From: Acidobacteriaceae bacterium
GTDB taxonomy: Bacteria > Acidobacteriota > Terriglobia > Terriglobales > Acidobacteriaceae
Direction: 5' to 3'
DNA: 64,000 nucleotides
NCBI GenBank assembly: GCA_003152695.1
Contig: PMAT01000080.1
Coordinates: forward strand, 1,473-65,472
Shown: positions 1 to 64,000 of the stretch, one piece after another
Layout of the letters: each line of letters begins with the position of its first letter
How positions within the stretch are numbered: the first letter of the stretch is position 1
Notes under the pieces: model-generated
What the model was told of the DNA's origin: nothing
The model's input: the letters and a program-made list of their open reading frames with translations, nothing else
Database searches by the model: none
Translations under genes and position numbers: made by a program

Positions 1-320
<320 letters not shown>

Positions 321-400
321 AGCGAGTTCATCTCGCTCTAGCCATCGCTGCTAGGTTCGACTTGGCAACGGGCCACCGGCTACTGGCCCGCCGCGGCGGG

Positions 401-730
401 CTACTTATGCGCGACAGCTTGTTTGGGCTTGCTGGCGCCTTCCAGAACGCCGAGCACTTCTTCCTCGCGCATGATCAGGAAATCTTCGCCATCAATCTTG
501 ATTTCCGTGCCGGCATACTTACCGAACAGGATGCGATCGCCTGCCTTCACATTCAACGGGAAGGTTTTGCCCTCGTCATTGGTCTTGCCCCGGCCCACCG
601 CGATTACTTCGCCCTCTTGCGGCTTGTCTTTGGCGCTGTCGGGAATGATGATTCCGCCACGCGTGGTCTCGGCCTCTTCAACGCGGCGAACCACGATGCG
701 GTCATGCAGGGGAGTCAGCTTTGTAGCCAT
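401..730 (-). CDS. groES: Co-chaperonin GroES
   Basis: [51 protein letters not shown].. GroES signature. Confidence 0.97.
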
Positions 731-876
731 TCTTCGAACTCCTTTTCAAGTTGGATTGCGTTGCACTTTGGCTGGCTCTGGCCCGCCGCGGCGGGTTGCT
801 GTCAGCATTTCCACGAACTCTTGGGATAAACCCGGAACATTGGTAGGGCGCCATGATATTGGCTGCGTGCAGCCTG

Positions 877-903
877 TTAGCACTCACTATCAACGAGTGC
901 TAA
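877..903. promoter_or_regulatory. CIRCE operator (HrcA binding site) upstream of groES
   Basis: Exact TTAGCACTC-N9-GAGTGCTAA (877-885 / 895-903), about 147 nt upstream of the groES start. Confidence 0.96.
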
Positions 904-1229
904 TGTTAACCCGGCGTCTCCAGGAAGTCAAGGAAAGACATGAGTATGATTCACTCATATCTACAAATCGCGGATGGTATGTATCTCGTTATCTAATTGT
1001 AAATTAAGCATGTTACTTCAACTAATGAATTCCTTTCAGGGAGAATGGGGAAAGGGTACCGAGGCGAATTCCGTTCTGGGCAGGATAAAGGGAATCCCTT
1101 GGACAGCCAGAGGCATCTAGGCCAGCAAGTTTTCTTGCTCGGCGACTTAAATTTTTCGTTGCCAACTCGCCGTCTTTTAGTTTTTCCGATTCCCATAACC
1201 CCGACCTTAGCAGCATAATCGGGAAGCAA

Positions 1230-2549
1230 GTGGGTCTGATGGTGTCAGTGCGCCATGCCAATCGATTTTCTGTGTCCGCGCGCCGATTGACCTCGGTGTT
1301 CGCGCTGCTGATGGCTGCTCTTGCGTTGCCGACCTTCGGCATAGCCCAGACTCCGACGTCGGATACAGCCAAAACGTCAGCAACAGAAATTCAGGCTACT
1401 CCGGCCAGCGCCTCAGAAGGCGCGACGACTGCTCCAGCGCCGCCGGATGCAACGGGTTCGCAGATTCCCACGGCAGCCGAGACCGCGGTCGCCGGACGGC
1501 GGGACGACCGCGATGACCCTGAGGCGAAACAGAGTTCACTCGCTGCGAAACCGGTTGTCGCAAAGGCTGGCCCACCCAATCCCGAAGCAGGTGCCGCGCT
1601 GCCCGCCAGGTATGACGTGTCGCAGATCGGGAAGCGCAACGTGGGAAGCGGCCTCGACTTCTATTCCCTCGATCGCGAGGTGGGGCTGGGACACCAGTTG
1701 TCTCTTGAGATCGAACGGCAAGCCAGGCTGGTCACCGATCCTGTGATCACGGAATACATCAACCGCATCGGTCAAAATCTGGTGCGTAACTCCGACGCGC
1801 GCGTGCCTTTCACCATCAAGGTCCTCGACAATGACGAGGTCAACGCTTTCGCGCTTCCCGGCGGCTTTTTCTACGTGGACAGCGGATTAATTCTGGCGGC
1901 GGACAATGAGGCCGAGTTGGCTGGAGTAATGGCGCACGAGATCGCCCATGTCGCCGCCCGGCACGCCACCAAGAACATGACTCGAGCGCAGATCTGGAAC
2001 ATGGCCTCCGTGCCCCTGATCTTCATTGGCGGACCGGTGGCATTCGCAATCAGCGAGGTGGCAGGATTAGCGGTGCCGCTCGGCTTCCTCAAGTTTTCGC
2101 GCGACGCCGAACGGGAAGCCGACCTGTTGGGCTTGCAATACGATTACGCCTCGGGCTACGACCCGGAAGCGTTTGTGGAGTTTTTTGAAAAGCTGAAAGT
2201 CGACGAAAAAAAGAAGCAAAGCTTCGTGGCCAAGGCCTTTGCCACTCATCCCATGAACGCAGACCGCATCAAGGTCGCTCAGGACGAAATCCGCAAGTAT
2301 CTGCCCGACCGCGATGAATACGTCGTGAACACCAGCGAATTCGAAGACGTGAAGCAGCGCCTCGCCTCGCTCGAGAACAGCCGGCGTCTCGGCGGCGGCA
2401 AGGGGGACCGGTCGCGGCCGGTGCTGCATAGGCGCTCTGCCTCAAGTGGTTCCGGCAGCACTGCCGGCTCCCAAGACGATGGCAGCACGACCGGGCAAAA
2501 GGACGGTGGACATCCCACGCTAAAGCGGAGCCCCTCCGACTCAAACTGA
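1230..2549 (+). CDS. M48 family metalloprotease, secreted/lipoprotein-like, with disordered N- and C-termini
   Basis: HExxH motif in GVMAHEIAHVAARHATKNMT; N-terminal hydrophobic segment; downstream EADLLGLQYDYASGYDP. Confidence 0.9.
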   Translation: MGLMVSVRHANRFSVSARRLTSVFALLMAALALPTFGIAQTPTSDTAKTSATEIQATPASASEGATTAPAPPDATGSQIPTAAETAVAGRRDDRDDPEAKQSSLAAKPVVAKAGPPNPEAGAALPARYDVSQIGKRNVGSGLDFYSLDREVGLGHQLSLEIERQARLVTDPVITEYINRIGQNLVRNSDARVPFTIKVLDNDEVNAFALPGGFFYVDSGLILAADNEAELAGVMAHEIAHVAARHATKNMTRAQIWNMASVPLIFIGGPVAFAISEVAGLAVPLGFLKFSRDAEREADLLGLQYDYASGYDPEAFVEFFEKLKVDEKKKQSFVAKAFATHPMNADRIKVAQDEIRKYLPDRDEYVVNTSEFEDVKQRLASLENSRRLGGGKGDRSRPVLHRRSASSGSGSTAGSQDDGSTTGQKDGGHPTLKRSPSDSN

Positions 2550-2731
2550 AGGCGCGCGGTAAGCGATCAGGGTTTCGGGATAAAACGTGACTCGGCTCCT
2601 CACCACTTTCCCAGCAGGAAAAAGTCTGCGCAACCGTTTCGCGGTCAGCAGGTGCAAGTGTTCATAGGGCGTTCGTGAGGATATCCCACACAAGCACGCC
2701 TTCGCTCTGGGGGTACTTGCTCTTAGTCCTG

Positions 2732-4192
2732 CTACTCTGGCGGTTTCCTACCGAGCCTAATGATCTGGATGCCCCTGAATAGTCTCATTTCTTGCACCTC
2801 GTAATTGCGAATTGCAGGTTGTGCACCGAAGTTCCGAGTCGTTGAACACGTAATCATCCAAATATGACCGGTTCCGCGTTCTGGTAAGGCCTCTGGCGTG
2901 ATGGACGAAACCACGCGTAAGCCAGGGACGGCCATTCTCGAGTGCTCCAGCTGATAGTTGAGGGGAAACTCGCAGTATGCGTTTGGCAAGTACGCACTAT
3001 CACCAGCGCTGACATTTTGGGCGATAAATTCAACAGCATTCCTCCAATCTTCCTGTCCAGGCTCAACATAGTAGGATCGGATCGGGCCGACCGCGCTAAC
3101 CACCAGAAGCGTCACAAGTCCATATCGAATCCAGGGATAAGTGATTCGGGCAAGCCCATCGGCGATCAATAGGAGAGCTGCGGGCAAACAAAAAAGCAAA
3201 AAGCGGGGCGCATAGATAGGTTTCCAAATAGATACGACCATCGTAACGCACAGTGGCAAAGCCAGCCAAAGGATAAGAACGAGAAATGACCATCCTTCCA
3301 TATCCCATTGTTGCGTGCGCCAGCGTGAAATCCACGTCTTCAAAGCGACTAGAATAGCTACAAGAGCGATGCCGAATTTCAAGCCACTGCCAGTCATATA
3401 GAGTAGAAAATGGTACCAGTCTCTCCAATGGATAGGTTGTAGCCAATCGAGTTGCCCGCGGTTTCTGAACAGAACAAACCACAACAGGGGTGAGGCGAGA
3501 AGAAAGACCAGGCACAAACGCGCGAGTTGCCTGGTTGCAAGCCTCCGTGGACCCGGGATGGCCGCTAGCGCAACAAACTGCGCGAGCAACGCTAATGCTG
3601 CGAAGAAGTGCGCGTACAAAGCGAGAGCGGAGGAAAGCACATAAAGCCCTCCCCACAAATGGCCAGACTCCTGGAAGGAACGGAAGAATGCTAAAAACGA
3701 GAATGCAACGAGAAGAACAACGAGGCTATAGCTGCGGGCTTCATGAGAATACCGGATGTGAAATACATTAATCGCAAGCAACAAGGCAGCCAGAACTCCT
3801 GCCCGATCCGACAAAAGTTCTCTTCCAATCCAGTAAACGATGGGCACAACTGCCACCGCTGTTAGCGCTGATAGAAGCCTCACCCACCACGCCGGATCAC
3901 CGAAGCGGAGCCAACCCCGGAGCAGCACATAATAGAGGGACATGTTGGCTTCCGTCGTCGTTGTCATACGCCAGAAGTCGGACCAGGGCAGTTTCGCCAT
4001 GACGATGCTAAACGCTTCATCCGACCAGATGCTTTTCGCGCCTAGGTACGCGACGCGCAGGACCGCGGCCAATCCAATAATCAACCACAGCGCGATGGGC
4101 GCCGCTGAGCCTTCTCCAAAGAAACTTCTGGATGCAGGCGATTCGACCCGCTCGCGGCGTTGTGCGAGGAAACATTGTTGAGCGTCCTTCAT
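2732..4192 (-). CDS. Glycosyltransferase family 39-like multi-pass membrane protein
   Basis: 486 aa, many TM segments, N-terminal LGAKSIWSDEAFSIVMAKLPWSDFW motif typical of ArnT/PMT-like GT39 enzymes. Confidence 0.75.
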   Translation of the reverse strand: MKDAQQCFLAQRRERVESPASRSFFGEGSAAPIALWLIIGLAAVLRVAYLGAKSIWSDEAFSIVMAKLPWSDFWRMTTTTEANMSLYYVLLRGWLRFGDPAWWVRLLSALTAVAVVPIVYWIGRELLSDRAGVLAALLLAINVFHIRYSHEARSYSLVVLLVAFSFLAFFRSFQESGHLWGGLYVLSSALALYAHFFAALALLAQFVALAAIPGPRRLATRQLARLCLVFLLASPLLWFVLFRNRGQLDWLQPIHWRDWYHFLLYMTGSGLKFGIALVAILVALKTWISRWRTQQWDMEGWSFLVLILWLALPLCVTMVVSIWKPIYAPRFLLFCLPAALLLIADGLARITYPWIRYGLVTLLVVSAVGPIRSYYVEPGQEDWRNAVEFIAQNVSAGDSAYLPNAYCEFPLNYQLEHSRMAVPGLRVVSSITPEALPERGTGHIWMITCSTTRNFGAQPAIRNYEVQEMRLFRGIQIIRLGRKPPE

Positions 4193-4570
4193 CGACGGAA
4201 GGGTCCTTCTGTGGAGATGCTTTCAGGAGTGCAGGCACTCCCCAAGTGCGATGTTTTCACTGTCTTTTCCCAAGAGGCTGCTTTGCGCGACGTTTATGTT
4301 ATACAGCAGCAAACCCCTTGGGAAGCAACGGCAAATCTGGCTTATCGACTTCAACTTCAAGAATGGGGATTGTTCACCCTACACCGAGCAAACCATCGTT
4401 AACTATACTCGCAGCCTATACAGTTTGATGACTAACGAGAGGGCATTCTATTTCGATTTAGCAGACGGCAGTTACTCCATCTGTGGATATGGCCTAGTGC
4501 ATGGACAGCCCTATGGCTGGGGCGAGAAACCAATTTTGTATCCCGGATTCCAAAGTATTGTAAACGGTCA

Positions 4571-5082
4571 TTAGTAGGAACAATACGGCGTCTTGCCCAG
4601 ACGCTTCACCAGATTACGCTGTGTGGTCTCTGGCAGCAGCTGCACGAAGGGCAAGTGGTAGTGCGGATCGAAGGGGTACCAGAAGTTGGGTGTGGTGATG
4701 AACCATCCGTTGCCCACACGCTGCACTTCCGCTGCGAAACGCCTTACCATCTCATAGTCTGGAAGGTGTTCGAGGACGGCATTGAATAAACAATATCGAA
4801 AGACTGATCGGCGAAGGGCAATGCACATCCATCGAAAACCACGGCCTGCACGCCGGGGAAGCTGTCCCGGTAATCCTGCACGTCGGCGTAGGAAATGCCA
4901 CCACCGATGATCTGCGAGCGGTGTTCGTAAAAGGATTCAAGCTGCTCCGGCAATCCAATGCCGGTCCCAGATGCCCCGATGTTCAGGATGCGCATTTCGG
5001 GAGTCGGGCGCAGCAAATGCAGAAACAGGCGATGCTTTTGCTCCCGCGATTTGCGATGTAAATAGAGGAGCAGGCGGTTCAT
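4571..5082 (-). pseudogene. Class I SAM-dependent methyltransferase split by a -1 frameshift (about 4783-4786)
   Basis: ORF 4744..5295(-) MNRLLLYLHRK..MRILNIGASGTGIGLPEQL..FADQSFDIVYS continues in another frame as ..NAVLEHLPDYEMVRRFAAEVQRV.. (ORF 4571..4828); one missing base joins them. Confidence 0.7.
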
Positions 5083-5202
5083 AGGGAGTGGAATTCTATC
5101 GCACGGCCCTGTCAGCTGGTTTGCCGGCTTTCGCAACACGCAGGTCGTCAGCTGTTGATAGCGTTGCGGTGGGCAGTATGGTTTGTCTAGAATACAGAGG
5201 TC

Positions 5203-5643
5203 ATGAAGGTGCAGCGTTTGCTGGTGGCCATTCTTTGCATGCTTTTCGTCCCGGCTTGGCTTGTGGCGGGTGACAAGAAGAATGATTCCGGACAAGTGTC
5301 CTCACTTAAGTTTGCTGTTCTCAAGAGCGACAATGGCAAGCCGGTGCGCAATGCCGCCGTCATCCTGCATCCCGTGGGAGGGGGCGGCAAGCAATTGAAA
5401 GGTGGACTTGAGCTGAAGACCAACGCAGAGGGTAAGACCGAGAGCGATGGCGTCCCGTACGGTATGCTGCGCGTGCAGGTCATCGCGCCGGGTTTCCAGA
5501 CCTTCGGACAGGACTACACCATTAACCAGCCGCAGCAGGAAGTGGTCATCCGGCTGAAGCGGCCGCAGGGGCAGTATTCCATCTACGAGAACCACCCGGA
5601 CAGCAGCGGAGAGAGCAAGCCGAAAGACAAGCAGCAGGAGTGA
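5203..5643 (+). CDS. Secreted protein with carboxypeptidase regulatory-like (CarboxypepD_reg) domain
   Basis: Signal peptide MKVQRLLVAILCMLFVPAWLVAG; FAVLKSDNGKPVRNAAVILHPV..TNAEGKTESDGVPYGMLRVQVIAPGFQTF. Confidence 0.7.
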   Translation: MKVQRLLVAILCMLFVPAWLVAGDKKNDSGQVSSLKFAVLKSDNGKPVRNAAVILHPVGGGGKQLKGGLELKTNAEGKTESDGVPYGMLRVQVIAPGFQTFGQDYTINQPQQEVVIRLKRPQGQYSIYENHPDSSGESKPKDKQQE

Positions 5644-5655
5644 AGGCGAGGACCC

Positions 5656-6057
5656 ATGATCGAAGCCTATGCGCTATGGACCGAGCACGACCGCTTTGTC
5701 GGCCAGGCCAGCAGCGGTCACGCACTGGTGGTGGATGCCGGCGCCGAGAAGTCCGCGAGCAGTCCGATCGAGCTGGTCTTGATTGCTTTATGCGCCTGCA
5801 CGGCCAGCGACGTTGTGGGTATCCTGCGCAAGAAGCGCGAGCCCTTCACCACTCTGGAAGTGCGCGCCACTGCCGAGCGCGCCGAAACTTTCCCAAAGGT
5901 CTATACCAGTATTCGCCTGATTTACCGCGTAGGCGGGAATGTCACTCACAAGGCGATGGAAGACGCCGTGCGTTTGTCCAAAGAGAAGTATTGCTCGGTG
6001 TCGGCGATGCTGGAGAAGACGGCAAAGATTGAATTCGAGATCGAGTACGGGGGATGA
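5656..6057 (+). CDS. OsmC family protein
   Basis: SPIELVLIALCACTASDVVGILRKKREPFTTLEVRATAERAETFPKVYTSIRLIYRVGG..A..LSKEKYCSVSAMLEKTAKIEFEIEY. Confidence 0.9.
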   Translation: MIEAYALWTEHDRFVGQASSGHALVVDAGAEKSASSPIELVLIALCACTASDVVGILRKKREPFTTLEVRATAERAETFPKVYTSIRLIYRVGGNVTHKAMEDAVRLSKEKYCSVSAMLEKTAKIEFEIEYGG

Positions 6058-6200
6058 AACGATTTCACGCTGCTGGTTCCCAGAAACGTGACTCCGCGGA
6101 GGTATCGTTTTACGGTCAGCTGGCCGCCGCCCTTGGTGAAGATAAGGCTATGACCGGGACTGCCGGCTTTTACTACGGCGTATAATCATTCGGTTTGCCT

Positions 6201-7388
6201 ATGACTACAACTCAAACACAACTGCGCCTGGCCAACCGAATGTCGCGGCTGGGAACTGAAACTGCCTTCGAAGTGCTGGTGCGTGCCCGCGCCATGGAAC
6301 GTCAAGGAAGGAACATCATCCACCTGGAGATTGGCGAGCCCGATATGGACACGCCGGCCAACGTCGTCGACGCCGGGGTTGAGGCGCTGCGCAAGGGCTT
6401 TACCCATTACAGCCCGGCGGCCGGGTTGCCGGAGTTGCGCGAGGCCATCGCCGCCGAGGTCTCCAGTTCGCGCGCCATCAAGGTCAGCCCCGATGAGGTC
6501 GTGGTCGTTCCCGGTGGCAAGCCGATCATCTTTTTCACCATGCTGGCGCTGGTGGAAGAAGGCGACGAGGTCATCTATCCCAATCCCGGCTTTCCGATTT
6601 ACGAGTCGATGATCAACTTCCTGGGCGCCAAAGCGGTCCCCATTCCGCTGCGCGAGGAGCACGATTTCCGCCTCGACGTCAACGAGCTGGCCAGTCTCAT
6701 CAGCGATCGCACCAGGCTCATCATCCTGAACTCGCCGCAGAATCCCACCGGCGGCATCATCACCAAAAGCGACGTGCAAGACATTGCCGCCCTTATCGGC
6801 GACCGCGACATCATGGTCCTGAGCGACGAAATCTACAGCCGCCTGCTCTTCGAAGGCGAGCCCTATAGCATCGCCTCGGTGGATGGTTTCAAGGACCGCA
6901 CCATCATTCTGACCGGCTTCTCGAAAACCTACTCCATGACGGGCTGGCGTTTGGGTTATGGTGTCATGCGGCCTGACCTTGCGGTGCAGTTCGCGCGCCT
7001 GATGACCAATTCCAACTCCTGCACCGCGACCTTTACCCAGATGGCGGGTATCGAGGCGGTGCGCGGCGACCAGAGCGAGCCGGAGAAGATGCGCCAGGAG
7101 TTTCAGCGACGCCGGGATGTGTTCGTAAGCGGCCTCAACCAGATCAAGGGATTCTCTTGCCGGTTGCCCAAGGGCGCGTTTTACACCTTCCCAAGTGTCA
7201 AGCAGACAGGATGGCCGTCAAAGAAATTGGCGGACGCACTGCTCGACGACGTGGGAGTCGCGGGGTTGTCGGGAACCGCATTCGGCGCCTTCGGTGAGGG
7301 TTATATGCGATTCAGCATTGCCAATTCCATCGAGCATCTGCAGCAGGCGCTGGATCGCATCGATCAGTGGACCAAGAAGAATCTTTAG
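6201..7388 (+). CDS. PLP-dependent aminotransferase class I/II
   Basis: NSPQNPTGGIITKSDVQDIAAL..SDEIYSRLLFEGEPYSIAS..TGFSKTYSMTGWRLGY. Confidence 0.93.
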   Translation: MTTTQTQLRLANRMSRLGTETAFEVLVRARAMERQGRNIIHLEIGEPDMDTPANVVDAGVEALRKGFTHYSPAAGLPELREAIAAEVSSSRAIKVSPDEVVVVPGGKPIIFFTMLALVEEGDEVIYPNPGFPIYESMINFLGAKAVPIPLREEHDFRLDVNELASLISDRTRLIILNSPQNPTGGIITKSDVQDIAALIGDRDIMVLSDEIYSRLLFEGEPYSIASVDGFKDRTIILTGFSKTYSMTGWRLGYGVMRPDLAVQFARLMTNSNSCTATFTQMAGIEAVRGDQSEPEKMRQEFQRRRDVFVSGLNQIKGFSCRLPKGAFYTFPSVKQTGWPSKKLADALLDDVGVAGLSGTAFGAFGEGYMRFSIANSIEHLQQALDRIDQWTKKNL

Positions 7389-7450
7389 CCGTAGGGATTC
7401 CTTGGTTTTGAAGGGGCGCACCTTTAGGTGCGCCGTTAACTCTCTATATT

Positions 7451-7495
7451 TTTGTCATCCCGAACCGGCTTCAGCCGGTGAGGGATCTGCTTTCC
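7451..7495 (+). repeat. Dispersed intergenic element TTTGTCATCCCGA-[hairpin]-GAGGGATCTGCTTT
   Basis: tttgtcatcccgaaccggcttcagccggtgagggatctgctttcc; related copies at 36928-36978(-), 30324-30360, 14991-15033. Confidence 0.7.
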
Positions 7496-7635
7496 GGGTC
7501 TCTGAGTGACCTTTCATGGGCCGGCTCGCATGTGGGGTGCGAACCGGGATTCGCTAGTTACTCATCTGATGCGCGCTATCACAGCGTTACTGATCTTACT
7601 GTCACGTTGCTGGTAGACGCATCCTTGGGGAATCC

Positions 7636-8747
7636 ATGCCAGACAAGAAATTCCGTATCTTTGCCACCGCCGACATCGGCGACGCTGCCTTCAAGCGCCT
7701 GCGCGAACGCGGCTACGAAGTGGATATCTACCCGTATCCCGAGCCGCCGCCCAAGCGCCTCATCATCGAAAAAGTTCGCGGCGGGATCGACGGACTCATC
7801 ACGACCTTACGTGACCCGATCGATGCCGAGATTTTCGAAGCAGGCAAGGGCACACTGAAGGTTGTTGCCCAGTACGCGGTGGGGTTTGACAACATCAACG
7901 GCGCCGATGCTAACCGCTACAGAATTCCTTTCACCAATACCGCTGACGTGCTGACCGAAGCGACGGCGGAGTTCGCTTTCTTCGCGCTGGCTGACTTGGC
8001 GCGCAAACTGTGGTCCGCGGAACATCTGGTGCGCGAGAACCGCTGGGGCTATTGGCATCCCTATCTGCCGTTTCTCGGCGATGAAGTGACCGGCAAAACC
8101 ATGGGCATCCTCGGCACCGGGCGCGTTGGGCAGGCCATGATCAAGAAGTGCATCGGCTTCGACATGAATATTTTGTGCTACGAAGCCATGGGTCCAAACG
8201 AGAAGCTGGTTGCTGGGTGCAGCAGCAGATGGACCTCCGCTTCAAAAACGGAATGCAGCGGGATCGCACGTCCATCCAATACGTCTCCATTGATGAAGCA
8301 CTGAGCCAGAGCGACTTCATCAGCATTCATGTGCCGCTGCTGCACGAGGGCGAGAGCGACACGCCCACGTATCACTTGATCAACGAGCGAACCTTGCGCA
8401 CCATGAAGCCCACGGCGTACCTCGTGAACACCTCGCGTGGACCAGTGGTGGATGAGAAGGCGCTGGCTAGGGCGCTAAGAGAGAAATGGATTGCCGGGGC
8501 CGCGCTCGATGTGTATGAAACCGAGCCGTTGCCGCCGGATTCACCGTTGCGCGATCCCGAGATTGAGGACCGCTGCCGGCTGTATCCGCACTTTGCCAGC
8601 GCCGCCAGGATCACGAGACTCTCTCTCGATCCCCAGCGCGGCATGGCCGGACGTTGTGTGCAGGCCCTGATCGACGTGTTAGAGCAAAACTACGGCGGCG
8701 ATGTGACCAAGATGCCGTATGTGGTGAATAAGGAGGCCTTCCGGTAG
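7636..8747 (+). pseudogene. D-2-hydroxyacid dehydrogenase (glyoxylate/hydroxypyruvate reductase-like) split by a -1 frameshift at about 8211-8214
   Basis: ORF 7636..8304 covers the substrate domain and GILGTGRVGQAMIKK Rossmann motif; ORF 8148..8747 continues ..WVQQQMDLRFKNG..VNTSRGPVVDEKALARALREKWIAGAALDVYETEPLP. Confidence 0.85.
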
Positions 8748-8749
8748 AG

Positions 8750-8845
8750 AGCACTCAGCACTCAGCATTCAGAACCTGATGACCCTTGCGGATGGGCGAG
8801 GATAACGCTTTAGGTTAAATGGCTGAATGCTGAATGCTGAGTGCT
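8750..8845. repeat. Inverted heptad arrays between convergent stop codons (23-nt arms 8750-8772 and 8823-8845, one mismatch)
   Basis: agcactcagcactcagcattcag .. ctgaatgctgaatgctgagtgct. Confidence 0.9.
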
Positions 8846-8850
8846 GACGG

Positions 8851-9546
8851 CTATCTTTCCGCCATCGCCGAGACCAGCGAGTGAAAGATTTTTACCCCGT
8901 CGGTCATGCCGAGCTCCGGTTCGCTGGCGCGCTCCGGATGGGGCATCATGCCCAGCACATTGCGTCCCTCATTGCAGATGCCGGCAATGTTCTCCAGCGA
9001 TCCATTTGGATTGGCTTCGGCAGTAACTTCGCCGCCGGGAGTCGTGTAGCGGAAGATAATGCGGTCCTGATCTTTCAATTCGGCCAGAGTGGGTCCGTCG
9101 CAGAAGTAGTTGCCTTCCATGTGGCCGATGGGAATCTCCAGCACGTCACCCTTGATCAACTGCTGCGTATAGGGCGTGTTGGTGCTCTCCACGCGAATGT
9201 GCACCGGCTTGCAGACGTACTTCAATCCGGCATTGCGCAGCAGGGCTCCGGGTAACAATCCAGCTTCACACAAAATCTGAAATCCGTTGCAGATGCCCAG
9301 CACCAGCCCGCCATCGGCGGCGAATTTGCGCACCGACTCCATGACCGGAGAAAACTTAGCGATAGCGCCGGTGCGGAGATAGTCCCCGTAGGCGAAGCCA
9401 CCGGGTACGATGATGGCGTCGCAACCTTGGAGGTCGGGCGAGTCATGCCAGAGGAAGGTCACGGGCTGGCGGGCCACTTCCGAAATGGCCCAATAAGCAT
9501 CGTGGTCGCAATTGGAACCGGGGAAGATGATGACGCCAAATTTCAT
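8851..9546 (-). CDS. purQ: Phosphoribosylformylglycinamidine synthase subunit PurQ
   Basis: [68 protein letters not shown]. Confidence 0.96.
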
Positions 9547-9629
9547 CGCGGCAAACGCTCCGAGGAAGGATAAATTTGAGTGTAGCATGGGTGCGAGACC
9601 GTCCCGGTTGGCCGAGCATCCAACCCATC

Positions 9630-10193
9630 ATGCAATTTTCCCGGCACATCGACATAACCGGAGGGGCGTTGCGCCGTTGGTTCGTCGCGCAATGCTATGA
9701 CTCGCTGGCGGTGGGCGCGCTGTGGTGGTTTGGACTCGATTACCTGCATGTGCCGTGGGCGCCGTTCTGGGCGATCCTCGCCGCCGGCCTGCAGTTCATT
9801 CCGCACTTCGGGCCGGTGATGGCATTCATGGGACCGGCACTGGTTGCATTGTTCGTCGGCGGCTTCACGCAGTTTCTGTATGTCCTCATTCTCTACGGAG
9901 TCATCATTGTGATTGATGGCTTGGTCTTGCAGCCGGTAATCATGCGCCGGACGGCCCGCGTGCCGATCTGGGCGTCGCTGATGGTTCCGATTTTGCTCAG
10001 CTTGATATTTGGGTTTTGGGGATTGCTGCTGGCTGCTCCGCTGCTGGCGGTCATCTTCGCTTACCGGAGGTACGGAAAACGAGCCGAACCACAGATCCCC
10101 CGGCAAACTCCTCCCGGACAGCCAATTACAGGGGGACGCTTGATTTATCCCGGAACCGCGGACGGAAGTACACCTCCTGACAGCATGCCATAG
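9630..10193 (+). CDS. AI-2E/PerM family transporter, apparently only the C-terminal half
   Basis: Multi-TM protein ..FWAILAAGLQFIPHFGPVMAFMGPALVALFVGG..LILYGVIIVIDGLVLQPVIMRRTARVPIWASLMVPILLSLIFGFWGLLLAAPLLAVI; shorter than typical family members. Confidence 0.65.
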   Translation: MQFSRHIDITGGALRRWFVAQCYDSLAVGALWWFGLDYLHVPWAPFWAILAAGLQFIPHFGPVMAFMGPALVALFVGGFTQFLYVLILYGVIIVIDGLVLQPVIMRRTARVPIWASLMVPILLSLIFGFWGLLLAAPLLAVIFAYRRYGKRAEPQIPRQTPPGQPITGGRLIYPGTADGSTPPDSMP

Positions 10194-10357
10194 TGCCGGA
10201 ATGCGGCGTAACGGCCCTTTCCCGAGGCTATGCCGGCGATTACCCCTACCGCGGCGACGTATTGCATTCGTGCCCGGTTTTCCACAGCCTGCCGTGCATA
10301 CAGGCACTGGCTGCAACGCATAAAATAGAAACTGCACAGCGAAGGTCCAGGCTCCGA

Positions 10358-13300
10358 ATGTCCCAATCGCAATTCGTACATCTCCATCTCCACACCGATT
10401 ACTCGATGCTGGACGGCGCTTGTAACATCGAGCGCCTGGTCAAGCGCGTCAAAGAACTCGACATGCCCGCCGTGGCCATGACCGACCACGGCAACATCTT
10501 CGGCGCCGTGGCATTCGTGAATGCCGCGAAGGAAGCAGGCGTGAAGCCGATCCTGGGCTGCGAGCTTTACATCTGCAAGAAGGAAGACCACCGCGCCTCG
10601 CCGGAGGGAGACAGCTATAACCACCTGGTCGTGCTGGCTGAGAATGACGAAGGCTATCGCAACCTGGTCAAGATTGTCTCCGAGGCGTCGCTGCATGGCT
10701 TTTACTACAAGCCCCGAATAAGCAAGAAATTCCTGGCCGAGCACTCCCGAGGGCTGATCGGCTTGTCCGCGTGTCTCAAGGGTGAAGTCGCCGAGAGCCT
10801 CACGGAAGGGAAGTACGACGCAGCTCGCGGAGCCGCGGTGACATTCCGCGACATTTTCGGCAAAGGAAATTTCTATCTCGAAATCCAGGACCAGGGACTG
10901 CCGGATGAAGCGCGCATCCAGTCCAACCTGCTGAAGCTGGAGAAGGAGCTCGACATCCCGCTGGTGGCGACCAACGACAGCCACTATCTCTGCGAGGACG
11001 ATTCCCACGCGCAGGACGTGATGCTCTGCATTCAGATGGGTAAAACCATCAACGACACCAATCGCCTGAAGTTCAGTGGCAACCAGTTTTACGTGAAGAG
11101 CGCCCGCGAGATGGAGAAGGTCTTCTCGGGATATGAGCACGTGCTGGCGCGGACGTTGGAGATCGCGGAACGCTGCAATGTCCGGCTGGAGAAAGTGCAC
11201 GACCCGTTTCCCAAGTTCGAGGTACCGGCGGGCTACTCGCTTCCCGATTACTTCGAGCACATCACGCGGCAAGGCTTCGCCAACCGGCTGAATATTCTGC
11301 GTGAACTCCAGGCGATGGGCCGCCTGAAGCATTCTCTGGAAGACTACGAGCAGCGCTTGTCACGCGAGATCAGCATCATCCGGCAAATGCAGTTCGCCGG
11401 CTACTTTCTCATCGTGTGGGACTTTATCCGCTACGCCAAAGAGCGCAACATTCCGGTCGGGCCGGGCCGCGGGTCGGCCGCAGGATCGTGCGTGGCCTAC
11501 GCTCTCGGCATCACCGACATTGATCCCCTGCAGAACGAGTTGCTGTTCGAACGCTTCCTCAATCCCGAGCGTATCAGCCTGCCCGACATCGATATTGACT
11601 TCTGCATGAACCGCCGCTCCGAGGTCATCGACTACGTCACCCAGAAGTACGGACGGGACAACGTGGCGCAGATCATCACCTTCGGGACCATGGCGGCCAA
11701 GGCCGCGATCAAAGATTCCGGCCGCGCCATGGACATTCCCTACGCCGAGGTGGATCGCATTGGGAAGATGATTCCCACCACGCTGAACATCACCATCGAC
11801 CAGGCATTGAAAGACTCGCCACCGCTGGCCGCCGCCTACCAGAACGAACCGCAGACCAAGGAACTGATTGACACGGCCAAGCGTCTTGAGGGCCTGGTGC
11901 GCAACGCAGGCGTGCACGCCGCCGGAGTGGTGATCTCGCCGCAGCCGCTGACCGACCTAGTTCCGCTGCATCGCACCAAGAACGACGAAATCGTCACCGC
12001 GTATGACATGAAGGCAGTCGAAAAGCTGGGCCTGCTGAAGATGGACTTCCTCGGGCTTACCACGCTCACCATCATTGACGACGCGCTGCGGCTCATTGAA
12101 CAGACGCGGGGCGAGCGGCTCGATCTGCAGAAGCTCGCATTAGACGACAAGCAGACTTACGAGCGTGTCTTCCACACCGGATTGACGTCGGGCGTATTCC
12201 AGTTTGAATCGCATGGCATGCGCGACGTGCTGCGCCGCTACAAGCCGACCTGCGTCGAAGATTTGACCGCGTTGAACTCGCTGTACCGTCCCGGGCCAAT
12301 CCAGGGCGGCATGATTGAAGACTTCGTCGAGCGCAAATGGGGACGCAAGAAAGTCGAATTCGACTTGCCTGAGTTGGAACCGCTGTTGAAAGAGACCTTC
12401 GGCGTCATCGTCTATCAGGAACAGGTGATGCAGATCGCCAATCGCCTGGCTGGCTACTCGCTGGGTGAGGCCGACCTGCTGCGTCGCGCTATGGGGAAAA
12501 AAGATCCCGAGGCGATGGCCAAGCAGCGCGAGCGGTTTGTCCGGGGCGCTACCGAGCGCGGCTTCCCGCCGAAAAAGATCGAAAAACTTTTCGACTTGAT
12601 GGAGCAGTTCGCCGGTTACGGTTTCAACAAATCGCATTCGGCTGCCTACGCGTTGCTTGCCTACCAGACTGCATTCCTCAAGACGCACTATCCGGTCGAG
12701 TTCATGGCGGCGCTGCTGACTTCCGTCTCTGGCAGCACCGACGACGTGGTGAAGTACATCAACGAATGCCGCGAAATGGGAATCGCGGTCGAGCCGCCCG
12801 ATGTCAACGTCAGCGACGCCTATTTCACGCCGCATGGCGAGGCCATTCGCTTCGGGCTGGCAGCGGTCAAGAATGTCGGCCACAACGCCATTGAGTCCAT
12901 CGTCGCGGCGCGCAAAGAGGCAGGCGAGTTTAAATCGATTTTTCAGTTTTGCGAAAAGGTCGATCTGCACCTGCTTAACAAGCGGGTGATGGAGTCGCTG
13001 ATCAAGAGCGGCGCGATGGACCGGCTCGGACGTCGCGCGCAGTTGATGGCCGTTGTTGACAATGCGATGGAGCACGCCCAGAAGACACAAAAAGATGCCG
13101 CCCTTGGCCAGCACGGCTTATTCGGCGTCTTCCAGCAGGACGATGCACCGCAAGCCGAGAAGCCGTTGCCCAACATTCCAGACTGGGATGAGCACCAGCG
13201 GCTGGGCCATGAAAAGGAAATCCTCGGCTTCTTCATTACCGGTCATCCGCTGGAGAAGTACCGTGAAAAGCTGCTCGACTTTAACGCTCTGTCCACCACC

Positions 13301-13834
13301 GAGGTTGCAGAGTTGAAATCCTCCACAGGCAGGGATGAGGTGTCGATCGGAGGCATCCTCAAGAACATTCGCGTGGCCAAGTCGAAGAAGGGCGATCTGT
13401 ACGCGCAAGGACAGCTCGAAGACATGAACGGATCGGTGGATATTCTTTGTTTCGCAGATGCCTACAAGCGGCTTGCGGACAAGCTGAAGCTCACGGTGCC
13501 AGTGCTGGCAAAAGGTAGAGTGCGGGTCGAAGACGGAAGCAACTCCAAGCTCATGATTGGCGACATCACTCCGTTGGAGCAGGCGCAGCCCAAGCTGCCG
13601 CAACATTTGCGCATCAAGATACCTGTCGAAGATATCTCGCCAACCGTGATCGACCAATTGCACACGCTTTGCCTGGAGCGGCGCGGCGCGGCGCGAGTGT
13701 TGTTCGATCTGGAACGCAAAGGCGACTTTACCGTGGTGATGGAGGCGGAAGGCTATAATGTGTTGCCGGATCGAGCCTTCATCCACCGGGTGGAAGAACT
13801 CTGCGGCCGCGGCAGCGTTCGGGTTGTTGACTGA
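10358..13834 (+). CDS. dnaE: DNA polymerase III subunit alpha
   Basis: FVHLHLHTDYSMLDGACNIERLVKRVKELDMPAVAMTDHGNIFGA; PDIDIDFCMNRRSEVIDYV; full-length. Confidence 0.97.
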   Translation: MSQSQFVHLHLHTDYSMLDGACNIERLVKRVKELDMPAVAMTDHGNIFGAVAFVNAAKEAGVKPILGCELYICKKEDHRASPEGDSYNHLVVLAENDEGYRNLVKIVSEASLHGFYYKPRISKKFLAEHSRGLIGLSACLKGEVAESLTEGKYDAARGAAVTFRDIFGKGNFYLEIQDQGLPDEARIQSNLLKLEKELDIPLVATNDSHYLCEDDSHAQDVMLCIQMGKTINDTNRLKFSGNQFYVKSAREMEKVFSGYEHVLARTLEIAERCNVRLEKVHDPFPKFEVPAGYSLPDYFEHITRQGFANRLNILRELQAMGRLKHSLEDYEQRLSREISIIRQMQFAGYFLIVWDFIRYAKERNIPVGPGRGSAAGSCVAYALGITDIDPLQNELLFERFLNPERISLPDIDIDFCMNRRSEVIDYVTQKYGRDNVAQIITFGTMAAKAAIKDSGRAMDIPYAEVDRIGKMIPTTLNITIDQALKDSPPLAAAYQNEPQTKELIDTAKRLEGLVRNAGVHAAGVVISPQPLTDLVPLHRTKNDEIVTAYDMKAVEKLGLLKMDFLGLTTLTIIDDALRLIEQTRGERLDLQKLALDDKQTYERVFHTGLTSGVFQFESHGMRDVLRRYKPTCVEDLTALNSLYRPGPIQGGMIEDFVERKWGRKKVEFDLPELEPLLKETFGVIVYQEQVMQIANRLAGYSLGEADLLRRAMGKKDPEAMAKQRERFVRGATERGFPPKKIEKLFDLMEQFAGYGFNKSHSAAYALLAYQTAFLKTHYPVEFMAALLTSVSGSTDDVVKYINECREMGIAVEPPDVNVSDAYFTPHGEAIRFGLAAVKNVGHNAIESIVAARKEAGEFKSIFQFCEKVDLHLLNKRVMESLIKSGAMDRLGRRAQLMAVVDNAMEHAQKTQKDAALGQHGLFGVFQQDDAPQAEKPLPNIPDWDEHQRLGHEKEILGFFITGHPLEKYREKLLDFNALSTTEVAELKSSTGRDEVSIGGILKNIRVAKSKKGDLYAQGQLEDMNGSVDILCFADAYKRLADKLKLTVPVLAKGRVRVEDGSNSKLMIGDITPLEQAQPKLPQHLRIKIPVEDISPTVIDQLHTLCLERRGAARVLFDLERKGDFTVVMEAEGYNVLPDRAFIHRVEELCGRGSVRVVD

Positions 13835-13839
13835 GTACG

Positions 13840-14958
<1,119 letters not shown>

Positions 14959-15132
14959 CAAGGCTGCGCACGCGCGAGTGTGGCATCTGTCTGTCATCGT
15001 GAGTGAGCGTAGCCAGCGAAGGACCCCTATACCTGCGAGAATCACAACAGGGCCCCATTTCCCGCCGCTTGCGCGCTGCCTTATAATGAAATGTTCGCCC
15101 ACTGCAACATCCTTCTCTAGTAAGGGGTATTG

Positions 15133-16971
15133 ATGGCCACAACTGAATTCGTAGTGCACGGCGCCGAGCATGGCGCCGTGCGTGAACCTGTCGTCAACGA
15201 CTTCAGCATCCAGGTTGCAACCGTAAACGGCTCGGGATCGCAGAGCGCCAACACCGTTCTGCTGCGCACCATTTTTCAGATGGGCGTCCCCGTGTCCGGC
15301 AAGAACATGTTCCCTTCGAACATCGCCGGCCTTCCCACCTGGTACACCATTCGCGCCAGCAAGAAGGGCTACATCGCGCGCAAGAAGGAAATCGATTTCC
15401 TCGTAGCGATGAATCCAGAGACCGCGCGCGAAGACACCATGTCGCTGGCATCGGGAGCAGCGGTGCTGTATGACGAGCCGCTGAAGCTGAATGAACTGCG
15501 CTCCGATGTCACGTTCTACGCCGTGCCCTACGACAAGATTTGCGCCGCGGTCTGCTCGGAGTCGAAGCTGCGCAAACTGGTCAAGAACATGATTTACGTC
15601 GGGGTGATGGCGCAGTTGCTCAGGCTCGACATGGCCGAAGTGGAAAAAGCGCTGCGCAAGCAGTTCGCCAAGAAGGTCAAGGCAGCCGACCTCAACTGGA
15701 ACGCCGCCAAGGCCGGTTACGATTACGCCGCGTCCTCGCTTACCAAGGCTGATCCGTTCACGGTTGAGCGCATGAACAAAACCGCGGGCATGATCATCAT
15801 CGACGGCAACGCCGCTGCGGCGCTGGGCTGCATGTTCGCAGGCGTTACCGTGGTCACGTGGTATCCGATCACACCTTCCTCGTCGCTCGTGGAAACCCTC
15901 ATTGATTACATGAAGGAATACCGAGTAGGAGACGATGGCAAGGCCACGTTTGCCATCGTCCAGGCAGAAGACGAACTTGCTGCCATCGGCATGGTCCTGG
16001 GCGCTGGATGGGCGGGAGCGCGATCCATGACCGCCACTGCCGGGCCGGGAATTTCGCTGATGGCGGAGTTCGCCGGCTTGGGCTACTACGTCGAGATTCC
16101 CGGCGTGATCTGGGACATCCAGCGCGTGGGTCCGTCCACTGGCCTGCCAACCCGCACCGCGCAGGGCGACATTGAGTTTGTGGCCAAGCTCTCGCACGGC
16201 GACACTTGTCATCCCATGTTGTTGCCATGCAGCGTGGCTGAGTGCTTCACCATGGCGAGTGACGCGTTCGATCTCACCGAGCAGTTGCAAACGCCGGTGT
16301 TCGTCATGTCCGATCTCGATCTCGGGATGAACAATTGGATGTCGGAGCCGTTTCAGTATCCCGACAAGCCGCAGAACCGCGGCAAGGTGCTGACCGCGGA
16401 AGAGCTGCAGCGTGTCGGTGGCTTCGCGCGATACAAGGACGTGGACGGCGACGGCATTGGCTACCGCACTCTGCCGGGAACCGATCATCCACAGGCGGCG
16501 TGGTTCGCGCGCGGCAGCGGACACAATGAGACCTCCGGCTACAGCGAACGGCCCGACGACTACGCCAACAACATGGACCGTCTGGCGCACAAGTTCGAGA
16601 CCGCGCGCACTCTGGTTCCCAAGCCGGAGATGGTGCGCAACGACGGCAACGAAGTCGGCATCATTGCGTATGGCACCTCGCATCACGCTGTCGTCGAGAC
16701 CCTCGATCAGTTGCAAAGCGAATACGGCGTGAAGGCCGATTATCTGCGCTTGCGCGCTTATCCCTTTACCAGCGAGACACACGACTTCGTGGCTGCGCAC
16801 AAGCGGATTTACATGATCGACCAGAACCGCGACGCGCAGATGTTGCAGTTGTTGAAGCTCGACATCGCGATCAAAGAGATCGGCAAGCTGCGCAGCGTTC
16901 GCCACTACAACGGATTGCCGATCGACGCGCGTTCCATCACCGACGACATCATTGTCCAGGAGGGCAAGTAA
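15133..16971 (+). CDS. 2-oxoacid:ferredoxin/acceptor oxidoreductase subunit alpha with fused N-terminal gamma domain
   Basis: N-terminal gamma-type domain (VNGSGSQSANTVLLRTIFQMGVPVSGKNMFPSNIAGLPTWY) followed by alpha domain (GVTVVTWYPITPSSSLVETL..ATAGPGISLMAEFAGLGYYVEIPGVI). Confidence 0.92.
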   Translation: MATTEFVVHGAEHGAVREPVVNDFSIQVATVNGSGSQSANTVLLRTIFQMGVPVSGKNMFPSNIAGLPTWYTIRASKKGYIARKKEIDFLVAMNPETAREDTMSLASGAAVLYDEPLKLNELRSDVTFYAVPYDKICAAVCSESKLRKLVKNMIYVGVMAQLLRLDMAEVEKALRKQFAKKVKAADLNWNAAKAGYDYAASSLTKADPFTVERMNKTAGMIIIDGNAAAALGCMFAGVTVVTWYPITPSSSLVETLIDYMKEYRVGDDGKATFAIVQAEDELAAIGMVLGAGWAGARSMTATAGPGISLMAEFAGLGYYVEIPGVIWDIQRVGPSTGLPTRTAQGDIEFVAKLSHGDTCHPMLLPCSVAECFTMASDAFDLTEQLQTPVFVMSDLDLGMNNWMSEPFQYPDKPQNRGKVLTAEELQRVGGFARYKDVDGDGIGYRTLPGTDHPQAAWFARGSGHNETSGYSERPDDYANNMDRLAHKFETARTLVPKPEMVRNDGNEVGIIAYGTSHHAVVETLDQLQSEYGVKADYLRLRAYPFTSETHDFVAAHKRIYMIDQNRDAQMLQLLKLDIAIKEIGKLRSVRHYNGLPIDARSITDDIIVQEGK

Positions 16972-18012
16972 ATGGCGACCACAGCCGCTCCACAGCCCAA
17001 GACCAACCGCATCGGACTCACCGTGCTCGATTATCGCGGCGGCAAGACCACGTTGTGCGCCGGATGTGGTCACAATGCCATCTCCGAACGCATCATCGAC
17101 GCCTTCTACGAGATGGGCATCGCGCCCGAACGTGTGGTCAAGATGTCGGGCATCGGCTGCTCGTCGAAGAGCCCGGCGTACTTCATGGGCCGCTCGCACA
17201 GCTTCAACTCGGTGCATGGCCGCATGCCGTCGGTGACGACCGGCGCAGTGCTGGCGAATGCCAAGATCGTCGCGCTGGGCGTCAGCGGCGATGGTGACAC
17301 GGCGTCCATCGGCATCGGCCAGTTCATGCACCTGATGCGCCGCAATCTGCCGATGATCTACATCATCGAAGACAACGGCGTCTATGGGCTCACCAAGGGG
17401 CAATTCTCGGCGACCGCCGATCTGGGCTCCAAGCTGAAGACCGGCGTCATCAACGATCTGCCGCCCATCGACACCTGCGCTCTGGCTATCATGCTGGGCG
17501 CAACCTTCGTGGGCCGCTCCTTCTCCGGCGACAAGCGCCAGTTGCACACCATGCTGAAAGCTGCGCTCGCGCATCGCGGCACCGTGATGCTCGACGTGAT
17601 CTCGCCTTGCACCACCTTCAACGATCACGAAGGCTCGACCAAGTCCTACAAATTCGTCAAAGACCACGAAGAGCCGTTGCACGATTTGAACTTCGTCCCG
17701 CACTTCAACGAAATTGACGTGGACTACGATCCTGGCACCTGCCTCAACGTCACCATGCACGATGGTTCCTCGCTCCATCTGCGCAAGCTGGAGGAGGACT
17801 ACGACCCCACCAACAAAACTGAGGCCGTGAAGCGCGTGATGCAGGCGCACGATGCCGAGGAAGTGCTGACCGGCGTGCTCTACCTGAACACCACCGCGCC
17901 CAACTTCATCGACATGATCAACATGACCGACCAGCCGCTGGCGACCTTGCCCGAGAGCGTCACTCGCCCCTCGCGTGCGGTGCTGGACGAGTGCATGGAA
18001 GCGCTGCGGTAG
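16972..18012 (+). CDS. 2-oxoacid:ferredoxin/acceptor oxidoreductase subunit beta (TPP-binding)
   Basis: KTTLCAGCGHNAISERIIDAFYEM..GIGCSSKSPAYFMGRSHSFNSVHGRMPSVTTGAVLAN..GDGDTASIGIGQFMHLMRRN. Confidence 0.93.
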   Translation: MATTAAPQPKTNRIGLTVLDYRGGKTTLCAGCGHNAISERIIDAFYEMGIAPERVVKMSGIGCSSKSPAYFMGRSHSFNSVHGRMPSVTTGAVLANAKIVALGVSGDGDTASIGIGQFMHLMRRNLPMIYIIEDNGVYGLTKGQFSATADLGSKLKTGVINDLPPIDTCALAIMLGATFVGRSFSGDKRQLHTMLKAALAHRGTVMLDVISPCTTFNDHEGSTKSYKFVKDHEEPLHDLNFVPHFNEIDVDYDPGTCLNVTMHDGSSLHLRKLEEDYDPTNKTEAVKRVMQAHDAEEVLTGVLYLNTTAPNFIDMINMTDQPLATLPESVTRPSRAVLDECMEALR

Positions 18013-18084
18013 GGCTTTAGCAAGTGACGACTGGGGGAACAGCCAAGGCTCCAATCGTGGGATACCCCCTCCCCCCGCGTTCTC

Positions 18085-18183
18085 GCAAAATATTGAAAAC
18101 ACAGGGCTGGCTCCAAGAATTCCTTGCAAAATATTGCATTCAGGGCGTTTACAGGCAAAATATTCAATCGCAAAGACTTACAG
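18085..18183. repeat. Three direct copies of GCAAAATATT with related downstream sequence
   Basis: GCAAAATATT at 18085, 18126 and 18155; the last two units are 29 nt apart and both end ..TTACAG. Confidence 0.75.
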
Positions 18184-18415
18184 TCTGCTAGGAAGGGGTG
18201 GGAGGGCCCTGGGGAAACGCGGTTTGGCAGTTCGAGCGTCGTCACGTGGCGTTACCAAACCCTTAACAGACACAACAGGGCAGGAGCGCCGGGCGCGGCG
18301 AATCCTGCCCTACAGCCTGAGTATCGGTCTGCTCGGCAACGCCGTCAAGTTACGAAAGTAGCAATTGGCGCGCCCATGTTGCTCACAATCCCGGAACGGG
18401 AATCAGGGAATCCGC

Positions 18416-19516
18416 TCACTTCAGCGACGCCATATCGATCACGAAGCGGTATTTCACATCGCTGCGCAACATGCGCTCGTAAGCCTCGTTGATCTTCTGG
18501 ATCGGGATGATCTCGATGTCGGACGTGATGCCGTGCTGGCCACAGAAATCCAGCATCTCCTGGGTTTCTGCGAGGCCGCCAATCAAAGAGCCAGCGAGCT
18601 GCCGCCGCGGAATAATGATGCTGGACGCGGCCAGCGCCAGCGGTTTTTCGGGCGCTCCCACCAGCACCAGGGTTCCGTCGCGCTTCAGCAGATTGAGATA
18701 AGCGTTGATGTCGTGCTCGGCCGAAACCGTGTCGAGGATGAAGTCGAAGCTGTTGACGTGCTTCTCCATCTGCGCCGGATCTTTGGACACTACCACTTCA
18801 TGCGCGCCCAGACGCTTGCCGTCCGCAGTCTTGTGAGCGGAAGTGGTAAACAGCGCGACATGCGCGCCGAAGGCGTTGGCGAGTTTCACTCCCATGTGGC
18901 CCAGGTCCCCCAACCCGACGATGCCGACCTTCTGGCCCTTCTGCACTTTCCAGCGGCGCAGGGGTGAGTAGGTGGTGATACCGGCACAGAGCAGAGGCGC
19001 AGTTCCCGCCGCGTCCAGGTTCGCAGGAGGACGCAGCACAAACGCTTCGTCAACCACAATCGTCTTGGAGTAGCCGCCGTAAGTCATGCCGCCGAGATGC
19101 TTGTCCTCGCTGTTGTAGGTGAAGGTCGGTCCGGACTCGCAGAACTGCTCCAGGCCGGCCTGGCAGCTTGGGCAGGTGCGGTCGGAATCAACCATGCAGC
19201 CGACCGCGGCCAGATCGCCTTCCTTGAATTTGCGCACACTGGCGCCGGTCTTGACCACGCGGCCGATAATTTCGTGGCCGGGCACGACCGGGTACGTGGT
19301 GTTGGTCCATTCGTTGCGCATGGTGTGCAAGTCGGAATGGCAAACCCCGCAGTAGAGGATGTCGATCTGTATGTCTTGCGGCCGGGGTTCACGGCGCTCG
19401 AAGGAAAATGGCTGAAGAGGTGAAGTCGAGGAATGGGCTGCGTAGCCGGTCGTTTTTGTGCGTCCCTGGCGCTGTACCGGCCTCTCAGAAGTGAGAACGT
19501 CAACTGCATGTGCCAT
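18416..19516 (-). CDS. NAD(P)-dependent zinc alcohol dehydrogenase (YahK/CAD-like)
   Basis: YCGVCHSDLHTMRNEWTNTTYPVVPGHEIIGRVVKTG; structural Zn site CPSCQAGLEQFC; GLGDLGHMGVKLANAFGA. Confidence 0.93.
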   Translation of the reverse strand: MAHAVDVLTSERPVQRQGRTKTTGYAAHSSTSPLQPFSFERREPRPQDIQIDILYCGVCHSDLHTMRNEWTNTTYPVVPGHEIIGRVVKTGASVRKFKEGDLAAVGCMVDSDRTCPSCQAGLEQFCESGPTFTYNSEDKHLGGMTYGGYSKTIVVDEAFVLRPPANLDAAGTAPLLCAGITTYSPLRRWKVQKGQKVGIVGLGDLGHMGVKLANAFGAHVALFTTSAHKTADGKRLGAHEVVVSKDPAQMEKHVNSFDFILDTVSAEHDINAYLNLLKRDGTLVLVGAPEKPLALAASSIIIPRRQLAGSLIGGLAETQEMLDFCGQHGITSDIEIIPIQKINEAYERMLRSDVKYRFVIDMASLK

Positions 19517-19733
19517 GATAAGTTCCTTTCTATCGATAAACTCCCAGAAACGACGAGGCCATGAACGGCCGCCCTCGCCGCCGGGAAACTGCCTATGAGA
19601 CCATTAGATTCCCTGCGACGCCATCGGTCACATCTTTGAGGTCAATTCCCGGCGACTAGATTTCGATACTTTGCGGGAATGCCGTCTCCCGCCCGTTATG
19701 GTTTGTTTTCAGTGCCTGCGGTACTATTCGTGC

Positions 19734-20039
19734 ATGGCTAAGCCGCTCCAATTCGAAGTTCCATGCCCCTGTTGCGGTGCGTTGCTGAAGATCGATAGCG
19801 ACACCAAGGCCGTGATTGCGCACACGCCCAAGGCTGTTCCCAAAACCTTCGAGGACCTGGAGTCGGCGGCCCGCGCCATGAAAGATCAGGACACCCGCAA
19901 GGAGTCCATCTTTCGCCAGTCTGTGGAAGCGCAGAAACACCAGGGCGACCTGCTGGAGAAAAAGTTTCAGGAAGCGCTCAAGCGTGCCAAGGAAACCCCC
20001 GATACTGGCAAGCCCATTCGTGACTTCGATCTGGACTGA
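19734..20039 (+). CDS. Small conserved-type protein with N-terminal CPCCG zinc-ribbon-like motif
   Basis: MAKPLQFEVPCPCCGALLKIDSDTKAVIAHTPK.. Confidence 0.6.
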   Translation: MAKPLQFEVPCPCCGALLKIDSDTKAVIAHTPKAVPKTFEDLESAARAMKDQDTRKESIFRQSVEAQKHQGDLLEKKFQEALKRAKETPDTGKPIRDFDLD

Positions 20040-20056
20040 ACGGAAGCAACTAGCAA

Positions 20057-20860
20057 TTAGCCGCCCGCCGCCTTCGCCGCTCGCTTCTTGCGCTGTGTCG
20101 GATGCACAAACCACGCAATGGCGATGCTGAACAGGTACAGCACGATCATGGGCGCGGCGAAGATGCACATGTTCATGATGTCGGTGGTCGGCGTGATAAT
20201 CGCGGCGATGATGAAAATCACCAGGATGGAATAGCGGAAGTTGCGCCACATCCAGCCCGCCGTCAGGATGCCCATCAGCGCGAGAAAGAACACCAGGATC
20301 GGCATCTCGAACACCAGACCGAGTCCGGCAATGATGGTCAGGAACAAATCGGTGTATTCGCCGACAGTGATCATCGGCTTGAACTGGGCGCTCCAGCCAA
20401 TCAGGAAATCCAGGGCCGCCGGATAGACCATCTTGTAGCCAAAGAAGCCACCCGCCAGGAACAAGCCCACCGTGCTGAACATGAAGGGCAATACGTAGCG
20501 GCGTTCGTTGCGGTAAAGGCCCGGCGCGATGAACGCCCACACCTGGTAGAGCACGAACGGCGAGGCCACGAAGATTCCCGCCAGGAATGAGATCTTCAAG
20601 TACATGTTGAAGGGATCGGTGGGATTCAGATAGACCAGTTGCGTGTCCATCTTGTGATTGGCCAAGGCGGTCACAATGGGCTTCTGCATGATGGCGAAGA
20701 TCTGCTCATGGAACCACCAGCAGACGCCGAAGCCCGCCACCACGTAGAGAAAACTGTAGATGATGCGGCGGCGCAGCTCCTCCAGGTGCTCGAGGAAGCT
20801 CATGCCGGTCATTTCCTCGGAAGCGCGCTTCTGTGCCGTTTCCACGACGGGGCTAGGCAT
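20057..20860 (-). CDS. tatC: Sec-independent protein translocase TatC
   Basis: MSFLEHLEELRRRIIYSFLYVVAGFGVCWWF..FVLYQVWAFIAPGLYRNERRYVLPF. Confidence 0.96.
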   Translation of the reverse strand: MPSPVVETAQKRASEEMTGMSFLEHLEELRRRIIYSFLYVVAGFGVCWWFHEQIFAIMQKPIVTALANHKMDTQLVYLNPTDPFNMYLKISFLAGIFVASPFVLYQVWAFIAPGLYRNERRYVLPFMFSTVGLFLAGGFFGYKMVYPAALDFLIGWSAQFKPMITVGEYTDLFLTIIAGLGLVFEMPILVFFLALMGILTAGWMWRNFRYSILVIFIIAAIITPTTDIMNMCIFAAPMIVLYLFSIAIAWFVHPTQRKKRAAKAAGG

Positions 20861-21239
20861 CGGGAGTGGACCTGACAGGTGTGGGGGACTCGTTCATCGA
20901 GGGTGTTGCCGGGGGGGCCGGTAGCGGGCCGTCACTTTCGGGTTCAGAGATCGCATCGGCGCTGCTGCGGCTAACAACCCCAACCGGAGGCAGGATGGCC
21001 GGCTCCCACGACTTCTCCGGCGGTAATACCTTCGCCGGCTCGGTTTGCTTCCGGGCACGCTCATCCAGCTCAATGTTCATCATTTCGGTTTCAAGTTGGT
21101 TCTTGAACTCGTTGCTGGCGCGTTTGAACTCGGCAGCCCATTTTCCCAACTGGCGGGCCAACCCGGGCAAGCGCTTGGGGCCGACCACCACCAGTGCCAG
21201 CAGAAAAATGAAGATCATCTCTGGCATGCCAAGATTCAT
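20853..21239 (-). CDS. tatB: Twin-arginine translocase TatA/TatB family subunit
   Basis: MNLGMPEMIFIFLLALVVVGPKRLPGLARQLGKWAAEFKRASNEFKNQLETEM; adjacent to tatC. Confidence 0.88.
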   Translation of the reverse strand: MNLGMPEMIFIFLLALVVVGPKRLPGLARQLGKWAAEFKRASNEFKNQLETEMMNIELDERARKQTEPAKVLPPEKSWEPAILPPVGVVSRSSADAISEPESDGPLPAPPATPSMNESPTPVRSTPDA

Positions 21240-21277
21240 GGGATCATCATAAATGCGGGGCTAGTTTTTCACCACAG

Positions 21278-21440
21278 TAGCATTTGGCATTTAGCACTTG
21301 GCACTTAGCCACTGCGAAGCCTCTTCCGCTAGGTGCTTGAATGCAGCTCGATCTCATCGACATCGAGAGGTCATTGCCGCGCCCCAAACGCTCCAGCCAA
21401 ATGTTAACTGCCAAATGCTAACTGCTAAATGCCAATTGCC
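21278..21440. repeat. Inverted heptad arrays between divergent tatB and the S41 protease gene (21278-21312 and 21395-21440)
   Basis: tagcatttggcatttagcacttggcacttagcc .. agccaaatgttaactgccaaatgctaactgctaaatgccaattgcc, period 7. Confidence 0.85.
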
Positions 21441-21653
21441 GGGTTCCTCCCTGCTCACCATCTCCCGGTTCTTCCGTCTGTTACGGAGGCGGGGAGCAAA
21501 CGGATTTCGCACCCTTCTTGGGGAACCAGCATCCAAACTAGCGGCTGATCTGGGAGGCTCGGGGTGAGCTAAAGTGCATGATATACTGCGTGAAAGTCTC
21601 GCTCCGGTGCGCATCCCTTGAAGATTCATCCCCGGCCAGCCGAAGGAACAAAC

Positions 21654-23288
21654 ATGGCAAGTAGTTCGCGTCGCTCCGCTGTTCTCATCCTCAGCATCAT
21701 TCTGGCTTGCGGTTGTGTGGGCGTGGTTTTTGGCCAGCGTCTCGCCTCGGCCGCTCCCTCCGGCGACGGCGACATCCGCGACAGCCTGCGCAGCTTCACC
21801 CAGGTTTACGAAGTCGTGCAGCAGAACTATGCCGAGCCGGTCAGCCCCGATAAGGCGATCTACAACGGGGCGATTCCGGGCATGTTGCGAGTGCTGGATC
21901 CGCACTCAAACTTTTTCGATCCCAAGGCCTATGCGGCTTTGCGCGAGGAGCAGCGCGGCAAGTACTACGGTGTGGGCATGCAGGTCGGTCCCCGCAACAA
22001 CAAAGTCATCGTGATCGCGCCCTTCACCGGCGCGCCAGCCTATAAAGCCGGTATCCGGCCGGGCGATGTGATTATCGCGGTGGATGGCCGGCCTACCGAC
22101 AACATGACTACCAGCGATGTTGCCGAGTTGCTGAAAGGGCCCAAGGGCACCGCGGTCAAGATTACGATGCTGCGCGAAGGGTCGGAGAAGCCGCTTGACT
22201 TTACCGTGGTGCGCGATGAGATCCCCCGCTACAGCGTGGACGTGCATTTTGTGATCCGTCCGGGTATCGGCTACATCCACGTCTCGGGATTTCAGGAAAC
22301 CACGGAAAAAGAAGTGCGCGACGCGCTGGATGAGTTGGGCGACATTCACGGGCTCATCCTCGACCTGCGCCAGAATCCCGGCGGACTGCTGAGCGAAGGC
22401 GTGGGCGTGGCCGACCAGTTCCTGAAGAAGGGACAGGTCATCGTTTCGCATCACGGGCGAGCTTCCGCGGAGAAAGTTTACAAAGCCAGCCACGGCAATG
22501 GAGGCAAAGATTATCCATTGGTGGTACTGGTGAACCGCGGAACGGCTTCCGCAGCGGAGATCGTCGCGGGCGCGATTCAAGACCATGATCGGGGACTGAT
22601 TGCCGGTGAAACCACATTCGGCAAGGGTTTGGTGCAGACCGTGTATCCGCTGTCGGAGAATACCGGACTGGCGCTGACGACCGCAAAGTATTACACCCCG
22701 AGCGGCCGCCTGATCCAGCGCGATTACAGCAGCATCTCGCTTTACGACTATTACTACAACGATCGCGACAACGACGCCAATAACGCCAACCACGAAGTCA
22801 AGATGACCGACAGTGGCCGCACCGTTTACGGCGGCGGCGGCATCACTCCCGACGTGAAGATCCCACCGGCGAAAACCGATAAGTTCCAGGACGCGCTGCT
22901 GGAGAAATATACGTTTTTCAACTTCGCCAAGCACTACGTCATCGACCACAAAGTCGACAAGCAATTTGCAATTGACGATGCGGTGATGCAGAACTTCCGC
23001 AAGTTCCTGGATGAACAGAAGACCCCCTTTACCGAGGCGGACTTGGCGGAAAACAGCGATTGGATCAAATCCAGTATCAAGGCCGAACTGTTCATCAACG
23101 AATTTGGTCAGCAGGAAGGCATGAAGGCGCATGCCGAAAGCGACCCGGCTGTGGCCAAGGCGCTGGACCTGCTTCCCCAGGCCAAGCAGTTGGCCGACAA
23201 CGCCAAGCGGATTATCGCGCAGCGCAATAACGCCAGGTTGACGGCGCAGCAGAGCGGTACGCCGGAACCGCAATCGGTAAAGCGTTAG
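21654..23288 (+). CDS. S41 family C-terminal processing peptidase (CtpA-like) with PDZ domain
   Basis: YYGVGMQVGPRNNKVIVIAPFTGAPAYKAGIRPGDVIIAVDG..LVVLVNRGTASAAEIVAGAIQDHDRGLIAGETTFGKGLVQTVYPL. Confidence 0.94.
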   Translation: MASSSRRSAVLILSIILACGCVGVVFGQRLASAAPSGDGDIRDSLRSFTQVYEVVQQNYAEPVSPDKAIYNGAIPGMLRVLDPHSNFFDPKAYAALREEQRGKYYGVGMQVGPRNNKVIVIAPFTGAPAYKAGIRPGDVIIAVDGRPTDNMTTSDVAELLKGPKGTAVKITMLREGSEKPLDFTVVRDEIPRYSVDVHFVIRPGIGYIHVSGFQETTEKEVRDALDELGDIHGLILDLRQNPGGLLSEGVGVADQFLKKGQVIVSHHGRASAEKVYKASHGNGGKDYPLVVLVNRGTASAAEIVAGAIQDHDRGLIAGETTFGKGLVQTVYPLSENTGLALTTAKYYTPSGRLIQRDYSSISLYDYYYNDRDNDANNANHEVKMTDSGRTVYGGGGITPDVKIPPAKTDKFQDALLEKYTFFNFAKHYVIDHKVDKQFAIDDAVMQNFRKFLDEQKTPFTEADLAENSDWIKSSIKAELFINEFGQQEGMKAHAESDPAVAKALDLLPQAKQLADNAKRIIAQRNNARLTAQQSGTPEPQSVKR

Positions 23289-23324
23289 CCCGCAGTTCGA
23301 GGGTTGGGCTAGAACGGCTAGACC

Positions 23325-23456
23325 GGGTAGAGCCAGCCTTCAGGCTGGCGCACAAAGATATATTACAAAGCAGGAGCCGCTGCGGTCATTTTCAATGACC
23401 GCAGCGGCTTGTTCTTTTGTTCGCGGCGAACGCGGCGCTGAAGCGCCGCTCTACCC
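23325..23456. repeat. REP/BIME-like inverted pair (23325-23351 and 23432-23456) flanking a strong hairpin
   Basis: gggtagagccagccttcaggctggcgc and its inverted counterpart gcggcgctgaagcgccgctctaccc. Confidence 0.6.
23375..23409 (+). terminator. Strong intrinsic-terminator-like hairpin downstream of the S41 protease gene
   Basis: AGCCGCTGCGGTCATT-TTC-AATGACCGCAGCGGCT perfect 16-bp stem, followed by TGTTCTTTTGTT. Confidence 0.75.
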
Positions 23457-23557
23457 GCACTCGCCCGAGAGGTCTAGCTGATCGGCGGAGCGGAACAGCA
23501 TCGCCAACACCTGCGGGCGAGGCTTGGATTTGTCCCGCTCCGCTCGATCAAGGCCAT

Positions 23558-24046
23558 TTAAACCATCACGAGATGGGCTGTCCGTGCCGACGAAAAGCTC
23601 ATCACCTCAGGCCGCACCAACCTATCGAAATCGGTGTACGCCATCCTGATCAACTCATGATGCGAGCCCGCATTGAAGGCGATCTCATCGTCCTCCGTCA
23701 GGGTCTCGTCAACGTACACCGGGATGCCGTATAAGTTGCCAAAGGGCGGCATGGCGCCGGTCTCGCAGTCGGGAAAATGCTGTTTGAACTCGCGTTCGCT
23801 GGCCAGTTCCGCATCCTGAACGCCGACCTCTTTCTTCAGAGCCGTCAGGTCCACCTGATACGACGCTGGCAGCACCGCCATGGCGAGGGCGCCGTCGAGT
23901 TTCACGATCACGGTCTTGGCCAGAAACTTGCCCGAGATATGCGCGACCGCGGCAATACCCTGGGCGGTATAAGCCTTGGAGTGAGAGATAACCACGTATT
24001 TCACTTCATGGCCGTCGAGGAAGGCTTTGACTTTAGTGAGATGCAT
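23558..24046 (-). CDS. YbaK/prolyl-tRNA deacylase domain protein
   Basis: MHLTKVKAFLDGHEVKYVVISHSKAYTAQGIAAVAHISGKFLAKTVIVKLDGALAMAVLPASYQVDL..ETGAMPPFGNLYGIPVYVD. Confidence 0.88.
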   Translation of the reverse strand: MHLTKVKAFLDGHEVKYVVISHSKAYTAQGIAAVAHISGKFLAKTVIVKLDGALAMAVLPASYQVDLTALKKEVGVQDAELASEREFKQHFPDCETGAMPPFGNLYGIPVYVDETLTEDDEIAFNAGSHHELIRMAYTDFDRLVRPEVMSFSSARTAHLVMV

Positions 24047-24108
24047 ATTGACTCCTCGCGACATTCCGCGGGCCCTCGGCCCGCAAAGACGGGGTTGCTG
24101 CAATGAAC

Positions 24109-24207
24109 TTAGTCCACGGGGCCGACCACGCCCGCTTTCCTACGCTCAGCTTGTATTGCTAGATTCCGCGAGGTTGCTCGCGCTTGCTCGAGAAGAACTT
24201 TGACCAT
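24109..24207 (-). CDS. Candidate small ORF (32 aa) with near-ideal Shine-Dalgarno
   Basis: Minus strand AAGGAGGTAGCCCGAATG then MVKVLLEQARATSRNLAIQAERRKAGVVGPVD stop. Confidence 0.35.
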   Translation of the reverse strand: MVKVLLEQARATSRNLAIQAERRKAGVVGPVD

Positions 24208-24386
24208 TCGGGCTACCTCCTTGCGGCCGGTTGACCCTCGTGTAGCCCCAGTTTAGTCGGGCCGGCGCAGCGCGCAAGCACAGCCGTCACATTACCCTTG
24301 TGACAGTGCAATTTTGGGACGTCACTTCCCATCCTTGACGGCCACCGCACGGCGCAATACAGTCGAGTTATCCGGAGAGTCTAGCC

Positions 24387-27131
24387 TTGGACACGCTGGT
24401 CGGGAAGAGCATCCTGCATTACCGAGTCGTGGGAAAGTTGGGCGCCGGCGGTATGGGCGTGGTGTACGAGGCGGAAGACACCCGGCTCGCCCGCCCTGTA
24501 GCGCTGAAGTTTCTTTCCAAGGACATCGAGCAGGACAGGAACGCACTGCAGCGTTTCCAGCAGGAGGCGCGTGCCGCCTCGGCCTTGAACCATCCCAACA
24601 TCTGCACCATCTATGCCATCGAGGAATGCGATGGGCAGCACTTCATCGCCATGGAGTTGCTGGAAGGCCAGAGTCTGAACCAGAAGATCAAAGGTCAGCC
24701 GCTGCCGGTGGACAAGATTGTCGACATCGGCATTCAGATTACCGACGCTCTCGACGTGGCCCACAGCAAAGGCATTGTGCATCGAGACTTGAAGCCCGCC
24801 AACATTTTCCTTACGACGCGGGGACAGGCGAAGATCCTGGACTTCGGACTGGCCAAGCTCATCTATGACCGGCGCACCGTGGTGGAGACCGTGGCTGGCG
24901 ATGCGGTGACGAGCGCTCCGGCGCATCTGACGGTGTCAGGCGCCGTGGTCGGCACCATCGCCTACATGTCTCCGGAGCAGGCCCGCGGGGAAGAGCTCGA
25001 CGGACGTAGCGACCTGTTCTCCTTGGGCGCCATCTTCTACGAAATGGCTACCGGGAGGATCCCGTTCGAAGGCAACACCTCCGCAGTTGTCTTCCAGGGC
25101 ATTCTCGACCGCGACCCGAGGCCTGCCATCGAATTGAATCCAGCGGTGCCGTTCAAGTTGCAGGAGATTATCGCCAAAGCGCTGGAGAAAGATGTGGAAT
25201 TGCGCTATCAGAGCGCGGCTGAAATACGCAGCGACCTGAGGCGGCTGAAGCGGGACGGTACGGGACAGTCTTCGAGCGGAATCGCGCCTGCGCCGGCATC
25301 CTATCCCACCGCACGTGGCAGCTCTCCGGCCATGCCATCCAGCAGCAGCGCGGTCATTCTCGATGCCGCGCGACGTCACAAGAGCGGCGCCAGCCTCATC
25401 CTGGTTCTCAGCCTGGCCATGATCGCCGCCGGATTGTACGGCTTCTACACCTGGGTCTCCCGCTGGCTTGGCGACTCCGGCCCGGTACCGTTCCAGAACA
25501 TGAGCATGGAGAAGGTCACCAACTCGGGCAAGGTGTTGCTGGCGACCGTCTCCCCGGACGGCAAGTATGTAGTGAATGTGACGGACGAGGGACACGGCCA
25601 GCGGAGCCTCTGGATGCGGCACATCGCCACCGGCAGCAACACCCAGATCATGCCCCCGACCGAGGTCAGTTATTCCGGACTCACCTTCACACCGAACGGC
25701 GACTTCTTGTACTTCGTTCAGAGAGAGCCGGACAAGCCGGGAATAGGGTTTCTCTACCAGATTCCAGTGCTCGGGGGCACGCCGCACAAGCTGGTTGAAG
25801 ATGTGGACAGCGCGGTCAGCTTTTCGCCGGACGGCCAGCAGATGGTCTACCTGCGAGACAGTTCTTCGGAAGCGAGTTCCAAGCTCATCGTTGCCCATGC
25901 CGATGGCAGCGGCGAGCGCGTTCTTGCCTCGCTTCCTCTGCCGGGCTACTCCGACCCTGCCTGGTCGATCGATGGCAAGTCGATTGCTGCTGCGGTGCTT
26001 GACCCGGGCAGTCAAGACCTCGGCAGAATCGTGGTGCTCAATCCGGCGAACGGAAAAGAGAAGACCGTATATGCGGGAACAGCCCTCCTGCAAAAGCCCA
26101 CCTGGATGCCGGACGGGCGCCACTTGGTGCTTATCTTTCATGACATCTCCAGCGACTGGAATGGACAGATTGGAGCGATTTCTCTTGCCGGACAAAAGCT
26201 CCATCGCATTACCAACGATCTCAATGTTTACAGCAACTCCACGCTGGGCGTGACTCGGGACGGGGAACAACTGGTTGCAATTCAAGTTACGCCGGTGGCC
26301 GGGGTGTACACGCTAAGTTCGGACGCAAACTCCGGCTCCAATGCAACCGAGGTGGACAACCATGGCGACATCGCCGTCGGCTGGCTGCCGGACGGGCGTT
26401 TGCTGACGATGGACTACGACAGCCACATCGCGGTGATGAATGCCGACGGCAGCAACCGCAACGTGATCTACAAGGAACGGCTGCCCATGGGCGGCCTCTC
26501 GGTTTGTCCGGACGGTGCGCACGCGCTCTTCTTCATGGCTAACAAACAGACCAAGGGGATCAACATCTGGCGCCTTGACGTGCAGAATGGCAGCGCAACC
26601 ATACTCACCAATGGAAAAGTGGACCAGAACGCTGTCTGCTCGCCCGACGGCAAATACTTTCTCTACACCAGCCTGGAGAAGGGCAAGCAGGTGCTAATGA
26701 AAATGCCGCTCACTGGCGGGGAAGCTAAACAGCTAAGCGACAAGTTCGTCAGCTTTGCTGCCATCTCGCCGGATGGAAAACAAATCGCCGCGCTCACCAC
26801 CTTGGGTTCCGGCGTCAACACCAAAGCCAGGATTGAAATTATCCCGTCGCAGGGAGGATTGCCGGTGAAGACCTTCGCGCCCAGTCCCTTTATCTCCACC
26901 CCCTTCCGTTATTCCGCCGACGGACAGTCCCTCTACTACGGCGTCACCAATAAAGGGGTCTCCAATCTGGTCGCACAGCCTATCGGCGTCGAGTCCGCCT
27001 CCCTGGCTACCAATTTCGACGATCTGCTGATTTATGGGTTCGACTACGATTGGAAGAACAGGAAGCTGGCGGTCGCGCGCGGGCGGTCCAATGACGACGT
27101 GGTGCTGCTCACCCAACAGCACGCGCAGTAG
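24387..27131 (+). CDS. Serine/threonine protein kinase with TM segment and C-terminal PD40/WD40-like beta-propeller
   Basis: [52 protein letters not shown]; repeated FSPDGQ/SPDGKY propeller motifs; probable TTG start. Confidence 0.93.
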
Positions 27132-27291
27132 CTCGAACCTTCGCGTAGAGGTACGGGCGGGGTAGCCCTTTTATTTCGGTCGCCCTTCCCGGGCTTGAGC
27201 GCGGCAGGCTACATCCTGCAAGGCTGGTGACTTGCTGTCGATCAGCTGCCGCAGAGCGGCATCGAACTTCGCTTTACCACCGCAGCGCTGC

Positions 27292-27726
27292 TCACGAGAG
27301 TACCCCATCAATGATCTCCTGACCAAATTCCTCCACTGTCCAGTCTTGGGTCCCGCCCTGCGCCACCATCCTGTCTCCCGACAACTTTAATTGGACTATG
27401 CGATGGGTGGCGGCCGTGCCCGTGTCCCAGACAAACTGCTGAAGCCTATCGTTGTAGGAAAGGCTTGCCACACAACTCTTGTTTCGCGTCAAGGTCCCCA
27501 TTATCGATATCCCCTGGCCAGCTTCCGTAACAATCAGAACCGATGCCCCGTACTTGGCGTTGAAGTCTTTCTCGACTCGACGCAGCCAGGCGCGCAGCTC
27601 GTTATAAAACCGAAGTCCGAGTTCGCGCTTTAGCCTCTCTTCGCGGAGAAACTTCTCGTCCTCGAGCTGTTGTGGCCCAAATTTCTCTTTCGTCCGCTTG
27701 ACTAATTCATCCATCCAGTCGGCCAT
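27292..27726 (-). CDS. Hypothetical protein (144 aa)
   Basis: Complete ORF MADWMDELVKRTKEKFGPQQLEDEKFLREERLKRELG..; no competing ORF of similar quality. Confidence 0.55.
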   Translation of the reverse strand: MADWMDELVKRTKEKFGPQQLEDEKFLREERLKRELGLRFYNELRAWLRRVEKDFNAKYGASVLIVTEAGQGISIMGTLTRNKSCVASLSYNDRLQQFVWDTGTAATHRIVQLKLSGDRMVAQGGTQDWTVEEFGQEIIDGVLS

Positions 27727-27829
27727 CTAGTAATCACCCCCGGCGCGCAGATGATAGTCCTTTCACGGCGTTTTGCGCACGAATATTGAAAGGGAGGCGC
27801 TAATCGCGCCTCGTTGTTCGTCCGCAGGG

Positions 27830-28762
27830 TTACGTTCCTTGCATGTCGAACCGCTCGCCCAGCATCGGCCGGCAATCTTCAAGGTTCCAGTCAGGCGTCG
27901 CTCCGGGGCGGCTTGCGACCAGCGCGCCCACGGCATTGGCGAAGCAGCCCAGGCGGCGTGTGTCCCACCGCCGGTTCAGGCCATGGAGCAAGGCCGCAGC
28001 AAAGGCATCGCCCGCGCCGACCGAATCAGCTACTTGCACCCTGTAGCCCGGACTCTCGCTGTAGGTGCCCCGGTTGAGAATTGCGCAGCCACGCTCGCCC
28101 AAGGTCACGCAAATGGTTTCGCAGCCGTAGCGGCCGGTCCATCGCCGGCAGAGATATTCGACCGATCCCTCCTGTTCGCCTGCATTGAGCAAACCATCAA
28201 GGAACTCCGCCTCACTGTCGCTCAACTTGATGACGTCGGCGTGCGACGACAGTTGCTCGACTAGGGCCAAGCTCCAGTTGCCCTCCCGCAGGTTGACGTC
28301 GTAGAAGTGACGTGCCGAAGGCGTTGCCTGAAGCAGCTTCAGCGTTGAGTCCAGCGCTTGCGCGGACATGTGATAGAGCGTGCCAAAATAAATCCAGTCC
28401 GGCTGCAATGCGCTGATGGATCGCAGTTGGTCATTGCTGAGGGTCACAAAGTCATAGGCCGCGGGTCGCACAATTCGAAATGTGGGCTTGCCGTCACTGT
28501 CCAGCTCGACCTGCGCCGTTCCCGTGTCCCGGCCGTGGAGGACCTGCACAAACTCGGTTGAAACGTCCCATTGCCGCAGGCAATCGAGGGTCCGTCGGCC
28601 ACGATCGTCGTCGCCCACCGCGCTCACCAGAAGGGCTTTGTGGCCGAGTTTCTGGGCGTGAGCGGCAAAATTCAGGGGAGCACCGCCGAGATACTCGTGC
28701 TCGTCGATCACATCCCACAAGATCTCTCCCACAGCAACGATTCGCAATCTCCTGGCCTCCAC
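27830..28762 (-). CDS. PfkB family carbohydrate kinase (fructokinase-like)
   Basis: IVAVGEILWDVIDEHEYLGGAPLNFAAHAQKLG..; C-terminal VADSVGAGDAFAAALLHGL. Confidence 0.92.
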   Translation of the reverse strand: MEARRLRIVAVGEILWDVIDEHEYLGGAPLNFAAHAQKLGHKALLVSAVGDDDRGRRTLDCLRQWDVSTEFVQVLHGRDTGTAQVELDSDGKPTFRIVRPAAYDFVTLSNDQLRSISALQPDWIYFGTLYHMSAQALDSTLKLLQATPSARHFYDVNLREGNWSLALVEQLSSHADVIKLSDSEAEFLDGLLNAGEQEGSVEYLCRRWTGRYGCETICVTLGERGCAILNRGTYSESPGYRVQVADSVGAGDAFAAALLHGLNRRWDTRRLGCFANAVGALVASRPGATPDWNLEDCRPMLGERFDMQGT

Positions 28763-28915
28763 CGGTCCCAGTTATCGTATCGTGCCCAAGGGCGAAATCG
28801 GTGCAACCGACAGGAAGTTCACGGGAGGTCCAACGTCCAGCAGCTCCGCCTCAACCAACGCACTGTGATGAAAAGACTTGCCAGAATGCCGAGTTCCTGT
28901 AATCATCTCCTGCTC

Positions 28916-28958
28916 CTCTCTCGAATGGGCGAGAGAGCAGCTTTCGGTCGAACCGAAA
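28916..28958. other. Two consecutive small hairpins in the pfkB/csp intergenic region
   Basis: CTCTCTCG-aatggg-CGAGAGAG (28916-28937) and TTTCGGT-cga-ACCGAAA (28942-28958). Confidence 0.5.
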
Positions 28959-29219
28959 CGCGGATTTGGGTTGATGTTTCTGTCAGCAGTCGAATTTCAC
29001 GCATTGTACTGGCTCCAGGGATTGGCTCTGTCGCGGATGCATTAGTCCGCCCAGGACGATCCAGGGGGCTTTTTCCTTGCCGAAAAGCTGCGCGCTGAGC
29101 CGCAACCCTTGTTTCCCGGCGACGTTGTGACGTCTTCCGATCCCGCTCCCTCAGGGTTCTGCTCGGAACGTCCGCGCAGCAGGGGTTATTCCAAGGTCAT
29201 CAGGTGAAAGGAGTAAGTT

Positions 29220-29423
29220 GTGAGAGAGAAAGGTACAGTCAAGTGGTTTAACGGAGCCAAAGGATACGGATTCATCCAAAGATCTACGGGCGAGGATGTC
29301 TTCGTGCATTTCTCAGCTATCCAGGAGAATGGATACCGGAGCCTGAACGAGGGCGAGACCGTGGAGTTCGACCTCACCAAGGGACCGAAGGGCTTCCAGG
29401 CCGCGAACGTGCAGCGCGTGTAA
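29220..29423 (+). CDS. Cold-shock domain protein
   Basis: [67 protein letters not shown] start. Confidence 0.96.
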
Positions 29424-29498
29424 GACGTCTGCGCCACGCGGAAGCAGCTTCACATTGGCGTCGCTTTGCAGGGCTTCCGAGTGCGGCCAAAACCACCG

Positions 29499-29528
29499 AA
29501 CCCTCCCGCCAGGGAGGGTTTTCTTTTT
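29499..29528 (+). terminator. Rho-independent terminator after the cold-shock gene
   Basis: AACCCTCCC-gcca-GGGAGGGTT followed by TTCTTTTT. Confidence 0.88.
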
Positions 29529-29552
29529 GGCGGCAAGCTGCGCAACCAAGCC

Positions 29553-30206
29553 TTAGGCTGCCAGAGCAGCCGTCGAAGGCAAGTGGGCGGCCAGCGCTGA
29601 CAGTTTCTGGACTGCATTATCCACTGATTGCTGCGCCACTTCCGCTCCAAACCCCTGCCGATCGGCGGCGATAACGGCCACCTCCTCCAAGCCCAGGAAG
29701 CGCAGCATATGCCGCAAGTAGGGAACTTGGAAGTCGGAGGATGCCAGGGCTGGCCCCTCGTCGAATACTCCGCCGCGGGAGACAATTGCCACCACCTGTT
29801 TTCCCGCCGGTAGCAGTCCCTTTGGCCCTTTGTCGCTGTAGCTGAAGGTCTTGCCCACGCGGGTCACCAGATCGAACCATGCCTTTAAGGAAGCCGGAAT
29901 CGAGAAGTTGTGCATGGGCACTCCGAGCACGATCACGTCAGCGGCCAGTAGTTCCTCGATAAGCGCATCGGAAAGCTCCAGTGCCTGTTGTTGCTCCGGC
30001 GTTCGCTGGGCTGGCGGCGTGTAGGACGCTTGAATCCAGGCTTCGCTCACGAAGGGGGGCCAGTCCACAGTCAGATCGCGCTCGATCACGCGGGTATTCG
30101 GGTGCTTCGCCTTCCACTCTTCGGCGAAGTGCCCAGTCAAGCGGCGCGAGACCGAATTGCTGCGGGGACTCGAATTGACGATAAGCATGTTGTCCATAAA
30201 TCGCAC
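29553..30206 (-). CDS. azoR: FMN-dependent NADH-azoreductase (AcpD/AzoR family)
   Basis: LIVNSSPRSNSVSRRLTGHFAEEWK..VIVLGVPMHNFSIPASLKAWFDLVTRVGKTFSYSDKGPKGLL. Confidence 0.88.
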   Translation of the reverse strand: MRFMDNMLIVNSSPRSNSVSRRLTGHFAEEWKAKHPNTRVIERDLTVDWPPFVSEAWIQASYTPPAQRTPEQQQALELSDALIEELLAADVIVLGVPMHNFSIPASLKAWFDLVTRVGKTFSYSDKGPKGLLPAGKQVVAIVSRGGVFDEGPALASSDFQVPYLRHMLRFLGLEEVAVIAADRQGFGAEVAQQSVDNAVQKLSALAAHLPSTAALAA

Positions 30207-30323
30207 CTCGGGGCGACGTGCCCTAACCGCGTTGCAACAGCATAACTGTGTTACAACACATAGTATTGGATGTGGCCGGGGAGAAGAAGATTCAAGTCGC
30301 CTGGAATTGCCATTACGTTGGAA

Positions 30324-30360
30324 TTGTCATTACGAGCGAAGCGAGGAATCTGCTGTTGTT
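30324..30360 (+). repeat. Dispersed intergenic element, copy ttgtcattacgagcgaagcgaggaatctgctgttgtt
   Basis: Matches GTCATYNCGAGCGAAGCGAGGRATCTGCT. Confidence 0.7.
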
Positions 30361-30418
30361 TGCGCCGGCAAGCATCCCGGGAAAATAGCAGCTCCCGCAC
30401 GGCCTAAGGGCCGCTGAA

Positions 30419-30892
30419 TCATCCCGCCGAATCGGGTTCCAGAATCAGGCCGCACAGGCGGCTCAATTCGCGGTAGTCGGCGTCATTCAGCCTGCCAAGG
30501 CGGGCGCCCACGACGGCGTCAATCTGGGGCTGCATTCTGGCGAGCAGCTTCAATCCTTTGGCGGTAATGCTGGTCAGGGTTTGGCGCTGGTCCTCCTTTC
30601 CACGCGACCGTCTCACCAGGCCACGGGCCTGCAGCCGGTCCACCAGACGAGTGACATCGGGAGCGCGGTCGATCATGCGGCGGGCGATCTCGCAACGCGC
30701 GTGCCCTTGGGGATGAACGCCTCGCAGAATGCGCAACACGTTGTACTGCGGACGCGTAATGCGGTGCATTTCGCAAAGTTCATCCATCAGGTCACTCAGG
30801 GTAGTGGCTGCGACCAGCAGGCCGAGCAGTGCTTCTTGCATGGGGTCGGCAAACTGCGGCTGGCTAAGGCGCCGGCTGAGGGCTTCGTTCAT
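30419..30892 (-). CDS. MarR family transcriptional regulator
   Basis: ITRPQYNVLRILRGVHPQGHARCEIARRMIDRAPDVTRLVDRLQARGLVRRSRGKEDQRQTLTSITAKGLKLL. Confidence 0.92.
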   Translation of the reverse strand: MNEALSRRLSQPQFADPMQEALLGLLVAATTLSDLMDELCEMHRITRPQYNVLRILRGVHPQGHARCEIARRMIDRAPDVTRLVDRLQARGLVRRSRGKEDQRQTLTSITAKGLKLLARMQPQIDAVVGARLGRLNDADYRELSRLCGLILEPDSAG

Positions 30893-30923
30893 CCCTTCTT
30901 TATAGCCAGAAATTGTGCGGTTG

Positions 30924-32027
30924 TCATTTCGCGGAAGGTCGCCGGAGTTCACCGCGCAAGCGCCGCAGGGCCCAGCGCGCGTGTTCCGCAACCATCCCGT
31001 CTTCATCGCGGCTCAGTTCTTCCAGTACGGGCAAGAAGCGCTCTTCACCGCTGTTGCCGAGCGCGAGCGCAACATTTCGCCGCAGGCCGTTGAAACGCGC
31101 GCGCTTCACCGGCGACCCACGGAATATTTCACGAAACTCTTCCACGCTCAAGCCAGCCAACCACCCCAGATCAGGATTTACGAATGCAACCCGAGGCTGA
31201 AGCTCCGGCGCCTTGGTTAGCGGGGCCTCACGGTTCCACGGGCAAACGTCCTGACAAATATCGCAGCCGAACACCTGCCGGCCCATGCCGGAGCGCAGCT
31301 CTTCAGGAATGGTGCCGCGTTTTTCGATGGTGAGATACGAGATGCACCGGGTCGCGTCCAGTTGATACGGAGCAGGGAAGGCGTTGGTCGGACAGGCGTC
31401 GAGGCAGCGCGTGCACGAGCCGCAGCGGTCGGGTGGAGGCAGATCGGGCGTCAGCTCCAGCGAGGTCAGCATGACGCCGAGAAAGAGCCACGACCCCAAG
31501 TGTTCATTCAGGATGCAGGTGTTCTTGCCAATCCAGCCGATCCCAGCGTACTGGGCAAAGATCCGCTCGATGACCGGACCAGTGTCCACGTAACACCAGG
31601 TACGCGGCGCTGGCATCTTTTGCCGCTCGCACATTTGCAGTAGCCCGGCTTCCAGCGCGCGTAGCTTTCCGAGTACCACCTCGTGATAATCGCGTTGCGA
31701 CCACGCGTAGCGCGAGATCCATCCCTGCGTGGTCGTGCCGGCGTGCGTGGAGTAGGGCTCGCCGGGGTTGTAATTGAGGGCGCACACTACCACCGAACGC
31801 GCCCAGGGAGCGGCGTTGGACAGCGACGCGCGCTTCAACTGGCCAGTTTCGTTGCGCGCTTCGAGGTACTTCATCTCCCCCGCGCGGCCATCGGCGATCC
31901 ATCCGGGGAAAAAGCGGTGCTCCGCGGTGTCGGCCACTCCGGCTATGCCGGCGAGATCGAAGCCAGCCTCGGTGGCGAGGTGTTTGATGTTCTTGCTGAT
32001 GACGGATAGGGGAAGCCCGCTGGGCAT
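30924..32027 (-). CDS. queG: Epoxyqueuosine reductase QueG
   Basis: CGSCTRCLDACPTNAFPAPYQLDATRCISYLTIEKRGTIPEELRSGMGRQVFGCDICQDVCPWNREAP; HEAT-like C-terminus. Confidence 0.94.
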   Translation of the reverse strand: MPSGLPLSVISKNIKHLATEAGFDLAGIAGVADTAEHRFFPGWIADGRAGEMKYLEARNETGQLKRASLSNAAPWARSVVVCALNYNPGEPYSTHAGTTTQGWISRYAWSQRDYHEVVLGKLRALEAGLLQMCERQKMPAPRTWCYVDTGPVIERIFAQYAGIGWIGKNTCILNEHLGSWLFLGVMLTSLELTPDLPPPDRCGSCTRCLDACPTNAFPAPYQLDATRCISYLTIEKRGTIPEELRSGMGRQVFGCDICQDVCPWNREAPLTKAPELQPRVAFVNPDLGWLAGLSVEEFREIFRGSPVKRARFNGLRRNVALALGNSGEERFLPVLEELSRDEDGMVAEHARWALRRLRGELRRPSAK

Positions 32028-32051
32028 GCTCGTCTAATTATAGGGGCGCGC

Positions 32052-32082
32052 CTGCTGAATACTGACTACTGATTGCTGAATT
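32052..32082. repeat. Heptad array abutting the stop codon of the downstream DUF507 gene
   Basis: ctgaata ctgacta ctgattg ctgaatt. Confidence 0.8.
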
Positions 32083-32357
32083 TAGATTCCCAGCTTCTTC
32101 ACTTCTTCGTTGTAGTACTTGCGGTAGAGGATGTCCCATTCCTGGGAGCCTTCCAGGATGGTGCGGCGCTGGCTTTCGATCTTCTGCCGGGCGGCAGCGT
32201 CGATCTTGGCTTCCTGCGCCATCAGCAGTTCCAGCACGCGGCGCACTTCCAGGCGGATGCTATTGCGGTCTTCGATGAAGTCCACGTTGTCCATCTCGGC
32301 GAGGGTGTCGGCCACGGCGTGCGCCAGCTTGTTGATCTTCTCGCGGCTGAGCCTCAT
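32082..32357 (-). CDS. DUF507 family protein (copy 1)
   Basis: MRLSREKINKLAHAVADTLAEMDNVDFIEDRNSIRLEVRRVLELLMAQEAKIDAAARQKIESQRRTILEGSQEWDILYRKYYNEEVKKLGI. Confidence 0.8.
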   Translation of the reverse strand: MRLSREKINKLAHAVADTLAEMDNVDFIEDRNSIRLEVRRVLELLMAQEAKIDAAARQKIESQRRTILEGSQEWDILYRKYYNEEVKKLGI

Positions 32358-32632
32358 AGCACCGCCTTGTACTTTCGCACCAGCTCATTCTTGATCTTCT
32401 TAAACATCTCCTGGTAATTGGCGCCGCTGCGGTTCATTTCGTCGGCGTAAGTCTCAAGGATGATGCGGACTTCGTCGTTGATGCGGTCTTCCAGGGTCAG
32501 TTCCTCGAGCAGGGCGGCGTTGACTCGTGCGGTCACCGCGGGCTTCTCGGAGGTTTCGATGAACTCGCCCGCGATCAGCTTATTGGTGACTTCGCGCGCC
32601 AGATAGCCCACATATTCTTTGGAGAAGAGCAT
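32354..32632 (-). CDS. DUF507 family protein (copy 2), overlapping copy 1 by 4 nt
   Basis: MLFSKEYVGYLAREVTNKLIAGEFIETSEKPAVTARVNAALLEELTLEDRINDEVRIILETYADEMNRSGANYQEMFKKIKNELVRKYKAVL. Confidence 0.78.
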   Translation of the reverse strand: MLFSKEYVGYLAREVTNKLIAGEFIETSEKPAVTARVNAALLEELTLEDRINDEVRIILETYADEMNRSGANYQEMFKKIKNELVRKYKAVL

Positions 32633-32954
32633 GATTGTTGGAATCAGGTGGAGAAACAGCTAAGTTTAACACACGAATTTGTCGCGCTCGATGAGCCGGG
32701 ATGCGGCCCCATTGGAGTTATCCTTAGCGAGCTTGAGTGCGAATCCTAACAGAATACTCGCGGCCCAAGCCTGGAGAACCATTAGGCGCATCGACACGGA
32801 CCTGCACTCGGACGCCAATTTGTTGGACTCGCGAAACAATGTGATCATCGTCACAGTGTGGCGTGACCTTCGCACGAGATGATAAGACCCGGAAGCTGTT
32901 ACAAATTGAAGGTTGCTGACAACGGCGCAAGGGTACCTTAAGAGAGGCATAGCA

Positions 32955-33818
32955 GTGCCCGAAGAAACCAAAGAAACCGACCCCGTCTCTCCTGAACCAG
33001 CCTCCCCGGCGGGCGCACCTGTGGTGTCCGGTGAGGGAGCGGGATCGGGCGCCAAGGCGTCCGCCGAAACATCCCCAAGTTCTGCTGCGCCAACAGTTCC
33101 GGCACCGAGCGCGCCTGCTGCCAAGGCTGAGGCGCCGCCAGCGGCCAAGACCGCTGAACCCGTCAAGCCCGCCGCTGCGGCTACAACCGCTGCCAATCCT
33201 GCTGGGCCGGCTAAACCAGCCGCTCCTGCGACCGGCGAAAAGCCAACAGCACCCGCTGCCGCCAAGCCGGCTGCTCCGGCTGCTGCCAAGCCTGCGCCAA
33301 AGCCTGGAGGGCCCAAGCCGGAGCCTTGGGAGGCCGGTCTGGTCACGTCTTTGCGCAGCCAATACGGCTCCGGAATCAAAGAGGCCAGCACGTACGTGGG
33401 ACAGAAGTATCTGGTGGTGGACAGCTCCATCGTTTACGAGATCCTGCTGCGCATGCGCCAGGACGAGCTGTTCGACTACTGTGTGGACATCACCGCAGTG
33501 CACTATCCCAAGCGCGAGGCGCAGTTCGACATCGTTTACATCCTGTATTCCTTCCACCACAACCAGCGCGTGCGAGTGAAGACGCAGATCAAGGACGGCG
33601 AACATCTTCGCACCGCCGTGGAAATTTGGGAGACGGCCAACTGGCTGGAGCGCGAGGTCTTCGACATGTTCGGCATCGAGTTTGACGGGCATCCTGACCT
33701 GAAGCGCATTCTGCTGCCGGATGGATGGAAGGGCTACCCGTTGCGCAAGGATTACCCGATTCTGCAGCAGGACCAGGAATGGGTGCACATCAACCTGGGC
33801 ATCGAGAGTGGACAATGA
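32955..33818 (+). CDS. nuoC: NADH-quinone oxidoreductase subunit C with a long Ala/Pro/Lys-rich N-terminal extension
   Basis: C-terminal [41 protein letters not shown]; low-complexity [21 protein letters not shown]; probable GTG start. Confidence 0.93.
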
Positions 33819-34960
33819 GCAAACGCACCGATTATCTCGACCTCGATACCAAAGACGAAACTTTTCTTGACGCGACCGAACTCGTTCTCAACATGGGGCC
33901 GCAGCACCCGTCCACCCACGGCGTGTTGCGCGTCATCCTGAAGCTGGACGGCGAGAAAGTTCTGGGCACCGAGTGCGTCATTGGCTACCTGCATCGCGGT
34001 GTCGAGAAAATTGCCGAGAACCGCACCTACGCGATGTTCAATCCCTATGTGGATCGCATGGATTACGTCGCCGCGGTCTCCAACGGGCTCGGCTACTGCG
34101 AGGCCGTGGAGAAGCTGCTCAGCGTGGAAGCCCCGCCGCGGGCGCAATACCTTCGCGTCATCCTGACTGAGTTGTGCCGCATCGCCAGCCACCAGGTATG
34201 GCTCGGCACGCACGCCCTCGATATCGGCGCGATCACGCCGCTGTTTTACTGCTTCCGCGACCGTGAAGAGGTCCTGAAGATTTTCGAAAAGTATTGCGGC
34301 GCTCGCCTCACGACTCATGCGTTTCGTATTGGCGGCTGCATCTACGAAGCCTATGAAGGCTTCGAACAGGATTGCAAAAAGTTTTGCGACGCCTTCCTTC
34401 CCAAGCTCGACGAATACGAAGAGTTGCTGACCACCAACCGCATCTGGGTCGAGCGCACCAAGGGTGTCGGCATTCTGAATCCGGAGGATTGCATCGCGCT
34501 GGGCGTTACCGGTCCGGTGCTGCGCGCCAGCGGCGTGAAGTGGGACCTGCGCAAAGCTCAGCCGTACGAGTCGTACAAAGACTTCGACTTCGAGATTCCC
34601 ACGGGCGTGAACGGCGACACCTACGACCGGTACCTGGTGCGCATCGAGGAGATGCGCCAGGCGGTGCGCATTATTCGTCAGGCAGTGGATGGACTGCCGC
34701 AAGGTCCGATCATGGCCAAGGTGCCCAAGGTGATCAAGCCGCCGGTGGGCGAGGTTTATCACTCCATCGAAGCGCCCAAAGGCGAGCTGGGATATTTCAT
34801 CGTGAGCGACGCTTCCACGCAGCCGTATCGCGTGCGCGTGCGTCCTCCGTCGTTCGTCAATCTGCAAGCCCTCGACAAGATGGTGCGCGGCCTGCTGGTG
34901 GCCGATGTGGTTGCGGTCATCGGCACGCTCGACATCGTGCTCGGGGAGGTGGACCGCTAA
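33815..34960 (+). CDS. nuoD: NADH-quinone oxidoreductase subunit D
   Basis: [50 protein letters not shown]..; overlaps the nuoC stop. Confidence 0.97.
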
Positions 34961-36240
34961 TGATCGAGTACATCAAAGGCTATCTGAGTACGGGCACGAC
35001 CCCAGGCGAAGCCGGCAACCTGTTCTGGGCCACGGTCTATATCCTGCTGGTGATCACCGGGGTTTCGGTGGCTGTGCTCTGCATGAATTGGCTGGAGCGC
35101 AAGATTCTGGCGCACATGCAGATCCGCCTCGGCCCCATGCGCGTGGGTCCGCACGGGCTGCTTCAGCCCTTTGCCGACGCGCTCAAGCTGCTGATCAAGG
35201 AAGACATCATACCGCAAGATGCCGACAAGCTGGTGTTCTGGAGCGCGCCGGTGGTGGTGACAATGACCGCGTTCACCACTTTCCTGGTGGTGCCGTTCGG
35301 GCGCACCCACGCCGTCACCGACATGAACATCGGCGTTCTGTTCATGCTGGGCGTGTCGTCGCTGGGCGTGCTGGGCATCATCATGGCGGGCTGGTCGTCG
35401 AATTCGCATTACCCGCTGATGGGCTCGCTGCGCTCCAGCGCGCAGATGGTGTCGTACGAAATTGCCATGGGACTGGCGATCGTCTCGGCCGTGCTGATGA
35501 CAAGTCTGCAGACGGGTACCGGCACGCTGAGCATGATCGGCATCGTCGAAGCCCAGGCCAGCCAGCACACTTGGTTCATCTTCAAGTTTTTCCCGCTCGG
35601 CTTCCTCGCCTTTGCGGTGTTCGCGATCGCGATGGTGGCGGAGACCAACCGCGCGCCCTTCGATCTGCCGGAAGCGGAGTCGGAGCTGGTCGCGGGATTC
35701 CACACCGAGTACAGCGGCTTTCGCTGGTCACTGTTCTTCCTGGCCGAGTACTCGGCCATGCTTGCCGTGTCGTCGATTGCGGTGACGCTCTGGCTGGGCG
35801 GATGGATGCGGCCCTTTCCAACCCTGTTGGGCGGGCCGGCCTGGGACATGGCGTTCTCGTTCCTTCCGGCGCTGACATTCTTCGTGCTCGCTGCCGGGTG
35901 CTTCCTGGGAACCATTCGCATGCCGAAGATTCCGCAGTTTCGCGTTCAGACGATTGGCCTGGGCACATTCGGCGCGCTGCTGGGATTCGTCGGCCTGGTG
36001 CTGCTGGTGCCGGCAGTGAGCGTTCGCGTACAAGACATTTACTGGTTCGTCGTCAAAGTTGCTTTCTTCATGTACTTGTACATCTGGTACCGCGGGACGT
36101 TCCCGCGCTACCGCTTCGACCAGCTCATGAAGGTGGGCTGGAAAGTACTGCTGCCGACGGGCTTGGGCGTGCTGATTGCCACCGCGCTTTGGGGCCTGAT
36201 GCCGCAACTGTCGGCTGCGATCACGGGGGTGTTGCAATGA
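34960..36240 (+). CDS. nuoH: NADH-quinone oxidoreductase subunit H
   Basis: NWLERKILAHMQIRLGPMRVGPHGLLQPFADALKLLIKEDIIP..AETNRAPFDLPEAESELVAGFHTEYSGFRWSLFFLAEY. Confidence 0.97.
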   Translation: MIEYIKGYLSTGTTPGEAGNLFWATVYILLVITGVSVAVLCMNWLERKILAHMQIRLGPMRVGPHGLLQPFADALKLLIKEDIIPQDADKLVFWSAPVVVTMTAFTTFLVVPFGRTHAVTDMNIGVLFMLGVSSLGVLGIIMAGWSSNSHYPLMGSLRSSAQMVSYEIAMGLAIVSAVLMTSLQTGTGTLSMIGIVEAQASQHTWFIFKFFPLGFLAFAVFAIAMVAETNRAPFDLPEAESELVAGFHTEYSGFRWSLFFLAEYSAMLAVSSIAVTLWLGGWMRPFPTLLGGPAWDMAFSFLPALTFFVLAAGCFLGTIRMPKIPQFRVQTIGLGTFGALLGFVGLVLLVPAVSVRVQDIYWFVVKVAFFMYLYIWYRGTFPRYRFDQLMKVGWKVLLPTGLGVLIATALWGLMPQLSAAITGVLQ

Positions 36241-36698
36241 GTCTGACTCCGCTGCTGCGTAAGATCTTCCTGGTTGATTTGGTGAAGGGCCTCAAGGTGA
36301 CGTTCCACTATCAGCCACCCAGCGAGGCAATTACCGAGCAGTATCCGCTGGAGCGGCCGGTGATCTTCGAGCGCTTTCGCGGGCAGCCGCGCTTGAACTC
36401 GAATCCCGATACCGGTGAATCGCTGTGCATCGTTTGCAATCTGTGCGCGCTGGCTTGTCCGGAGCAACTCATCGTGGTGAAGGGCGAGCGCAACCCGGCG
36501 ACCAAGCGCAAAGAGGTCGTGTCGTGGACCTACGACCTGAGCCGCTGCATGTTCTGCGGCCTGTGCGAGGAGGCGTGCTCAACCGATGCGCTGGAGCTGA
36601 GCCAGGATTACGAGATGGCGCTCTACAGCCGCGAGGGTATGGTGCTGGACCAGGCCGCATTGGAGCGTGGCCAGGAGCCGGAGAGGTACGCGAAGTGA
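36237..36698 (+). CDS. nuoI: NADH-quinone oxidoreductase subunit I (2x[4Fe-4S])
   Basis: CIVCNLCALACP and CMFCGLCEEACS motifs; RFRGQPRL. Confidence 0.95.
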   Translation: MSLTPLLRKIFLVDLVKGLKVTFHYQPPSEAITEQYPLERPVIFERFRGQPRLNSNPDTGESLCIVCNLCALACPEQLIVVKGERNPATKRKEVVSWTYDLSRCMFCGLCEEACSTDALELSQDYEMALYSREGMVLDQAALERGQEPERYAK

Positions 36699-36700
36699 AG

Positions 36701-36727
36701 CAGTTGTCAGTAGTCAGTTGTCAGTTT
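36701..36727. repeat. Heptad array after the nuoI stop
   Basis: cagttgt cagtagt cagttgt cagttt. Confidence 0.85.
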
Positions 36728-36840
36728 GGTAGGCCGTATGGCTGCGATGGTTTCTTTGAGAATCGGCGTTGGTTTCGAGTTCAGTTGGCGCGACATGAAT
36801 GCCGAGGGTTGAAGCGGTCTTTAACACGAACAATGCTCCA

Positions 36841-36889
36841 GTCCCGCGAAGCGGGACGGCAGAGCTTAGCCCAGCGCTTCAGCGCTGGG
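36841..36889. repeat. REP-like palindromes in the nuoI-nuoJ gap
   Basis: GTCCCGCgaaGCGGGAC (36841-36857) and CCCAGCGCTtcAGCGCTGGG (36870-36889). Confidence 0.75.
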
Positions 36890-36927
36890 TGGGCGGGATA
36901 AAGAAACCAAGTCCCTCGGGGACGACA

Positions 36928-36978
36928 CAAAAGCAGGTCCCTCGACTCGGACTCAAGTCCTCGCTCGGGATGACAAAG
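36928..36978 (-). repeat. Dispersed intergenic element TTTGTCATCCCGAG..GAGGGACCTGCTTTT
   Basis: Reverse complement matches the element at 7451-7495 at both ends. Confidence 0.7.
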
Positions 36979-37004
36979 GTCAGGATGAAAGAGAAGCGCA
37001 CTAT

Positions 37005-37523
37005 ATGAATCCTGTTGCCACACCATTCTTCTTCTACTCTCTGGCAATCGCCGCGATCGTGTCGGCCATTGCGGTGATCACGCGGCGCAATCCGGTGCAC
37101 GCGGCGCTGTCGCTGATCGTGACCCTGCTCTCGCTCGCCGGCTTTTACCTAATGCTGTACGCGCCCTTCGTGGCGGCGGTGCAGATCGTGCTGTACGCCG
37201 GCGGAATCATGGTGCTGTTTCTCTTCGTCATCATGCTGGTCAACCTGGAGCAGAACATCCGCGAGTACCAGTTCAACAAGCAATGGATCGTGGCGACGAT
37301 TGCCGCGCTGGCGCTCGGTGGATTGCTGGCGTTTGTTTATCGCACGGGTCGCGGCGTGTTTCCGTCGGCGTTTTACCAGAGTTATCGCGGGCTTGAGGGC
37401 GACAATACCCAGCAGATTGGCGTCTGGCTGTACGGCAATTACATGCTGCCGTTTGAGATTGCGTCGCTGCTGCTGCTGGTGGCCATCGTAGGCGCGGTGG
37501 TCATGGCCAAGAAGAGGATTTGA
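37005..37523 (+). CDS. nuoJ: NADH-quinone oxidoreductase subunit J
   Basis: [54 protein letters not shown]. Confidence 0.95.
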
Positions 37524-37524
37524 C

Positions 37525-37830
37525 ATGACAGAGATCACCACCATGCATTACCTCGTGGTTGCGGCGGCGCTGTTCATCATCGGCACCATCGGCGTGCTGA
37601 CGCGGCGCAACGTCGTCATCATCCTGATGTCGATTGAGTTGATCTTGAATGCCGTGAACCTGAACCTGGTGGCGTTCTCGCGGCTCTGGGGATTGCACGG
37701 GCAGGTGTTCGCCATCTTCGTGATCACCGATGCAGCCGCCGAAGCCGCAGTCGGCCTCGGCATCATCATCGCCTTCTTCCGTAACAAGGAGACGGTGAAT
37801 GTGGACGAAGTGGATCTGTTGAAGTGGTGA
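37525..37830 (+). CDS. nuoK: NADH-quinone oxidoreductase subunit K
   Basis: [67 protein letters not shown]. Confidence 0.97.
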
Positions 37831-37835
37831 AAAGA

Positions 37836-37924
37836 AGCAACTAGCAACTAGTTGGCGATTCACACGTTGCTTCTGTGGCCATCTGGCGGTTTTTGGTCTT
37901 ACTAATTGCTAGTTGCTAGTTGCT
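37836..37924. repeat. Perfect 16-bp inverted heptad arrays between nuoK and nuoL (37836-37851 / 37909-37924)
   Basis: agcaactagcaactag .. ctagttgctagttgct. Confidence 0.92.
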
Positions 37925-37936
37925 GCGAGCTAATAC

Positions 37937-40069
37937 ATGTACTTCCTAGATCATCTCTGGATCATTCCGCTGTTTCCCGCCATCGGCGCGGTTTGCATGT
38001 TCTTTTTTGGGCGCAAGCTGTCGAAGCAGGCGGTGAACGGCATTTGCGTCGGCTTGGTTGTGCTGGCGTTCGCGTGGGCGTGTGTCGCCGTCTGGCAGTA
38101 CACCGGATACAGCGCCGCTAGTCCCGGCAAGCCCTTCGAGAAGGTGCTGTACACCTGGATGGGCACCGGCGACAGCTCTTTGAGCTACGTCGCGCATGGC
38201 GGTCGCACCGCCGAATTCCGCGCCGATGCCGGCTTCCTGCTCGATCCGCTGTCCTGCATCTGGCTGCTGTTCGTGACCGGCGTGGGTATGCTGATCCATA
38301 TTTATTCCATCGGCTACATGGGGCATGAAGGCGGCTACTACCGCTTCTTCGGATACATGAACCTGTTCATGTTCTCCATGCTGACGCTGATCCTGGCCAA
38401 CAACTACGCCGTGATGTTCGTGGGCTGGGAGGGCGTGGGCCTGTGTTCGTACCTGCTGATCGGCTTCTATTTCCAGCGGCACTCCGCATCGACGGCTGCC
38501 AACAAAGCATTCATCGTCAATCGCATTGGTGACGCCGGATTCATCCTGGGCATGTTCACCATCGCCTGGTACTTCGGCTCGATGCAGTACACCAAGGTCA
38601 ACCTGCTGGCGCGCAGCGGACAGTTTCACATCGGCGATCCAGTAATCACGGCTGCCTGCCTGCTGCTGTTCGTGGGCGCCTGCGGCAAGTCGGCGCAGTT
38701 CCCGCTGTACGTGTGGCTGCCGGACGCAATGGAAGGCCCGACGCCGGTCTCGGCTCTGATCCATGCTGCGACCATGGTGACTGCGGGCGTGTACATGGTG
38801 GCGCGCTCCAACGCGCTGTTTGTGCTGGCGCCCAATGCGATGAAGACAGTCGCCATCATCGGCGCGCTGACCGCGATTTTCGCCGCGACCATCGCCCTGG
38901 TGCAGAACGACATCAAGCGCGTGCTGGCGTACTCCACGGTGTCGCAGTTGGGATACATGTTCCTGGCGCTCGGTGTGGGCGCATTTGCCGCGGGCGTGTT
39001 CCACGTCTTCACCCACGCGTTTTTCAAGGCGCTGCTGTTCCTCGGGGCGGGCTCGGTGATTCACGCCATGAGCGGCCAACAGGAAATGCAGCACATGGGC
39101 GCGCTCGGCGGAAAGATCAAGACCACCTTCGGCACCATGCTGATTGCGACGCTGGCCATCGCCGGCATTCCGGGCTTCGCGGGCTTCTTCTCCAAGGACG
39201 CGATTCTTTGGGAGACGTGGTCGCGCGAGGCAGGCGCGTATCGCTATTTGTGGTACATCGCATTCTTGACGGCGCTGATGACCTCGTTCTACATGTTCCG
39301 ACTGATTTACCTGACGTTCTTCGGCAAGCCGCGCATGGATCACGAGGTGGAGCACCACATCCACGAATCGCCCAAGACGATGACGGTGCCGCTGGTGATT
39401 TTGGCGATCTGCTCGATCGGCGCGGGCTATCTAGGCATGCCGCATAGCTTGGGCGGATCGAACCGCTTCGAGAAGTTCCTCGAGCCGGTGTTCGCCAACG
39501 AAGCGACGGTACTGGAAGAAGGTGGCAAGGCAGCGCAAGTGGCCGCTGGCGAGCAACAGGTGGAGCACACCGATCCGATGGAGTACACGTTGATGTTCGC
39601 CTCGGTGGGCGCGGCGGTGGTGGGCTGGTTCCTGGCGCAGCGCGCCTACAAGAAGGCCGACAAAGGCTACAAAGAGCCGATTCAGGAAATCTCGCCGCGC
39701 TTCTATAAGACGCTTTTCCGCAAGTGGTACGTGGACGAGATCTACGACTGGGTCTTCACCGGGCGTAAGAAGGTGGGACCGGTGCGTCTGGGGGCCATGG
39801 GTCTGGGCGATGCCATGTGGAAGTTCGACGCGGATGTGATTGACGGTGCAGTCAATGGCGCTGGATGGTCCACGCGCATGAGCGGCACCTTGTCGGTCCT
39901 GTGGGACAATCGGATTATTGACGGCCTGTTCGTAAACGGCGTGGCCATAGTGACGCGGCTGGCTTCGTATCCGGTGCGCCTGGTGCAGTGGGGCCTGGTG
40001 CAGTGGTACGCGCTGGTGATGGTCGCCGGGCTCGTGGGTTTTGTTTTTTATTACGTGGTCAAGTGGTGA
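37937..40069 (+). CDS. nuoL: NADH-quinone oxidoreductase subunit L
   Basis: 710 aa; NYAVMFVGWEGVGLCSYLLIGFYF; QFPLYVWLPDAMEGPTPVSALIHAATMVTAGVYMVAR. Confidence 0.97.
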   Translation: MYFLDHLWIIPLFPAIGAVCMFFFGRKLSKQAVNGICVGLVVLAFAWACVAVWQYTGYSAASPGKPFEKVLYTWMGTGDSSLSYVAHGGRTAEFRADAGFLLDPLSCIWLLFVTGVGMLIHIYSIGYMGHEGGYYRFFGYMNLFMFSMLTLILANNYAVMFVGWEGVGLCSYLLIGFYFQRHSASTAANKAFIVNRIGDAGFILGMFTIAWYFGSMQYTKVNLLARSGQFHIGDPVITAACLLLFVGACGKSAQFPLYVWLPDAMEGPTPVSALIHAATMVTAGVYMVARSNALFVLAPNAMKTVAIIGALTAIFAATIALVQNDIKRVLAYSTVSQLGYMFLALGVGAFAAGVFHVFTHAFFKALLFLGAGSVIHAMSGQQEMQHMGALGGKIKTTFGTMLIATLAIAGIPGFAGFFSKDAILWETWSREAGAYRYLWYIAFLTALMTSFYMFRLIYLTFFGKPRMDHEVEHHIHESPKTMTVPLVILAICSIGAGYLGMPHSLGGSNRFEKFLEPVFANEATVLEEGGKAAQVAAGEQQVEHTDPMEYTLMFASVGAAVVGWFLAQRAYKKADKGYKEPIQEISPRFYKTLFRKWYVDEIYDWVFTGRKKVGPVRLGAMGLGDAMWKFDADVIDGAVNGAGWSTRMSGTLSVLWDNRIIDGLFVNGVAIVTRLASYPVRLVQWGLVQWYALVMVAGLVGFVFYYVVKW

Positions 40070-40072
40070 AGA

Positions 40073-40210
40073 GCAGTTGCCAGTGGCCAGTTGTCAGTTT
40101 GGGTTTGGGCTGCTTGCCAACAGTGTGCACTCTGACACAACGATTATTGGGTTTGACTAATTGCTAATTGCTGACGTGCTGAAGGCTGATAGCTGAAGGC
40201 TGAGAGCTAA
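40073..40210. repeat. Two heptad arrays between nuoL and nuoM (40073-40110; 40156-40210)
   Basis: cagttgc cagtggc cagttgt cagtttg ; ctaattgctaattgctgacgtgctgaaggctgatagctgaaggctgagagct. Confidence 0.82.
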
Positions 40211-40214
40211 ATAA

Positions 40215-41939
40215 ATGTATAACCACATTCTTTCGATAATTTTATTCACGCCGCTGGTGGGCGCTGTTCTCCTGATGCTGTTGCCGAAGGAGAACAAGGA
40301 CGCCATCCGCTGGATCGGCAACATCTTCGGCATGCTGGGATTTGCGGTGTCACTGCCGCTGGTCCCGTGGTTCTGGGCGCTGAAGGACCACGCCGGATTC
40401 CAGTTCGTCGAAGGCGCACCCAACAACTGGATCCCGTCCATCGGCGCCGGCTACGTGATCGGCATCGACGGCATCTCGTTCCTGCTGATCATGCTGACCA
40501 CGCTGCTGGGGGCCGTCTCGATTCTGTCGTCGTGGAACGCCATCCAGGAGCGGGTGAAGGAATACTACGTTTGGTTCCTGGTATTGCAGACGGGCATGCT
40601 GGGCGTCTTCATGGCCAACGACATGTTCCTGTTCTTCGTTTTCTGGGAGGCCATGCTGGTGCCGATGTATCTGCTGATCGGCATCTGGGGCGGCCCGCGC
40701 AAGCTCTACGCCGCGATCAAGTTTTTCCTGTATACCTTGTTCGGCTCGGTGCTGATGCTGCTCGGCATCCTGTTCCTGTACTTCCATCACCAAACCCTGA
40801 CCGGCGTGTACACCTTCTACCTGCCCGATCTCTACGCCACGGCGCCGAAGATCGGCGGGCACGCGGCCATCTGGCTGTTCTTCGCGTTCTTCGTCGGCTT
40901 CGCCATCAAGGTGCCGATGTTCCCGTTCCACACCTGGCTGCCCGACGCGCACGTGGAAGCGCCAACCGCCGGCTCCGTGATTCTGGCGGGCGTTCTGCTG
41001 AAGATGGGGACGTACGGGCTGATCCGCTTCTCGCTGCCGTTCTTCCCCGCGGTCGCGATGACTCCATGGGTGCGCCAGTTCGTGGTTGTGCTTTCGCTGA
41101 TCGCCATCATCTACGGCGCACTGGTTTCGCTGATGCAGAAGGACATGAAGAAGCTGGTGGCGTACTCGTCGGTCAGCCACCTTGGCTTCTGCACCCTGGG
41201 CATCTTCGCTCTCAGCCCGCTGGGCCTGAGCGGCTCGGTGCTGCAACAGATCAACCACGGCATCTCCACCGGCGCGCTGTTCTTGATTGTGGGCATCCTG
41301 TACGAACGGCGACATACGCGCGAGATTTCCGAGTACGGCGGCATCTCCAACGTCATGCCGGTGTATGCGACGATCACGCTCATCATGTTCATGTCTTCGA
41401 TGGGACTGCCGCTGCTCAACGGGTTCGTCGGCGAGTTCACCATCCTGCAGGGCACGTTCATGGAGAACAAGGTTTGGGCGGCATGGGCGGTGCCGGGTGT
41501 GATTCTGGCCGCGGCGTATTTGCTGTGGCTGTACCAGCGCGTGTTCTTCGGCCCGGTAAACAATCCCAAGAACGAGAAGCTGCTGGATCTTTCGGGAAGG
41601 GAACTGGCCACATTCATTCCGCTGCTGATCGTCGCCTTCTGGATTGGGTTGTATCCCAAGCCGTTCTTCCAGATTCTCTCCACTCCGGTCAACAACCTGG
41701 TCGCAACCGTGCGGCCTGATTATCCCGGACTGACTAAGCCGGTGCTGGCGGCCCAGCCGGTGAATCCGAATCCGGAGGCAGCGACTCCGCTGCCTGAACC
41801 GCTTAAAGCGCCGGAGACGCAAAAGCCTGCGACAACCGGAGACGAGCAGAAACCGGGAGTGGCGACAAAGCAAAGGCCTGTTCCCGTGAATACGGCAAAA
41901 GCCAATCTAGCGGCGGCTCCGGCCACGCTCGCCAAGTGA
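40215..41939 (+). CDS. nuoM: NADH-quinone oxidoreductase subunit M with Pro/Ala-rich C-terminal tail
   Basis: VPMYLLIGIWGGPRKLYAAIKFFLYTLFGSVLML..FPFHTWLPDAHVEAPTAGSVILAGVLLKMGTYG; tail QPVNPNPEAATPLPEPLKAPETQKPATTGDEQKPG. Confidence 0.97.
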   Translation: MYNHILSIILFTPLVGAVLLMLLPKENKDAIRWIGNIFGMLGFAVSLPLVPWFWALKDHAGFQFVEGAPNNWIPSIGAGYVIGIDGISFLLIMLTTLLGAVSILSSWNAIQERVKEYYVWFLVLQTGMLGVFMANDMFLFFVFWEAMLVPMYLLIGIWGGPRKLYAAIKFFLYTLFGSVLMLLGILFLYFHHQTLTGVYTFYLPDLYATAPKIGGHAAIWLFFAFFVGFAIKVPMFPFHTWLPDAHVEAPTAGSVILAGVLLKMGTYGLIRFSLPFFPAVAMTPWVRQFVVVLSLIAIIYGALVSLMQKDMKKLVAYSSVSHLGFCTLGIFALSPLGLSGSVLQQINHGISTGALFLIVGILYERRHTREISEYGGISNVMPVYATITLIMFMSSMGLPLLNGFVGEFTILQGTFMENKVWAAWAVPGVILAAAYLLWLYQRVFFGPVNNPKNEKLLDLSGRELATFIPLLIVAFWIGLYPKPFFQILSTPVNNLVATVRPDYPGLTKPVLAAQPVNPNPEAATPLPEPLKAPETQKPATTGDEQKPGVATKQRPVPVNTAKANLAAAPATLAK

Positions 41940-41949
41940 GGATGAACTA

Positions 41950-43506
41950 GTGACCACCTCGCTGACAACGTTTTCCTTGTCTTACTCATGGGCCGACTAC
42001 CGGCTCGCCTTACCGATGCTGCTGCTGACGGTGTTCGCGCTCGGCATCCTGATGATTGACCTGATGCTGCCGGCGCATTGGAAGCGCCTGAACGCCATCA
42101 CTGCATTGATCGGCGTGGCGTTTTCGTCGGTCGCGGTGGTCAAGCTCCATCTCGCTTATCACGCCGCGGAAAAGCAGGGGATCGCAGTTGCCGCCTTTAG
42201 CGGCTTCATGGGCTCGCTGGTCGTCGATCGCTTTGCCATCTATTTCTTCTATCTGTTCCTGATGGGCGCGGGCGTCGCCATCCTGATGTCGATGCGGTAT
42301 CTCGAGATCGAGCACGAGAACCATGGCGAGTTCTACGCGCTCATGCTTCTCTCGGTAGTCGGAATGATGTGCATGGCCGCCGGCTATGACATTGTGCTGA
42401 TCTTTATTGGCTTGGAGTTGATGGCCATCTCGACCTACGTGCTGGTCGGTTTCCTGCGGCGCGATAAGCGGTCGAATGAAGCCGCGCTGAAGTACTTGCT
42501 GCTTGGTGCATTCTCGTCGGGAATCTTCGCTTATGGACTATCGCTGTTCTACGGTTTGACCGGCAGCACCAACCTGGGACAGATTGCACAGAAGTTGCAG
42601 GAAGTGATTGCGACCCGGCCGAACGATCCCGTGGTCATCTTTGCGCTGCTCGCGACCACCACCGGACTGCTGTTCAAGATTGCGGCGGTGCCCTTTCACC
42701 AGTGGGCACCCGACGCGTACGAAGGCGCGCCTACCAGCATTACCGGGTTCATGTCGGTGGCAGTGAAGTCCGCGGGATGGGCGATGCTGCTGCGCATCTT
42801 CCTCTTCGGACTTTATCCGCTGCGTTCGATGTATGTGCCGCTCCTCATCTTCGTTGCGATTGCGACCATGACCGGCGGCAACCTGGCCGCGATCACGCAG
42901 GACAACCTGAAGCGGCTGCTGGCATATTCCTCCATCGCTCACGTCGGCTATATGCTGCTCGGGCTGATCGCCAGCGATGGGCAAACCAATTCCACCGGCA
43001 TCATGGCGATCATGATTTACCTGCTGGTGTACACCTTTATGAACCTGGGCGCGTTTGCGGTGATCACCTCGCTGCGCCGGCGCAACATTATCGGCGACAC
43101 GGTCGATGACATCGCCGGGCTGTACTTCAAGGCGCCGACCGAAGCCATTCTGATGCTGATCTTCCTGCTCTCGCTGGCTGGGATTCCGCCACTGGCGGGC
43201 TTCTGGGGCAAGTACTTCATCTTCCTCAGCCTGATCGAAACGGGGCACTACACGCTGGCGTCCATCGGCGTACTTTATTCGGTGGTGGGCCTCTACTATT
43301 ACATGCGCATTGCCAACTCGATGCTCATGCGCCAGCCCATCGATGCCGAGCCGGTACATACGCGCCCCGCGATGCGTTTGGCGTTGACCATCACCGCAGT
43401 CGGCACAGTGGTTATCGGGCTCTTCCCGAACTTCTTTATCAATGTTACGAACTGGTCGCTGGGATTGGTGCAGGGCACGCAACACATGGCGGGGATGTTG
43501 CGATGA
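41950..43506 (+). CDS. nuoN: NADH-quinone oxidoreductase subunit N
   Basis: IGLELMAISTYVLVGFLRRDKRSNEAALKYLLLGAFSSGIFAYGLSLFYGLTGSTNL; VPFHQWAPDAYEGAPTSITGFMSVAVKSAG. Confidence 0.97.
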   Translation: MTTSLTTFSLSYSWADYRLALPMLLLTVFALGILMIDLMLPAHWKRLNAITALIGVAFSSVAVVKLHLAYHAAEKQGIAVAAFSGFMGSLVVDRFAIYFFYLFLMGAGVAILMSMRYLEIEHENHGEFYALMLLSVVGMMCMAAGYDIVLIFIGLELMAISTYVLVGFLRRDKRSNEAALKYLLLGAFSSGIFAYGLSLFYGLTGSTNLGQIAQKLQEVIATRPNDPVVIFALLATTTGLLFKIAAVPFHQWAPDAYEGAPTSITGFMSVAVKSAGWAMLLRIFLFGLYPLRSMYVPLLIFVAIATMTGGNLAAITQDNLKRLLAYSSIAHVGYMLLGLIASDGQTNSTGIMAIMIYLLVYTFMNLGAFAVITSLRRRNIIGDTVDDIAGLYFKAPTEAILMLIFLLSLAGIPPLAGFWGKYFIFLSLIETGHYTLASIGVLYSVVGLYYYMRIANSMLMRQPIDAEPVHTRPAMRLALTITAVGTVVIGLFPNFFINVTNWSLGLVQGTQHMAGMLR

Positions 43507-43717
43507 GGTGACGCCTGCACGATTCGAACAATTCGTCAGCCAGATAATTCACGACGGCTCCAATGTTCGAGAATTAATTTAGGCATCACCGTGCTCTGCG
43601 CGATTGCATCTCACTCCCCGTCCTGTTATAACCGCCTGTTTCACCTTTATATGTGAAGGCCACCTATAGCATCGGCTCCCGAAGACGCCAGCGCGTGTCA
43701 CGACTTGGAGGAACGGT

Positions 43718-44860
43718 TTGGATTTCCAGCTCTCGGACGAACAACTACAATTAAAGAAAATGGTGCGCGACTTCGCGGAGCGCGAGATTGCGCCCAACGT
43801 GATGAAGTGGGACGAACCCGGTACTTTCCCGCTGGAGACTGTCAAAGAGTTGGGCAAGCTGGGCCTGATGGGCACCATTTTTCCCACCGAGTACGGCGGC
43901 GCCGGCATGGGCTACGTCGAGTATGTCACCGCCGTCGAAGAACTGTCGCGCGTGGACGGGTCCGTAGGCATCATTGTGGCCGCACACACTTCGCTGTGCT
44001 CGAATCACATCTTCATTGCCGGTAACGAAGAGCAGAAGCGGAAGTATGTTCCCAAGCTCGCCACCGGTGAGTTCCTCGGCGCGTGGGGCCTGACGGAACC
44101 GGGCGCCGGCTCGGACGCCGGCGGCGCGCGTTGCTCCGCGGTGCGTCGCGGCAACAACTGGGTGCTGAACGGTACCAAGACGTTCATCACCAATGGCCAT
44201 TACGCTGACGCGGCGGTTGTGGTTGCGGTGACAGACAAAACGGCGGGTACCCATGGACTGTCGGCGTTCGTGGTGGAGAAAGGCGCCAAGGGATTCCGCT
44301 CCGGCAAGAAGGAAAACAAACTGGGTCTGCGGGCCAGCGACACGTCGGAGTTGATCTTCGAAGACTGCGAAATTCCTGCCGAAAACCTGCTGGGCCAGGA
44401 AGGCCACGGATTCGTTGACGCGATGAAAGTTTTGGATGGAGGCCGCATCTCCATCGCTGCGCTGGGACTGGGCATGGCGCAAGGCGCTTATGAAGCGGCG
44501 CTGAAGTATTCCAAGGAACGCAAGCAGTTCGGGCAGCCGATCAGCGAATTCCAGGCAATCGCGTTCAAGCTTGCCGACCTGGCCACGGAAATCGATGCCG
44601 CCCGCCTGCTGACTCATCGCGCGGCCGCCATGAAAGATGCCGGCATGAAGACCACGCTGGAGTCGTCCATGGCGAAACTATATGCCAGCGAGGTCGCGGT
44701 GAAGTGCGCCAACGAAGGAGTGCAGATTCACGGCGGCTACGGATTTATCAAGGACTATCCCGCCGAGAAGTTTTACCGCGACGTCAAGCTCTGCACCATC
44801 GGCGAAGGCACCAGCGAGATTCAGCGGCTGGTCATCGCCCGCCAGATCCTGAAGGATTGA
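43718..44860 (+). CDS. Acyl-CoA dehydrogenase
   Basis: [113 protein letters not shown] start. Confidence 0.95.
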
Positions 44861-44903
44861 CGTCCCCGTAACTTGCCTGAGCCTATATATTGGCTTTGCG
44901 CCC

Positions 44904-45953
44904 ATGCTCATTCGCGAACAGGTTGCTCTGGCTCCCTTCACCACGCTCGGCGTGGGTGGCCCGGCGCGCTATTTCGTCGAAGCCCACAGTGAAGCCGAGG
45001 TAATCGAAGCGGTAGAGTCCGCCCATTCGCGTCAGTTGCCATTGTTCGTGCTTGGCGGCGGCAGCAACCTGGTCGTCGCCGATAAAGGCTTCGCCGGCCT
45101 GGTGCTCAAGGTCGCGATCCCCGGCTCGTCGAGCTTCACGCCACCGCATGAAAACGTGATTTTCACCTCCGGTGCGGGCGTGAATTGGGACACGCTGGTG
45201 GCGCAAACCGTAGATGCCAACTGCGCCGGGTTGGAGTGCTTGAGCGGTATTCCCGGCACGGTGGGCGGCACGCCGGTGCAGAATGTCGGCGCCTATGGCC
45301 AGGAGGTCTCCCAGACCATTCGCGAGGTAAGAGTTCTCGACTTGCAGACTCTCGAAGTTCGGACCTTCTCGAATGCAGAGTGCGGTTTTGCTTACCGCGC
45401 CAGCATCTTCAATACTACGGACCGCGACCGTTACATCATTTTGCAGGTATCGTTCGCGTTGCATCAGGATGGAAAGCCGAATATTCGTTACACCGACCTG
45501 CAGAAGTTCTTCGCAACGCATACCGGCAATCCGACTCTGGCGGAAGTGAGAGCAGCGGTGCGCGAAATCCGCCATCGCAAGGCTATGCTCATCGTTCCCG
45601 GCGATGAGGATGCGCGCAGCGCCGGCTCATTCTTCAAGAATCCCATCGTGTCGCAGTCTTTCTTCGAGGAGCTATCGGCGCGTCTGGAGTCACGCGGCCT
45701 GCAACTGCCCAGCTATCCCGCCAACGACGGCTTTTGCAAGCTGCCCGCCGCCTGGCTGGTCGAGCACGCCGGATTCTCCAAGGGCTACCGCAAGGGTGCA
45801 GCGGGTATCTCGCGGCGCCACGCATTGGCCATCGTCAATCGCGGCGGCGCCAGCGCAGCCGACACCATCGCTCTGAAAGACGAAATTCAGGCCGGTGTGC
45901 TCAATGAGTTTGGAATAGAGTTACAACCCGAGCCGGTTCTGGTGGGATTTTGA
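44904..45953 (+). CDS. murB: UDP-N-acetylmuramate dehydrogenase
   Basis: FTTLGVGGPARYFVEAHSEAEV..LGGGSNLVVADKGFAGLVLKV..GLECLSGIPGTVGGTPVQNVGAYGQEVSQTI. Confidence 0.96.
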   Translation: MLIREQVALAPFTTLGVGGPARYFVEAHSEAEVIEAVESAHSRQLPLFVLGGGSNLVVADKGFAGLVLKVAIPGSSSFTPPHENVIFTSGAGVNWDTLVAQTVDANCAGLECLSGIPGTVGGTPVQNVGAYGQEVSQTIREVRVLDLQTLEVRTFSNAECGFAYRASIFNTTDRDRYIILQVSFALHQDGKPNIRYTDLQKFFATHTGNPTLAEVRAAVREIRHRKAMLIVPGDEDARSAGSFFKNPIVSQSFFEELSARLESRGLQLPSYPANDGFCKLPAAWLVEHAGFSKGYRKGAAGISRRHALAIVNRGGASAADTIALKDEIQAGVLNEFGIELQPEPVLVGF

Positions 45954-46088
45954 GCCCGGTCGTCAGGAGCGGCGATTAGGGTTGGCCCGCCTGGAGGGAT
46001 TGAGCAAACCGCAGATTCGAGCTGAACACGGACAACGCGGATGACGGGTAAAGCGCCATCCGCGTGAACCACAGATGGATGGATTTCC

Positions 46089-46541
46089 TTACGCTGCTTT
46101 TCGAGTCTGTCGCATGGCGCGAACGCGATCGAGCGTTGCGGCAATTGTCTGCTGCTGGATCCTTATGGTCTCGAGAATATCGTCAGGAAGTTTATTATCA
46201 TGGGCGTACTTCTCGTAGCGGTGTTTGGCGTAGCTGTCGCCGGTTTCCATGGACGAGAGAATGGAATCGTCGCCGCCCAGGTTGGCCTTCAGGTCGGTCC
46301 AGCCACGCTGAATCGCTCCCTTCACGCTGCCAGAGCGATCTACGTCCCCGTTGCCCAGGCGCACCGCGTAGCCCTCCAAATCTCCCGCGAACTTGGCTCG
46401 CGCCAGGCTCACCGACTCCAGGAACCTGCGTAGCTGCCGGTCTTTCGCATGTTCAGCGCCGTCACGGTAACCGCTCTGCCCATCGCGAGCAACTTGAATT
46501 AAGTCTTCTAGTGCATCTACAACATATTTGTGATTAGCCAT
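46089..46541 (-). CDS. PA2169-type/DUF2383 four-helix-bundle protein
   Basis: MANHKYVVDALEDLIQVARDGQSGYRDGAEHAKDRQLRRFLESVSLARAKFAGDLEGYAVRLGNGDVDRSGSVKGAIQRGWTDLKANLGGDDSILSSMETGDSYAKHRYEKYA. Confidence 0.8.
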   Translation of the reverse strand: MANHKYVVDALEDLIQVARDGQSGYRDGAEHAKDRQLRRFLESVSLARAKFAGDLEGYAVRLGNGDVDRSGSVKGAIQRGWTDLKANLGGDDSILSSMETGDSYAKHRYEKYAHDNKLPDDILETIRIQQQTIAATLDRVRAMRQTRKAA

Positions 46542-46676
46542 TCTTCGTCTCCGATAATTTTCTTGCCGTTCATTGGACGGCGACGAGGCGCAAGGGTTTG
46601 CAATCAACCTGCGCGGGAAACGCGCAGGATGTTGTGAAAGCAAACTTTCTTTTCGCGATCTGCGATACTCTACGGT

Positions 46677-46985
46677 GTGAACGTGAATCGAGACATGACC
46701 TTCGATGACTTCCGCGAATCGTTGCAGCGCGATGGTCCGCCGCGTGCACTGGATCATGCGCTCACGGCCTTGTGGTGGGACGCGAAGGGAGATTGGAAGA
46801 CCGCCCACGAATCGGCGCAGCAAGACGAAAGTCCCCGCGCCGCGTGGGTCCATGCCTATCTGCATCGCAAGGAAGGCGACTCCTCCAATGCCTCCTATTG
46901 GTACGGTCGCGCCGGCAAAGAGCCTCCTCAGAGCTCGCTGGAGCACGAGTGGCGTGAAATTAGCAAGGCGCTGCTGGCGGAATAG
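46677..46985 (+). CDS. Hypothetical protein (about 100 aa)
   Basis: MTFDDFRESLQRDGPPRALDHALTALWWDAKGDWKTAHESAQQDESPRAAWVHAYLHRKEGDSSNASYWYGRAGK; GTG start. Confidence 0.65.
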   Translation: MNVNRDMTFDDFRESLQRDGPPRALDHALTALWWDAKGDWKTAHESAQQDESPRAAWVHAYLHRKEGDSSNASYWYGRAGKEPPQSSLEHEWREISKALLAE

Positions 46986-46989
46986 CCGC

Positions 46990-49900
46990 TCAGGGCTGCA
47001 GCTTCAGCGGCGCCAACTGTTGGCGCGCGAACTGCTGCCAGCGCTCCACTAGCGATGTCGCCGACTGATGTACTTTAGGAATGGCCTGCGTCGCCTGTAC
47101 GGTTGGCGCTGCGTCCACCTCCTGCAACGCCCACGACAATTCCATAAGGGAGCCGCGCACGCCAGAGAGGCTGTCAGTTTGCGGACCGCGTCTGCGGCGT
47201 CCGCCTGCTCCCTGCAGAGATTGCAATTCCTGAATGGCTGCCTCAATCTTGGCAGCCTCCGGTCCGCTCGCCTTTCCGCGTATAGACTTCAACTTTGTCA
47301 GCGCCGACGCGGCCTTGTCCACCACCGGCTGCAGGACCAGCAAATCGTCATAGATTTGCTTCGACAACTCGAACTGCTTTTGCAAATCGGCAGCCGAAGT
47401 CTTGACGCGAGGGTCCATTTCGATGGTCAGCGGCTGCGTGTATCGCTGTCCATCAACCGTGAGAACGACGCTGTACTTGCCCGGCATGACCCAGGGCGAA
47501 GTCGGCGCCGGGGCGGTGTTACGGGAAATCGCGGTCATCGGATAGTAAGGTTTCATCCCTGACACCGGCGCGTAGTGCATGTCCCAGACAAAACGATGCA
47601 TTCCGGCCGCGCTGGACAAAGTCTGCGGCGGTCGCAGCCAATACGCCGGAATGGACAGTTCCGGGTCAGGCGGAGGAACAGGATCAGTGCTGGAATATCG
47701 CCGTACCAGTCCGCCCGCACTATCGAGGATTTCGAGCGTAACTGGGCCAGCCGCGGCAGACTTCAAGTAATAGTTGAAGATGGTTCCATCCGGCGGATTC
47801 TGGCCCGCGGGCTCGTCTGGTGGCAGAGGCGTGTCGCTGTTGGTGTCCCAGCGAACGCGATAGGCCAGCTCGGGCGCAAACAGGAAAGCGTTGCTGGCAA
47901 CAACGTTTTCGTCCAACTGACGCAGCGGCGTGATGTCGTCGAGGATCCAGAAACCCCGGCCATGGGTTCCTACCGCGAGATCGTTGTCCTTAATGGTCAA
48001 GTCGCGGACTGAGGTCGAGGGCATGTTCAGGCGCAACGATTGCCAGCGATCGCCATCATCAAAAGAGACGTACACGGCGTGCTCGGTGCCCGCAAATAGC
48101 AGGCCCTTGCGTTTGGGATCTTCGCGGACGGAATTTATGTTCTCATTTTCCGGGATGCCGCTGGTGATCTCGGCCCAAGTCTTGCCTGAATCACGGGTGC
48201 GATAGATGTGCGGCCGCAGATCGTCGAGACGCAAAGTATTGACCGCTGCATACGCGGTTTGCGGGTCGAAGTGGCTGGCTTCGAGGACGGAAACCTTTTG
48301 CCATGCTGATAGCTGCGGCGGCGTGATGTTGTTCCAATGGGCGCCGCCATCGGTGGTGAGCCAGATCAAGCCATCGTCCGTACCCACCCAGATGCGGTTT
48401 AGGTCGAGAGGCGACGGTGCGACCGCATAGATCACTCCGCGCTGCTTGGGTTGGGCCGACGGGTCACTGCGAAAGATGCCCACGGTGGCGGGCACGTCCC
48501 AGGTTTTGCGGGTGAGATCAGGACTGATCTGCTTCCAACTCTGTCCGCCATCGCGGGTGGTCCACAAAGTGTTCGACGCGAAGTAGAGAAGATGCGGATC
48601 GATTGGCGAGAACACAATCGGCTGGGTGCGCACGACGCGGAAGTCCGGTCCAGGGACCAGCACCGGAGTCACGTTCTGCGCCTGTCCCGTGCGCCGGTCG
48701 TAGCGCGACAGCTTGCCGCCGAACACAATGTCGGGGTCGAGCGGATCGGGCACGACATAGCCGTACTCTTCCGCCGCCACCGGATGCCAATCGCGAAACG
48801 TGATCTCGCCATCGTTGCCCCGGCTGGAAATGCAAGCCGAGCCGCTCTCTTGCTGTCCGCTGCATAGGCGATAGGGAAAAGCGTTGTCGGCGTTCACGTG
48901 ATACATCTGCGCCGTGGGCTGGTTGTACCAGGAGCTCCAGGTCGCGCCACCGTTTACCGTAATAATGGCGCCCTGATCGCTGGTCAGGATGATCGTGTTG
49001 GAATCGTTAGGATTGATCCAGATGTTCTGATAATCGTCGCCGCCGGGAGCGCCGCGAAAGCCAGTCCAGATCTTGCCGCCATCCACCGATTTCCAGGCGA
49101 CGGTGCTGACCATATAAACCACATCCGGATTCTTCGGATCGATCATCGGCACAGGTAAATCTCCACCGCCGATGCGGTCTTTGGGACGCGAATCGGTGGT
49201 CGTGATTTTCCAGGTGTTACCGCCGTCGGCGGAACGATACAGTTCAACCTTGCCCTTGGTCGCAACCGAAGCGAAGAGCTGCTTGGGATCGCTACGCGCG
49301 ATGGCAACGTAGGCTTGCAGGATGCCGTTCGGCAGTCCTCCCGCCAGAGGACGCCAAGTTTGTCCGCCGTCGGTTGACTTGAACACACCGCCGTTAGTGC
49401 CGCTAAATTCGCCATTCTCCCATGGTCCCTCCCGCGCCTCCCACAATGTGGCATATACGATATTCGGGTCCGATGGGTCGATCTTCACGTCGCCAGCGCC
49501 TATGTTCTCGTCCTTGTAGAGCACCTTCTCGAAGGTCTGGCCGCCATCGGTCGAACGATAGATCCCGCGCTCCGGGTTGGGGCCGTACGGGTGTCCTGCA
49601 ACGGCGACAAAGAGCCGGTTAGGATCGTGGGGATCAATGGCCGCCTGCGAAATCTGTTGACCATCGCGCAACCCGAGGTGGGTCCAGGTTGCGCCGGCGT
49701 CGGTGGACTTATAGATTCCGTCGCCAACCGACAGGTCGGGACGATGCAGCCCTTCACCGCTGGCGACATAGATAACGTTGGGGTCGGACGGTGCTACTTC
49801 GAGGGCCCCGATAGAGCCGGTGGCTTCGCGATCGAAGATCGGCGTCCACGTCCGGCCGAAATCGGTTGTCTTCCACACCCCACCATTCACCGCTCCGATG

Positions 49901-50085
49901 TAGAAGATATTCGGCTGTCCGGGTATACCCGAGACGGCACGGGTGCGGCCTCCGCGAAACGGCCCGACGTTTCGCCAATGCATTTCGCCGAGAAGCTTGG
50001 TATCGATCGGTTGCGAGTATGCCGGAGGAACGAACGGTAGAAATGAGAACAACAGGACTGCAGATGTTAAGAACAAAGTTTGCAT
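46990..50085 (-). CDS. Secreted BNR/sortilin (VPS10)-like beta-propeller protein
   Basis: Signal peptide MQTLFLTSAVLLFSFLPFVPPAYS; repeated SxDGGxTW motifs (KTTDFGRTWTPIF, KSTDAGATWTHLG, RSTDGGQTFEKV). Confidence 0.85.
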   Translation of the reverse strand: MQTLFLTSAVLLFSFLPFVPPAYSQPIDTKLLGEMHWRNVGPFRGGRTRAVSGIPGQPNIFYIGAVNGGVWKTTDFGRTWTPIFDREATGSIGALEVAPSDPNVIYVASGEGLHRPDLSVGDGIYKSTDAGATWTHLGLRDGQQISQAAIDPHDPNRLFVAVAGHPYGPNPERGIYRSTDGGQTFEKVLYKDENIGAGDVKIDPSDPNIVYATLWEAREGPWENGEFSGTNGGVFKSTDGGQTWRPLAGGLPNGILQAYVAIARSDPKQLFASVATKGKVELYRSADGGNTWKITTTDSRPKDRIGGGDLPVPMIDPKNPDVVYMVSTVAWKSVDGGKIWTGFRGAPGGDDYQNIWINPNDSNTIILTSDQGAIITVNGGATWSSWYNQPTAQMYHVNADNAFPYRLCSGQQESGSACISSRGNDGEITFRDWHPVAAEEYGYVVPDPLDPDIVFGGKLSRYDRRTGQAQNVTPVLVPGPDFRVVRTQPIVFSPIDPHLLYFASNTLWTTRDGGQSWKQISPDLTRKTWDVPATVGIFRSDPSAQPKQRGVIYAVAPSPLDLNRIWVGTDDGLIWLTTDGGAHWNNITPPQLSAWQKVSVLEASHFDPQTAYAAVNTLRLDDLRPHIYRTRDSGKTWAEITSGIPENENINSVREDPKRKGLLFAGTEHAVYVSFDDGDRWQSLRLNMPSTSVRDLTIKDNDLAVGTHGRGFWILDDITPLRQLDENVVASNAFLFAPELAYRVRWDTNSDTPLPPDEPAGQNPPDGTIFNYYLKSAAAGPVTLEILDSAGGLVRRYSSTDPVPPPDPELSIPAYWLRPPQTLSSAAGMHRFVWDMHYAPVSGMKPYYPMTAISRNTAPAPTSPWVMPGKYSVVLTVDGQRYTQPLTIEMDPRVKTSAADLQKQFELSKQIYDDLLVLQPVVDKAASALTKLKSIRGKASGPEAAKIEAAIQELQSLQGAGGRRRRGPQTDSLSGVRGSLMELSWALQEVDAAPTVQATQAIPKVHQSATSLVERWQQFARQQLAPLKLQP

Positions 50086-50305
50086 TACGCGATCACCCAG
50101 CCTCGCCAGCTTAGAATTGAACAAGAACACAGAAGTAGAAAATAGAGGTGCACGGCGTCGCTCCGCAGGGTTGGGATCGTCGACGCACGGACCCCGTGGA
50201 TTCGCTTTCGCAGTCCGGTTTGACGACGCTTGTCTGCTTACTCTTTCCCACGACTTCACGCGAAAGTGTAATCTATTTGAACACATTCGTGCCGGGGACA
50301 ATGAG

Positions 50306-53300
50306 TTGAGACTTTCCGTCAGCCGTCTTTGTCAATTTTTGCTTTTGTTCGTCGCCGCTATTGCCTCGAGCTTTCCCATCGCCGCGCAATCCGTTTCTCC
50401 CGATCTCTTCGGCGGCCTGCAATGGAGAATGATTGGCCCATTCCGCGGTGGCCGCGTGGTGGCCGTCGCCGGAGTGCCGGGAGATGGCGTGACCTTTTAC
50501 TTCGGCTCCGTCGGCGGCGGAATCTGGAAAACGACCGATGCCGGCGTGACGTGGACGTCGATCTTCGATGGACAACCCATCGCCTCGATTGGGGCGCTCG
50601 TCGTGGCGCCTTCCAATCCTAACGTCATGTACGCGGGCAGTGGCGAATCGGACATCCGCGCCGATCTGTCTTCCGGCGATGGTGTGTACAAGTCGCTGGA
50701 CGGCGGCGCGACGTGGAAAAACGTCGGTCTCCGCGATTCCCGCCAGATCAGTCGCATCGTGGTTGATCCTCACAACGCCGACACTGTTTATGTCGGAGTG
50801 CTGGGCCATGCCTACGGCCCCAATCAAGAGCGCGGCGTTTACAAGTCGATCGACGGAGGAAATACCTGGACTCATGTGCTCGACAAAGGACCGGCCATCG
50901 GCGTCTCCGACCTGGCCATGGCGACGGCTGCTCCGAACATTTTGTTTGCCGGAACCTGGAACGCGCATCGTCCGCCGTGGAGCACCTATGCGCCGCTGCA
51001 AGGGCCGGGCGGAGGGCTGTATCGCTCCACCGACAGCGGAGCGACCTGGACACAACTGACCGGCCACGGATTGCCGGATGGAGATTGGGGGCGGGTGGGC
51101 GTTGCGGTGGCTCCGAACGGCAAGCGGGTATATGCCTTGCTGGATGCTGGCAAGAAGTCGGGGCTCTACCGCTCTGACGACGGCGGCGACACCTGGGTCC
51201 TCGCCAACAGCGATGAACGCCTCACCAGCCGGGCGTGGTATTTCAACTGGATCACCGCAGACCCCAGCCATCCCGATGTTATCTACATTCCGAATATTGC
51301 CCTTTACCGTTCCGACGATGGTGGCAACACCATCTCCATCGTGCGCGGAGCGCCGGGCGGCGACGACTACCACCAGCTCTGGGTCGATCCCAAGGATTCT
51401 TCGCGCATGATTGTTGGCACCGACCAGGGGACATCCATCAGCCTGAACGACGGGAAGACGTGGTCCTCCTGGTTCAACCAGCCGATCGGGCAGTTCTATC
51501 ACGTGATCACCGACAACGAATTTCCCTACCACGTTTACGGCGCGGAGCAGGACAGCGGCAGCGCGGCGGTCTTGAGCCGGACCGATCATGGACTGATCAC
51601 GGCGCGCGACTGGTTTATGGTCGGTGGAGGTGAAAGCGGATGGCTCGCCCCCGATCCCAGCGATGCGAACATCGTTTACGCTACCGGTGTTTACGGCAGC
51701 GTGGTGCGTTGGGACCGCCGCACCTCGTTGAGTCAGGACATCACTCCGTGGCCTGCTTCCAATTTCGGGAGCGAGATCAACGAGCGCAAGTATCGCGATC
51801 CATGGACGCCGATGCTGGTCTTCTCGCCGCTGGAGAAGAACGCGCTTTATCTGGGAACGCAGTACGTGATGAAGACCACCGACGGCGGCCTGCACTGGGA
51901 GAAGATCAGTCCCGACCTTACCGGTGCTGCGCCGAACTCCGCAAGCGAAAAGCCCGCCGGACCTGCCACCGTGCAGAACGCGAAGGAGCGAGGTTTTGGC
52001 GTGGTGTACAGCATTGCACCTTCGCCCCTGAAAGCCGATGAGATATGGGCGGGCAGCGACACGGGCCTGCTCCATCTCACTCTGGACGGCGGGAAGACAT
52101 GGCAGAACGTGACGCCGAAGGGTGTCGGCGACTGGAGCAAGATCGCCATGATCGAGGCGTCGCGCTTCGATCCCGGCGTGGCCTACGTCGCTGTCGATCG
52201 GCATCGGCTCGACGACCTCAGTCCCTACATGTATCGCACTCGGGATTACGGCAAAACCTGGCAGCCGATCGCGGCGGGCATCGGCTCGCAATCTTTTGTC
52301 AACGCGATTCGTGAGGACATGAAGCAGAAAGGTCTGCTCTTCGCGGGAACGGAGCTGGGTATCTACGTTTCGTTCGATGACGGGGACCACTGGCAGCCGT
52401 TGCAATTGAATCTGCCGGCCGCTTCCATTCGCGACATCACCATTCATGGCGACGACCTGGTCGTGGCCACGCACGGACGGGCCTTCTGGATTCTCGACGA
52501 CATCACGCCACTGCGGCAGATTGCGAGCCAGCCGCAGAGCGGGACTGTCCGGCTCTATCAGCCGGCCACGGTCATTCGCGTTGACAACGATGTCTTCCTG
52601 GGCTCACCGCTGCCTCCGGAAGAGCCTGCAGCGAAGAACCCGCCCGACGGGGCTGTGCTCGACTACTACCTGAAGTCGCCAGCCAAGCAGGTGACGCTCG
52701 AAATTTACGATCCCAGCGGAAAGTTGGTTCGCCGCTTTGCAAGCAGTGCAAAGCAGCCAACGTATCCTCCGCTGCCTATTCATCCGCGTTGGCTGCCTAA
52801 GCCTGTGGTGCTGGATAACGCCGCCGGTATGCACAGGTTTGTATGGGACCTCAGGTGGAGCAACTCCGGAGGCCCCGAAGAGATTGAGGAAGATGAAGGT
52901 TACAGGGCTCCTCGCGGCCCACGAATCACGCCAGGTATCTGTCAAATTAAACTTATAGTTGATAGCGATAACTTCACGCAAAACTTGAAGGTAGAAATGG
53001 ATCCGCGATCTTCCGCGGCTTCAGGCGAACTGGACGAACAGCTTCGTCTCGGGCTGGAGATCTTTGGCGAGATACATCGCAGCCGGAGGGCCATGGCTGA
53101 AATCGGTGCGGTGAAGAAACGTCTCGAGCAGGTGCAGCAGAAGCTTGGTGACCATCAGCCCGAGTTGCTCAAGCAAGCTTCAGAGCTACAGGCGGCGATT
53201 GCGAGAATCGAAAAGGGAAGCGGCACTTCGATGATGGGACTCGATGCTGCAAACAGTGGCCTCGCTGCGGCGCTTCGCGTGGTGGAAAGTGGCGACCGGA

Positions 53301-53488
53301 CGGCGCCATCGCAAGCCATCGAGGTGTACAAGCAGTCCGATGAGGCCGCCAAAGCGCGCATCGCAGAGTGGACGAAGCTGAAAAGCACGGAGCTACCGCG
53401 ACTCAATAACGCGTTGCAGAAGATTGGCGTCCCGCCAATTCAGATATCGCAAATCGAGCGCGAGGTGGAATACTTAGTATCGCAGTAG
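50306..53488 (+). CDS. Secreted BNR/sortilin (VPS10)-like protein, divergent paralog of 46990-50085
   Basis: GLQWRMIGPFRGGRVVAVAGVPGDGVTFYFGSVGGGIWKTTDAGVTWTSIFDGQPIASIGALVVAPSNPNVMYAGSGE; co-linear with the minus-strand paralog; start uncertain (TTG 50306). Confidence 0.85.
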   Translation: MRLSVSRLCQFLLLFVAAIASSFPIAAQSVSPDLFGGLQWRMIGPFRGGRVVAVAGVPGDGVTFYFGSVGGGIWKTTDAGVTWTSIFDGQPIASIGALVVAPSNPNVMYAGSGESDIRADLSSGDGVYKSLDGGATWKNVGLRDSRQISRIVVDPHNADTVYVGVLGHAYGPNQERGVYKSIDGGNTWTHVLDKGPAIGVSDLAMATAAPNILFAGTWNAHRPPWSTYAPLQGPGGGLYRSTDSGATWTQLTGHGLPDGDWGRVGVAVAPNGKRVYALLDAGKKSGLYRSDDGGDTWVLANSDERLTSRAWYFNWITADPSHPDVIYIPNIALYRSDDGGNTISIVRGAPGGDDYHQLWVDPKDSSRMIVGTDQGTSISLNDGKTWSSWFNQPIGQFYHVITDNEFPYHVYGAEQDSGSAAVLSRTDHGLITARDWFMVGGGESGWLAPDPSDANIVYATGVYGSVVRWDRRTSLSQDITPWPASNFGSEINERKYRDPWTPMLVFSPLEKNALYLGTQYVMKTTDGGLHWEKISPDLTGAAPNSASEKPAGPATVQNAKERGFGVVYSIAPSPLKADEIWAGSDTGLLHLTLDGGKTWQNVTPKGVGDWSKIAMIEASRFDPGVAYVAVDRHRLDDLSPYMYRTRDYGKTWQPIAAGIGSQSFVNAIREDMKQKGLLFAGTELGIYVSFDDGDHWQPLQLNLPAASIRDITIHGDDLVVATHGRAFWILDDITPLRQIASQPQSGTVRLYQPATVIRVDNDVFLGSPLPPEEPAAKNPPDGAVLDYYLKSPAKQVTLEIYDPSGKLVRRFASSAKQPTYPPLPIHPRWLPKPVVLDNAAGMHRFVWDLRWSNSGGPEEIEEDEGYRAPRGPRITPGICQIKLIVDSDNFTQNLKVEMDPRSSAASGELDEQLRLGLEIFGEIHRSRRAMAEIGAVKKRLEQVQQKLGDHQPELLKQASELQAAIARIEKGSGTSMMGLDAANSGLAAALRVVESGDRTAPSQAIEVYKQSDEAAKARIAEWTKLKSTELPRLNNALQKIGVPPIQISQIEREVEYLVSQ

Positions 53489-53579
53489 CGCCGTCACTCC
53501 TCGTCACTCTTGGCTGTGACACATCTCGCAGAGTTTCCCGTAGAATAAGACGACCCTTGGAAGTGGAAGGAGCGTGCAG

Positions 53580-54056
53580 ATGCGAGGCAACGAAAAAGTC
53601 ATCGAGCAGTTGAACGCGGCCCTCAGCGCGGAGTTGACGGCCATTGCGCAGTACATGGTGCAGGCGGAGATGTGCGACAGTTGGGGTTATCACCGGCTGG
53701 CCGGACTCACCAAGGCGCGGGCCATCAAAGAGATGCACCATGCCGAAGGACTGATCGAGCGCATCATTTTCCTCGACGGGACCCCGGCCATCAATGTTCC
53801 CTTAACGCCCAAGGTGGGCGCCACCGTCGAGCAGCAACTGAAATTTGATTATGCCGACGAAGCCGATGCCGTGCACCAGTACAACGCGGCGGCAAAGATC
53901 TGCCGCGACGCCGGCGACGCCGGATCGAAGGACCTGTTTGAGCGGATGATCCAGGATGAAGAGAGCCACGCCGACTTCCTGGACGCCCAGATTCATTCCA
54001 TCAAGGAAATAGGAATTGGCGCGTATTTGTCGCAGCAACTGGTCAGCGACAAGTAG
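53580..54056 (+). CDS. bfr: Bacterioferritin
   Basis: MRGNEKVIEQLNAALSAELTAIAQYMVQAEMCDSWGYHRLAGLTKARAIKEMHHAEGLIERIIFLDG..QDEESHADFLDAQ. Confidence 0.93.
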   Translation: MRGNEKVIEQLNAALSAELTAIAQYMVQAEMCDSWGYHRLAGLTKARAIKEMHHAEGLIERIIFLDGTPAINVPLTPKVGATVEQQLKFDYADEADAVHQYNAAAKICRDAGDAGSKDLFERMIQDEESHADFLDAQIHSIKEIGIGAYLSQQLVSDK

Positions 54057-54348
54057 AGTCGCAAAGCGGCTACCGCCGCCTATTCTGAGCTGGGAAATTT
54101 GCCGAGCCATTCCTGCGGCGTAGGGCTGCGCGTTTCATTGCGCCGATTCCAGGTTCAAATCGCCTGTGCACGCGCAGCGTGCCGTGCTGAACCAGTCCTC
54201 CGGACCGATAGCACACCCCGGTTCTGCTTGCCCATAAGCGGTTTACAAAACTTATGTTTTCTTAACAACCGTGCCACCACGGGTGTGTTTAGGTTGTTAT
54301 TGGCGCGAAATGTTTGGCATGACTCCAATGCGAAGCCCCATTGCGACT

Positions 54349-55542
54349 ATGAAAGTGTTCGTAGTAGTGGTCTGTGTCGCTATGTTCGCCGCGTCCCAAC
54401 CTGTCGGCGTCGCACAAAAAGAGGGAACCCAATCGACAACGGCGGCGAAATCACGGGTGAGGGCAGTGGGGACGATCAAGTCAATCACTGGCAATACCAT
54501 CGCAGTCACAACCGATACGGGAGCAGAGGTCAACGTCGTTATCCAACCGTCCACGCGATTAGTTCGAAGCGTCCCCGGTCAAACTGACTTGAAGAGCGCA
54601 TCCCCAATCCAGATGCAAGATTTGCAAGTCGGCGACCGCCTTTTGGCGGGTGGAACAGCCGCAGAGGATGGCAAGGCGGTTCTGGCCACCACAGCGATTG
54701 TCATGAAGAAGGCCGACATCGCCGAGAAGCAGGAGCAGGATCGCGAGGAATGGCAGAAGCACGGCGTTGCAGGCGTGGTGAAGGCGGTCGATGCCGGAAC
54801 GGAAACCATCCAGATTTCCACGGGCACCTTAGCAGCGGAGAAACTTATCATTCACGTGTCGCAGAACACCATCATTCGTCGTTACGCGCCGGACTCGGTG
54901 AGGTTTGACGACGCCAAGCCGGGCGCGCTCGACCAGATCAAAACCGGCGACCAACTTCGCGCGCGCGGAACCCGCAGTGCTGACGGTAGCGAGCTGGCGG
55001 CCGACGAAATTGTTTCGGGTAGCTTCCGCAATGTCGCGGGTACGGTGATCGCAACCGATCAAGGAAATAGTTCAGTTGCCGTGATGGATCTGGCCACCAA
55101 ACGCCCGGTGACGCTGAAAATAACTGCCGATTCGCAACTTCATAAGTTACCGCCCATGGTGGCGCAACGCATTGCCATGCGCTTGAAAGGCATGACGCCA
55201 GGCGGCGGCGCGGCAGGCGGCGCGGTTGGCGGATCGCCGCGGGTAGCGAACGCCGAGCGCCCATCGCCCGGGAATGGGCCGGGACAGCGACCGGGCGGCG
55301 CGTCAGACTTCCAACAAATGCTAAGTCGCATGCCTGTGGTTACGCTCGCCGACTTGCAGAAAGGTGATGCGCTGATGATTGTGGCCACCGAGGGGAGTGC
55401 CAATTCGCCCTCGACGGCAATCATCCTGTTGAGCGGTGTCGAGCCGATTCTCACCGCCGCGCCCAGCCAGGCGGGAACCATTCTTTCGCCATGGAACTTG
55501 TCCACCGGAGGCGTAGCGGGTGCGATGGGGGATGCTCCATAG
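54349..55542 (+). CDS. Secreted protein with repeated DUF5666-like small beta domains
   Basis: Signal MKVFVVVVCVAMFAASQPVGVAQ; repeats RAVGTIKSITGNTIAVTTDTGAEVNVVIQPST, GVVKAVDAGTETIQISTG, DQLRARGTRSADGSELAADEIVSGSFRNVAGTVIATD. Confidence 0.65.
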   Translation: MKVFVVVVCVAMFAASQPVGVAQKEGTQSTTAAKSRVRAVGTIKSITGNTIAVTTDTGAEVNVVIQPSTRLVRSVPGQTDLKSASPIQMQDLQVGDRLLAGGTAAEDGKAVLATTAIVMKKADIAEKQEQDREEWQKHGVAGVVKAVDAGTETIQISTGTLAAEKLIIHVSQNTIIRRYAPDSVRFDDAKPGALDQIKTGDQLRARGTRSADGSELAADEIVSGSFRNVAGTVIATDQGNSSVAVMDLATKRPVTLKITADSQLHKLPPMVAQRIAMRLKGMTPGGGAAGGAVGGSPRVANAERPSPGNGPGQRPGGASDFQQMLSRMPVVTLADLQKGDALMIVATEGSANSPSTAIILLSGVEPILTAAPSQAGTILSPWNLSTGGVAGAMGDAP

Positions 55543-55553
55543 ATCCGCGGTCC

Positions 55554-58517
55554 ATGAGAGTACGAATGTTTCCAATGCGCACGTGTGCCATCTTCGGTGT
55601 TCTTCTGTTGTTCGCCATTCTTACGGCTAACCTGCCTGCGCAAACTGCGTCGGGCACTCTGCGTGGCCGGATCACCGATCCTTCGGGAGCCGTTATTCCC
55701 AACGCGACGGTGGCAGCGACTACTGCCGACGGAAAGTCGGTCACGGTAACCACTAACTCTCAAGGCGTCTATGAATTCAGGGCGCTGGCGCCCGGCGATT
55801 ACACCGTCACCGCGACGGCGAAAGGGTTTGCAGTTGACCAGGAAGAAGCGGTCAAAGTTACCGCGGGACAGGTCCAGCAGTTTGATATCGCGCTCTCTAT
55901 CGCCGTGGAAAAGCAGAATGTCGAAGTCCAGGAAGAGACTCCGACGGTCGATGTCAGCCCGCAAAATAGTGCGGGCACGCTGATCTTAAAAGGCCAGGAC
56001 CTCGATGCCCTCTCTGACGATCCTGACGAGCTGGCGTCGGAGTTGCAGGCGCTCGCCGGTCCGTCGGCGGGGCCGAATGGCGGACAGATTTATGTCGATG
56101 GATTTACTGCGGGGGAGCTGCCGCCAAAGTCTGCGATCCGCGAAATCCGCATCAACCAGAATCCCTTCTCCGCCGAATATGACAAGCTGGGCTATGGGCG
56201 AATCGAGATTTTTACCAAGCCGGGGACGGACCAGTTCCATGGCCAGGTCATGATCAACGGAAATTCCTCGGCCTTCAATGCGCTGAGTCCGTTTGTAACC
56301 GAAGAACCGGGCTACTACTCGGAGATCTTTAACGGCAACCTCAGTGGGCCGCTGGGCAAGAAGGCGTCATTTTTCTTCACCGCGCAACAACGCAACATCG
56401 ACAATGTCAGTGTGGTTGTAGCGCAGGTACTGAATCCCAATAATCAGATCGTTCCGTACAACACGACGGTTCCCAGCCCCTCGACGCGGTTGAATATCAG
56501 CCCGCGCGCCGATTTCCAGCTTTCGAAGAACAACACCTTGACGGTGCGCTATCAGTATGTGCGAAACACCCAAGACAACGAAGGCGTTGGCCAGTTCTCG
56601 CTGCCGTCGCAGGGCTTCAACTCCCACAGTACGGAACAGACGGTGCAAATCAGCGACACCCAGGTGTTAAGCCCGACGATGGTGAATGAGACGCGCTTCC
56701 AGTACATCCGCAATAGCAGCAACCAGCTTCCCAGCAGCGACCAACCCGCGCTAAACGTGTTGGGAGCCTTCAACGGCGGAGGCAGCCCTCAAGGCACGGT
56801 TTACAACAACCAGGATCACTACGAACTGCAGAACTACACCTCTATCGCGCATGGCCGTCACTTCATCAAGATTGGCGGACGGCTGCGGGGGACGCTGTAT
56901 TCCAGCAACGAGGACTCGAATTTTAACGGGCAATTTACCTTTCCTTCGCTGAACGCGTATCAGATCACCCAAATCGGTCTGCAACAGGGTTGGAGCCCGG
57001 CAAAAATCCGGGCGCTAGGCGGCGGCGCCAGCCAGTTTTCCATCATTACCGGCCAGCCGCTCTCGGACGTCTCCATGATTGACGTCGGCCTGTATGCCGA
57101 AGACGAATGGCGAATCCGGCCGAATATTTCGCTCAGCTATGGTTTGCGTTATGAAACCCAGACCGGCATCCCGTACCAGGGGGATTGGGTGCCACGCATA
57201 AGCTTGGCGTGGGGACTTGGCCACTCCAAGGTACCGAAGACGGTGCTACGCGGGGGGTATGGGATCTTCTACGACCGCTTTTCCTACAACTATTTGCTTC
57301 AGGCGGAGCGGCTGAATGGTATCACACAGCAGCAGTACACCGTCACCCAGCCAGATTTCTATCCGCAGATTCTTCCGCCCAGCGAATTGAGCAAGTTAGC
57401 GACAAACTCGCCCACGATTTACCAGGTTTCCCCCAATCTGCGCATACCCTACACCCTGGAAGCGGCGTTCAGCGTGGAGCGCCAAGTCACCAAGAATGCG
57501 ACGGTGTCGGTCACCTATCTAAATTCGCGCGGAGAACATCAACTCTTCCTGCGCAACGCCAATGCGCCATTGCCCGGAACGTACAATCCCTCAGACCCCA
57601 CCAGCGGCATTCGCCCGTTCGGCGGGACCACCAATATTTACCAGTACAGCACGGAAGGGGTTTTCGTGCAGAACCAAATGATCGTCAACGGACGTGTGAG
57701 CGTCGGAACGAAGCTCTCGCTGTTTGGCTTTTATTCGCTCAATTTTTCCAACAGCGATCTGGGAGCCAGTACCGCGGGTGGCGGCGGCGGAGGCTTCTTT
57801 GGCGGGGGCTCCAGTTCGGCGGAGTTCATCATGAACTCGTACGATCCCATGCAAGACTACGGCCGCGCGGCGTTCGACGTTCGCAACCGGGGCGTCATTG
57901 GCGGCACCATCTCTCTGCCCTATGCCTTTCGCCTCAGTCCGTTTATCCTCGCGAACTCCGGTGCGCCCTTTAACATCATCGTGGGGCAGGATTTAAACGG
58001 CGACTCGATCTTTAACGATCGTCCGGCACTTGCCAGCACGCCGGGTCCCGGCGGCGTGATTAAGGTCACGCCCTACGGCACATTCAATACCGTACCGATT
58101 CCGGGCCAGCTCATAGTCCCTATCAACTACGCTACAGGCCAGAGCCTGTTTACCCTGAATCTGCGGTTGAGCAAGACCTTTGGGCTGGGTCCCAAGACGG
58201 AAAGTCATAGTGCTGGTGGTCAGCGGGGAGGAGGAGGCGGGGGTGGTCCGCGTGGAGGAGGAGGCGGTGGACTTGGCGGTCGCGGACTTGGCGGCGGGGG
58301 TGGCAGCCCGTTCAACTTTGGAAACGAGACTACGCACCGCTACAACCTGACTTTGAGCGTCAGTGCGCGCAACCTGCTAAACAACGTCAACTATGCGCCT
58401 CCGATCGGCAATCTTAACTCGCCGATCTTCGGCACATCGAATGCGCTCGCAGGCCCGCCGTTCTCGTCAGGATCAGCCAACCGTCGCATCGATTTGCAGA
58501 TGCTGTTCTCGTTTTAG
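55554..58517 (+). CDS. TonB-dependent receptor (Oar-like) with N-terminal carboxypeptidase-regulatory domain and Gly-rich segments
   Basis: Signal peptide; TASGTLRGRITDPSGAVIPNATVAATTADGKSVTVTTNSQGVYEFRALAPGDYTVTATAKGF; VDGFTAGELPPKSAIREIRINQNPFSAEYDKLGYGRIEIFTKPG. Confidence 0.93.
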   Translation: MRVRMFPMRTCAIFGVLLLFAILTANLPAQTASGTLRGRITDPSGAVIPNATVAATTADGKSVTVTTNSQGVYEFRALAPGDYTVTATAKGFAVDQEEAVKVTAGQVQQFDIALSIAVEKQNVEVQEETPTVDVSPQNSAGTLILKGQDLDALSDDPDELASELQALAGPSAGPNGGQIYVDGFTAGELPPKSAIREIRINQNPFSAEYDKLGYGRIEIFTKPGTDQFHGQVMINGNSSAFNALSPFVTEEPGYYSEIFNGNLSGPLGKKASFFFTAQQRNIDNVSVVVAQVLNPNNQIVPYNTTVPSPSTRLNISPRADFQLSKNNTLTVRYQYVRNTQDNEGVGQFSLPSQGFNSHSTEQTVQISDTQVLSPTMVNETRFQYIRNSSNQLPSSDQPALNVLGAFNGGGSPQGTVYNNQDHYELQNYTSIAHGRHFIKIGGRLRGTLYSSNEDSNFNGQFTFPSLNAYQITQIGLQQGWSPAKIRALGGGASQFSIITGQPLSDVSMIDVGLYAEDEWRIRPNISLSYGLRYETQTGIPYQGDWVPRISLAWGLGHSKVPKTVLRGGYGIFYDRFSYNYLLQAERLNGITQQQYTVTQPDFYPQILPPSELSKLATNSPTIYQVSPNLRIPYTLEAAFSVERQVTKNATVSVTYLNSRGEHQLFLRNANAPLPGTYNPSDPTSGIRPFGGTTNIYQYSTEGVFVQNQMIVNGRVSVGTKLSLFGFYSLNFSNSDLGASTAGGGGGGFFGGGSSSAEFIMNSYDPMQDYGRAAFDVRNRGVIGGTISLPYAFRLSPFILANSGAPFNIIVGQDLNGDSIFNDRPALASTPGPGGVIKVTPYGTFNTVPIPGQLIVPINYATGQSLFTLNLRLSKTFGLGPKTESHSAGGQRGGGGGGGPRGGGGGGLGGRGLGGGGGSPFNFGNETTHRYNLTLSVSARNLLNNVNYAPPIGNLNSPIFGTSNALAGPPFSSGSANRRIDLQMLFSF

Positions 58518-58524
58518 AACGGGG

Positions 58525-58568
58525 GCTGGAGGTCAGGGGCTAGGGGTCAGGGCTAGAGATTAGGGAGC
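58525..58568. repeat. Heptad array downstream of the TonB receptor gene
   Basis: ggtcagg ggctagg ggtcagg gctagag attaggg. Confidence 0.7.
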
Positions 58569-58636
58569 GGAAGAAGCCGCTTGGCGGACTGAGGGCCCTG
58601 ATCATCCCCATGGCGACGCGACACGATTTCTGCCGA

Positions 58637-59113
58637 TCAACGGTGCACAGCAACAGCGGGCGATGACTCCGCAACTAGCTCGTTCTTCCATACCTGTTCG
58701 TAACCGACCGCAGCGTAGTAAAGGGCGCGGTCAAAGAACTGGCCCAAAGAGCGCACCAGTTCCATTTCACCAATGAGGTCTTCCGGTTCGAGTAGGCCCT
58801 CCAGCAACAGATAGTCCCATAAGACGTGCTTGGTGGTCTGGAAGGCAAACATGACCTGGCTGAACGGCACACCCTGCCGGGCACGCCGCGCCCCTAGACC
58901 GATGTATCTCTCCTCGACTTCCGACAGCGTCTTGGACAGCAGCCAGTCGCCGACATGGAGATAGATTTCATAGGTCCTGTGCTTCAGTTCGTGAGCCGGG
59001 ACCTTGTCCAGGAACTCGCGGCACTCATCCGCATTCTTCAGTTTGTGGATTAAGGCTTCAGAAAGCTTATCGGCGTGTGTTTCGATGAGCTGAACCAGCC
59101 TGACGGCGAACAT
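58637..59113 (-). CDS. Hypothetical protein resembling RsbR/RsbRD N-terminal helical domain
   Basis: VQLIETHADKLSEALIHKLKNADECREFLDKVPAHELKHRTYEIYLHVGDWLLSKTLSEVEERYIGLGARRARQGVPFSQVMFAFQTTKHVLWDYL. Confidence 0.6.
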   Translation of the reverse strand: MFAVRLVQLIETHADKLSEALIHKLKNADECREFLDKVPAHELKHRTYEIYLHVGDWLLSKTLSEVEERYIGLGARRARQGVPFSQVMFAFQTTKHVLWDYLLLEGLLEPEDLIGEMELVRSLGQFFDRALYYAAVGYEQVWKNELVAESSPAVAVHR

Positions 59114-59250
59114 AAGCTGCCTCCTGATTAGGGAAAGAACTGCGTACGGCTCTGGAGACTCGAGGGCGACTCAACGGCTATGTATAGTTTAGACCTCAAC
59201 CGGGCAATCTGGCAGTGACCCGTGACACAGGGTGGCGTGACAGCTTCGCA

Positions 59251-60498
59251 TCAGGCATTCACGCCAACCGCAAAGTGCTCCAGTTCATGCGCCACGGCGA
59301 TGGACAGACGGCGGATACCCTCGCGAATCTGTTCGGGACGCGCGTTGGAGAAATTCAGCCGCATGTGTGAGCCGGTTTCTTGTCCCGACGGGAAGAATGG
59401 TTCGCCGGGCACGAACGCGACGTCCTGACGCAATGCCGTGTCCAGCAGCTGCATGGTGTCGATTCCAGGTGGCAGCGTGACCCAGAGGAACAGGCCGCCG
59501 TTAGGATGCGTCCACGAGACTTCAGGCGGGAAGTAGTCATGCAAAGCCTGGAGCATGGCATCACGACGCTCTTTGTACACCTTGCGAATCAGCTTCACGT
59601 GCTCCTCCATGAAGCCATCGCGCGCCACCTCGTAAGCCACCATTTGCGTGAAGCTGCTGGTATGAAGGTCGGTACTCTGTTTCAACTGCACCAGGTGGGT
59701 TATTACGTCGGGTGGTGCAACGATCCAGCCCAAGCGCAACCCTGGTGCCAACACCTTGGAAAAGGTGCTGAGGTAGATCACATTCCCCAGCAAATATCCG
59801 TTATCGCGCAGCAAGTTGGTGCGATCGAGCACCACCAGCGGCGGAATGTGCTCGCCCTCGTAACGCAATTGCCCGTAGGGATCGTCTTCAATGATCGGGA
59901 TACCGTACTTGTCGGAGAGCAGCACCAGTTCGTCACGCCGTGAACGCGACAGCGTTGTACCGCCGGGATTCTGAAAGTTCGGCAGGATGTACATAAACTT
60001 CGGTCCGGAACGCAGCGCGCGTTCCATCTCACTGGTCTGCAACCCGTCTTCATCGATGGGAACGGTCACGTATTCCGCGCCCATCAGATCGAAGGCCTGC
60101 AATGCGCCCAAGTAGGTTGGCGACTCCACCAGGATGCGATCGCCGCGGTTGATGAGCAGCTTGGCGATCAAGTCCAGCGCCTGTTGCGAGCCCGAGGTGA
60201 TAAGGATGTTATCGACGGTGGCGAGAATGCCGTACCGCGCCATGTGAGCCACGATCAATTCACGCAGGGGACGGTAGCCCTCGGTCGGTCCATATTGCAG
60301 GGCGACGGAGGGGTTGGTTGTCAGGACTTTTTGACAAGCCTCGCGGAAGCGCTCCACCGGAAAAATTTCGGGTGCGGGCAGGCCGCCTGCGAAGGAAATC
60401 ACTTCCGGACGCTGGGTGAGCTTCAGGAGCTCGCGGATGATGGAACTCTTGGCTGTTTTTGTGCGTTGCGCGTAACGATGTGCCCAAGGCGCGGCCAT
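59251..60498 (-). CDS. PLP-dependent aminotransferase (2-aminoadipate/LysN-like, MocR-type fold)
   Basis: RPEVISFAGGLPAPEIFPVERFREA..LITSGSQQALDLIAKLLINRGDRILVESPTYLGALQAF..ILPNFQNPGGTTLSRSRRDELV..STFSKVLAPGLRLGWI. Confidence 0.93.
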   Translation of the reverse strand: MAAPWAHRYAQRTKTAKSSIIRELLKLTQRPEVISFAGGLPAPEIFPVERFREACQKVLTTNPSVALQYGPTEGYRPLRELIVAHMARYGILATVDNILITSGSQQALDLIAKLLINRGDRILVESPTYLGALQAFDLMGAEYVTVPIDEDGLQTSEMERALRSGPKFMYILPNFQNPGGTTLSRSRRDELVLLSDKYGIPIIEDDPYGQLRYEGEHIPPLVVLDRTNLLRDNGYLLGNVIYLSTFSKVLAPGLRLGWIVAPPDVITHLVQLKQSTDLHTSSFTQMVAYEVARDGFMEEHVKLIRKVYKERRDAMLQALHDYFPPEVSWTHPNGGLFLWVTLPPGIDTMQLLDTALRQDVAFVPGEPFFPSGQETGSHMRLNFSNARPEQIREGIRRLSIAVAHELEHFAVGVNA

Positions 60499-60591
60499 AC
60501 ACACCTCCCCATTACAGACCAAATTAGCGCAAATTTCATCGCCTGTCTGTGACGGGCGACACCGGCAGGGGGTGACCGTCAACCCTTAACG

Positions 60592-61641
60592 TCAACTGAA
60601 CAGTTTCATCTGCTCCGCTTCTTGCTGCACCGGATGCGCCCTCTGGCTGCGCGAACTGAACTCTCGGCTGATGCCGTGCTTCTTGCGTAGGCGCGCCAGC
60701 AGATCCGAAATACGTTTGCTGTAGGCCTTGCTTACGAAGGCGCGGTCGGCGAAGCGGTTGCGGTAGTCCTGAACCAGTCGGGGGAATTCTTTCTCCAGAA
60801 ATGGAAGGAAGACGCTGGCCGAACACGGTTTCAGGAACAACGGATTGGCGTAAATATATTTTCCACCCGCCAGCCTGGTTGCCTCTACGAGGGCATCCAG
60901 CGCCGAGGGCGAATCGGTAATGCCGGGCACCACTGGTGCGCAGATGACACCTGCGTTGACTCCGGCAGCGTTTAGGCCGCGCACGGCAGCCAAGCGCAGG
61001 TCGGGACGCGGCGCGCGCGGCTCAAGAATGCGTGCCAGATTGGCATCCATGGTGGTGATGGTGATGTTGACGAATAGCGAATTGTGCTGCGCAACCCGCC
61101 GCAACAGATCAACGTCGCGCAGGACCAGGTCCGATTTGGTGACAATGCCGATTTCGAGCCCATGGTGCAGAGCCAGTTCTTCCAGAATGCCGAGCGTGAC
61201 CTGGAACCGCTTTTCTGCGGGCTGATAAGGATCGGTGGCCGTGCCGATGGCGATCTCTTCGCCGCGCTTCACCTTCTTCAATTCTTGCCGCAGCAGCCAC
61301 GCTGCCTGCTGTTTGACGTAAATCTTGCGCTCGAAGTCCACTCCGTCACGCATCTCCATGAACTCGTGGGTGTAGCGCGCATAGCAATATTTACAGGCGA
61401 ACTCGCAGCCCCGGTAGGGATTGATCGTCCAGGTAAACGGCATGCGACTGGAGGTGCAGCGATTGAGCAGGCCCCGCGAGGGGAGCGTGAAGTACTCCAC
61501 CAGGTGGCCCTGGCGGATCGACTCGCCCTGTGCAGCGAGCTTGGCGATGCCGACCAGCGGGGCAGGTTTGCTGTCGTCGGTTTGGAGTAGGGAGGGGTGC
61601 ATGGAGAGAAAGCGAGATTCGCTTTTTATTCGCCTAGTCAA
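60592..61641 (-). CDS. SPL-family radical SAM protein (PA0069/Rv2578c-like)
   Basis: NPYRGCEFACKYCYARYTHEFMEMRDGVDFERKIYVKQQAAWLLRQELKKVKRGEEIAIGTATDPYQPAEKRFQVT. Confidence 0.9.
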   Translation of the reverse strand: MTRRIKSESRFLSMHPSLLQTDDSKPAPLVGIAKLAAQGESIRQGHLVEYFTLPSRGLLNRCTSSRMPFTWTINPYRGCEFACKYCYARYTHEFMEMRDGVDFERKIYVKQQAAWLLRQELKKVKRGEEIAIGTATDPYQPAEKRFQVTLGILEELALHHGLEIGIVTKSDLVLRDVDLLRRVAQHNSLFVNITITTMDANLARILEPRAPRPDLRLAAVRGLNAAGVNAGVICAPVVPGITDSPSALDALVEATRLAGGKYIYANPLFLKPCSASVFLPFLEKEFPRLVQDYRNRFADRAFVSKAYSKRISDLLARLRKKHGISREFSSRSQRAHPVQQEAEQMKLFS

Positions 61642-61824
61642 ATGCTAATGCCAGGTTGACTAGAAGTCAATCAGTAGCGATCGAAAAGGGCGTTGAATTG
61701 GCGATGAAGCTTGTGGAGGTAGGGCGTGGATCGTCGCGGCTATAGGGGTCCTTCGACTCCTCACGAAGTCCGCCACGGAGGACTCGTGCTGCGCTCAGGA
61801 GGACAGATGATTACGTGGAGAGAC

Positions 61825-61906
61825 GGCTGAGTGGATGCTGAATGCTGAGTGCTGAGTGCTGACTGCAGAGTGCTGACTGCAGAGTGCTGACTGCAGAGTG
61901 CAGAAC
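61825..61906. repeat. Longest heptad array, with 14-nt higher-order unit, directly abutting the mqnD stop codon
   Basis: gctgaat gctgagt gctgagt (gctgact gcagagt)x3 gcagaac. Confidence 0.92.
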
Positions 61907-62785
61907 CTAGCTCTGGGCCGTAACCGCGGCATCTCCGGCGAACTCCACATTGGGTTTCTGCGGAATGATGCCCGCCTGGTGGCCCATCTCCAGCAGCTTG
62001 GTGATTGCTGCGCGGCCATCTTTGCCGTAATCGAGGGTGCGCTCGTTGACGTACATGCCCACGAACTTGTCCGCCATTTGCGGGTCCAGGTCGCGAGCAA
62101 ACTGCATGGCGTATTGCAGGGCTTCTTCGCGGTTATCGAGGGCGTATTGAATGCTGTCGCGCAGAGCAGTGCAGCAGGCGTCGATCAGTTCGGGGCCGAG
62201 CGAGCGACGAATGGCATTGCCACCCAGGGGCAGCGGAAGGCCAGTCTCATCGCGCCACCACTTGCCCATGTCCAGGATGCGGTGCAGTCCTTCGCGGTTG
62301 AAGGTGAGCTGGCCCTCGTGAATGATCAGTCCAGCTTCGTACCTGCCCTCCAGCACTTTGGGAATGATCTCGTCGAAGGGAACGGTTTCGGTGGCGATAT
62401 CGGGCGCAAACAACTTGAGCGTCAGATACGCGGTGGTCATGGTGCCCGGCACGGCGATTTTGCAATGCGTAATCTCATCGAGCGGGATATTGTGCGCAGC
62501 CACGATCATGGGACCGTAGCCGTCACCGACGCTTCCGCCGCTGGGCGTGATGGCGTATTTGTCCTGGATGTACGGATAGGCATGAAAGGAAATGGCGGTG
62601 ATGTCGTAGAAGCCGTCCATGGCTTTGCGATTGAGGGTTTCGATGTCGCAAAGCGTGTGGGTAAACTTCACCCCCGGGACACGAATTTTGTTGGTCGCCA
62701 TGCCGTAAAACATGAAGGCATCGTCGGAGTCGGGACTATGCGCAACCGTGATTTCGCGAACGTTCTCGGTGGAATTGAGGTGCAT
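61907..62785 (-). CDS. mqnD: 1,4-dihydroxy-6-naphthoate synthase (futalosine menaquinone pathway)
   Basis: VAHSPDSDDAFMFYGMATNKI..FTHTLCDIETLNRKAMDGFYDITAISFHAYPYIQDKYAITPSGGSVGDGYGPMIVA. Confidence 0.9.
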   Translation of the reverse strand: MHLNSTENVREITVAHSPDSDDAFMFYGMATNKIRVPGVKFTHTLCDIETLNRKAMDGFYDITAISFHAYPYIQDKYAITPSGGSVGDGYGPMIVAAHNIPLDEITHCKIAVPGTMTTAYLTLKLFAPDIATETVPFDEIIPKVLEGRYEAGLIIHEGQLTFNREGLHRILDMGKWWRDETGLPLPLGGNAIRRSLGPELIDACCTALRDSIQYALDNREEALQYAMQFARDLDPQMADKFVGMYVNERTLDYGKDGRAAITKLLEMGHQAGIIPQKPNVEFAGDAAVTAQS

Positions 62786-62871
62786 AGAAATATTGACGCT
62801 GGGCTTACATTCGTGAGCGGACCTTCACAGCCTGTTCTGAGCGCCAAAGGGTCCGCGTCCAAGCTTCTTAT

Positions 62872-63441
62872 TTACAAACTGCGACGCAAACGAAGAGCGG
62901 CTGCGGCGGCCACGGTCACTTTCAGGAGCTCCGCAACCAGGAACGGATACAAACCGAAAAATGCAGCGCGCTGCCAACTGTGCGTCATTATCGCCAGCCA
63001 ACTGAGACCTCCGGCGAACAGTACCACCTCGGCAATCGCACCAGCCATCACGTTGCGCACAAATCCGAATGGCCCGCGCTCCACGATCCACCCTGCCACG
63101 AAGGCGACAACCGGGTATGCCCACAAGTAACCCGCCGTAGGACCGAACAACTGGGCCAAGCCTCCCGGACCAACCGGACTAAACACCGGCAAGCCCATAG
63201 CGCCCCACGCCAGGTACAGCGCGGCGGCGGCAAAACCGCGCCGGCTTCCCAGCGTAAGGCCGATCAACAACACTCCAAAGTTCGCCAGGGTCAAAGGTAC
63301 AGGGGTAAAGGGTAGAGGCAAAACCAGCCGGGCACAGACGGCGATGACGGCGCTGGCGCCAATCACGATGCCCGCCTGCTTAATCAAGCTGGAAGATGAT
63401 TCGGAGACATTTGCGTCGGTATGTAGTGCAGTTCTTAACAT
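62872..63441 (-). CDS. bioY: Biotin transporter BioY
   Basis: ARLVLPLPFTPVPLTLANFGVLLIGLTLGSRRGFAAAALYLAWGAMGLPVFSPVGPGGLAQLFGPTAGYLWAYPVVAFVAGWI. Confidence 0.94.
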   Translation of the reverse strand: MLRTALHTDANVSESSSSLIKQAGIVIGASAVIAVCARLVLPLPFTPVPLTLANFGVLLIGLTLGSRRGFAAAALYLAWGAMGLPVFSPVGPGGLAQLFGPTAGYLWAYPVVAFVAGWIVERGPFGFVRNVMAGAIAEVVLFAGGLSWLAIMTHSWQRAAFFGLYPFLVAELLKVTVAAAAALRLRRSL

Positions 63442-63468
63442 TTCTTCCTCGTGAATCGGACAACGTTC

Positions 63469-63642
63469 TTATGAAGTTTTCTCTTTGGTGGTGCTGTCCG
63501 CAGCGTCTTCAATTACTGCTCGCACCTGGGCATCCATTTGCTCCTGCCGGAGATGCCGCTTGACGCGAAAATGGATTGCCAGTGCCACGATGACGAGCGC
63601 TGCGGTGCACAGAACCAGAAGTGCAAAAAATAGTTTAATCAC
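63469..63642 (-). CDS. Small single-TM protein (57 aa), GTG start
   Basis: Below the ORF-track cutoff; MIKLFFALLVLCTAALVIVALAIHFRVKRHLRQEQMDAQVRAVIEDAADSTTKEKTS: TM helix then charged tail. Confidence 0.5.
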   Translation of the reverse strand: MIKLFFALLVLCTAALVIVALAIHFRVKRHLRQEQMDAQVRAVIEDAADSTTKEKTS

Positions 63643-63730
63643 CGAACCTCAGAATATCAGATCGGGAATAGCGGAACTCCAGATTGGGCGGCAAGGTGGG
63701 CTTCCTCTGACGGTTTTCGACTGCCAGCAG

Positions 63731-64000
63731 CTACACACCGACGGGAAATGGCTTGGCGCTGTGCTCTTCGCCGCGCTCGCGCACCAGGCTGTCAAAGCGG
63801 CCCTGAAGCAACGACATCAGGCCGGTGTACCAGTATCCGAAGACGAACAGGAACAAGAACGGTACCGTGATGTAGTTTTCATTGGCGATGGCGTACCAGA
63901 CCGTCAAGGCAAAATATGTGCCAATTAGCAACTCGATATATGGGACCCAGCCCAGACGCTTGCGATACTTCTTGGCCGCGATAGCTCTGTCTTTTTTGTT
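63731..64000 (-). CDS. C-terminal part of a multi-pass membrane protein (possibly glycosyltransferase-associated), truncated by window edge
   Basis: Frame open to the edge: NKKDRAIAAKKYRKRLGWVPYIELLIGTYFALTVWYAIANENYITVPFLFLFVFGYWYTGLMSLLQGRFDSLVRERGEEHSAKPFPVGV. Confidence 0.6.
   Translation of the reverse strand, partial: NKKDRAIAAKKYRKRLGWVPYIELLIGTYFALTVWYAIANENYITVPFLFLFVFGYWYTGLMSLLQGRFDSLVRERGEEHSAKPFPVGV

Follow-up and report, generated by a model that had tools for sequence, protein, structure and literature searches.

Arrays of seven-nucleotide units have been described in several groups of bacteria. Cyanobacteria have the STRR heptads, heptads with small dispersed repeats within them, and the heptad stems of the Nostoc tRNA-Leu intron; these form arrays, some of them stem-forming, and foreign short repeats can be embedded between arrays. 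Cyanobacteria are a different phylum from the one considered here, and the likeness drawn is one of description.

Better matched in layout are the heptameric repeats GGGAATC of Xanthomonas and GGGGA(C/T)T of Nostoc, whose arrays are mostly intergenic and lie near open reading frames (PMC4692102). Two arrays face each other, following an inward rule, in 70 cases in Xcc and 75 in Xac. The pairs stand between the same genes in the two species with variable sequence, and their function was left unexplained (PMC4692102). Polymerase slippage has been proposed as the cause of heptamers in general (cited in PMC4692102). In Beggiatoaceae a single unit, TAACTGA, forms intergenic direct repeats near gene edges, mostly just upstream of start codons: there are 169 direct sets against one indirect repeat (PMC4679880). 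REP sequences and REPINs are extragenic hairpins found near gene ends and between the genes of operons; they occur as inverted doublets, come in distinct 'flavours' in some genomes, and combine a conserved REP sequence with an associated RAYT transposase (PMC3116915). Our literature search found no paper on heptamer repeats in Acidobacteria.

Here we analyse a facing pair of heptad arrays between two convergent genes in the window, by which we mean the whole 64,000-nucleotide stretch under study, DNA of a soil acidobacterium (Acidobacteriaceae). The features are collected in Table 1. The original prediction, made from the letters of the window alone, was that the two arrays form a long hairpin that serves both genes as a bidirectional 3' element. 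Its geometry is exactly as described. Two inverted arms of 23 nt, complementary at 22 of 23 positions (96%, one mismatch), are separated by a 50-nt spacer; the left arm begins 3 nt past the dehydrogenase stop and the right arm stops 5 nt short of the end of the purQ reading frame. Both genes were also said to meet an identical 18-mer, and here a small correction is needed: the copy on the minus strand is exact, but the plus strand reads CAGCACTCAGCATTCAGA, which is off by one base, the last. When the RNA of 8740-8860 is folded, both strands give a stable structure (-57.4 kcal/mol, z -7.2 on the plus strand; -51.8 kcal/mol, z -6.5 on the minus strand), and none of 200 shuffles reaches this stability on either strand. 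The spacer occurs once in the sequence searched, which comprised 1.09 Mb of the same genome and the congener tiles. An Rfam search of 8300-9300 gave no match above the gathering score, only one at chance level (E 0.41). The upstream gene has a peculiarity of its own: relative to congeners, a 1-nt deletion near 8216 splits the dehydrogenase frame, which may be a real frameshift or a fault of the assembly.

Table 1. The dehydrogenase-purQ junction and the other array loci, numbered from the first nucleotide of the window.
Feature	Position	Strand	Remarks
D-isomer 2-hydroxyacid dehydrogenase	7636..8747	+	Split into ORFs 7636-8304 and 8148-8747
Left heptad array	8750..8772	+	AGCACTC, AGCACTC, AGCATTC, then AG; points inward from the dehydrogenase stop
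Spacer, 50 nt	8773..8822		Small inner stem AACCT...AGGTT
Right heptad array	8822..8847	-	Reads inward from the purQ stop on the minus strand; arm proper 8823-8845
purQ-like glutamine amidotransferase (GATase_5)	8851..9543	-	ORF start may be further upstream, 9588
Single array GTTGTCA	294..316	+	Related array at 232-257
Matched pair GCATTTG / GCCAAAT	21278..21440		Absent from congener G006
Single inward array CAGTTGT	36701..36726	+	Directly past a stop; gap empty in G003 and G005
Matched convergent pair AGCAACT / CTAGTTG	37836..37924		Between tandem genes (++)
Inward arrays CAGTTGC (left), CTAATTG / GCTGAAG (right)	40074..40208		Tandem genes
Long single inward array, CAGCACT / CTGCAGT flavour	61835..61904	-	Adjoins gene edge

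This hairpin belongs to a group of similar heptad-array pairs, at least several dozen strong, that face each other across intergenic gaps. The 18-mer from its arm occurs 66 times in the genome when one mismatch is allowed, and its backwards-read control not at all. In the window, the array pattern (at most one mismatch) has six matches against a shuffle mean of 0.00. A sequence-agnostic scan of 1.09 Mb of this genome (G000, 99.4% complete), 79% of it coding, found 80 period-7 arrays, and 76 of these lie between genes. For every other period from 4 to 13 the yield was 0-14 arrays; matches at period 14, a multiple of 7, are probably largely the same arrays. The units fall into several types, or flavours, among them YAGCnnT, YAGTnGH, VAGTTTC and YCGCnnT. 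Of the 65 typed arrays close to a gene edge, 58 point into the gap and seven away from it (p=4e-11); 35 of the 58 are at the 3' end of a gene and 23 at a 5' end. Because each type was assigned its strand label after inspection of the data, it is the consistency within a type that carries weight here; the tests of arm pairs are independent of the label. Gene calls came from our own script, without a standard annotator. The tiles are a non-random sample, many contigs of G000 and all contigs of the relatives G058 and G059 having been selected for carrying arrays, and most of the relatives compared seem to be drafts or metagenome assemblies that differ in completeness. The window also holds a dispersed repeat of another kind, about 95 nt long (30320-30414), with many copies in congeners at 80-87% identity.

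The two arms of a locus belong together. Loci with two arrays are type-matched, complementary and convergent in 15 of 21 cases in G000 and in 39 of 43 in G059, which belongs to the same class. Arms are more complementary to their own partners than to swapped ones (0.62 versus 0.39 in G000, 0.73 versus 0.29 in G059). At the dehydrogenase-purQ junction of seven genomes, only 6 of 5040 permutations of partners equal or beat the true pairs.

Similar arrays are patchily distributed in the class. The YAGCnnT pattern is present in 41 of 61 genomes, and the backward control is low in nearly all. In G039 the CAGCACT unit lies on the opposite strand, with GAGTGCT running inward (L284, L285 and L286). 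Arrays of many types occupy 63 of 133 gaps of 40-600 nt in the sampled G059 contigs (47%, a fraction biased upward because these contigs were chosen for their arrays; the bias weighs less on comparisons between kinds of gap inside one genome). Many of them take up the whole space from stop to start between tandem genes. Among 80 purQ loci of other taxa, arrays of several types were also seen in Pyrinomonadaceae and group 4 Acidobacteria, and several of these arrays form facing pairs.

How do orthologous sites compare? In relatives the orientation of the arms is not random, and the convergent arrangement at the dehydrogenase-purQ locus is found again in congeners. A flavour-matched hairpin sits in this gap in six of seven of them, our own genome included, while flavour and spacer differ. 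The unit is CAGCAYT in G000 and G003, TAGCAAY in G006, TTAGCAC-like in G002 and G008, and CAGCAAT in G005, so that the type switches on both arms between genomes. In G001 the spacer of this gap is long and the arms do not match, and in G007 another sequence follows purQ and lacks an array pair of this kind. Where orthologous gaps both carry arrays, the unit type differs in 38 of 67 comparisons, and at similar flank identity the median conservation of gaps is 0.21 with arrays versus 0.69 without. Two further observations concern what such intervals can hold. At 15173-15487 of locus L307, pairs of two heptad types are nested, CAGGTGT outside and GAGTGAC inside, as if one segment had entered another. 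Intervals bounded by arrays in the G001 orthologs of 40070-40214 and 32028-32081 include a gene for a Y1-type transposase and a toxin-antitoxin pair of the HigB/HTH kind.

One site, in another operon, is seen both filled and empty. The 306-nt gap at 36699-37004 of the window is filled in G000, G001, G002, G006 and G008. In G003 and G005 there is no gap at all, the stop codon of one gene sharing an ATGA or GTGA with the start codon of the next. In the filled genomes the overlap motif stands on both sides of the insert, the left copy in G001 being ATAA. This could be a target-site duplication, seen at this one site, where selection for intact genes at an overlapping stop and start would favour the same 4-nt duplication. 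As the only clean filled/empty site, it makes the duplication a single case. Even so, this site appears to offer the strongest individual support for insertion.

We see roughly an even chance that the hairpin is a copy of a genome-wide class of heptad-bounded insertions that turn over fast at gene junctions and are REP-like in their placement. On this account a small segment of DNA would be gained at a gene junction, with both of its ends made of arrays of a 7-nt unit pointing inward. One locus usually carries one unit type on both arms, and other loci, or the same locus in sister species, carry other types. The segments would arrive by insertion, perhaps more than once at a given junction, and would persist mainly at gene edges because insertion elsewhere would break genes. 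The effect on the cell would be incidental or REP-like, a hairpin that can slow RNA decay or read-through, rather than that of a dedicated bidirectional terminator. Against insertion count the single filled/empty site, the failure of any mobility gene to track the arrays, a unit sequence too variable for an ordinary transposon end, and the seven of the 65 edge arrays that face outward.

Several known agents were considered as the source of such segments. A MITE or a transposon with fixed terminal inverted repeats does not fit end arrays whose units differ between loci and between orthologous sites. The Y1 transposase (PF01797) has no match in the nearly complete G000, though it is present in most relatives. 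The reverse transcriptase domain RVT_1 (PF00078) was not found in many near-complete genomes rich in arrays (G016, G042, G047, G049, G058 and G059). Ku (PF02735) was not found in the array-rich G016, G058 and G059. None of the three follows the arrays across 61 genomes, and all three were rejected as makers.

Recurrence at the same junctions could reflect selection for the hairpin instead. The bidirectional 3' element of the original prediction is such a case: the hairpin would stop transcription or shield the mRNA 3' ends of both genes, and its sequence would drift because only pairing matters. Part of this proposal stands. The fold is stable on both strands, and at the same junction of congeners a hairpin with matched arms recurs despite replacement of its sequence. 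Convergent gaps are richer than tandem gaps in hairpins of any kind (15% versus 5% in G000, 29% versus 5% in congeners). Canonical U-tract terminators are scarce in this genome; a simple scan of its tiles found them in 22 of 394 3' flanks between tandem genes and 7 of 172 between convergent ones. What does not stand is any special bond between the arrays and 3' ends or convergent genes. Enrichment in convergent gaps was rejected, since arrays occupy 12 of 87 of these (13.8%), 48 of 385 tandem gaps (12.5%) and 7 of 100 divergent gaps (7%; p=0.47 for convergent versus the rest). Special retention was likewise rejected, orthologs keeping their arrays at 19 of 32 convergent sites and 49 of 85 tandem ones, and many arrays lie at gene 5' ends. 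The locus itself lacks the marks of an intrinsic (Rho-independent) terminator: between 8400 and 9300 no terminator-like stem with a T-run occurs on either strand, and the arms enclose a 50-nt gap instead of a short loop, with no U-run. In G059, arrays fill the stop-to-start gaps of tandem genes, where termination would silence the next gene unless a promoter lay within a few bases. Because the arrays are swapped so quickly for other sequences in relatives, a fast-changing inserted repeat is likelier than a purpose-built transcription stop, and we consider a selected 3' element unlikely as the explanation of these hairpins. At the dehydrogenase-purQ locus alone, a role at transcript ends may exist. 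For similar gene-end hairpins in Acidobacteriota, shape alone is an insufficient basis for annotating a terminator.

Other explanations concern the making of the arrays. They might grow in place, by replication slippage from sequence at gene edges, with the arms kept alike by hairpin-templated correction (quasi-palindrome repair) and with no insertion. The slippage origin proposed earlier for bacterial heptamers (cited in PMC4692102) speaks for this, as does the point at which the arrays begin, at or within the last bases of the gene (median +2 nt from gene 3' ends, IQR -1 to 4, in G059). Own arms are, moreover, slightly closer to each other than to same-type arms of other loci (0.753 versus 0.662, in 9 of 12 cases, in G000; 0.785 versus 0.729, in 22 of 36, in G059). 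Growth alone, however, leaves unexplained the inward rule, the nested pairs, the replacement of whole spacers and unit types between sister species, and a 306-nt gap standing opposite an empty, overlapping stop and start; we doubt that it is the answer. A more elaborate scheme is templated end addition, in which a telomerase-like or other polymerase extends the two 3' ends of a break, or of an insert, with 7-nt repeats before they are joined. Both arrays do run 5' to 3' toward the junction with one type per event, as this scheme expects, and a preprint reports a bacterial reverse transcriptase, DRT10, that makes tandem-repeat DNA (PMC12632851). Against it stand the array-rich genomes in which RVT_1 or Ku is missing, and the lack of a candidate enzyme; we hold it to be very improbable. 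Heptad-bounded insertion, our preferred reading, could also have an agent of its own. It is conceivable, if rather improbable, that Acidobacteriota have a new process in which a dedicated polymerase or recombinase, with a product sequence that differs each time it acts, equips the two ends of DNA joined into gene junctions with heptad arrays of a chosen type. If so, a single architecture would be spreading through genomes without a conserved sequence.

The closest described kind remains the convergent heptamer pairs of Xanthomonas, which share with ours the intergenic 7-nt arrays and their arrangement in facing pairs (PMC4692102). That study treated one G-rich, quadruplex-forming unit type in each genome, in Xanthomonas and in Nostoc, and left it unexplained, whereas here many types coexist and most are not G-rich (CAGCACT, TAGCAAT and TCGCTTT, for example). 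G-tracts of the quadruplex kind do not occur in units like CAGCAYT and TAGCAAT, and the inward strand of the two-array loci of G000 contains 261 G and 272 C. The Beggiatoaceae repeat has a similar unit here in the CAGTTGT type, but here there are several units, and they form facing pairs. REP sequences and REPINs are alike in placement and inverted form; ours comprise several unrelated heptad types without a common palindromic unit, and G000 has no RAYT-type Y1_Tnp (PF01797) match. What goes beyond the Xanthomonas and Nostoc description is the presence of many unit types in one genome, arms matched in type locus by locus, and the exchange of one type for another between sister species at the same junction. 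Because types coexist, match and are swapped, the architecture is separable from any particular sequence, and its origin becomes testable.
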